Below, one piece after another: positions 1 to 36,317 of a DNA stretch of 36,317 bases (the stretch's first letter is position 1; each line of letters starts with the position of its first letter). The position numbers were made by a program, and so were the translations under genes. Under the pieces are notes generated by a model. The model saw nothing but the letters and a program-made list of their open reading frames with translations. It was not told where the DNA came from and searched no databases. This DNA comes from Candidatus Accumulibacter contiguus (lineage in GTDB: Bacteria > Pseudomonadota > Gammaproteobacteria > Burkholderiales > Rhodocyclaceae): positions 1 to 36,317 of the forward strand of contig NZ_SPMX01000031.1 in assembly GCF_012940005.1 (NCBI RefSeq). The letters are read 5' to 3'.

Positions 1-338
1 GCACCTCGAACCTGCATCGGTCGATGACCCGCAGGCTCCGGTGCGCGTCGCCTGGCGCTATTTCTCCAACCGACTCGACCAGTTGGACTACCCCCGCGCA
101 CTTGCGCTGAATCTGCCCGTCGGCTCTGGCGAGGTCGAGAGTTCTCATCGCTACCTCGTGCAGGCCCGCCTCAAGCGCCCAGGGGCTTGGTGGCGTGCGG
201 ACATGGCTCAAGCCATGATCAACCTGCGTGTCATGCGACATAACCAGCTGTGGGAAACCTATTGGGAAAAGCGCTGGGCGGAGCCTCTACGCAGAGCGGC
301 TTAAAACCGAGACTCCCCGTCCAACACTTTCGTTCGCA
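1..338 (+). mobile_element. right end of an ISKra4-like insertion sequence (partial)
   Basis: The window opens inside an insertion sequence whose transposase reads off the left edge. The right end is placed near 338 because the minus-strand reductase reads normally down to its conserved SAGVG motif (codons ending at about 339) and then turns into unrelated sequence. The exact terminal inverted repeat and any target duplication cannot be defined, because the other end lies outside the window. Confidence 0.7.
2..304 (+). CDS. transposase, C-terminal fragment (ISKra4-like)
   Basis: This frame is open from the left edge, so only the last 100 or so codons of the transposase are visible. The stretch LPVGSGEVESSHRY followed by QARLKRPGAWW resembles the end of the DDE catalytic domain of ISKra4-type transposases, which carry a GSG-x-(V/I)-ES motif containing the catalytic glutamate and an R-x-K-x-x-G-x-x-W motif. 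The tail has the typical pattern of an MINLR helix and a W-x-x-YW ending. Whether the element is intact depends on sequence to the left. The family assignment rests on motif memory; the transposase call itself is firm. Confidence 0.75.
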   Translation, partial: HLEPASVDDPQAPVRVAWRYFSNRLDQLDYPRALALNLPVGSGEVESSHRYLVQARLKRPGAWWRADMAQAMINLRVMRHNQLWETYWEKRWAEPLRRAA

Positions 339-1682
339 CCCCACCCCGGCCGACAGGAGGACGAGCGGGCGGCGTTCGTGCGGGTTCACGACGAAATCGC
401 CCAGCGGCGCACGCGCCTCGATTTCATCCCCGACGGCGGTGTGCTCATGCAGGAACTGCGAAACCCGTCCTTCGCGTTTGACGCTGATGCGGTAGTAGCC
501 ATCCGACGGCGCCGCCGACAGGGTGTAGGTGCGAATGAGCGGCGCGCCGCCCGCGGCGACGGCCAGCCGGATGGGCAGGTGTTGCCCGGCCTTGTAGAGC
601 GGCAAGCCGGCGCCGTCGGCGGCTTCGAGATGGAAGGACTTGATGGTCGAGCTTTCCTTGGTGATGCGTGCGATGCGAAAACGCCGCCACTGGTTACGCA
701 GCGTTTGTGCCTGCTGGCGAGCCAGGGCCTCTTCCCACGATCCGGTCATCAAGGAATTGGGCGAGATTTCCTCGAGACGCCAGCGCAGCTTCAGCACGCG
801 GTGGCGGCGCACCACCCTGTCGACCTGCAGACGCCAGAGCCGCTCAGCCCCCTGAAAACTGCTGACTTCGTCACCCGCCAGGAGCAGTTCGGTGCGACCG
901 CTAAGCTGCAACAGATCGCCACTGGCGAAGTCGATGAACAGCAGGCCCGCCCGCGGATTGACCTGCAGATTGCCCAGGGTGTTGAAATGCAGGTTGCCGG
1001 CAAAATCGGGGATGGTCAGGACGTCGCCATCGATACGGACGAAGCCGGGCTTGCCACCGCGATGCGAGGCGTCGACCTGGCGTCTGCCTGCATTCCCTTC
1101 CGGATCCACATAGCTGGCGACGAAGAAAGTATCGGCGGCCCGGATCAGGGCATTGGCCTCTGCGTCGAGTGTCGACAGGACTTCGGTGCGAGCGCTGAAA
1201 GGCTCGGCGGGATCATCGGAAAACGTGAGGTTTCTTGCCTGGATGTATTGCGGGCAGTTGCCGAAGGCATGCTCGACCTGCAGCGTCAGCTGGCGGTCGT
1301 CGCGTGCGACTACCCTGCCATTGACGCGATTGCGGCGGCGCGTCTGCAGCTCGATGCCGAGCACGCCGATGCCGTCGCCCGGCCGCAACGCGTCGCCAGC
1401 GGGATCCCCCTGGCCGGGCAGGGCGTTGATCTGCAGGTGCCGCGCATCGGGTGACTCGGCCAGGCCGGCGCGCGCCTCGACGAGCGTCGCCCAGGGATCG
1501 CCGGCCGTGTCGACAGCGGCGATCACCAGGAACGGTAGCTGCCGGTAGAACGTGCGATGCTGCTCCGGCATGAAGTCGCGGATGACCTGGCGACCAAAGA
1601 CCTCCATGTGCTCGGCGACGCCGACGCTCTGTTGCAGCTCACGTTCGCCGCGGTGCCAGGGGGACGCTGTTGCCGCGCTCAT
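231..1682 (-). pseudogene. FMN-binding (PNPOx-like) / ferredoxin-reductase fusion, 3' truncated by an IS
   Basis: The reading frame starts at the ATG at 1682 and is native down to about 339, roughly 447 codons. The N-terminal two thirds resemble the pyridoxamine-5'-phosphate-oxidase-like FMN-binding family (QLPFLVIAAVD and the NPRAGLLFIDF region). After that comes an FNR-type FAD-binding domain with the RTYTLSAAP flavin motif and the start of the NAD(P)-binding domain (PLVLLSAGVG). There the frame runs into insertion-sequence DNA and stops at 231. Family members normally continue through the nucleotide-binding domain and often a C-terminal 2Fe-2S ferredoxin domain, so this copy should lack NAD(P)H-driven electron input. 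The frame stays open upstream to 1922, but the ATG at 1682 matches the family start and overlaps the preceding stop as ATGA. Confidence 0.75.
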
Positions 1683-1825
1683 GCTTGCCAAGTCCCGTTT
1701 CCGGTGATCACGTCGACGAGTTGCGTCGGCAAATCGAGCAGTGACAGCATCAGTTGCGCGCGATGAGCATGACCGGACAAGGGGTGACGATAGAGTTTGA
1801 TGGGGGTAGCGGGTGTAGCCGACAT
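1679..1825 (-). pseudogene. glutathione S-transferase N-terminal remnant
   Basis: This 48-residue frame begins [18 protein letters not shown] and continues [12 protein letters not shown], a typical start of the thioredoxin-like domain of a glutathione S-transferase (first beta strand, S-G-H contact region, first helix). After VDV the family pattern is lost and the frame stops within nine codons. A full GST has about 200 residues, so nearly the whole protein is missing, apparently by an internal deletion that fused the 5' end to the front of the next gene. A good ribosome-binding site (TGGAGA) precedes the ATG, and the stop overlaps the start of the downstream flavoprotein (ATGA, 1682-1679). 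The remnant may therefore still be translated and couple translation to that gene. Confidence 0.7.
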
Positions 1826-2163
1826 GATGATTCTCCAGAGAGTGAGGGACGAGGCGACGACGCGGGGCAGTTGCCGGGAGGCCAATACGAGCGCCAGTCA
1901 CGGGTAGACATCGTCGGCGCAAAATCCTCCGAGCGGAATCGTCGTGCGGCGCAAATCACCATTCCAGTTCCTGCAATAATCCGGCAGGCCACGTTCGCCG
2001 TGGCCTGACCGCGACCGGACGATATGGCGGTATCTTCGTCGCTATAGCCTTTCGCCAGTTGGTGCATGATCTTGCCGGGTTGTTGCTTGCATTGCCGGCT
2101 TTCGTTCGTATAATCCCTGACTCTGCCGGGTCATACGACGTGGCAAGCATTCCGGGAGTTGGC
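1826..2163. other. intergenic region between divergent genes
   Basis: This stretch separates the minus-strand GST remnant from the plus-strand envelope operon. The only clear signal is the promoter at 2087-2114 facing right. Frames that cross it look like shadows. No RNA gene or repeat was recognised. Confidence 0.5.
2087..2114 (+). promoter_or_regulatory. sigma-70-type promoter of the envelope operon
   Basis: A perfect TATAAT -10 box lies at 2109-2114, with TTGCAT at 2087-2092 giving a 16-nt spacer; TTGCTT at 2083-2088 is an alternative but gives a longer spacer. Transcription would start near 2121, about 43 nt before the chosen start of the first gene. This argues against the longer frame that begins at 2059. 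Confidence 0.55.
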
Positions 2164-2916
2164 ATGAAGGGTTTCTTGAACCTGCTGGCGAAGGCAAAGC
2201 TGATCGAACTGTCGGAAGACGAGCGCCAGGCGGCCTCGGCAGAGGAGCCGCTGCAAGGAATTCCAATGGCCGGGACCGAGGCGCTTGCCGAGGCGCCGGA
2301 GCCGCCGCTGCACGCGCAAGCTTCCGGAGAGCCGGCAGCAGCGCCAGCCGCGAGTGCGCTGCCTTCGCTTGCGGAGGCCTGCCCGGACCTGGATGGCGAT
2401 GCCCTGGAAGGGCATGCCTTCGAAGACATTTTCGCGGCGGCAGGGGTTCCTGCCTCGCCGTATCCGGCCGAAAAGCTGCTGCGTCTTCTCGACGGCCTGC
2501 GCGCCATGGATGCCGGGACCCGCAAGATGGCGGTGCTGGCGATGGATGCGGCCGACGACAACTGGCAGATCAGTGATTGCCTGAGCGACGCCGATCTCAA
2601 GATCACCGCGCTGGAAGACCACAAACGGCAGTTGTCTGCACAGCTGCAGGACCGCGAGCGGCAGTCCACCGAACTCGTCGATCAGATCAGGCAGGTGCTC
2701 GATGAGGGGACGGCTGCGATTCGCAAACAGATCGCCGAACTCGAACAGTTGCTGGAACGTGAAGTGACCCGCGCGGCGCAGGAAACGACCAGCGTCGAAG
2801 CCGGCCTGCGCGCGGCGCGGGAGTCTGCCGCGCGCGAGACGCGCCGTGTGGACGCCGAGATCGATCGCCTGCGTGAAATACCGATCACTTTCAAGGCGCC
2901 CGGCGCCGCTCACTGA
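2164..2916 (+). CDS. coiled-coil protein, first gene of the envelope operon
   Basis: This is a 250-residue protein of unknown function. It begins MKGFLNLLAKAKLIELSEDE, has an Ala/Pro/Glu-rich low-complexity stretch (about residues 30-75), a compact acidic middle (about 80-140), and a long Gln/Glu/Arg-rich C-terminal half predicted as coiled coil (about 145-240). No signal peptide or TM segment is seen, so a cytoplasmic location is likely. The frame extends upstream to 2059, but that start would overlap the promoter; ATG 2164 follows a GGGAG stretch and suits a short leader. It ends 24 nt before the OmpA-fused binding protein, so it is probably co-transcribed with it. A cytoplasmic scaffold or partner for the coiled-coil PspA-like protein downstream is a guess from context. 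Confidence 0.75.
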   Translation: MKGFLNLLAKAKLIELSEDERQAASAEEPLQGIPMAGTEALAEAPEPPLHAQASGEPAAAPAASALPSLAEACPDLDGDALEGHAFEDIFAAAGVPASPYPAEKLLRLLDGLRAMDAGTRKMAVLAMDAADDNWQISDCLSDADLKITALEDHKRQLSAQLQDRERQSTELVDQIRQVLDEGTAAIRKQIAELEQLLEREVTRAAQETTSVEAGLRAARESAARETRRVDAEIDRLREIPITFKAPGAAH

Positions 2917-2940
2917 ACTTCCCAGCAAGGAGAACAACAC

Positions 2941-4647
2941 ATGGCTCAACTGACGCCACTGGCCAAGGGACTGATCACCGTCGTCGTTCTTGGCGTTGCC
3001 GGTTCGCTGGCCTGGAACTTCGGGCTCAAGGAGCGTTTTGCCGGTGGCGAGGCGGCGCCTGCGAAGCCGACGGCGGCCGCGCCCGCGCCCGCGCCAACGC
3101 CCGGAGCAACCACCCCCAAGTCGACGCCGCCAGCCAGGGCAGTGACGGCCGAAGACCGGAATGCGCCGCTCGGCAGCGCTGCCAACCCGCTGAAGGTCAG
3201 CCTGGTCAGTTTTCACGGCTATGCCCCGGCACTGGTGGCCAACGGCAACGACCTGAACACCCAGCCGGGTTCGATTTATGCCAAGGAGGGGGTCAATGTA
3301 CGTTTCGTGATTCAGGACGACATTCCGACGCTGGCCACCATCTTCGAATCCGGCGCCGCACAGTGCGCCTGGCGGACCTCGGATTTCTGGGCGCAGGAAC
3401 AGCCGAACCTGCGCAACGCCGGCCTCGATGGCAAGGCGGTGATGATCGTTGACAACACCCAGGGCGGCGATGCGGTGATCGCCCGCGATGCGGCAGTGAA
3501 AGCGGTCGAGGAACTGGCCGGTCGCTCGGTCGCGCTGCTGCAGTTCACGCCCTCACACGGCATGCTGATCGACGCCATCGACAATTCTTCACTGACCGCA
3601 CGCAAGAAGGAAAGCATCAAGATGGTATTCATCAACGCCGAGGAAGGAACCGCCGGCGTGCGCGCGGCGCTCGAATCCGGCGCTGTCGACGCGGCCGTGC
3701 TGTGGGATCCGGATCTGGCACTCGCTCTGCGCAATGTCAAGGGAGCGCATGTCGTCTATTCGACCCGGACGGCGACCAACCTGATCTTTGACGTGATGGT
3801 CTGCGACGCTCGTCTGCTGGCTAGGCCGGAAGGGCAGGCGGTGGTACAGAAGTTCGTTGCCGGCTGGATGGCAGGCGTGCAGGCGGCGCGTGCCAACCCC
3901 GACAACGCCGTGGAAGCGCTGGTCAGGACGCAGGAGTTCTTCAAGTTGCTGGCCGACAAGGAAGGTAGACCGTTCGTCAAGAGCCTGTTTTCCAATCTGG
4001 TGTGGACCGGCGTCGAGGATAACGCGCGCATTCTCGGGCTGGTCGGCGGCACCAATCATTACGAACGGGTCTACAAGCGCTTCGACGAGATCTATCGCAA
4101 GGCCGGTGCGCTGGCCAATCCCAAATCACCGGTGATCGCGCCGCAGGACAGCTTCGACTATCGTTATATCAAGGCCCTGCTCGGGCAGAACCAGGCTGCG
4201 GCAGAAGCCGCCGCCAGGCCGCAAACGACATTCACCCAGGCGGCGCAGAAGGAGGCGACGCAGCAGGAGGCGATGGTGACCAAGCCGGTGACCGTTGGTT
4301 TCGCCTCGGGGAGCGCCGAGTTGACCAAGCGCGCGCAAAAGACGGTCGATACCGAGATAGTGCCGTTCATCGAGAACAACGGCAAGGCCTACTTCGAGGT
4401 CAGCGGCAATTCGGATGCTACCGGTGCCCGCGAGGTCAATCTTCGTCTGTCGGCAGCGCGCGCACGCGCGGTGGTGGACTATCTGGCGACGCAATGGGAG
4501 TTCCCGCGCGAGCGTTTCAAGATCGTCGGCAACGGCCCAGACCGGCCGCTGTGCGTCGAAGCCAACGCCGCCAATGAAGGGCTCTCGATCGAGGAATGCC
4601 GGGCGCTGAACCGGACGACGCGGGTCGCCGTTTTCGGCGGCCGCTGA
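2941..4647 (+). CDS. ABC substrate-binding protein fused to an OmpA-like peptidoglycan-binding domain
   Basis: The 568-residue protein has an N-terminal membrane anchor (about residues 8-26) with no lipobox, and an Ala/Pro-rich linker (about 35-62). Next comes an NMT1/SsuA-like periplasmic binding domain (about 78-390), then a Gln/Ala-rich linker. The C-terminal OmpA-like domain (about 449-568) shows the SD-x-TG and N-x-x-LS-x-x-RA-x-x-V pattern that in this family carries the Asp and Arg contacting diaminopimelate of peptidoglycan. The architecture predicts a binding domain anchored in the inner membrane and held to the cell wall, unlike ordinary diffusible binding proteins. An AAGGAG ribosome site at 2927-2932 fixes the start. 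The permease follows after 22 nt. The ligand cannot be read from sequence; the taurine/sulfonate-like relation of the permease does not prove that substrate. Confidence 0.85.
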   Translation: MAQLTPLAKGLITVVVLGVAGSLAWNFGLKERFAGGEAAPAKPTAAAPAPAPTPGATTPKSTPPARAVTAEDRNAPLGSAANPLKVSLVSFHGYAPALVANGNDLNTQPGSIYAKEGVNVRFVIQDDIPTLATIFESGAAQCAWRTSDFWAQEQPNLRNAGLDGKAVMIVDNTQGGDAVIARDAAVKAVEELAGRSVALLQFTPSHGMLIDAIDNSSLTARKKESIKMVFINAEEGTAGVRAALESGAVDAAVLWDPDLALALRNVKGAHVVYSTRTATNLIFDVMVCDARLLARPEGQAVVQKFVAGWMAGVQAARANPDNAVEALVRTQEFFKLLADKEGRPFVKSLFSNLVWTGVEDNARILGLVGGTNHYERVYKRFDEIYRKAGALANPKSPVIAPQDSFDYRYIKALLGQNQAAAEAAARPQTTFTQAAQKEATQQEAMVTKPVTVGFASGSAELTKRAQKTVDTEIVPFIENNGKAYFEVSGNSDATGAREVNLRLSAARARAVVDYLATQWEFPRERFKIVGNGPDRPLCVEANAANEGLSIEECRALNRTTRVAVFGGR

Positions 4648-4669
4648 CCCGCATGCCCTGGCTGAGTGC

Positions 4670-5467
4670 ATGAGCGAATTCTGGAACCCCTACGCGCCAC
4701 TCGATGGCCGACAGCGGCAATGGCTCGGCGTCGGCTCGGTGCTGGCGCTGTTGCTGGTGTGGAGCCTGCTGACGGTAACTGGACTGGTCAGCTCGACCAA
4801 ACTGCCGGCACCCTGGGATGTGGTCACGGCGCTGTCGTATCTGAGCTGGCACGACGGCGACAGCATGTTGTTCACCGCGACGCTGTGGTCGGTCGGCCGC
4901 TTGCTCGTCGCGGGTGTGCTGGTGATCGCCATCGGCATTCCGATCGGCATCTGCATGGGCGCCGCACCGCGCGTGAACGCTGCCCTGTCGCCCTTGGTCG
5001 ATCCCTTCCGTTCGGCGCCGGTGGTCGCGCTGCTGCCGATCCTGGTGATGTGGCTGGGCATCGGCGAGACGATGAAGATCGCCTTCCTGTTCATCGGCGC
5101 CGTGGTCTATCTGATTCCGATGGTCCGTGACGCGATCCAGGCGGTGCCGCAGAGCTACTGGATCGGCGCCCGCGACCTCGGCGCGACGCCCTGGGAATGC
5201 ATCCACCGGGCGGTGATTCCGATGGCCATGCCGCGCATCGCCGATGCCGTGATCGTCGCCTTTTCGGTGATGTGGACCTACATCACCGTCGCCGAATACG
5301 TCAATGCACGCCAGGGCCTCGGGCAGTTGATCCAGAATGCCCGGCGCTTCAGCGCCTGGGATCAGGTCTTTGCCGGCATCATCGTGATCATTGCGCTGGC
5401 GCTGGCAACCTATCAATTCATGGTCTGGCTGAAGCGCCGCCTGTATCCCTGGGAGACGCAGCAGTGA
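4670..5467 (+). CDS. ABC transporter permease (SsuC/TauC-like)
   Basis: This is a 265-residue integral membrane protein of the binding-protein-dependent permease family. The N-terminal hydrophobic segment (about 18-40) is followed by several further TM segments. The conserved cytoplasmic EAA loop that docks the ATPase is visible as GARDLGATPWE followed by HRAVIPMAMPRI (about residues 165-190). It resembles the nitrate/sulfonate/taurine permease group and matches the neighbouring binding domain and ATPase. Its stop overlaps the GTG of the ATPase gene (GTGA, 5464-5467), indicating translational coupling. The substrate is unknown. Confidence 0.9.
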   Translation: MSEFWNPYAPLDGRQRQWLGVGSVLALLLVWSLLTVTGLVSSTKLPAPWDVVTALSYLSWHDGDSMLFTATLWSVGRLLVAGVLVIAIGIPIGICMGAAPRVNAALSPLVDPFRSAPVVALLPILVMWLGIGETMKIAFLFIGAVVYLIPMVRDAIQAVPQSYWIGARDLGATPWECIHRAVIPMAMPRIADAVIVAFSVMWTYITVAEYVNARQGLGQLIQNARRFSAWDQVFAGIIVIIALALATYQFMVWLKRRLYPWETQQ

Positions 5468-6330
5468 ACGTGGCGGCCAAGCCGGCAGGGATCTCCGCAG
5501 CGGCAGCCAGACCGCTGTCGGTGGTCGTCAAGGACATCGTCCAGGAATATCCGGCGCCCGGCGGTAGCGTGACGCGAGTCATTGACCAGGTCTCGCTGAG
5601 CTTCGATCAACCAGGCATCAGTATGCTGCTCGGACCCTCGGGCTGCGGCAAGAGCACCCTGCTGCACATGCTCGGCGGGGTGCGGCCGATGGGCATCGAT
5701 ACGCCGACGGCGGGCAAGGTTCTGATCGACGGGGTCGAGTGCATCGGCCCGCACGACGATGCGGTGATGGTCTTTCAGCGCTACGCCAATCGGCCGGATC
5801 TGACGGTGTTCGACAACGTCGCTTTCCCGTTCCGGCTCAATCTCTGGAAAGCACGGGTACCGGAAGCCGAGTGGCGGCAGCGCGTGGCCGACATCCTCAA
5901 GGCGGTCGGACTCGCGGACAAGCTCAAGCTGCGGCCGGCGCAGCTCTCCGGCGGCCAGAACCAGCGCGTTGCGCTGGCGCGCGCACTCGTCCTGCGGCCA
6001 CGCATCCTGCTGATGGACGAGCCCTTCGGGGCGCTCGACGCGCAGACGCGCGAGGAAATGCAGCAATTGTTGATCGAGTTGTATCAGTCCTGGCCGTGCC
6101 TGGTGGTCTTCGTGACGCACGATGTTACCGAGGCTCTGGTGCTCGGCGACCGCGTCATCGTCCTGTCCGCACAACCGGCGCGCGTTGCCGATGATTTCGT
6201 GATCAGCGAGGCTCGACCGCGCTCGGCCACCTGGCAGCGCTCGCGCGAGGCGCAGGCGCTCGAGGAGCGCATTCTCACGCAACTGCACCAGGCCAGTCCC
6301 GGCAGGGGACAGGTGCGGGTGACGGTGTAA
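5464..6330 (+). CDS. ABC transporter ATP-binding protein (SsuB/TauB-like)
   Basis: The 288-residue protein has all hallmarks of an active ABC ATPase: Walker A GPSGCGKST (residues 57-65), Q-loop (VFQRY), signature LSGGQNQR (about 161-168), Walker B ILLMDEP with the catalytic Glu (about 181-187), and the H-loop histidine in FVTHD. It should power the adjacent permease. The start is taken as GTG 5464, overlapping the permease stop; the frame is open much further upstream, but only within the permease gene. The first 18 or so residues are an unconserved Ala-rich extension. It ends two bases before the next gene, consistent with a single operon. Confidence 0.92.
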   Translation: MNVAAKPAGISAAAARPLSVVVKDIVQEYPAPGGSVTRVIDQVSLSFDQPGISMLLGPSGCGKSTLLHMLGGVRPMGIDTPTAGKVLIDGVECIGPHDDAVMVFQRYANRPDLTVFDNVAFPFRLNLWKARVPEAEWRQRVADILKAVGLADKLKLRPAQLSGGQNQRVALARALVLRPRILLMDEPFGALDAQTREEMQQLLIELYQSWPCLVVFVTHDVTEALVLGDRVIVLSAQPARVADDFVISEARPRSATWQRSREAQALEERILTQLHQASPGRGQVRVTV

Positions 6331-6332
6331 CC

Positions 6333-7214
6333 ATGGCCGAGGCGAAACCCTCCTACGTCCGGGAGGTTCTGACCAGTCAGACCAATCTCTACGCCTTCCT
6401 TGGTTCGCTGGCGGTCGGAGCATTGCTCTCGATCCCCTTCGGTTTCGCGGTCGGTGCGGTGCCGCTGATCGCTTTTGCCGCCGGCGACATCCTTGCCGCG
6501 CTGCACATCCCGTCGTTGCCGACCTTTCGCGAAAAGGTCGATCGGCGCTGGCGGGCGAACGTCCGGCAGGCCTCGCGCGAGCAGTTGATGACCGAGATTC
6601 AGAAGCGCTCGGGCAAGCGTGCGCTTTCTGCGCCGACCTTGCGCATCTATCAACGCATGTACGAACGCGTGCAGTCGCTCTATCAGCGTGCCGACAGCGG
6701 CCATGGCCGTCTCGCCTGGCGTGATGTCGAGCAACTCGACGAGGTGACGCTCGAATACCTGGCACTGTGGCTGGCGCTCCTGGTCATGGATGACCGCGCC
6801 GAATCGGTCAATCTGCGCGAGGTCGAACAGCAGGTGGCGGCGCTCGACAGAGAACTCGCTGCACCCCGTCCCGGCACCGACCTGCGGCAGTTGCAGAAGG
6901 CGCGTACCGATTATCTGGCGATCATCGAGCGGCACCACCGCATGCTCAGTCGCCGGCGGGCGCTCGAGGCGGCGATGCTGTCGATGCCTGACCAGCTCGA
7001 CGAGATTTATCAGACGATCATGACGCTGCCGGTGAGCGAAGACGTCGGCACGCGGCTCGAAGAGGCGATCGGCAAGCTGCGTCTACAGGAAGACATCGAG
7101 GCCGACCTCGCGAGCGATCTCGCCGAAAACTTGCCGGGCATGGCGATGCCGACCACGACGGCGGCACGGCAGCGGCGACTGGTCGCGGTGGGCGGCCGCG
7201 GCCGCGTCGGTTAA
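6333..7214 (+). CDS. two-TM membrane protein with long helical cytoplasmic domain
   Basis: The 293-residue protein is not recognised. An N-terminal hydrophobic hairpin (about residues 19-36 and 39-57) is followed by a basic stretch (FREKVDRRWRANVRQASRE) and a long, charged, mostly helical domain with coiled-coil character (about 90-270). The C-terminus is Arg/Gly-rich. The layout suggests an inner-membrane hairpin holding a cytoplasmic helical domain. It begins two bases after the ABC ATPase gene and precedes the PspA-like gene, so a role as membrane adaptor between transporter and PspA-like protein is plausible but unproven. The stop codon lies inside a dispersed repeat (7210-7243). Confidence 0.8.
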   Translation: MAEAKPSYVREVLTSQTNLYAFLGSLAVGALLSIPFGFAVGAVPLIAFAAGDILAALHIPSLPTFREKVDRRWRANVRQASREQLMTEIQKRSGKRALSAPTLRIYQRMYERVQSLYQRADSGHGRLAWRDVEQLDEVTLEYLALWLALLVMDDRAESVNLREVEQQVAALDRELAAPRPGTDLRQLQKARTDYLAIIERHHRMLSRRRALEAAMLSMPDQLDEIYQTIMTLPVSEDVGTRLEEAIGKLRLQEDIEADLASDLAENLPGMAMPTTTAARQRRLVAVGGRGRVG

Positions 7215-7243
7215 TGTGAAAGTCGCGTATGCGACTCACGAAT
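7210..7243 (+). repeat. dispersed 34-nt hairpin repeat, copy 1
   Basis: This copy matches 32824-32857 at 30 of 34 positions. The shared start is GTTAATGTGAAAGTCG and the shared end is TCACGAAT. The core folds as GTCGC-GTAT-GCGAC, flanked by GTGA/TCAC. Next to it are a second hairpin (GCCGG-ATAA-CCGGC, 7245-7258) and a repeated CTCACGAA (7235-7242, 7259-7266). It lies between the two-TM gene and the PspA-like gene and ends 34 nt before the latter's start. Confidence 0.65.
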
Positions 7244-7277
7244 GGCCGGATAACCGGCTCACGAAAGGAAGAAAGCG

Positions 7278-7988
7278 ATGGCTGACATCAATTTTGTCGG
7301 ACGCCTGTCCAACCTCTGGTCGGGCTTTGTCTCGCTGTGGATCACCGATGTCGAAAAGCGGCATCCCGAAATCGCTTACCAGAATGCCATCGACTCGATG
7401 ATCGGGAAATACGGCCAGCTGAAGAGCGCCACCGCAGCGATCATGCGCCGGCGTGAGGAGATCTCGGCGCGGCTGGAGAACGAGCGCAACGAACTCGCGG
7501 CGATCTCGGCCGACCTCAACGCCGCGCTCGCCACCAGTCAGGACGAACTCGGCATCGTCCTGATCCAGAAAAAGAACGCCCTCGAAGCCAGCATCAAGGT
7601 GCTGGAGCAGGAAATGGAACAGGCCCGCACCGACGCACAGGAGGCGAAGGATTCGCTGATTCAGATCAAGGCCGAGATTCAGAAGCTCAAGGATGAGAAG
7701 GATCGCATGCTGGCGCAGATGCACAGCGCACAGGCGCGGCTGAAAATTCAGAACCAGCTCGACGGCCTGTCGGTCGATGCCGAAGTGCGGGCGCTCGACA
7801 ACGTCCGCGAACACATCAGGAACACCGTTGCCGAGGCCAAGATGGGCAGCGAACTGCGCGATTCCGATCTCGACATCAAGCTCGCGCGGCTGCGGCAGAG
7901 CAGCGGCGCGATCACCGCCCGCCAGCAGCTCGAGGAAATGAAGCGCGCGCGCAGCGTCCAGACCGATACCACCGGCAAGTCGATGTGA
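7278..7988 (+). CDS. PspA/IM30-like membrane-remodelling protein
   Basis: This 236-residue protein is almost entirely helical and coiled-coil. An amphipathic N-terminal segment ([16 protein letters not shown]) is followed by a heptad-rich body rich in Glu, Lys, Gln and Ala (about 30-200). Length, amphipathic start and helical pattern fit the PspA/IM30 (Vipp1) family, bacterial ESCRT-III relatives that bind stressed inner membrane and form rods or rings. There is no signal peptide. A purine-rich ribosome site (AAAGGAAG) precedes the ATG. Its place between a membrane hairpin protein and an AAA+ ATPase recalls other PspA neighbourhoods, where AAA+ proteins are common partners. It is not classical pspA: no pspF, pspB or pspC is nearby. 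Confidence 0.8.
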
Positions 7989-8049
7989 TGCGCGATGTGA
8001 TGCCCACTGCCATGCGCGACAGCAGGCGCCGCCCCGCCCGCTTCCCGGC

Positions 8050-9930
8050 ATGAGCCCCGGCAGCGACGGCCGGCCAGCCCTGCCGGCATGGGCCGAGACG
8101 CTGCGCCAGAAATACCTGGCCGGCGAGGCCTCGGTCTTCGTTCTCTACCGCAATGTTTTCGACCGTTATCGGGTCGGCGAACGCTATTACACGCTGTTGC
8201 CCTTCCTCAGCGAAGTGCTGCTCAAGGACAACAAGCAGCACATCTACGAACTCAGCATCGATCGCGGCGTACGCGTCATTCAGGGCGGCAGCGCCGAAGA
8301 GAAGGCCGAACTCTACCGCCATCTTGAAGGCAAGGGACTCAACGGCATCTTCGAGTCGCTTGAACGGCAGATGCGCGAGCAAGGCTCCAGCGCGCTCCTG
8401 ATTCCCTATGCTGGAACCCTTTTCCCGGCCGCCGAACTGCATCTGCTCTCGCTCGAGGAGCGTGGTGCCTTCACCGCCCTGCATCGCTGGTCGCTTGACG
8501 AACAATTTGCCAATCGCGACAACGTCGTCCTCCTGGTCAGCGAATCCCTGGCCGACTTGAGCCCGGCGCTGCTGACGCATCCGCGTGTGCTGGCGATCGA
8601 GCTGCCGATGCCCGATCGTGCCGACCGGCACGCGGCGATCCGGCATTACGCGCCCGGCATGCCGGTAGCCGAGGCCGAGCCGCTCGCCGAGCACACCGCC
8701 GGCCTGCGCCTGATTCAACTGGCCAGCATCGTCGCCAGCGAAGCGCCGCTGGGATTGAGCCAGGCGCAGCGGCGGACGCTGATTGCCAGCCTGCTGCAGG
8801 GTAGCCCACAGGCTGCCGAGCGCGCCGAGAAACTGGCTGCGATCACTGCCGGCATGACGCCCGCCGAAATCGGCCAGCTCGTCGATCCGACACGCGTGCT
8901 GCCCGGGAACGGCGATCCGGCAGGCGAGATGATGGCCGTGGTGCGCCAGCGCAAGCGCGAGTTGATCGAAAAAGAATGCGCCGGACTGATCGAATTCATC
9001 GAACCGCGGCATGGCCTGGAGAGCGTCGGCGGCAACGCGCAGATCAAGGGCGAATTGCTCGACATCGCGCGCCTGATCCAGGGCGGCGAGCGCGCGCGCG
9101 CGCCGATGGGACTGCTTGCAGTGGGGCCGATGGGTGCCGGCAAGACCTTCGTGATCAAGGCCTTTCTCAAGGAAGCGGGGCTATCCGGGATCGCCCTGAA
9201 AAACTTCCGCTCGAAATGGGTCGGATCGACCGAGGCCAATCTCGACCGCGTCCTGGCAACCGTCAAGGCGATGGGACCGATCGCACTGCTCATCGACGAA
9301 GGCGACCGCAGTTTCGGCCGGCAGGGTGACGACACCGACGGCGGCACCAGTTCGCGGGTCATTGCCCGTCTCAAGGAATTCATGTCCGATCCCGAGAATC
9401 GCGGCCAGGTGCTGTTCATCCTGCTGACCAACCGCCCCGACAAGCTCGATACCGACATCAAGCGCCCCGGCCGCCTCGACCGCAAGATCCCCTTCTTCTA
9501 CGCCGAGACCGCGGCCGAACGTGCCGCCGTCGTCCGCGCCGTTTTCGAGCGCTACCGGGTGTCCGTCGATTTCCCGGAAGAGCACCTGCTGGCCGCCTGC
9601 GAGGGACTCGATGGCTATTCCAATGCCGACCTGGAAGCCCTTGCTCTGCTCGCTGCCGAGTTTGCCGAGCGGGCGAAGCGTGCCGATTCGCCCCTTCCTT
9701 TGCCCGCGCGAGCAGGCGCCGCGGCTACCCCGGCCGTCAGCCGGGAAGTTTTCGCGCTTGCCATCGATGACTTCATGCCACCGCAGGAAACGACCATGGT
9801 GCGCTACATGGAAATGCTCGCGGTCGCCGAAACCTCACGGCGCTCGCTGCTGCCGCAACGCTTCCGGTCCTTGTCCGCGCGCGAGGTGCAGGAACGGCTC
9901 GCCGAGTTGCGGCGTGAGATCCTCTCTTGA
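8050..9930 (+). CDS. AAA+ ATPase with a degenerate first and an active second ATPase domain
   Basis: The 626-residue protein has two AAA-like halves. The first (about 20-250) keeps the predicted fold, including a [15 protein letters not shown] strand, but has no Walker A and is probably structural. The second (about 330-540) has Walker A GPMGAGKT (359-366), Walker B ALLIDEGD (about 413-420), sensor 1 [11 protein letters not shown], and the RPGRLDRK arginine-finger region typical of the classical AAA (FtsH/p97) clade. A helical lid and tail follow. No protease or TM segment is present, so a remodelling role is more likely than proteolysis. It starts 61 nt after the PspA-like gene; the ribosome site is weak, so the exact start is less certain. 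By analogy to Vps4 and ESCRT-III it may disassemble PspA-like polymers (inference). Confidence 0.88.
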
Positions 9931-9940
9931 AGGAGTTCCT

Positions 9941-10393
9941 ATGTTCCCCCTGCTTGAAAATGTCTCCCTCGATGCCGACCAGAGCATTGCCGCGACCCGC
10001 CTGCTGTTGCGCATCGCGCATGTCGATGGCGCCAGGACCACCGAAGAGGTGGCACTGATTCGCTGGTTCCACGATAGCGGCTGCGACGCCAGCGTCGACT
10101 GGCCGGCTTTCGATAGCCTGCAAGAGGCCGGGCCGGGTGGTGAATTCTCCTGCACCTTCGGTGCAGCGGCAGAGCGCGACCTGGTAGTCGCTACCTGTCT
10201 GATGGTCGCCTATGCCGACGGCGTGCTGACCCCCGAGGAACTGGCGGCAGTACGCGATGTGGCCGAAGAAATCGGTATGCCGTCAACGCGCGTCGATGAA
10301 CTGCTGGCATTGGTCAAGGACTACATCCTGTCGCAACTGGCCAATCTGCCCGACGCCGGCTCGGTGGCGGTCGTGGCGCGCGAACTCGGCTGA
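9941..10393 (+). CDS. TerB-like protein
   Basis: This 150-residue, acidic, all-helical protein has two tandem D-G-x(4)-E-E patterns: AHVDGARTTEEV near residues 25-36 and AYADGVLTPEEL near 88-99. This is the arrangement of the TerB/TerB-like domain, where such acidic residues are thought to bind metal. TerB-like proteins occur in tellurite-resistance and wider membrane-linked stress systems. AGGAG at 9931-9935 lies just before the ATG, and only ten bases separate it from the AAA+ gene, so it is the last gene of the operon. No signal peptide is seen. It is probably a cytoplasmic partner of the membrane proteins encoded upstream. Confidence 0.78.
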   Translation: MFPLLENVSLDADQSIAATRLLLRIAHVDGARTTEEVALIRWFHDSGCDASVDWPAFDSLQEAGPGGEFSCTFGAAAERDLVVATCLMVAYADGVLTPEELAAVRDVAEEIGMPSTRVDELLALVKDYILSQLANLPDAGSVAVVARELG

Positions 10394-10537
10394 AGTTCTG
10401 CGGGGTTCAAAGGAAGGCTCGGCCGACTCACGGCTGCATCCTTGCGTGAGGCGCAGGGCCGGCATGCATGCGACCTCAGGACCTTGCAGGTGGCGGGCGC
10501 AGACGCGTCCGAAATGATACGCCGAGAGGTTCCCGGG

Positions 10538-10560
10538 CCGACGTGTGTCGGTTTTTTTTT
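10538..10560 (+). terminator. rho-independent terminator of the envelope operon
   Basis: The stem CCGAC-GTGT-GTCGG is followed directly by nine T residues. It lies about 145 nt after the TerB-like gene and is the only strong terminator after the eight-gene operon. Confidence 0.85.
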
Positions 10561-10637
10561 ACATCTGGTTCGCGCCATTGTGGTCAAGAAACCCGATTCA
10601 TTAGCCAAGCGATTGATATATAAGGTATATAATACAC

Positions 10638-10653
10638 GGGCACGAATTTTGCT
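10638..10653 (+). promoter_or_regulatory. sigma-54 (RpoN) -24/-12 promoter for the PEP-CTERM gene
   Basis: GGGCACG-AATT-TTGCT matches the consensus TGGCACG-N4-TTGCT at every position but the first. The essential GG (10639-10640) and GC (10651-10652) are exactly 12 nt apart. Transcription would begin near 10664, leaving a leader of about 100 nt. PEP-CTERM genes in this group are known to be controlled by RpoN with the PrsK/PrsR two-component system. Confidence 0.75.
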
Positions 10654-10765
10654 TAAGGTATCGATGTCCGGCGCTTGTTTCGGGACATGACCCAGGCGGT
10701 ACTCGATGTCACTTTGAGTGCCGTAAAGAACGAGTTTTTACATTGAGACCCCAAGGAGAAATCAA

Positions 10766-11578
10766 GTGAAAATCAAACAGACCATGAAAAAGATGGCAGC
10801 CTCCTGTGCTGTAGCCATGTTTGCTTTTGGCGCGCAGACCGCGCAAGCGGTTCCCGTCGATCTTGAGCTTTACCTGGCGCAGGACGTGTCGGGCAGCGTG
10901 GATGGCACGGATTTTACGCTGTCGCGCAGCGGTATCGCCAGCGCCTTCCAGAGTGCGGCGGTGATCAGCGCCATCCAGAGCGGGGCAATCGGCAAAATCG
11001 CCGTGAAACTGGTGGACTTCTCGAATGCCGTGCACTTGGCGGTCGACTGGACGGTCATTAGCGATCTGGCCAGTGCGACTGCTTTTGCCAACGCGGTTTC
11101 GCTTGCCCCACGCGGCGCGGGAGGCGGCAACGACGGGCAGAGCAACCTGATCAATACTGCGCTAGCCGACATCAACGGCAACAATTTCGAGGGAACGCGG
11201 CGTACCCTCGACATCGCATCCGAGGGTGCGCAGGACATCGACGGCTGCGCTTTCAACAATGTGGTCTGCCCGACAGTTCAGGCGGCGCGGGACAATTTCC
11301 TGACGAACGGCGGGACCACGATTAACGCGATCTGGTTGAACGACCGCGATTTCTTCGGTCTCGACGCGACCGACCTCATCAACGCCTTCCAGTATGGCAG
11401 CACGAACGTCATTGGTGGTCCCGGCTCCTTCCAGGCCTTCGCTCAGGACTTCACCGCTTTTGCTCCGGCGATCGAGAAAAAGATTGAGCGCGAGATCAGG
11501 GGTTTGCCCGAGCCTGGCATTCTGGCTCTGCTCGGCCTCAGTCTCGGTGCATTCGGATTCGCGCGTCGGCGCGCGTAA
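10766..11578 (+). CDS. PEP-CTERM exported protein with DUF1194/vWA-like domain
   Basis: The 270-residue protein begins with a signal peptide (basic start, hydrophobic core, cleavage after AQA near residue 28). The mature part resembles DUF1194, a von Willebrand A-like fold, with a MIDAS-type D-x-S-x-S in AQDVSGSVDG. Its C-terminus is a textbook PEP-CTERM signal: LPEPGILALLGLSLGAFGF, then arginines. Exosortase EpsH/XrtA is expected to cleave such tails and deliver the protein to the surface or the exopolysaccharide matrix. The start is GTG 10766 with AAGGAG at 10753-10758. It is transcribed alone from the sigma-54 promoter, which fits co-regulation with a biofilm/floc programme. The ligand is unknown. 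Confidence 0.9.
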   Translation: MKIKQTMKKMAASCAVAMFAFGAQTAQAVPVDLELYLAQDVSGSVDGTDFTLSRSGIASAFQSAAVISAIQSGAIGKIAVKLVDFSNAVHLAVDWTVISDLASATAFANAVSLAPRGAGGGNDGQSNLINTALADINGNNFEGTRRTLDIASEGAQDIDGCAFNNVVCPTVQAARDNFLTNGGTTINAIWLNDRDFFGLDATDLINAFQYGSTNVIGGPGSFQAFAQDFTAFAPAIEKKIEREIRGLPEPGILALLGLSLGAFGFARRRA

Positions 11579-11616
11579 GGCAACTGATACTGCCTGACCT
11601 CGGGAACCATCACTTT

Positions 11617-11646
11617 GACAAAGTGGGACAGATGTCCCACTTTGTC
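11617..11646. repeat. perfect 13-bp inverted repeat between convergent genes
   Basis: GACAAAGTGGGAC and its exact complement flank the loop AGAT. A smaller palindrome, CACTTTG-A-CAAAGTG, overlaps its left arm (11611-11625). It sits between the ends of the PEP-CTERM gene and the acyl-CoA synthetase gene, so a bidirectional terminator is the simplest reading, although neither side has a long T tract. Confidence 0.6.
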
Positions 11647-11654
11647 TTTGCGAC

Positions 11655-13207
11655 TCACTTCCATGCCAGATCGCGGCGCCGGATCTTGCCGTTGGCAGTG
11701 CGCGGCAAGCTGTCGGTGAAGAGGATCTCGCGGGGACATTTGTAGGCCGCCAGATGTTCATGGGCGTAGGCCAGCAGCGGCGCGGCGTCCAGTCCATCGG
11801 GCTCGTCGGGGTCGCGCGGCACCACGAAGGCCGCGATCACGCGGATCCCCTCGCGCACCGCCATTTCGGTCACTGCCACTTCCGCCACCGCCGGATGTTT
11901 GCTCAGGCAATGCTCCACCTCCAATGGCGACACTCGGTAGCCCATGGCATTCATCATGTCGTCGTTGCGGCCATGATAGATCAGGTAACCGTCCGCGTCG
12001 AAATGTGCCAGATCGCCACCGATGAACCACTCGCCCCGGTACACCAGTTCCTCTTCGTCCGCTCGGTTCCAGTAGCCCAGCATCAGGCCTGGATCGCTGC
12101 GATGTACCGCCAGCAGCCCGGTCTCTCCCGGCGGCAATGGCTCCTCCCCACCCTCGACCGGCAGTGCCACCACGCAGCGGCCCTGCTGTGGTTTGCCTGA
12201 ACTGCCCGGCCGTACCGCTACGCTGGGCGACGAAGAGATGTAGGTCGAGCATTCGCTCATCCCCAAAGCTTCGTACAGTTCCTTGCCGGTCGTCGTCCGC
12301 CACTGTTCCAGCAAAGCGGTGCCCAGCGCCTCGCCGGCGGTCAGGCCGTGGCGCAAGCGGGAAAGATCGAACGCGCGCAGGTCGTTGTACTTCAGTATCT
12401 GCCGATACAGCCCTGGCACCGCGGCGAACAGGGTTGCCCGGAATTTCTCCATGAGCATCGGCCAGACCGTGACATCGCGAGGCCCGTTGTAGAGCACCGC
12501 GGTCGCGCCGTTGGCCCAGGGGTCGGTCAGACCGACCCCCAGCGTATAGGTCCAGTTGAACGCACCGGCGTGCAGGATCACATCATCTTGGCGGATGTCA
12601 TACCAGCCTGATACATCGGTCGCCGTCCCCAGGCCGAGCGCTGGGCGTGCAACACTCCTTTGGGCTGGCCGGTGGTGCCGGAGGTGTAAATCAGAAAGGC
12701 GGGATCGTCGGCAGCGGTATCGGCGTAATCGAGTCCCTCGTGCCGGTTTCGCAACAACGCGATGTCGCTGGAACCCAACACTTGCACGCCCGGCGGAGCC
12801 TGGATTGTCAACTCCTCCGACATGGCGACAATCCGGGCGCCGGAATCGGCCAGCAGAAAATCAGCTTCCTCCTCGGTCAGTTGCGCCGAGGACGGCAGCG
12901 GTACACAACCGGCGGCGATGGCGCCGAAGAACAGCAGTGCGTAATCGCTGGTATTGCCCATGCGGATCATCAGCCGTGCCCCTGGTTCCAGACCCAGAGC
13001 ACGCAGCCCCGCCGCCATTTGTCGGACGGCTTTGTCCAGTTGCGCGTAAGTCCAGTGTTCCGCTCGTTCGGCCAGTGCCTTGGCGTCGGACACCACGACC
13101 AGTGCCACCTTGTCCGGGGTGGCCCGGGCCGCTGCCGACAGACAGTAGCGCGCCATGTTGAACCGTGCCGGCGGCAACTGGCCAGTGTAATGCCAGCGAT
13201 CTCTCAT
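11655..13207 (-). CDS. acyl-CoA synthetase (AMP-forming), interrupted by a one-base frameshift
   Basis: Two adjacent frames together make a complete ANL-superfamily ligase of about 517 residues, which would activate a carboxylic acid via an acyl-adenylate to its CoA thioester. The N-terminal frame (13207-12578) holds the AMP-binding signature YTSGTTGQPKGVLH. The C-terminal frame (down to 11655) holds GWYDIRQDD (partly before its first start codon), the YEALGMSE adenine site, the hinge region GRNDDMMNAMGYRVSP, and the catalytic Lys motif RTANGKIRR. The frames join if one base is restored near 12606-12607; total length plus one is divisible by three. The start at 13207 lies nine bases after the CYTH-like gene. 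This is either a recent pseudogene or a sequence error. The substrate is uncertain; the overall look is benzoate-CoA-ligase/medium-chain type. Confidence 0.82.
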
Positions 13208-13216
13208 CTTTCGTCT

Positions 13217-14161
13217 TTACTCGTGAGCCTGCGGTGGATTGCCTTTCATCCGGTACACCAGCCCGGTCTTGGTCGTTCCCAGAGACAGCCAGTCGCGACC
13301 GGTCGTTTGCAGTGCGATGAAAAACTGACGGCAGCGTTGCATGGCCTTCTCGTGCAGTTCGTCCCGGCGCCTGAACTGGGCCTGGAATGCGAACTCACCG
13401 CAGAGTGGCTTGTGCGTGCCGCGCTCGCGCCAGATCGCAATATTGGCGTCGGCGGTAACCCCGTGGCCAAAATCGAAGGTCCCGAGGTCCTGCAGGATCT
13501 CTTCGACGATTGCGCCGTTGACCAGCGCCAACTGGTCGGCGCCTGCCAGCTTCAGGGAGTCCAAAGCCGGGAACATCCGCGCCAGGCCGCTCAAGAAAGT
13601 GTGCGCACCTTCGGGTTCCTGGCTCAAGGGAAATTGCGCATTGTGTGAGAACAGCAAGCGATACGACCCGACCTGATCTTTCAACGGCAGTGTTTCCGCC
13701 TTGAACTTGATCCGATAGTGGCCGGCAATCTGCGGCCGCACGTCCAGGTCAGCCGCCGTCTGCATTTCGGGATGGCGGAATTTGAAGACGATCTCCGGTT
13801 CCCCGGCAGGAAAACCATCTTCATAGGTGACGCGCTGCCGCAGGATGAATGCATTGTTGTAAAGACGGAAGTCGGCGGTGTCAAAAAACTCCACCTCTCG
13901 CACCTGTGGCTTCAGGGCCACTCCTTTGCTAAAGAAATCAATCCCGAATTCTTTCGCCGTCCGACGGGCGAGTTCGCCGTACTCGAAGAATACTTTTGCT
14001 GCGATGAAACGATCGGGTTTCAGGATCAGCTTACACTCGAGATATTGCACCTCATCGAGCGGATGACCGTCCGAGTACTTGCCCTGTTTGATCTGGAGAA
14101 ACCGCTGGTGACCCATACCATCGTCAGTTTTCGGCAGCGTGCCGTTTTCCTCGTTCGCCAT
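13217..14161 (-). CDS. CYTH-like (triphosphate tunnel) protein, tentative
   Basis: The 314-residue soluble protein has several alternating charged beta strands reminiscent of the CYTH/triphosphate tunnel fold. These include an early YLECKLILK strand, the VEFFDTADFRLYNNAFILRQ region (compare the YFDT and L-x-x-x-x-x-x-LR-x-R pattern of CYTH proteins), EIVFKFRHP and YRIKFKAE. Family members hydrolyse or form inorganic or organic triphosphates or polyphosphate. The active-site set is not fully verified, so this is a fold-level suggestion. The start at 14161 (MANEENG) follows an AAGGGA ribosome site; the frame extends further upstream to 14260 but overlaps the previous gene. It lies between the channel-FUSC gene and the ligase gene, all on the minus strand. 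Confidence 0.6.
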   Translation of the reverse strand: MANEENGTLPKTDDGMGHQRFLQIKQGKYSDGHPLDEVQYLECKLILKPDRFIAAKVFFEYGELARRTAKEFGIDFFSKGVALKPQVREVEFFDTADFRLYNNAFILRQRVTYEDGFPAGEPEIVFKFRHPEMQTAADLDVRPQIAGHYRIKFKAETLPLKDQVGSYRLLFSHNAQFPLSQEPEGAHTFLSGLARMFPALDSLKLAGADQLALVNGAIVEEILQDLGTFDFGHGVTADANIAIWRERGTHKPLCGEFAFQAQFRRRDELHEKAMQRCRQFFIALQTTGRDWLSLGTTKTGLVYRMKGNPPQAHE

Positions 14162-14225
14162 ATTGCGTAGTCCCTTATTGTGAAAATGCTGCTCACCCTT
14201 CGCTCGAGGGTAACTCGGTGAAGCT

Positions 14226-15320
14226 TTATGGTACTGCCGCACCGCTTTCTTTGCCGGCAACGCGCACCGGCCAGATTCTCGACATCAGCCAAGTGAAAAA
14301 CAGGCCGACAATGCAACCGAGGAGGACCTCGATCACGCGCATCACGCCGTCTTCGACGCCGCTCTCCTTGGAATGATGAATCAATCCCGAAGCGATCACC
14401 AGCGCAGCAGTGATCGGTGCCTGACGCCACATCGCCGGTACGCGAACGACGTAGGTCGAAAGCAGGACTGTCGCCGCCATGGCCAGCGGCAGTTTCCACT
14501 GGCTCGAACTGCTGCCGACGACCAGGAACAGCAAGCCCACGGTACAGCCAAGCAAGGTATTGAAGATCCGGCCGCGGAACGTGGCCATTGCCTCGTGCAT
14601 GTTCGGATCGCTCACGGCGATCATCGCGCTGATCGCCCAGATCGGATTGGTACCGACACCCAGCCGCAGCAACAGCCAAAGTGTGCCGCTCGCGATGAAG
14701 ATATGCGTGGCGAAACGCACGCCAACCAGATCGGCTTGCCGTAGACGCTGCACTGCGCTCCGCAGTCGATCGAAGCCCGGCGCGCTCTGCTGGCCATTGT
14801 CTCCCGATCGCTGCCCTGCAGAAAACGCCTGGATCGCCTGTCGCATTTTGCGCCGCTCCTCGATGAGTTCGAGTTGGCGATTCTGAAAACTTTGTACGAC
14901 GGTGAACAGGACGCCGGTGGACCAGGCAAAAGTCATCAAGCCCGCAATGGCGATCATGCCTTCAAGCAAATTCCAGTCGTCAGACAAATCGATACTGCTG
15001 CCCAGGGTGGTATATTCCAGGAGCGCGAAATAGAACGACGTGTCAAATCTGGGAATTGCTTCTGTGGCTACGAAGAAAGATGCCCAGACGGCGACCTCGA
15101 GCAGATGCACCAGAGTGATCAGCCAGCTGGCAAGGATGACGTTGCCGAGCCCCCAAAGGAAGGAATGCGTGCCATTCGCCCTCTGCTGCAGGGTACGGCT
15201 GATATCGAGCGTCAGGATCATGCCAAATCCATGCACGGCCATGGTCGCTGCGACCAGCGCGATCCCCCAGCTCACTTCGGTAAAAGAGGTGATGTATTCG
15301 GGAATGGGGGTATCACTCAT
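14226..15320 (-). CDS. ion-channel domain fused to an FUSC/aromatic-acid-exporter-like domain
   Basis: The 364-residue protein joins two membrane modules. The N-terminal part (about 12-170) has TM segments around a pore-like re-entrant stretch, ALLEYTTLGSS, followed by another TM, as in two-TM potassium-channel-type pores; the filter reads TTLG rather than TVGYG. A short Gln/Arg-rich cytoplasmic linker follows (about 165-220). The C-terminal part (about 222-355) resembles FUSC/fusaric-acid-resistance membrane domains (WAISAMIAVSDPNMHEA, then GRIFNTLLGCTVGLL and three further hydrophobic stretches). The start MSDTPIPEY at 15320 is preferred over the longer frame from 15431. It ends 64 nt before the CYTH-like gene. 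An export or volume/pH-related function is possible; none is established. Confidence 0.7.
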   Translation of the reverse strand: MSDTPIPEYITSFTEVSWGIALVAATMAVHGFGMILTLDISRTLQQRANGTHSFLWGLGNVILASWLITLVHLLEVAVWASFFVATEAIPRFDTSFYFALLEYTTLGSSIDLSDDWNLLEGMIAIAGLMTFAWSTGVLFTVVQSFQNRQLELIEERRKMRQAIQAFSAGQRSGDNGQQSAPGFDRLRSAVQRLRQADLVGVRFATHIFIASGTLWLLLRLGVGTNPIWAISAMIAVSDPNMHEAMATFRGRIFNTLLGCTVGLLFLVVGSSSSQWKLPLAMAATVLLSTYVVRVPAMWRQAPITAALVIASGLIHHSKESGVEDGVMRVIEVLLGCIVGLFFTWLMSRIWPVRVAGKESGAAVP

Positions 15321-15553
15321 TTGACGAGAGTTTCCACGAGTTTGATCTACAGGCGCTGTGTCAAGGTAGCGATGGGCGGGCGTACTGTGACATATTGTGA
15401 GCAAATGTGGTCTACAAATGAGCATGAGCATAGGTGAATCGGGGTGAGTTTGTCAGTCTCGCAATCAATCGGCACTTTTGTTCACTTTCTCTGGCAGTTC
15501 AACCCGGTGAGGAGCGAACCTCTGCAAAAGCACTCGTTGCAGCTTGCGCAGGG

Positions 15554-15559
15554 TAGAAT
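15554..15559 (+). promoter_or_regulatory. -10 box for the lipoprotein gene
   Basis: TAGAAT lies 27 nt before the ATG of the lipoprotein gene. A clear -35 box at the usual distance was not found. AAGGAG (15573-15578) is the ribosome site. Confidence 0.35.
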
Positions 15560-15586
15560 CGTGGCCTCAATCAAGGAGACGTAACG

Positions 15587-16408
15587 ATGACTGTTGGCAA
15601 AAGATTTGCCGCTTCAAGCGACGCGGCCGGCGCACTCCGGCTGGCCCGCAAAACAGCAGGTGGCCTTCTCGGGGTGCTGCTGCTCGCTGGCTGTGCCGAC
15701 CTGATGGGGCCGAGCTCTGACGTGACGGTCAGCGATCCGCTGCGAATCACGCGCACCGGTTTCCTCACCGACTACAACCGCTTGACGACAGCGCCCGGCG
15801 GTGATGGTGCGCTGTGCTGGCGGAATCCGGATCTCGACTTCAAGCGCTACAACAAGGTGATGATCACCCGCATCCTGGTCAGCCTCAAGCCGGATCAGCA
15901 GCAGGCGGTCGATCCGACCGATCTCAAGGCGCTGGTCGATTACTTCCACGCCTCACTGGTCAAGACCCTGAAACCGCAGATGCAGGTCGTGGATCAACCA
16001 GGACCGGGGGTGATCGTGCTGCGCATCGAGATCTCCAACCTGGTGCCGACGCAGGTCGGCCGCAGCGTGGTGGGCACGGCGATTCCCTACGGCTTCGTCG
16101 CCGAGGCCGCTTCGGGTCCGGCGTCGGGCCGGCCGGCGGGTTCGACGCCGTACCTTGGCGAAACCGGCATCGAAATGCAGTTTCTCGACGGTGCCAGCAA
16201 CGTCGTGCTGGCCGAATGCGCCGATACCCAGATCGGCCGCAAATATGCGGCCGACATCGATGCCGGCGCTGCCGGTGCCACCGACACCTGGATCAAGGGT
16301 TACATGAGTTCTTTCCAGAGCTGGGCATACGCGCGCGACGCATTCGACAAGTGGTCACTACAGATTGCCAACCGCTTCGCCGTCTTGCGAGGGAGCAAGG
16401 CGCAGTAG
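15587..16408 (+). CDS. DUF3313-like lipoprotein
   Basis: The 273-residue protein has a long basic N-terminal region and a lipoprotein signal ending in the lipobox LLAGC near residue 36, so it should be lipidated after cleavage by signal peptidase II. The mature part fits the DUF3313 family: GFLTDYNRL, a CWRNP motif, a YNKVMITRI strand, then a domain with conserved FQSWAYARDAFDKW near the C-terminus. The function of the family is not established. Its own -10 box and AAGGAG site make it a single-gene unit, divergent from the channel-FUSC gene. The next gene, gyrA, has its own promoter. Confidence 0.8.
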   Translation: MTVGKRFAASSDAAGALRLARKTAGGLLGVLLLAGCADLMGPSSDVTVSDPLRITRTGFLTDYNRLTTAPGGDGALCWRNPDLDFKRYNKVMITRILVSLKPDQQQAVDPTDLKALVDYFHASLVKTLKPQMQVVDQPGPGVIVLRIEISNLVPTQVGRSVVGTAIPYGFVAEAASGPASGRPAGSTPYLGETGIEMQFLDGASNVVLAECADTQIGRKYAADIDAGAAGATDTWIKGYMSSFQSWAYARDAFDKWSLQIANRFAVLRGSKAQ

Positions 16409-16496
16409 CCAGTGGCCTGCGGACATCAGTATCCATCCGACCCTTTCATTCACTCCCGATATCCCCACCTTGCCGGGTCCGGGGGAATCGCGAGCA

Positions 16497-16505
16497 TGCT
16501 AGAAT
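16497..16505 (+). promoter_or_regulatory. extended -10 promoter of gyrA
   Basis: TGC-TAGAAT forms an extended -10 element about 60 nt before the gyrA start. The nearest TTGCCG (16470-16475) is too far away to be a proper -35, so the TG extension is probably what matters. Confidence 0.5.
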
Positions 16506-16564
16506 AGCGGGCTTAAACAAGACGACGACATTCCTGCCGAAGTCACGTCGCCAGCGGATAGAAG

Positions 16565-19203
16565 ATGGAAGCTTTCGCCAAAGAAACCCTCCCGATCAGC
16601 CTCGAAGACGAGATGCGTCGATCGTATCTCGATTATGCGATGAGCGTGATTGTCGGACGCGCGCTGCCGGATGCACGCGATGGCCTCAAGCCGGTGCATC
16701 GGCGTGTGCTGTACGCCATGCACGAGTTGTCGAATGACTGGAACAAGCCGTACAAGAAATCGGCGCGGATCGTCGGCGATGTCATCGGTAAGTACCATCC
16801 GCATGGCGACACGGCGGTCTACGACACCATCGTGCGCATGGCGCAGGATTTCTCGTTGCGCTACATGCTGGTTGATGGACAGGGCAACTTCGGTTCGGTC
16901 GACGGCGACAATGCGGCTGCGATGCGTTACACCGAAGTGCGCATGGCGCGTATCGGGCACGAATTGCTCGCCGACATCGACAAGGAAACCGTCGATTTCG
17001 GACCCAACTACGACGGTTCGGAGGAAGAGCCGCTGGTCATGCCGGCGCGCATTCCGAACCTCCTGATCAACGGCTCGTCGGGGATCGCGGTCGGCATGGC
17101 GACCAACATTCCGCCACACAACCTCGGTGAAGTGATCGATGCCTGCCTCGCGCTGCTCGGCAACGCCGGGATCGGCGTCGACGAGCTGATCGATCTGCTG
17201 CCGGCACCCGACTTTCCGACCGCCGGCATCATCTACGGCCTCGCCGGGGTCCGCGAGGGCTATCGCACCGGGCGCGGGCGCGTCATCATGCGTGGCAAGG
17301 TGCACTTCGAGGAGATGGAGAAGGGCAACAATCGTCAGGCGATCATCATCGACGAACTGCCTTACCAGGTGAACAAGCGAACGCTGCTCGAACGGCTCGG
17401 CGAGCTGGTCAACGAGAAGAAGATCGACGGCATTTCCGATCTGCGCGACGAGTCCGACAAATCGGGCATGCGTGTGGTGATCGAGCTGAAGCGTGGCGAA
17501 GTGGCTGAAGTGGTGCTCAACTGCCTGTACAAGCAGACGCAACTGCAGGATACCTTCGGCATGAACATGGTCGCCCTGGTCGATGGGCAGCCGCGCCTGC
17601 TGAACCTCAAACAGATGCTCGAGTGTTTTCTCTGGCACCGGCGCGAGGTGCTGACCCGGCGGACCGTTTTCGAATTGCGCAAGGCGCGCGAGCGGGCGCA
17701 CATCCAGGAAGGCCTGGCGGTGGCGCTCGACAATGTCGACGAGATCATCGCCCTGATCAAGCTGCGCCGACGCCGGCCGATGCACGCCGCGGGCTGATGG
17801 CCAGGCACTGGACCTCGCCGACGGTCGCCGAGATGCTGCGGCGAGCGGCGATCGATGCGACCCGTCCGGAAGGGCTGGATCGCGAATTCGGCCTGGCGGA
17901 GAACGGCTACCTGCTCTCGGAAGCACAGGCACAGGCGATCCTCGAACTGCGCCTGCAGCGCCTGACCGGCCTCGAACGCGACAAGATCGTTGCCGATTAC
18001 GGCGAACTGCTCGAACGCATTGCCGACCTGATGGACATCCTGGCGCGTCCCGAGCGCATCACCGAGATGATCGTCGACGAATTGACCGGCATCCGCGCCC
18101 AGTTCGCAGACAAGCGTCGCTCGCAGATCGTCACCCACACCCAGGATCTCGGGATCGAGGATTTCATCACTCCGGTCGACATGGTGGTGACGCTCTCGCA
18201 TACCGGTTACATCAAGGCGCAGCCGCTTGCCGACTATCGAGCACAGCGGCGAGGTGGACGGGGAAAGCAGGCAGCAGCGATGAAGGCGGACGATTTCGTC
18301 GACCATCTGTTCGTGGCCAATACGCACGATTTCATCCTCTGCTTCACCAACCGCGGGCGTGTCTACTGGCTGAAGGTCTATGAGGTGCCGCAGGGGACGC
18401 GCAACAGCCGCGGAAAACCGATCGTCAACCTGTTTCCCTTCGAGGATGGCGAGAAAATCAGTGCCATCCTGCCGGTCAAGGAGTTCGCCGACGATCGCTA
18501 CATCTTCATGTGCACCGCCAACGGCACGGTCAAGAAGACGCCGCTGTCGGATTTCTCCAACCCGCGCAAGGCCGGCATCATCGCCGTCGCCCTCGACGAG
18601 GACGATGTCCTGATCGGCGCCGAGATCACCAATGGTCTGCAGGACGTGGTGCTGGTTTCCGACGTTGGCAAAGCGGTGTGGTTCGACGAGGAAGACGTTC
18701 GCCCGATGGGGCGTACGGCGCGCGGCGTGCGCGGAATGCGGCTCGCGGACCAGCAACAGGTGCTGTCGCTGCTGGTTGCCGACAACGATCAGCAAACGGT
18801 GCTGGTGGCCACCGAGAATGGTTTTGGCAAACGCACGGCGCTCGCCGATTTCCGCCATTCCGGTCGCGGCACGCAGGGGGTCAAGGCGATTGCCGCCAGC
18901 GAACGCAACGGCAAGGTCGTTGCCGCCCGCCTGGTGCGTGACGAAGACGAAATCATGCTGATCACCACCGGTGGCGTGTTGATCCGCACGCGCGTGCGCG
19001 AGATTCGCGAACTCGGTCGCGCCACCCAGGGGGTGACGCTGATCGCGCTCGACGCTGGGGAGAAGCTCGCCGGACTGGAAAAAATCGTCGAGAGCGACGA
19101 GTACGTTGAAGGGGTCGAAGGGATTGAAGGCGTGGAACAGGTGGCCGAGGGTGAGGACACTGCAGCGGTCGAGCCTCCCGGCACTGCTCTGGATCAGGAA
19201 TAG
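16565..19203 (+). CDS. gyrA: DNA gyrase subunit A (one base missing in this sequence)
   Basis: GyrA breaks and rejoins DNA in the A2B2 gyrase that introduces negative supercoils. The N-terminal frame (16565-17797) holds the winged-helix region with [10 protein letters not shown]; Thr83 and Asp87 sit at the E. coli quinolone-region positions, and Tyr122 in AMRYTE is the DNA-linked catalytic tyrosine. The second frame carries the tower/coiled-coil part and the C-terminal DNA-wrapping propeller with the GyrA box QRRGGRG. The frames join if one G is restored after the AAG at 17759-17761 (expected [15 protein letters not shown]); the total then is 879 residues, normal for GyrA. Because gyrA is essential, a sequencing or assembly error is by far the likeliest cause. 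The acidic Glu/Val/Gly tail at the end is usual. Confidence 0.95.
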
Positions 19204-19272
19204 CATGTTCGGTATGTTCGAACGCGCACCTTGCCGGATGGACGGGTCACGACGCCACCTGGGGTGCGCCTG

Positions 19273-20364
19273 GTGAACGACGACCTGCAGAGCGAACTGG
19301 CCATCGTCCGCCAGCAGATCGATGGCCTCGACCGGCAACTGCTGGGCTTGTTGAACCAGCGTGCCCGCTACGCGCAGCAGGTGGGAGAGATCAAGGCGCG
19401 CCATGGTGAGGCCGGCTTCATTTACCGGCCGGAGCGTGAGGCGCAGGTGCTGCAGCGGATTCAGGAGATCAATTCGGGGCCGCTGTCGAACGAGAGCGTG
19501 ACCTGGTTTTTCCGGGAAGTGATGTCGGCCTGCCTGTCGCTCGAACAGCCGCTGGGCATTGCCTTTCTGGGACCGCTCGGCACCTTCTCGGAGAGCGCCG
19601 CGACCAAGCATTTTGGCCACGCCGCGCGCCTGATGCCGCAGATTTCGATCGACGATGTCTTTCGCGAAGTCGAAGCCTTTCATGCCGACTACGCCGTGGT
19701 GCCGATCGAAAACTCGACCGAGGGCGCCATCGGACGCACCCTCGACCTGCTGCTGACGACGCCGCTGAAGGTCTGCGGCGAGGTGGTGCTGCGCATCCAC
19801 CAGCATCTGCTGTCCAATGAGCGCTCACTTGGCGAAGTGGCCAAGGTCTATTCGCACGCCCAGTCACTGGCGCAATGTCACGAGTGGCTGAATCGCGCGC
19901 TGCCGAACGTGCAGCGTATTCCGGTAGGCAGCAACGCGCAGGCCGCGCAACTCGCCGCCGCGGAAGCGGGGACTGCCGCGATAGCCGGCCAGGCGGCTGC
20001 CGAGCGTTATCACCTGCCTGAACTCGCGAGCAACATCGAGGACGAACCAAACAACACTACCCGCTTCGTCGTCCTCGGTCGCCACGATGCCGGGCCTTCG
20101 GGGCGCGACAAGACTTCGCTGATCATGTCGGCGCAAAACCAGACCGGTGCACTCAGCCAGCTGCTGGCGCCGTTTTCCGATGCCGGTGTTTCGCTGACCC
20201 GGCTGGAATCCCGTCCGGCACGTCACACGCTGTGGGCATATGTCTTCTTCGTCGATGTCGAGGGCCATCGCGATGATACAGCGGTGCGCAGCGCACTCGC
20301 CGAGCTGGCTCGGCGTGCGCCTTATCTGAAGCTGCTGGGCTCCTACCCGGTCGCTGTCTTCTAG
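19273..20364 (+). CDS. pheA: bifunctional chorismate mutase / prephenate dehydratase
   Basis: The P-protein turns chorismate into prephenate and then phenylpyruvate for phenylalanine synthesis. With GTG 19273 as start it has 363 residues: an AroQ-type mutase domain (about 1-90; VRQQIDGLDRQLLGLLNQRA), a dehydratase domain (about 95-275; GPLGTFSESAA, VPIENSTEGAIG, and NTTRFVVLG with the catalytic Thr-Arg-Phe), and a C-terminal ACT domain (about 285-363) with GALSQLLAPF and the LESRP motif for phenylalanine feedback. An upstream TTG (19231) would add 14 poorly fitting residues. It lies 69 nt after gyrA; serC, often found between them, is absent. Confidence 0.93.
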   Translation: MNDDLQSELAIVRQQIDGLDRQLLGLLNQRARYAQQVGEIKARHGEAGFIYRPEREAQVLQRIQEINSGPLSNESVTWFFREVMSACLSLEQPLGIAFLGPLGTFSESAATKHFGHAARLMPQISIDDVFREVEAFHADYAVVPIENSTEGAIGRTLDLLLTTPLKVCGEVVLRIHQHLLSNERSLGEVAKVYSHAQSLAQCHEWLNRALPNVQRIPVGSNAQAAQLAAAEAGTAAIAGQAAAERYHLPELASNIEDEPNNTTRFVVLGRHDAGPSGRDKTSLIMSAQNQTGALSQLLAPFSDAGVSLTRLESRPARHTLWAYVFFVDVEGHRDDTAVRSALAELARRAPYLKLLGSYPVAVF

Positions 20365-20387
20365 GCTTTTCGACGCGAGGACTGCAG

Positions 20388-21476
20388 ATGGCAGGCTACG
20401 AGCAATCATTACCGTACATTCGGGCCATTTCGCCCTACCAGCCAGGCAAGCCGATCACCCAACTGGCGCGCGAGATGGGTCTTGCCGTCGAGCAGATCGT
20501 CAAGCTGGCCTCCAACGAGAATCCGCTCGGCATGAGTCCCAAGGCGCGCGTGGCGGTGACCGAGGCGATCGCCGGTCTGGCGCGTTATCCGGATGACTTC
20601 GCGTTGAAGCAGGCGCTGGCCGAACGCACCGGCCTGGGGAAGGAGTGCATCGTTCTCGGCAATGGCTCGAATGACGTGCTCGATATCGTTGCGCGGGTTT
20701 TTCTTGCGCCGGGGCGCTCGGCAGTCTTCGCGCAGTATGCTTTTGCCGTGTATCCTCTGGCGACGCTGGCGGCCGGTGGCGAGGGCATTGCCATCGCGGC
20801 CAGGGATTACGGTCATGATCTCGATGCCATGCGCGCGGCGATCCGGCCCGATACGCGGCTGCTCTGGATCGCCAACCCCAACAATCCAACCGGCACCTTT
20901 CTGCCGTATCCGCAGCTTCTGGCGTTTCTGCAGTCACTGCCGGCAGAGGTCGTGGTGGTGCTCGACGAAGCCTACAACGAATACCTGCCCGCCGCCGAGC
21001 GGGTCGATACGACCGCCTGGCTGGCGGCCATGCCGAACCTGGTGATCACCCGCACCTTTTCGAAGATCTATGGTCTGGCGGGTCTGCGTATCGGTTATGC
21101 GCTCTGCTCGGCCGAGATTGCCGACCTCATGAATCGCGTTCGCCAACCCTTCAACTGCAACAATCTCGCATTGGTCGCAGCGATCGCAGCGCTCGACGAC
21201 CATGAGTTCGTCGCCAGCAGCTATGCGCTGAACCGTTCGGGAATGGCGCAGATCGTTGGTGGACTGAAGCGCCTGGGCTGTACCCACATTCCCTCGCACG
21301 GCAACTTCGTGACTTTCCGGGTGGCGGATGCGCTCCTGGTCAACCAGAAGCTGCTCAGACAGGGGGTCATCGTTCGCCCGATCGCCGGCTACGGGATGCC
21401 GGAATGGCTGCGTGTCACGATCGGTACCGAAAACGAAAATACCCGTTTCCTCGCCGCCCTGGAGGTGTCGCTGTGA
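20388..21476 (+). CDS. hisC: histidinol-phosphate / aromatic aminotransferase
   Basis: This 362-residue class I/II PLP-dependent aminotransferase has KLASNENPLG near the start, NPNNPTGTF, the DEAYNEY aspartate/tyrosine region, and the PLP lysine at residue 226 in TFSKIYGLAGLRIGY. HisC makes histidinol phosphate. Paralogues in pheA-hisC-tyrA clusters are thought to act mainly as aromatic aminotransferases, giving phenylalanine and tyrosine from their keto acids. The gene starts 23 nt after pheA and ends 25 nt before tyrA, so context favours the aromatic role. Whether it also serves histidine synthesis depends on a second copy elsewhere in the genome. Confidence 0.9.
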   Translation: MAGYEQSLPYIRAISPYQPGKPITQLAREMGLAVEQIVKLASNENPLGMSPKARVAVTEAIAGLARYPDDFALKQALAERTGLGKECIVLGNGSNDVLDIVARVFLAPGRSAVFAQYAFAVYPLATLAAGGEGIAIAARDYGHDLDAMRAAIRPDTRLLWIANPNNPTGTFLPYPQLLAFLQSLPAEVVVVLDEAYNEYLPAAERVDTTAWLAAMPNLVITRTFSKIYGLAGLRIGYALCSAEIADLMNRVRQPFNCNNLALVAAIAALDDHEFVASSYALNRSGMAQIVGGLKRLGCTHIPSHGNFVTFRVADALLVNQKLLRQGVIVRPIAGYGMPEWLRVTIGTENENTRFLAALEVSL

Positions 21477-21501
21477 GCAGTGCCTGCACTGGGATCTGGC
21501 G

Positions 21502-22389
21502 GTGAGCAGCGCGCCGCTGTTCGCCAAGGTCGTCGTCTTCGGCGTCGGCCTGATCGGGGGATCCTTCGCGCTGGCACTCAAGGCTGCCGGACAGGCCGGA
21601 GAGATCGTCGGTTTCGGGCGGCGAATCGGCTCGCTGACGCAGGCACTGGAGCTGGGTATCGTGGATCGTGCCGGTTTCAATGTCGGGCAGGAGGTTTCCA
21701 ATGCCGACCTCGTGCTGATCGCCACGCCGGTCGGCAAGACCGCGGAGATCATGGCTCGCATTGCCCCCTGCCTGGGACGCCAGACGCTGGTCACCGACGC
21801 GGGCAGTACCAAGGGAAACGTCATTGCCGCAGCGCGTGTCCATTTTGCTGCCCGGCTCGGGCAATTCGTCCCCGCGCACCCCATCGCCGGCGCAGAAAAC
21901 AGCGGTGCCCTGGCCGCACGCGCCGACCTCTATTGCCACAAGCAGATAGTCCTGACGCCGCTGCCGGAAAACCGCCCCGAGGACATCGCCCGCGTAGGTT
22001 CGGCCTGGGCGTGTTGTGGCGGCCTGGTCAGGGAACTGACGGCGACCGAGCATGATCGGATTTTTGCTGCCGTCAGCCATCTGCCGCACCTCCTGTCCTT
22101 TGCCCTGGTGCATGAGCTGACCCGGCGCGACAACCGGGAACTGCTGTTCGGCTTTGCCGCCAGCGGTTTTCGCGACTTCACGCGCATTGCCGCCAGCCAC
22201 CCGGAAATGTGGCGCGACATCTGTCTGGCCAATCGCAGTGCCTTGCTCGATGAACTCGACCGCTACCAGGCACAGCTCGGCGAGTTGCGTGACGCGCTGC
22301 AGCGTGGCGACGGCGCCAGCCTCGAAGCGACCTTCGACATCGCCAGGAACGCTCGTCGCGAGTGGGCAGAAAGCAAGGCGAGCGAGTGA
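21502..22389 (+). CDS. tyrA: prephenate dehydrogenase
   Basis: The 295-residue NAD(P)-dependent enzyme oxidatively decarboxylates prephenate (or arogenate) to give 4-hydroxyphenylpyruvate (or tyrosine). It opens with the dinucleotide-binding motif [14 protein letters not shown], followed by [19 protein letters not shown], and [10 protein letters not shown] with the catalytic-site histidine, then the helical dimerisation domain ([34 protein letters not shown]). No ACT domain is present. The GTG at 21502 directly precedes the nucleotide-binding fold; longer frames run into hisC. Its stop overlaps the aroA start (GTGA, 22386-22389), which suggests coupled translation. Confidence 0.92.
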
Positions 22390-24338
22390 GCATCGACTAT
22401 CTCGATCTGCCGCAGTTACTCGCGGCGCGCGGTACGGTACGCCTGCCGGGTTCGAAGAGCCTCTCCAACCGCTTGCTGTTGCTGGCGGCGCTGGCGGCAG
22501 GCAAGACCGAGCTTTGCGAGCTGCTGCTCTCCGACGATACCACACGCATGCTCGAAGCACTGCAAACCCTCGGCGTTGACGTCGCTCCGGGGGCGGGCAA
22601 GGCGCTCTGTATTACGGGTGTGGCGGGGGATTTCCCGGTGCGTGCGGCCGATCTGTTTCTCGGCAACGCCGGCACGGCCTTCCGACCGCTGACCGCAGCC
22701 CTGGCACTCGCCGGTGGCAATTACCGCCTGGCCGGCGTGCCACGGATGCACGAACGACCGATTGGCGATCTGGTCGATGCCCTGCGTCAGCTCGGCGCCG
22801 AGATCCGCTACCTCGCTGTGGAAGGTTTTCCTCCCCTGGCGATTCACCCGCCAAGGCCCTGCTCGCAGCATGTGGTGCGGGTGCGTGGTGACGTGTCGAG
22901 CCAGTTTCTCACCGGTCTGCTGATGGCTTTGCCGTTGCGCGGGATCGAAACGACGGTGGAAGTGGTCGGCGAGCTGATTTCCAGACCCTACATCGACATC
23001 ACGCTGGCGAGCATGGCGCGCTTTGGCGTCGAGGTCCTGCGCGACGGCTGGCGGCGTTTTACCGTGCCTGCGGGCAGCGCCTATCGTTCGCCGGGAGTCG
23101 TTCAGGTCGAAGGGGATGCCTCGTCGGCGTCTTACTTTCTGGCGCTCGGCGCGATCGGCGGGGGGCCGCTGCGTGTCGAAGGGATTGGCCCGGACTCGGT
23201 CCAGGGAGATGTCCGCTTTGCCGATGCCCTGTCGGCGATGGGCGCACAGATCACCACCGGCGCCCGCTGGATCGAGGCATCAGCGCCGCCGGCAGGCAGG
23301 CTGCAAGGCATCGATCTCGATTGCAATCACATTCCCGACGCGGCAATGACGCTGGCCACCACCGCCCTGTTTGCCGAAGGGCCGACCACCTTGCGCCACA
23401 TCGCCAGTTGGCGAGTCAAGGAAACCGACCGCATCGCCGCGATGGCGGCCGAACTGCGCAAGCTCGGTGCGGTCGTCGAAGAAGGCGCGGACTACATCCG
23501 CATCGATCCGCCAGTCGGCGGTCTGCAGGCAGCGACGATCGATACCTATGACGACCACCGCATGGCCATGTCCTGCTCGCTGGCGGCCCTGGGAACACCA
23601 CTGCGGATCAATGACCCGGAAACGGTGGCCAAGACCTTTCCGGACTATTTCGCACGCTTCGCCGAAGTCGGCCAGACGGTTCCGGTGATCGCCATCGATG
23701 GCACCTCGGCTTCGGGCAAAGGCACCATCGCCGCGCGCGTTGCGCAGGCGCTGGGCTGGCACTACCTCGATTCCGGCGCGCTCTATCGTTTGACCGCCCT
23801 GGCCGCACAACGTGCCGGAATGGCCTGGGAAGATGAAGACTGCGTCGCGGCGATTGCTGCCGGTCTTGACGTCGAGTTCGTCGGCAATGCAATCCTCCTG
23901 TCTGGTGAGGAAGTTTCCGATGCCATCCGCAGCGAGGAGATTTCTGCCGGCGCTTCGCGAGTGGCGGCTCTGCCTGCCGTGCGCGCCGCCCTGCTGTTCC
24001 GGCAGCGGGCTTTTCGTCGACCGCCGGGCCTCGTCGCCGACGGGCGCGACATGGCCTCGGTCGTTTTCCGCGATGCGACGACCAAGGTTTTCCTCACCGC
24101 CAGCGTCGAGATGCGCGCCATGCGTCGGCATAAGCAGTTGATCGAAAAAGGAATGGCTGCTAGTATTGCAGACCTCTTGCTGGATCTGCGCGAGCGCGAC
24201 GAACGGGATAGCCAACGTAGCGTTGCTCCGATGCAGCAGAGTACGGACGCGCATCTGCTCGATACCACGAACCACACCATCGAAACAGCGGTGGCACAGG
24301 TGTTGGACTGGGTCAGCAGGGGTCCGAAGAAAGGATGA
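22386..24338 (+). CDS. aroA-cmk: fused EPSP synthase / cytidylate kinase
   Basis: One 650-residue frame encodes two enzymes. Residues 1-430 are 3-phosphoshikimate 1-carboxyvinyltransferase (shikimate pathway): [10 protein letters not shown] near the start, [21 protein letters not shown] and the DDHRMAM motif. Residues from about 434 on are cytidylate kinase (CMP/dCMP to the diphosphates): P-loop GTSASGKGT (439-447), [18 protein letters not shown], and ERDERDSQR. The linker is only a few residues (EVGQTVP). Such fusions are known in some betaproteobacteria; the two genes are separate neighbours elsewhere. The P-loop has Thr where Pro is usual (GPSASGKG). GTG 22386 overlaps the tyrA stop; ATG 22362 is an alternative. 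A GTG at 23686 could permit internal initiation of the kinase. Confidence 0.93.
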
Positions 24339-24496
24339 AACGGCAACCGTCGTTTCCTTTGGTGTCACCAGCTCGACGCGTTGTTCCGTTGGCCCGGCAG
24401 GCAGGTACTGTCGCACCGGGTCTGTCGGTGCAGTGTCCTTGCTTCCCGTTGTGGTGCGCTTGCCAAGCCGGAACTGGTGATCGTTTTTAACTCACC

Positions 24497-24510
24497 CCGC
24501 ATTTCTGCGG
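24497..24510 (+). promoter_or_regulatory. small hairpin in the rpsA leader
   Basis: CCGCA-TTTC-TGCGG forms a five-bp stem 18 nt before the rpsA start, next to the AGGTAA ribosome site (24513-24518). The 190-nt gap before rpsA otherwise shows no gene. S1 represses its own translation through leader structure in E. coli; whether this hairpin does so is not known. Confidence 0.35.
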
Positions 24511-24528
24511 TTAGGTAACTCAACTCAT

Positions 24529-26226
24529 ATGTCAGCTAATCCCACCATGCTTGAAAGTTTTGCCGAACTCTTCGAAGAGAGCCTCGGTCGTCAGGAAATG
24601 CGTCCCGGAGAGGTCATCACCGCGGAAGTCGTGCGCATCGACCAGAACTTTGTGGTTGTCAATGCCGGTCTCAAGTCCGAGAGCTACATTGATATTGAAG
24701 AATTCCTGAGTGACAAGGGCGAACTCGAAGTCAAGGTCGGGGATTTCGTCCAGGTCGCCATCGAGCAGCTCGAAAACGGTTTCGGTGAAACCCGCCTGTC
24801 GCGCGACCGTGCCAAACGCGTCGCGGCGTGGAATGCACTCGAACAGGCCCTCAACGACGGCAGCCTGGTAACCGGCACCATCACCGGCAAGGTCAAGGGC
24901 GGACTGACGGTAATGACCAACAGCGTTCGCGCCTTCCTGCCGGGTTCGCTGGTGGACATGCGTCCGGTCAAGGACACCACCCCCTACGAAGGCAAAACCT
25001 ACGAATTCAAGGTCATCAAACTCGACCGCAAGCGCAACAATGTCGTCGTTTCCCGCCGTGCCGTCCTCGAGGCCAGTGTTGGCGAAGAGCGCGATGCACT
25101 GCTGGCGGCCCTCAAGGAAGGCAGCATCGTCAAGGGTGTGGTCAAGAACATCACCGATTACGGCGCTTTCGTTGACCTGGGTGGCATCGATGGCCTGCTG
25201 CATATCACCGATCTGGCATGGCGCCGGGTTCGCCACCCATCCGAAGTGCTTGCGGTGGGTGACGAAGTGCAGGCCAAGATTCTCAAGTTCGACCAGGAAA
25301 AGAACCGGGTTTCACTCGGTCTCAAGCAGTTGGGCGAAGATCCCTGGGTCGGCATCTCGCGCCGCTACCCCCAGACCACCCGGCTTTTCGGCAAGGTCAC
25401 CAACCTCACCGACTACGGCGCCTTTGTCGAGATCGAGCAGGGAATCGAGGGCCTGGTGCATGTCTCCGAGATGGACTGGACCAACAAGAACGTGCACCCG
25501 TCGAAGGTCGTTCAGCTCGGCGATGAAGTCGAAGTGATGATCCTCGAAATCGATGAGGATCGGCGTCGGATTTCCCTGGGGATGAAGCAGTGTGCTGCCA
25601 ATCCGTGGGATGACTTCTCGATGAACTACAAGAAGGGCGACCGGGTCCGTGGCGCCATCAAGTCGATCACCGACTTTGGCGTCTTCATCGGTCTGCCCGG
25701 TGGTATTGACGGTCTGGTGCATCTGTCCGACCTCTCTTGGTCGCTGGCGGGTGAAGAAGCGATCCGCAACTTCAAGAAGGGCGACGAGGTAGACGCCGTG
25801 GTGCTGGCCATCGATACCGACAAGGAACGGATTTCGCTGGGTATCAAACAGCTCGATGGCGATCCCTACACCAGCTATATCGCGACTCACGACAAGAACA
25901 GCATCGCGCGTGGCGTCGTCAAGTCGGTCGATGCCCGCGGTGCGGTGGTGATTCTCGATGGCGACATCGAAGCCTATCTGCGCGCTTCGGAAGTGTCGCG
26001 GGACCGCATCGACGACCTGACCAAGGTGTACAAGGAAGGCGACAAGGTGGAAGCGATGATCATCAACGTGGATCGCAAGACACGTTCGATCAGCCTGTCG
26101 ATCAAGGCCAGGGAGCAGGCCGAGCAGCAGGAGGCGATGCAGAAGTTTTCGGCTGACAGCAGCGCCAGTTCCGGCACCACGAATCTCGGGGCCTTGCTCA
26201 AAGCCAAGCTCAACAACCCGAACTAG
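24529..26226 (+). CDS. rpsA: 30S ribosomal protein S1
   Basis: The 565-residue protein has six S1 (OB-fold) domains: about 20-86, 104-170, 191-259, 276-346, 363-433 and 450-518. Repeated signatures include [37 protein letters not shown] and [20 protein letters not shown]1 binds mRNA on the 30S subunit and helps start translation of structured or weakly matched messages. Length and order match the proteobacterial cmk-rpsA-ihfB arrangement. The start ATG lies in CATATG with AGGTAA upstream. ihfB begins ten bases after the stop, so the two are probably co-transcribed. Confidence 0.97.
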
Positions 26227-26236
26227 GGTTTAGCGA

Positions 26237-26548
26237 ATGACCAAGTCGGATTTGATCGCCCAACTGGCCGAGCGCTTCCCGCAGTTGGTCGCCAAGGATG
26301 CGGATCTGTCGGTAAAGATGATTCTCGCTGCGATGGAGGAGGCCCTGGCCCAGGGTGACCGCATCGAGATTCGCGGCTTCGGGAGTTTTTCCCTGAACTA
26401 CCGGCCGCCGCGAGTGGGGCGAAATCCCAAGTCCGGCGACAAGGTCGAGGTTCCGGAAAAATGGGTTCCGCACTTCAAGGCCGGGAAGGAATTGCGGGAA
26501 CGCGTCGACGGCGCTCTGGTTGATATAGACGCGGTGGACTCGATCTGA
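26237..26548 (+). CDS. ihfB: integration host factor subunit beta
   Basis: The 103-residue HU/IHF-family protein starts [14 protein letters not shown] and contains the family arm motif [20 protein letters not shown], whose conserved proline intercalates into DNA. IHF bends DNA by well over 90 degrees at specific sites, with IhfA as partner. IHF often assists sigma-54 promoters by looping, which may matter for the PEP-CTERM gene in this window (inference). It follows rpsA by ten bases and ends at a strong terminator. Confidence 0.96.
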
Positions 26549-26569
26549 GTGCTCAGGCCGTGGCGGATG

Positions 26570-26603
26570 ACGGGCGGTGACGAGAGTTGCCGCCCGTTTT
26601 TTT
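26570..26603 (+). terminator. rho-independent terminator after ihfB
   Basis: An eight-bp perfect stem (ACGGGCGG / CCGCCCGT) with a 12-nt loop is followed by a run of T residues to 26603. It ends the rpsA-ihfB unit. lapB starts 77 nt further on and must have its own promoter or rely on read-through. Confidence 0.85.
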
Positions 26604-26679
26604 GTGGGAGGTGGATCAATGCATGCGCTGTCATGGGCTTTGCCGTGTGCGCGTTCGTCATCAAGAACCAGTCGACACC

Positions 26680-27849
26680 ATGATTGAGTTCGAATACTGG
26701 CAGCTACTGCTTTTTCCCCTGTTCTTCGGGCTCGGCTGGGCCGCGGCACGCATCGATATCCGGCATCTCGTGCAGGAGTCGCGAACGCTGCCGCGTTCGT
26801 ATTTCCAGGGACTCAACTTCCTGCTCAACGAACAGCCGGACCGTGCCATCGAGGCCTTTGTCGAGGCTGTCAAGATCGATCCCCAGACCATCGAGCTGCA
26901 CTTTGCGCTGGGCAGCCTGTTCCGTCGTCGCGGCGAGACCGAACGCGCCATCCGCATGCACCAGAACCTCATCGAACGCGAGGATCTCAAGCAGGATTTG
27001 AAACTGCAGGCGCTGGCGGAACTCGGACAGGACTTTCTCAAGGCCGGATTGCTCGATCGCGCCGAAGAAATCTTTGACAAGCTGCGCGATTCGCCACTGG
27101 CCGAAGACGCGAAGCGCAACCTGCTCGAGATCTATCAGCTTGAAAAGGACTGGGGGAAAGCGATTGCGATCGCCTCGGAACTGCCCGATTACGCGTCACA
27201 CAAGGAAATCGCCGAGTATCACTGCGAACTGGCTGCTGCCGAGCTGATTCGCTCGCGCTGTGATCTGGCGGTCGGCCACCTGCAGACGGCGCTGGAGCGC
27301 AACCGTAAATGCGTTCGCGCCAGCCTGCTCCAGGGCGACATCCTGCTCCAGCAGGATCAGCCGCTCGCAGCGATCGAATCCTGGCAACGCATCGAACAGC
27401 AGGATCCCACGTACCTGGCGCTGGTCGCGCAACGCCTGCTCGACGCTTTTCGCAAGCTCGATCGTCGCGACAAGGGCCTGCAACTGTTGCGCGGTTACCT
27501 TGAGCACTACCCTTCGCTGGACCTGCTCGACGTGGTTTTTCAACTGGTACTCGAGGGCGATGGGCCGGATGCGGCGTACAAGCTGGTGCGCGATGAATTG
27601 AAGCGTAATCCGACCCTGCTCGGTTTCGACAAGTTGCTGGAGGCGCGACTGCTGATTGCACCACCGGAGAGCCGCCCCGATCTCGATCTGGCCAAAGGGA
27701 TCGTGCAGGGCTATACACGCCGCCTGGCCCGCTATCGATGCGATAATTGCGGCTTCAAGGCACGTCAGTTCTATTGGCGCTGTCCTGCCTGTGGCGGTTG
27801 GGAGACCTATTCGCCGAAGCGCACCGAAGAATTCGACCTCACACCTTAG
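26680..27849 (+). CDS. lapB: lipopolysaccharide assembly protein B
   Basis: The 389-residue protein (the same length as E. coli YciM) has an N-terminal TM segment (about 4-22), then a basic stretch and repeated TPR motifs (about 35-340). It ends in a rubredoxin-like metal site with two Cys pairs (CDNCGF and CPACGGW) about 18 residues apart. In E. coli, LapB sits on the cytoplasmic face, directs FtsH to degrade LpxC and so limits LPS synthesis. The start MIEFEYW at 26680 fits the family; the frame extends upstream through the terminator. LapA, its usual neighbour, is not found in the 131 nt before it. Heptose genes follow, linking it to LPS. Confidence 0.94.
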   Translation: MIEFEYWQLLLFPLFFGLGWAAARIDIRHLVQESRTLPRSYFQGLNFLLNEQPDRAIEAFVEAVKIDPQTIELHFALGSLFRRRGETERAIRMHQNLIEREDLKQDLKLQALAELGQDFLKAGLLDRAEEIFDKLRDSPLAEDAKRNLLEIYQLEKDWGKAIAIASELPDYASHKEIAEYHCELAAAELIRSRCDLAVGHLQTALERNRKCVRASLLQGDILLQQDQPLAAIESWQRIEQQDPTYLALVAQRLLDAFRKLDRRDKGLQLLRGYLEHYPSLDLLDVVFQLVLEGDGPDAAYKLVRDELKRNPTLLGFDKLLEARLLIAPPESRPDLDLAKGIVQGYTRRLARYRCDNCGFKARQFYWRCPACGGWETYSPKRTEEFDLTP

Positions 27850-27931
27850 GAGTTCAATTTGCCAGTCGCCATACGCGATACGGGGTGCATTCGCCTCATG
27901 AGCCGATCCCGCCGTTCCGGAAGTGGCCGCG

Positions 27932-28864
27932 ATGCGCGTCCCTGATCTCTCGGCCGCGAGGCTGCTGATTGTCGGCGATGTGATGCTGGATCGCTACTGG
28001 TTTGGCGAGGTGACACGCATCTCGCCCGAGGCGCCGGTACCGGTGGTCAAGGTGGACCGCAGCGAAGAGCGCCCTGGTGGGGCCGCCAACGTCGCCCGCA
28101 ACGTTGCTGCCCTGGGTGCGCAGGTTGCCCTGCTGTCGGTGATTGGCGACGATGAAGCCGGTCGCAGCCTGCAGAGGCTGCTGGCAGCAAGTGGCATCGA
28201 TGCCAGCCTGCATCTCGACGCCGCGATCAGCACGACAGTCAAGCTGCGCGTGATTGGCCGGCAACAGCAACTGCTGCGCATCGATTTTGAGACTGCGCCC
28301 TCGCATGAGGTGTTGCGCGCCAAGCTCGTCGAATTTGCAGCGCGCCTGCCTGCATGCGACGCGGTGATCCTCTCCGATTACGGGAAGGGCGGCCTGACGC
28401 ACATCGGCGAGATGATCCGATTGGCGCGCGCGGCCGGCAAGAAGGTTCTGGTCGATCCCAAGGGCGACGATTTCTCCAAGTACGCGGGTGCGACCATCGT
28501 CACGCCGAACCGCGCCGAGTTGCGCGAGGTGGTTGGTCGCTGGCACGACGACCGCGAGCTGGCGCGTAAGGCCCAGGCACTGCGAAGCGATCTGGAACTC
28601 GAAGCCTTGCTGGTGACGCGCAGCGAGGAAGGGATGTCGCTCTTCCATGCTGGCGGGGCGATCTACGAGCAGGCCGTGGCAAGAGAGGTCTTCGATGTTT
28701 CCGGTGCCGGCGACACGGTCATCGCCACCCTGGCAGTGATGCTGGCGTGCGGCGCGGCCTGGCCGGAGACCGTACGGGTGGCAAATGTTGCGGCCGGCGT
28801 CGTCGTCGGCAAGCTCGGCACCGCCGTGGTCAGTCATCACGAGCTGGCTGCGGCACTCAAGTGA
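27932..28864 (+). CDS. hldA: D-glycero-beta-D-manno-heptose-7-phosphate kinase
   Basis: The 310-residue PfkB/ribokinase-family protein corresponds to the kinase half of HldE (RfaE domain I). Visible motifs are LLIVGDVMLDRYWFG, ISPEAPVPV, RPGGAANVARN and DVSGAGDTVIATLA with the catalytic Asp. It phosphorylates heptose 7-phosphate at C1 on the way to ADP-heptose for LPS core. No nucleotidyltransferase half follows, so the adenylyl transfer must be done by a separate protein (HldC/RfaE2-type) encoded elsewhere. ATG 27932 is preferred to GTG 27923. hldD starts nine bases after it. Confidence 0.92.
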   Translation: MRVPDLSAARLLIVGDVMLDRYWFGEVTRISPEAPVPVVKVDRSEERPGGAANVARNVAALGAQVALLSVIGDDEAGRSLQRLLAASGIDASLHLDAAISTTVKLRVIGRQQQLLRIDFETAPSHEVLRAKLVEFAARLPACDAVILSDYGKGGLTHIGEMIRLARAAGKKVLVDPKGDDFSKYAGATIVTPNRAELREVVGRWHDDRELARKAQALRSDLELEALLVTRSEEGMSLFHAGGAIYEQAVAREVFDVSGAGDTVIATLAVMLACGAAWPETVRVANVAAGVVVGKLGTAVVSHHELAAALK

Positions 28865-28873
28865 GGTAAATCC

Positions 28874-29878
28874 ATGTACACCATCGTTACCGGCGCAGCC
28901 GGCTTCATTGGTTCCAATCTCGTCAAGGGGCTCAACGAACGCGGCGTGCGCAGGATCATCGCCGTCGACAATCTGAGCCGGGCCGACAAGTTCCGCAACC
29001 TCGTCGATTGCGACATCGCCGATTACATCGACAAACAGGAATTCCTCGACCGCCTGCTGGCTGGGGACTTCGACGGCGACGTCGATGCCATTCTCCACCA
29101 GGGAGCATGTTCCGATACCCTGGAGAGCGACGGCCGCTACATGATGGAGAACAACTACCGTTACTCGCTGAGCCTCCTCGACTGGTGCCTGGACCAGGAA
29201 GTGCAACTGCTCTATGCATCGAGCGCGGCGACCTACGGTGGCGGAGGCGTTTTCCGGGAGGAAAGATCGCACGAAGCACCGCTGAATGTTTACGGTTATT
29301 CGAAGTTCCTGTTCGATCAGGTGGTCCGGCAGCGCCTTGCCGTCGCCGGTTCATTCAACTCGCAGGTCGTCGGTTTCCGCTATTTCAATGTCTATGGTCC
29401 GCGCGAATCGCACAAGGGACGCATGGCTTCGGTTGCCTTCCATCATTTTCAGCAGTTCCGCAGCCAGGGCAAGGTCAAGCTCTTCGAAGGTTGCGATGGC
29501 TATGCCGATGGCGAGCAGCGACGCGATTTCGTGCAGGTCGGCGATGTCACGCGCGTCAACCTGTTTTTTCTCGACCATCCGGAGAAGTCGGGAATCTTCA
29601 ACGTCGGTACCGGCCGCGCACAGCCCTTCAACGATCTGGCGAGGGCCAGCGTCAATGCCTGTCGTGCCTTGTCCGGAGAGGCGGCACTGTCGCTCGCTGA
29701 ACTGGTGCAACAGGGGCTGATCGAATACATTCCATTTCCGGTGGATCTCCAGGGCAAGTACCAGAGTTTCACCGAAGCCGACCTCAGCAGGCTACGCAAG
29801 GCGGGCTATGATGCCCCGTTTGCCAGCGTCGAGGAAGGCGTTGCAGAATACGTTAACTGGCTGAGCGAGCATGCATAA
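28874..29878 (+). CDS. hldD: ADP-L-glycero-D-manno-heptose-6-epimerase
   Basis: The 334-residue short-chain dehydrogenase-type epimerase starts with the nucleotide motif [14 protein letters not shown] and has the catalytic Tyr-x-x-x-Lys in [10 protein letters not shown]. The substrate region [11 protein letters not shown], then GRMASVAFH, is typical of HldD/RfaD. It converts ADP-D-glycero-D-manno-heptose to the L-glycero form used in the LPS inner core, following the HldA step. Its last eight bases overlap the cysM start, so translation is likely coupled. Length is normal for the family. Confidence 0.95.
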
Positions 29879-30770
29879 GACCCTTGAAGACTACGTCGGA
29901 GAAACACCACTGGTGCGTCTGCAACGTATACCGGGTGTCGCCAACGACACTCGCGGCAATACTCTTCTGGCCAAACTGGAAGGCAATAACCCGGCCGGTT
30001 CGGTCAAGGATCGACCGGCGCTGTCGATGATCGCGCGCGCCGAGCAGCGTGCCGACATTCAGCCCGGCGATACCCTGATCGAGGCCACTTCGGGCAATAC
30101 CGGCATCGCCCTGGCCATGGCGGCGGCGGTGCGCGGCTATCGGATGATTCTGGTGATGCCGGAAAATCAGAGCATCGAACGCCGGCAGACGATGCGTGCC
30201 TTTGGTGCCGAACTGGTGCTGGTGCCCAGGGATGGCGGCATGGAACTGGCGCGCGACGTGGCCGAGAGCCTGCGCAACGAAGGACGTGGCATCATCCTCG
30301 ATCAGTTCGCCAACCCGGACAACCCGTTGGCACATTACGAAGGTACCGGCCCCGAGCTGTGGCGCCAGACGGCCGGGCGAATCACCCATTTCGTGAGCAG
30401 CATGGGCACTACCGGGACGATCATGGGGGTGTCACGCTACCTCAAGGAACAGAACCCCGGCATCTGCATCGTCGGCTGCCAGCCCGAGGAGGGTTCGCAG
30501 ATTCCCGGCATCCGCAAGTGGCCGGAAGCCTATCTGCCGAAGATCTTCGACCGCTCGCGTGTCGATCGCGTCGAATCGGTCGGGCAGAACGAGGCAGAAG
30601 AAATGACCCGCCGCCTGGCACGCGAAGAAGGCATTTTCGCCGGCATCTCGTCGGGTGGCGCCCTGGTCGTCGCCCTGCGGGTTGCCAGCGAAGTCGAGAA
30701 CTCGACGATCGTCAGCATCGTCTGTGATCGCGGGGATCGTTATCTGTCGACCGGGGTCTTTCCCGCTTGA
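29871..30770 (+). CDS. cysM: cysteine synthase B
   Basis: The 299-residue fold-type II PLP enzyme makes cysteine from O-acetylserine and sulfide or thiosulfate. The PLP lysine is in [12 protein letters not shown] (about residue 46), the substrate loop is [12 protein letters not shown], and the phosphate-binding glycine loop is GTTGTIMG. The [12 protein letters not shown] motif contains the serine near the pyridine nitrogen. The short, basic sequence with [10 protein letters not shown] fits CysM better than CysK. The order hldA-hldD-cysM is common in betaproteobacteria. The exonuclease gene follows after four bases. Confidence 0.93.
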
Positions 30771-30774
30771 ACGC

Positions 30775-31560
30775 ATGAAGCCGGTTCTCGCTTTTGACAT
30801 CGAGACCATCCCGGACGTCGAGGGCTTGCGCCGCCTGCATGGCCTGGACACGGCGCTTTCCGACGACGAGGTGGCGGAACTTGCCTTTCAGCAGCGCCGC
30901 GCTGCCAGCGGCAACGACTTCCTGCCGCTGCACCTGCAACGCGTCGCAGTGATCTCCTGCGCGCTCAGGGTCGGCAAGGATTTTCGCGTGTGGTCGCTGG
31001 CTGAACCCGAGCAGGGTGAAGCCGAAATCATTCAACGCTTCTTCGACGGCATCGAAAAATTCACGCCGCAGATCGTGTCCTGGAATGGCGGTGGTTTTGA
31101 CCTGCCGGTGTTGCACTATCGCGGCCTGATGCACGGGGTGGTCGCGCCGCGCTATTGGGACCTCGGTGACGGCGACTACGCCGACAGCCGCGAATTCAAA
31201 TGGAACAACTACATCAGCCGCTATCACACACGCCACCTGGACCTGATGGACCTGCTGGCGATGTATCAGCCACGTGCCAGCGTGCCGCTCGACGAACTGG
31301 CCAAGCTGATCGGTTTTCCCGGCAAGCTCGGCATGGATGGCAGCAAGGTGTGGGGCGCATGGCAGGCGGGCCGGAGCGCTGAAATCCGCGATTACTGTGA
31401 GACCGACGCACTCAACACCTACCTGGTTTGCGTGCGCTTTCGCCTGCTGCGCGGCGAGATTTCGTGTGCCGAATACGAGCAGGAGATTGCCTTGGTGCGA
31501 GCCGCACTGGGACAGATTGGCAAACCGCACTGGCAGGAATTCCTGGCTGCCTGGCAGTAG
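30775..31560 (+). CDS. PolB-like 3'-5' exonuclease
   Basis: The 261-residue protein is a stand-alone DEDD-superfamily exonuclease resembling the proofreading domain of DNA polymerase II/B. Motif I is FDIETIPD (Asp and Glu bind metal, residues 7-9), motif II is SWNGGGFDLPVL, and motif III is DYCETDALNTYLV with Tyr and Asp four apart. No polymerase domain is present. The family is found widely beside cysM in this group, but its biological role is not settled. It is the last gene of the lapB-hldA-hldD-cysM run. Hairpins follow at 31598-31649. Confidence 0.88.
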   Translation: MKPVLAFDIETIPDVEGLRRLHGLDTALSDDEVAELAFQQRRAASGNDFLPLHLQRVAVISCALRVGKDFRVWSLAEPEQGEAEIIQRFFDGIEKFTPQIVSWNGGGFDLPVLHYRGLMHGVVAPRYWDLGDGDYADSREFKWNNYISRYHTRHLDLMDLLAMYQPRASVPLDELAKLIGFPGKLGMDGSKVWGAWQAGRSAEIRDYCETDALNTYLVCVRFRLLRGEISCAEYEQEIALVRAALGQIGKPHWQEFLAAWQ

Positions 31561-31597
31561 CGCAGCTGGTGTGATGCGATGCGCTAGTGTCGTAGCG

Positions 31598-31649
31598 GGG
31601 CTGCGCCTGCGAAGCCCACCTCCCACACGCCAGGATTCCCTGCGAATCC
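31598..31649. terminator. paired hairpins between convergent genes (weak terminator candidate)
   Basis: GGGCT/AGCCC arms (31598-31617) and GGATTC/GAATCC arms (31633-31649) lie between the ends of the exonuclease gene and the DUF3616 gene. There is no T tract, so termination is only an inference from position. Confidence 0.35.
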
Positions 31650-31659
31650 CCAAGGCTGA

Positions 31660-32646
31660 TCAGTGGGCCGGGTCAGGCAAGGTCAAGGAAAAGCCACGAA
31701 ATGATTTCTCGCCTGGCTTGGTGTCCTTGCACTGCTTGCCGTCGTCGCTGAGCACATAGATCTCGTTTTTCCCGGCTGCCGCGAAGAGCGCCTCCGGGTG
31801 CATGTCAGCGAAGTCGATCTTCTTGACCCGCTGCGGCGAATCGGCAGCCTTGCCCGACCAGATGTAGAGGGCGAAACCCTTGCCGCTTTTCTTGCCGCCA
31901 ACAGGTCCGGCGACGATCGCGAAGCGGGGGGCGACGAAATCGATGCTGCGAATTCCTCGCTCGCCGAGATCGAGCGCAATCAGATCGCCGAAGACCGGCC
32001 TTGCCTTCTGGTCGATCACTGCCGCCGGATTCCTCAGCGGCAGCAGCAGCGCCTTGCCTTCCGACAGCGGATTGCGGAAGCCGATCAGGAGTTGTCCATC
32101 CGGGGTCGCGGTGAGGCCTTCGATGTTCAGGCCGCCCGGCATTTCGGGATCGATCGCCTGCTTGCTGGCCGTGCTGAGGACTGCAAACCTCGGATCGGCA
32201 GCGATGTCCTCGATGAGCCGGGTGTAGGGCGGCGTGGCCGCGCTGACCGTTGGTGAGGCAGCACTCGCAAGCACGTCGGTGGCAAAGAACTGCCGCCGCT
32301 GCGCCTTGATTTCGCCATCCTGGTTGCGGGCATGCGAGGAAATCCAGTAAATCCGGTCGCCGATGCGCGCGGCACCCTCGATGTCCGATTTCGTGGCCTT
32401 GGCCCTGGGCAAGCACTCGCCGCTGTTCCTGAGCAGCTCGACGCAAGCCACGGCTTCGGGCTTGCCGCGTTGATAGATGGTCAGGACGTGGCGATCATCG
32501 TCAGCGACGACGAAGTGCGTTTCGCCGAGCGCAACGGCAGCGGAAGCATCGCATAGGCCAAGGTAACGCGTCTCTTCTGCCTGAGCCGGGGCAGCCATCA
32601 GGAGAGAGTTCAGAAGCAGGGTGGTAATACGCATCGGGTAGTTCAT
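31660..32646 (-). CDS. DUF3616 exported protein
   Basis: The 328-residue protein has a signal peptide (MNYPMRITTLLLNSLLMAAP, cleavage probably after AQA). The mature part shows the DUF3616 pattern: KSDIEGAARIGDRIYWISSH, RRQFFAT, GLNIEGLTATPDGQLLIGFR and several regularly spaced strands, consistent with a beta-propeller-like fold. The biochemical role of the family is unknown. AAGGAAA about nine bases before the ATG at 32646 supports that start. It is convergent with the exonuclease gene and divergent from the solute-binding gene; no partner gene is next to it. Confidence 0.8.
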   Translation of the reverse strand: MNYPMRITTLLLNSLLMAAPAQAEETRYLGLCDASAAVALGETHFVVADDDRHVLTIYQRGKPEAVACVELLRNSGECLPRAKATKSDIEGAARIGDRIYWISSHARNQDGEIKAQRRQFFATDVLASAASPTVSAATPPYTRLIEDIAADPRFAVLSTASKQAIDPEMPGGLNIEGLTATPDGQLLIGFRNPLSEGKALLLPLRNPAAVIDQKARPVFGDLIALDLGERGIRSIDFVAPRFAIVAGPVGGKKSGKGFALYIWSGKAADSPQRVKKIDFADMHPEALFAAAGKNEIYVLSDDGKQCKDTKPGEKSFRGFSLTLPDPAH

Positions 32647-32823
32647 CGTCGGTGATTTCCTTGAGGCACAGAGCCAAAGTATAGCCTTGTTGCGAGGCTC
32701 GGGCCGCAGGTAAGCGGGGGCAGGCCGGCGAACCTGGGAAAAACATTTTTCAAATCACCGTCGATCGATCAGAATCATGGCTTCACGGCCCCCTCATTTG
32801 GGGTGGCGATCTTCGCCATGACC

Positions 32824-32857
32824 GTTAATGTGAAAGTCGTGTCCGCGATTCACGAAT
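32824..32857 (+). repeat. dispersed 34-nt hairpin repeat, copy 2
   Basis: It matches 7210-7243 at 30 of 34 positions. The core reads GTCGT-GTCC-GCGAT, so two of the four differences turn Watson-Crick pairs into G-U wobbles (as RNA) and the other two fall in the loop. The hairpin is therefore kept. Confidence 0.65.
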
Positions 32858-32863
32858 CCTGCC

Positions 32864-32883
32864 CTCTCCCGCTTGCGGGAGAG
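32864..32883. repeat. perfect palindrome of REP-like type
   Basis: CTCTCCCGC-TT-GCGGGAGAG is a nine-bp perfect hairpin followed by a GGGGGTGAGGG stretch. The same kind of palindrome is common in intergenic regions of many GC-rich proteobacteria. Confidence 0.65.
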
Positions 32884-32900
32884 GAGTCGGGGGTGAGGGA

Positions 32901-32950
32901 AACGGCCATGACTTCCATGATCGTAGGTGACTGGAAAAGTCATGACCGTT
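32901..32950 (+). promoter_or_regulatory. large imperfect hairpin abutting the ribosome site
   Basis: AACGGCCATGACTTCCA (32901-32917) pairs with 32932-32950 around a 14-nt loop: 16 pairs, one C-A mismatch and a two-A bulge. The GGGAGGAG ribosome site (32951-32958) begins at the very next base, so folding could affect initiation. Confidence 0.5.
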
Positions 32951-32962
32951 GGGAGGAGTTTC

Positions 32963-33823
32963 ATGAAGCTGCATCCTTGGGTTCGGTGGGTGGCAACGGC
33001 TCTGGTCCTGGGTCTTGCCGTACCGGCGCAGGCGGCCGGGACACTCGACAAGATCCGGGCGTCAAAGACGATTGCACTCGGTTACCGCGAGAGCTCGGTA
33101 CCGTTCTCTTACACTGGCGATGACAATCAGCCCTGGGGCTATTCGGTCGACCTGTGCACCAGGGTGGCGGCGGCGATCGTCAAGCAGCTTGACCTCGACG
33201 AGCTGCAGCTGCTGTGGGTGCCGGTGACGCCGGAGACGCGTATTGCCAGACTGAAGTCGGGAGCGATCGACCTCGAATGTGGTTCGACCACCACTACGCT
33301 AGCGCGCATGGAGGAAGTCGATTTCAGTCTGCTGACCTTCATCGATGGCGGATCTTACCTGTCGCGTCGGGCTGCCGGAATCAAGCGCTTCGAAGACCTG
33401 GCCGGCAAGCGGATTGCCGTCGCCGCCGGAACGACCAGCGAGCGGATGATTGCCACGGCACTGCTGGAGTACAAGGTCGCTGCCGAGCTGGTCAAGGTCA
33501 GCGATCACCAGCAGGGGATCGCGGCGATGCTGCAGGGAAAGGTCGAGGCCTATGCCTCGGATCGATCGCTGCTGATCGGACTCGCCCTCGATTCAGGCAG
33601 CCAGAATGACTGGTCGATCGGTCCCGAGACTTTTTCCTATGAGCCCTATGCCTTGATGATGCGCCGCAATGACGCGGCCTTTCGCCTGGCAGTGAACCGC
33701 GAACTCGCTCGCCTCAGTCGCAGCCGCGAGATGTACGCGATCCATGATCGCTGGTTCGGCATGCTCGGCAAACCGGGGCCGCGGCTGGAGAGTCTGTATT
33801 TCCTGAATGGTTTGCCGGAGTAG
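32963..33823 (+). CDS. periplasmic solute-binding protein, family 3 (amino-acid type)
   Basis: The 286-residue protein has a signal peptide (MKLHPWVRW, hydrophobic core, cleavage after AQA near residue 25). The mature part follows the family-3 pattern: a TIALGYRESSVPFSY start, PWGYSVDLC, PETRIARLKSGAIDLECGSTT, and then LAGKRIAVAAGTTSE in the second lobe. It resembles GltI-type glutamate/aspartate binding proteins. No permease or ATPase gene is adjacent, so it is an orphan that may serve a transporter encoded elsewhere or act as a sensor. ATG 32963 follows a very strong GGGAGGAG site; the longer frame from 32927 begins inside the leader hairpin. Confidence 0.85.
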   Translation: MKLHPWVRWVATALVLGLAVPAQAAGTLDKIRASKTIALGYRESSVPFSYTGDDNQPWGYSVDLCTRVAAAIVKQLDLDELQLLWVPVTPETRIARLKSGAIDLECGSTTTTLARMEEVDFSLLTFIDGGSYLSRRAAGIKRFEDLAGKRIAVAAGTTSERMIATALLEYKVAAELVKVSDHQQGIAAMLQGKVEAYASDRSLLIGLALDSGSQNDWSIGPETFSYEPYALMMRRNDAAFRLAVNRELARLSRSREMYAIHDRWFGMLGKPGPRLESLYFLNGLPE

Positions 33824-33881
33824 CCTGAAATAGCGTCGTGTTTCATGTTTGTCCCCGTATCGGCAAGATCGGGAACTGGTT

Positions 33882-36317
33882 GTGAGAATATACCTGCCCA
33901 TGCCCTGCAAACCTCATTGGCAGTCCGTCGTGGCCTTGCTGGCAGCGGTCTTTTGCGCGTTGCCGGCACGGTCGGCGTCGACCATCGTCCGCGACGGGAG
34001 TATCGGGGCAGGTCCGACGCTGGCGCTGACGCCATCGGGGACGGTGACCAGAGGCGCGGTGACCTACCAGAAAATCGCCATTCCCGAAAGTTACGGACAG
34101 CGCGCAGGCGGCAATGTCTTCCATAGTTTCTCGAAGTTCGGCGTGGGGAATGGTGATGGTGCGGTGTTCACGATCAATGCCCCTGCCAGCAATGTCATTT
34201 CGCGCGTCACTGGCGGGCAGATTTCCGCGATCAATGGCTTGCTGAGCCTCGATCCAGGAGGTTCCGGCAGCGCTCCCAATGTCTTTTTCATCAACCCGGC
34301 GGGGGTGACCTTCGGTGTGGGGGCGGTCGTCGATGTGCCGGCGGCCTTGCACGTCAGCACCGCCAATTACCTGAAGTTTCCCGACGGCAATTTCCATGCC
34401 GATACCACGACCGCCAGCACCTTTTCCAGCGCCGCTCCGGAAGCTTTTGGTTTCCTCGGGACGACGCGAGCGACGATCACCGTCAATGGTGGAACTACCC
34501 TCAGACCGTCGTCGCCGTACCCGGCCAGCGTTACGGGGGGTGACCTCCGGATCGACCATGGAAACCTCGTGACTACCGGTGGCGGAGACCTCCGGGTGGT
34601 GGCGGTGGGGCAACCAGCCCAGGAAGTTTCCTTGTCCGGGAAGCTGCGGCCGGCCAATGGCAATCTCGATATCGTCAACGGCGGTACGATCCAGACCTTT
34701 GGCACTGGCGGGAGCGACGGCGGAAACATTGCCGTCAGTGCCGGAAATATCCGGGTTGATTCGGGGGACGGCGGATTTACGGGAATAAGAAGTCGAACAG
34801 AGAATGGAGCGGGAAAAGGCGGTCATCTCGACGTCGCTGCAACGAATGATATTTTGCTTACCAGCGCCGGGGTAATTGCATCGGATACCGCGACTTCCGG
34901 CAAGGCGGGCGGTGTGGAGGTGGCCGCACTTGGCAACATTGCGGTTCGCAACGGCGCGTATATCGATTCCTCCAGCTATTCTGCCGGTGATGCAGGTGCA
35001 GTGAAGGTCAGCGCCAGCAGTCTCACCATCGATGGCCCTGGTCCCTGGACCGGCATCAGCAGCGGTGCTTATGGAACGACCGGCAAGGCGGGCAGCGTGG
35101 CTGTGGCGGTCACCGGAATGCTGGAGATTCTCAACGGCGGATACCTCTATTCCTCGACCTTCTCTTCCGGCGATGCAGGTTCTCTGACGGTCGGCGCCGG
35201 CAGCCTCAGGATCGATGGCGCTGGCATCCGCAGCGGCACTTATGACAAAAGTACAGGTAACGCTGGGCACGTGGAGGTCGCCGCCAGCGGAAATATGGCC
35301 CTGGTCAACGGCGGGCTGATCGAGTCGTCCACCTGGTCATCGGGCAATGCCGGAGTGGTGGGTGTCCGTGCGGGAAGCATCACGATCGATGGGCGGGAAG
35401 GTGGCTCGACCGGGATTTTCAGTGTCGCCAGAGACGGCAGCACCGGCAAGGCTGGCCGCGTCGAAGTCGCGGCCAGTGGCAATATCGAGATTCTCAATCA
35501 AGGACTCATCACTTCCTCCACCGCATCGTCGGGTAATGCCGGTTCGGTGAAGGTCAGCACCGGCAGCCTCACGATCGAGGGGGCCGGCATTGCCAGCGGT
35601 GCTTTTGGAACGACCGGCAAGGCGGGCAGCGTCGAGATCCTTGCCCGCGATCATATTGCGATTCACAGCGGAGGAATCATCACTTCCTCTACCACATCGT
35701 CGGGAGATGCCGGTTCGGTGAAGGTCATCACCGGCAGCCTCAGCATTGATGGCCTGGGGGCCAACATCAGCAGTGCCGCTTTCGGAACGACCGGCAAGGC
35801 GGGCAGCGTGGAGGTCCTTGCCAGCGGAGATATCGGGATTCGCAACGATGGATACATCACTTCCTCTACCTCATCGTCGGGCAAGGCGGGCAGCGTGGAG
35901 GTCGCAGCCGCAGGGAAGATCGAGATTCTCAACGGCGGACAGGTCTACTCCTCTACCTACGCTTCTGGTGATGCCGGATCGGTGAAGGTCGGTGCGGGAG
36001 AGATTACCATTGACGGCCAGGGCTCGGCGAACAGTACGGGCATCAGCAGTGGTGCTTCCTCCAGCAGCACGGGCAAGGGGGGGGAGCGTAAACGTGCTGG
36101 CCACTGGAAAGATCGAGCTGCTCAACGCCGGCAGCATCGATTCATCGACCTTGTCCTCGGGGGATGCTGGATTGGTGAGAATCAGCGCCAACAGTCTCAC
36201 CATCGATGGCCAAGGCTCTGCGGAGACTGGCATCAGCAGCGGCGCTTATGGAACGACAGGCAGGGGGGGCAGCGTCGAGGTGGCCGCCAGCAGGAATATC
36301 TCGCTGCTCAACGCCGG
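33882..36317 (+). CDS. two-partner-secretion adhesin (filamentous haemagglutinin N-terminal type), partial
   Basis: The frame is open from 33882 to the right edge, with one frame break near 36077-36084. A signal peptide (core SVVALLAAVFCALPARSA) is followed by the TPS secretion domain (about residues 35-200), with the conserved FFINPAGVTFG and repeated beta strands; this part directs export through a TpsB/FhaC-type pore. From about residue 330 it consists of Gly/Ser-rich repeats of roughly 58 residues, such as GTTGKAGSVEVLASGDIGI followed by TSSTSSSGDAGSVKV, expected to form a right-handed beta helix. GTG 33882 with GGGA seven bases upstream is preferred; ATG 33900 is the alternative. No TpsB partner gene lies in the window. 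An extra G in the G8 tract puts the last visible repeats in another frame. Confidence 0.85.
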   Translation, partial: MRIYLPMPCKPHWQSVVALLAAVFCALPARSASTIVRDGSIGAGPTLALTPSGTVTRGAVTYQKIAIPESYGQRAGGNVFHSFSKFGVGNGDGAVFTINAPASNVISRVTGGQISAINGLLSLDPGGSGSAPNVFFINPAGVTFGVGAVVDVPAALHVSTANYLKFPDGNFHADTTTASTFSSAAPEAFGFLGTTRATITVNGGTTLRPSSPYPASVTGGDLRIDHGNLVTTGGGDLRVVAVGQPAQEVSLSGKLRPANGNLDIVNGGTIQTFGTGGSDGGNIAVSAGNIRVDSGDGGFTGIRSRTENGAGKGGHLDVAATNDILLTSAGVIASDTATSGKAGGVEVAALGNIAVRNGAYIDSSSYSAGDAGAVKVSASSLTIDGPGPWTGISSGAYGTTGKAGSVAVAVTGMLEILNGGYLYSSTFSSGDAGSLTVGAGSLRIDGAGIRSGTYDKSTGNAGHVEVAASGNMALVNGGLIESSTWSSGNAGVVGVRAGSITIDGREGGSTGIFSVARDGSTGKAGRVEVAASGNIEILNQGLITSSTASSGNAGSVKVSTGSLTIEGAGIASGAFGTTGKAGSVEILARDHIAIHSGGIITSSTTSSGDAGSVKVITGSLSIDGLGANISSAAFGTTGKAGSVEVLASGDIGIRNDGYITSSTSSSGKAGSVEVAAAGKIEILNGGQVYSSTYASGDAGSVKVGAGEITIDGQGSANSTGISSGASSSSTGKGGERKRAGHWKDRAAQRRQHRFIDLVLGGCWIGENQRQQSHHRWPRLCGDWHQQRRLWNDRQGGQRRGGRQQEYLAAQRR
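34899..36317 (+). repeat. tandem repeats of about 174 nt in the adhesin
   Basis: Repeat anchors (Gly-Lys/Asn-Ala/Gly-Gly codons) begin at 34899, 35082, 35256, 35445, 35616, 35793, 35880, 36072 and 36259. Spacings are 183, 174, 189, 171, 177, 87, 192 and 187 nt. One interval is a half unit (87 nt = 29 codons), and the last contains the frame break. The units are imperfect, as expected for an old expanded array. Confidence 0.85.
36077..36084 (+). other. G8 homopolymer at the frame break of the adhesin
   Basis: Eight G residues encode the end of Lys and the Gly-Gly of a repeat. Seven would keep the frame (GKGGSVNV, then continuing repeats); with eight the following repeats are read out of frame. 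It could be a slipped-strand phase-variation site or a sequencing error. Confidence 0.6.

Follow-up and report, generated by a model that had tools for sequence, protein, structure and literature searches.

What would bring a wall-anchored ABC importer, a PspA-family protein, an AAA+ ATPase and a TerB-domain protein together in one run of genes? The window analysed here, a stretch of 36,317 nucleotides from Candidatus Accumulibacter contiguus (contig NZ_SPMX01000031.1), raises this question with eight closely packed open reading frames (ORFs) on the + strand, separated by 24, 22, -4, 2, 63, 61 and 10 nt.

An eight-gene operon known in outline

The ORF coordinates and spacing confirm the tight cluster that an earlier note on this DNA had described, and the Pfam scan bears out its labels of an OmpA-fused binding protein, a permease, an ABC ATPase, PspA, AAA+ and TerB. 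Families over the curated cut-off are OmpA and NMT1 in gene 2, BPD_transp_1 in gene 3, ABC_tran in gene 4, PspA_IM30 in gene 6, AAA in gene 7 and TerB in gene 8; genes 1 and 5 match no Pfam family above it. The features are as follows.

2087-2114, + strand: promoter-like site, weak TTGCAT (2087-2092), 16-nt spacer, perfect TATAAT (2109-2114); read by eye
2164-2916, + strand: gene 1, coiled-coil protein (alternative start GTG at 2140); ORF, no family over cut-off
2941-4647, + strand: gene 2, hydrophobic N-terminal (putative transmembrane, TM) anchor, then a linker, an NMT1/SsuA-like solute-binding domain (residues 113-323) and an OmpA domain (residues 454-538); Pfam, profiles, hydropathy
4670-5467, + strand: gene 3, ABC importer permease; BPD_transp_1, best model TauC, below its cut-off
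5464-6330, + strand: gene 4, ABC ATPase with GTG start; motifs GPSGCGKST and LSGGQ
6333-7214, + strand: gene 5, membrane-anchored helical protein; ORF, no known family
7216-7259, + strand: two hairpins preceding the PspA gene; -21.2 kcal/mol, z -3.1
7278-7988, + strand: gene 6, PspA/IM30-family protein; PF04012, 61.2 bits against a cut-off of 33.9
7977-7985, + strand: C-terminal K-S-M of PspA, conserved as [KR][STNQA][MLI] at the C-terminus
8050-9930, + strand: gene 7, AAA+ protein, P-loop-less N-terminal half and C-terminal AAA with intact motifs; Pfam, profiles, alignment
9124-9147, + strand: Walker A of the C-terminal AAA, GPMGAGKT; alignment
9199-9234, + strand: AAA+ pore loop; pattern in 83/83
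9941-10393, + strand: gene 8, TerB-domain protein; Pfam TerB, E 2e-9, 38.2 bits against a cut-off of 24.4
10535-10560, + strand: intrinsic-terminator-like hairpin and T-run; terminator scan

The eight genes are likely to form a single transcript, although the single promoter and single terminator assigned to them earlier hold only in part. The TATAAT is perfect, but the -35-like TTGCAT has only 3 of 6 matches and the site is absent from the promoter scan list. Likewise, the hairpin and T-run are listed by the terminator scan, but that scan gave 6 sites against a mean of 9.3 in shuffles, and the stretch folds no better than shuffles do (z -0.16).

The claim that the function of such an operon had not been described does not stand. 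In the passages that concern us, PMC11237479 (mSystems 2024; example OGG56892.1) names a nearly identical operon and proposes ATP-dependent membrane remodelling tied to solute transport; its operons comprise PspA, a TM helical protein, an AAA+ protein with an inactive N-terminal half, an ABC ATPase, a permease and a solute-/peptidoglycan-binding protein. The window holds PspA and AAA+ genes, an ABC ATPase, a permease and a solute/peptidoglycan-binding protein in one gene run, the combination expected of these operons. Unlike the window's operon, those of PMC11237479 are described with no TerB in the main text (0 occurrences), and the passages on them mention no coiled-coil gene 1, no importer-free or PotF-swapped forms and no PspA tail. 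Among the partly accessible texts that the literature search covered, PMC9239133 and PMC10936438 included, PMC11237479 was the one description of this operon. The arrangement is therefore known in outline, and what is new here are the variant loci, the importer loss, the sensor swap and the PspA tail.

Variant loci and a proposed wall-bound sensor

The type I ABC importer trio of binding protein, permease and ATPase is complete in the window, and its families are those of SsuABC/TauABC-type importers, from which it differs in that the binding protein adds a membrane anchor (the hydrophobic N-terminus of gene 2) and an OmpA domain. The pattern for the OmpA Asp and Arg finds them in 44/48 sequences, the remaining 4 having been read by eye. 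Matches of the window's solute-binding protein (SBP) are scattered over sulfonate, urea, taurine and nitrate models and chains, the models all scoring below their cut-offs.

Genes 2-7 stand in the window's order in 40 loci (class A) among the best 80 of 153 AAA+ relatives, in which L001 and L082 duplicate the window, and the same six families are found in a different order in 5 loci of that set (SBP identity 29-31%). The cultured Hydrogenophaga taeniospiralis and Panacagrimonas perspica are among the carriers. Because genes 2-7 recur in this way, their association is more than chance, and the cluster is conserved beyond close relatives; a solute-binding protein with a peptidoglycan-type binding domain, PspA and AAA+ form one conserved unit, as had been proposed. 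The refuting condition set in the earlier note, conservation limited to close relatives, thus fails. Chance adjacency of genes 2, 5, 6 and 7 is refuted by the same recurrence. That unrelated genes merely happen to adjoin is hardly conceivable: 40 loci keep one order, 5 keep another, and changed versions exist in 22 plus 4 more.

Class B (Hydrogenophaga/Rhodoferax type) comprises 22 of the 67 loci placed in classes A-C among the best 80 of 153, and in 22/22 the permease has no match, six of these loci having less than 3 kb upstream or no DNA past the AAA+ gene. Here a PotF-like polyamine-binding domain, fused to peptidoglycan-binding repeats, takes the place of the OmpA-type binding protein; Pfam finds PG_binding_1 and SBP_bac_8 in 21/21 scanned proteins (L030, with a wrong-frame ORF, was left out). 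L028 matches solved polyamine-binding proteins at 6.3e-62 and the PotF model at 2.8e-66, the latter match falling short of the model's cut-off; in its alignment W-x-D and two more aspartates of PotF/SpuD are kept, residues that have a role in PotF/SpuD proteins. Across the 22 loci, N-W-x-D-Y and G-x-x-G-D are found in 21 each, the peptidoglycan-repeat pattern in 20, and the next aspartate pattern and Y-A-N-A-N in 18 each. The binding domain is like PotF/SpuD polyamine-binding proteins but differs from them in being joined to peptidoglycan-binding repeats and in the absence of an adjoining permease match. The TM motif of gene 2, M-x-x-LTPL-x-K, is retained in class B proteins that lack the SBP-OmpA part. 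Upstream of gene 1, L026 and L029 of class B carry a gene for an ABC ATPase that differs in length and scores lower.

In class D, four distant loci, PspA and AAA+ are accompanied by a protein of TM-SBP-OmpA type, and within the fetched DNA an importer stands beside these genes in 0/4. Pfam recognises a binding-protein family in the SBP of L117 alone, but the gene 2 profile matches the binding region of each of the four. In L038, L060, L063 and L066, PspA and AAA+ are present and the DNA available around them showed no sensor. In the tree, from which ten near-duplicate or truncated rows were omitted and which carries a long-branch warning, class B and its reduced relatives form one clade (27 rows, support 99 by a quick method). 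Because the sister group of this clade includes the importer-bearing loci L053, L054 and L056, class B appears to have arisen by importer loss and sensor swap.

The peptidoglycan-tethered transporter of the earlier note has to be recast, in that a wall-binding SBP persists where, in the fetched DNA, the permease is missing, namely in 22/67 class A-C loci and in 4/4 of class D. These variants point to a dispensable transporter part and an indispensable wall-bound sensor. This bears on the idea that the operon is a specialised nutrient importer in which PspA and AAA+ merely guard against leakage. The window does encode a complete importer, and importer and SBP are highly conserved in class A; in L067 identities are 65% for the SBP, 71% for the permease and 70% for the ATPase, with 52% for PspA, 49% for AAA+ and 37% for gene 5. 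Such loci conserve the importer and SBP more than any other gene, so that transport matters in class A. A guarded nutrient importer is nevertheless unlikely, for the wall-binding SBP, PspA and AAA+ stay in the 22 class B loci, where a permease is absent, and in the four class D loci, where no importer adjoins. We lean instead, at slightly less than even chances, towards a wall-tethered, ligand-responsive PspA/AAA+ membrane-remodelling machine to which the importer is an optional addition.

The unit is patchy, being found in 17/28 genomes of the genus and in 0/24 from the rest of the order, and on plasmids the AAA+ protein was unmatched at E 1e-30. Patchy occurrence within a genus could point to an anti-phage defence operon of AAA+, TerB and PspA, as could weak PADLOC matches (AAA+ to IetA, 7.7e-9; gene 2 to ZorB, 3.6e-4; PspA to LmuB, 6.7e-4; TerB to PDC-S48, 7.8e-4) and an NCBIfam anti-phage ATPase model at 2.6e-6, far under its cut-off. 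These matches, however, run over general AAA, OmpA or coiled-coil stretches, and the Pfam scan of the eight proteins finds no nuclease or protease, which makes defence very improbable.

The PspA tail and the AAA+ protein

The N-terminal helix of PspA is computed to be strongly amphipathic, as expected for membrane binding, and the C-terminus of the protein carries a conserved tail. The pattern [KR]-x-[MLI], composed only after the tails had been seen, is found at the C-terminus in 81/81 rows, which represent 80 distinct places, and it is kept in L038, L060, L063 and L066, from which genes 1, 2 and 5 are missing, as well as in loci that lack TerB. Among other PspA proteins, none with an operon-type AAA+ inside about 1.5 kb, it occurs in 1/24; these controls came from 25 of 29 fetched loci (L088-L112, over the Pfam cut-off), which yielded 24 ORFs chosen by coverage and composition. 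An earlier count on profile-matched controls gave 1/12. In class D the pattern stands at the C-terminus in 0/4, and in 3/4 R-S-M is followed by 9, 9 and 15 further residues; the L118 PspA scores 33.7, just under the Pfam cut-off of 33.9. The PspA family is shared with the classical Psp system (PspF-PspABC), from which the locus differs in having no PspB or PspF family among its eight proteins and no match to PspC (PF04024) in the window's genome, whereas 7/14 control genomes match the latter.

The AAA+ protein has one intact and one P-loop-less half. In the C-terminal AAA, Walker A is present in 82/82 aligned proteins (70/83 by an initial, narrower pattern) and Walker B, the pore loop and the arginine box in 83/83. 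In the N-terminal half a P-loop is found in 0/82; this half has a weak profile match to a VCP-like ATPase (E 9.2e-6), and comparing the two halves of the alignment gave no match (E 0.48). The best solved relatives in the profile search are Cdc48/p97. The pore loop K-W-V-G resembles that of Vps4, and an ESCRT-III-superfamily protein adjoining a classical AAA ATPase recalls the ESCRT-III/Vps4 pair of archaea and eukaryotes; the differences are that Pfam reveals no MIT domain in gene 7, that its N-terminal half is AAA-like and P-loop-less, and that Cdc48/p97 is nearest among solved structures.

A Cdc48/p97-like profile with an intact pore loop would suit assembly or quality control, with PspA and AAA+ acting as chaperone or unfoldase for a wall-anchored or other envelope complex and no membrane remodelling, and PMC11237479 suggests, where it discusses the pair, that PspA and AAA+ chaperones assemble membrane complexes. 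We regard this account as rather improbable, considering the strongly amphipathic helix of PspA and those loci in which PspA and AAA+ occur while the available DNA shows no anchored complex. For the membrane-remodelling machine that we prefer, the conserved tail as a target of the AAA+ protein is a lead only.

A possible route from wall to membrane

How could such a machine work? We infer a topology in which the N-terminal helix of gene 2 sits in the inner membrane and its OmpA domain on peptidoglycan; the solute-binding domain would then lie between membrane and wall and could therefore report ligand, perhaps also the membrane-to-wall distance. In the window gene 2 could dock onto the complete importer of genes 3 and 4. 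Its state would be relayed by gene 5, in the membrane, and gene 1, a coiled-coil protein, to the cytoplasmic face, where PspA may use its amphipathic helix to attach to stressed membrane and may then polymerise. The AAA+ protein would dismantle PspA filaments by pulling on the C-terminal K-x-M tail, as Vps4 does on ESCRT-III, and TerB could be an accessory adaptor.

A bolder form of this proposal is possible, if doubtful: a bacterial ESCRT-III/unfoldase pair commanded from outside, in which a sensor clamped between membrane and peptidoglycan would set the building of PspA filaments against the feeding of K-x-M tails into an AAA+ protein of one dead and one live half. Importer and sensor class (sulfonate/nitrate with OmpA, or polyamine with peptidoglycan-binding repeats) would be swapped or lost while the logic was kept. 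A bacterial PspA accompanied by an AAA+ protein of its own, a defined tail and a solute sensor bound to the wall would make it possible to test how filaments turn over and how signals from cell wall and solutes are coupled to the repair of membranes. Polyamines are suggested as a ligand by the class B form, in agreement with PspA operons linked to polyamines that the literature mentions.

The gene 1 profile matches in 39/40 class A loci, the miss (L055) being cut off by a contig end, and in 22/22 of class B. Gene 5 had been called a two-TM protein, which is plausible: by eye a single hydrophobic stretch extends over about residues 17-60, and the hydropathy scan picked one window within it (residues 30-48). 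Its profile matched 1/398 Pseudomonadota genomes, namely the window's own, and also misses class D, so that distant relatives are not covered by this count. The best match of gene 5 among solved structures in a profile search is not credible (E 0.41), and gene 5 as an ESCRT-III relative finds no support, there being no profile similarity to PspA. Of the Snf7 homolog with a TM segment that belongs to the operons of PMC11237479, gene 5 shows the hydrophobic stretch. The class D candidates in L117 and L118 are clear mutual relatives (61%), that of L118 matching the gene 5 alignment weakly (E 0.0013, probability 18%); the L123 candidate was assigned by eye, and in L124 no counterpart was recognised.

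Gene 8 shares the TerB domain with the Ter stress system, from which the operon differs in that no TerC or TerD partner has a Pfam match among its eight proteins. The TerB profile matches in 33/40 class A and 20/22 class B loci. Because six Lysobacter-type class A loci with at least 2 kb of DNA past the AAA+ gene have no TerB match, TerB is dispensable.

Composition and conservation of the operon

The existence and conservation of the eight-gene unit are held with high confidence. Positions 2164-10393 are filled by eight plus-strand genes, separated by gaps of 2-63 nt or joined by a 4-nt overlap. Pfam assigns the permease (gene 3), the ABC ATPase (gene 4), PspA/IM30 (gene 6; 61.2 bits, cut-off 33.9), the AAA+ protein (gene 7) and TerB (gene 8), and gene 2 begins with a hydrophobic anchor, which an Ala/Pro-rich linker joins to an NMT1/SsuA-like solute-binding domain followed by an OmpA domain; genes 1 (coiled-coil) and 5 (membrane helical protein) matched no family above its cut-off in the Pfam and NCBIfam scans. 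The operon promoter is only half-supported, and the terminator is ordinary (terminator scan, folding against shuffles). Other features of the window are:

41-304, plus strand, short open frame, transposase-end-like by eye, no Pfam match
7216-7259, two hairpins in the gap preceding the PspA gene (z -3.1, folding against shuffles)
10766-11578, plus strand, DUF1194 protein immediately 3' of the operon, its C-terminus resembling a PEP-CTERM sorting signal by eye
11655-13207, minus strand, AMP-binding (acyl-CoA synthetase-like) gene, apparently split into two overlapping open frames, because either the gene is broken or the sequence has an error

The hairpins could give PspA, AAA+ and TerB a separate expression level.

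The earlier note took the function of this operon to be undescribed, which was not borne out: the operon is of the type presented in PMC11237479 (mSystems 2024). A literature search that covered few subscription papers found no experimental study of it.

Relatives were gathered by an AAA+ scan of genome contigs, and classes were assigned by family profiles built from the best 80 of the 153 found. Among these best 80, 40 loci keep the order 2-3-4-5-6-7 of the window (class A), 22 have lost the permease and carry another binding protein (class B), five (four Acidobacteriota, one Myxococcota) hold the same six families reordered (class C), and 13 lie outside these classes, seven of them with a contig end at most 1.8 kb upstream. 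Gene 1 was matched in 39 of the 40 class A loci, the single miss being a contig cut-off, and lies at the opposite end in L017; in the class C locus L074 an upstream ORF missed by the gene 1 profile resembles it by eye. TerB was matched in 33 of 40 class A loci; it was not matched in the Lysobacter-type L067-L070, L073 and L080 despite at least 2 kb past AAA+, and in L024 (class A) and L036 and L051 (class B), also without TerB, the sequence stops at or just beyond AAA+. PspA and AAA+ occur without genes 1, 2 and 5 in L038, L060, L063 and L066, and the order is 6-5-7 in L072 and L075.

In four class A loci (L022, 8189-9046; L062, 7849-8724; L064, 8235-9107; L065, 8327-9187) a further gene, coding for about 286 residues, lies directly 5' of PspA, and by eye it is also present upstream of PspA in L063; it had no match in Pfam, NCBIfam and PADLOC (L062) or in Pfam (L065).

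Importer-free forms and a possible sensor

The permease had no match in any of the 22 class B loci; L026 and L029 carry an ABC ATPase gene of other length and lower score upstream of gene 1. Between genes 1 and 5, class B encodes a short protein, which keeps the gene 2 transmembrane segment followed by a weak Sel1/TPR part (scan of L028), and a second, longer protein (about 520-580 residues). In all 21 scanned with Pfam, the latter combines PG_binding_1 with a bacterial solute-binding family; the 22nd was left out as a wrong-frame ORF pick. The L028 binding protein matches PotF, and its alignment shows W-x-D and two further aspartates, the residues by which polyamines are held, to be kept.

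In the AAA+ tree, built by a quick method and carrying long-branch warnings, class B and its reduced relatives group together in a single clade of 27 rows with support 99. The importer-bearing L053, L054 and L056 belong to its sister group, and class B therefore arose by loss and swap. L038 and L066 fall within class B, and L060 and L063 are placed among the lysobacteral rows of class A; the forms with PspA and AAA+ alone thus seem to have been reduced separately.

Four distant loci from genomes of the window's class (class D: L117, L118, L123, L124) hold PspA, AAA+ and a TM-SBP-OmpA protein (SBP, solute-binding protein). L117, L118 and L123 have a membrane protein in the gene 5 position (61% alike between L117 and L118), which resembles window-type gene 5 weakly. 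The 15-19 kb around each locus held no permease match and no ORF above 150 residues with an LSGGQ-type signature; L118 has one ATPase-profile match, on the opposite strand about 4 kb off. From the content of classes B and D, the persisting part outside the membrane is therefore the wall-binding SBP, not the importer.

In the best reading, quite possible if still short of probable, a PspA/AAA+ membrane machine would be linked to a wall-tethered solute sensor, and the importer would be an optional module. Two findings count against this reading: class A shows high conservation of the importer and the SBP, so that transport must matter there, and four loci with PspA and AAA+ have no sensor in the surrounding sequence examined.

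The AAA+ protein and the PspA tail

The C-terminal ATPase of the AAA+ protein keeps Walker A in 82 of 82 sequences and Walker B, the pore loop and the arginine box in 83 of 83; the P-loop is absent from the N-terminal half in 82 of 82. Cdc48/p97 chains are the best solved relatives of the AAA+ protein. The N-terminal-half profile weakly matches a VCP-like protein (E 9.2e-6), in what is by position the first ATPase ring of that protein; comparing the two halves directly yielded no match (E 0.48).

After a variable linker, PspA ends in [KR][STNQA][MLI], a pattern drawn up after the tails had been seen, in 81 of 81 rows (80 distinct places, the window being counted twice; the short contig L071 lacks PspA). 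Of 24 control PspA-family proteins, taken from 143 surveyed genomes of the window's class, one fits the pattern, and no window-type AAA+ was found within about 1.5 kb on each side of any control locus. No class D PspA (0/4) has it at the C-terminus; in three, R-S-M is followed by 9, 9 and 15 residues. Since loci that lack genes 1, 2 and 5 still have the tail, as do loci that lack TerB, the AAA+ protein would be its likeliest reader.

Distribution and the genome of the window

The eight-gene unit is rare, patchy and accessory. Of 398 Pseudomonadota genomes drawn, 4 have the AAA+ N-terminal half, the window's own among them, and only the window's own has window-type gene 5; the class D query matched 2 of 369 genomes of the window's class. 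AAA+ is present in 17 of 28 genomes of the genus, 1 of 9 elsewhere in the family and 0 of 24 elsewhere in the order, and had no match in plasmid records. Among named organisms, Candidatus Accumulibacter vicinus is the closest relative (94% AAA+ identity), which makes this genus the most likely source of the window. In the AAA+ tree, the class A operons of L018 (Desulfuromonadales-labelled) and L019 (Trichlorobacter-labelled) branch within those of betaproteobacteria, through either horizontal transfer or mis-binning.

PspC had no match in the window's genome, where the operon PspA is accompanied by only one broken PspA-like place. This place (L083, contig C96, 199682-200242), its frame interrupted by four stop codons, is a decayed gene; it adjoins open frames resembling Ser/Thr-kinase pieces by eye.
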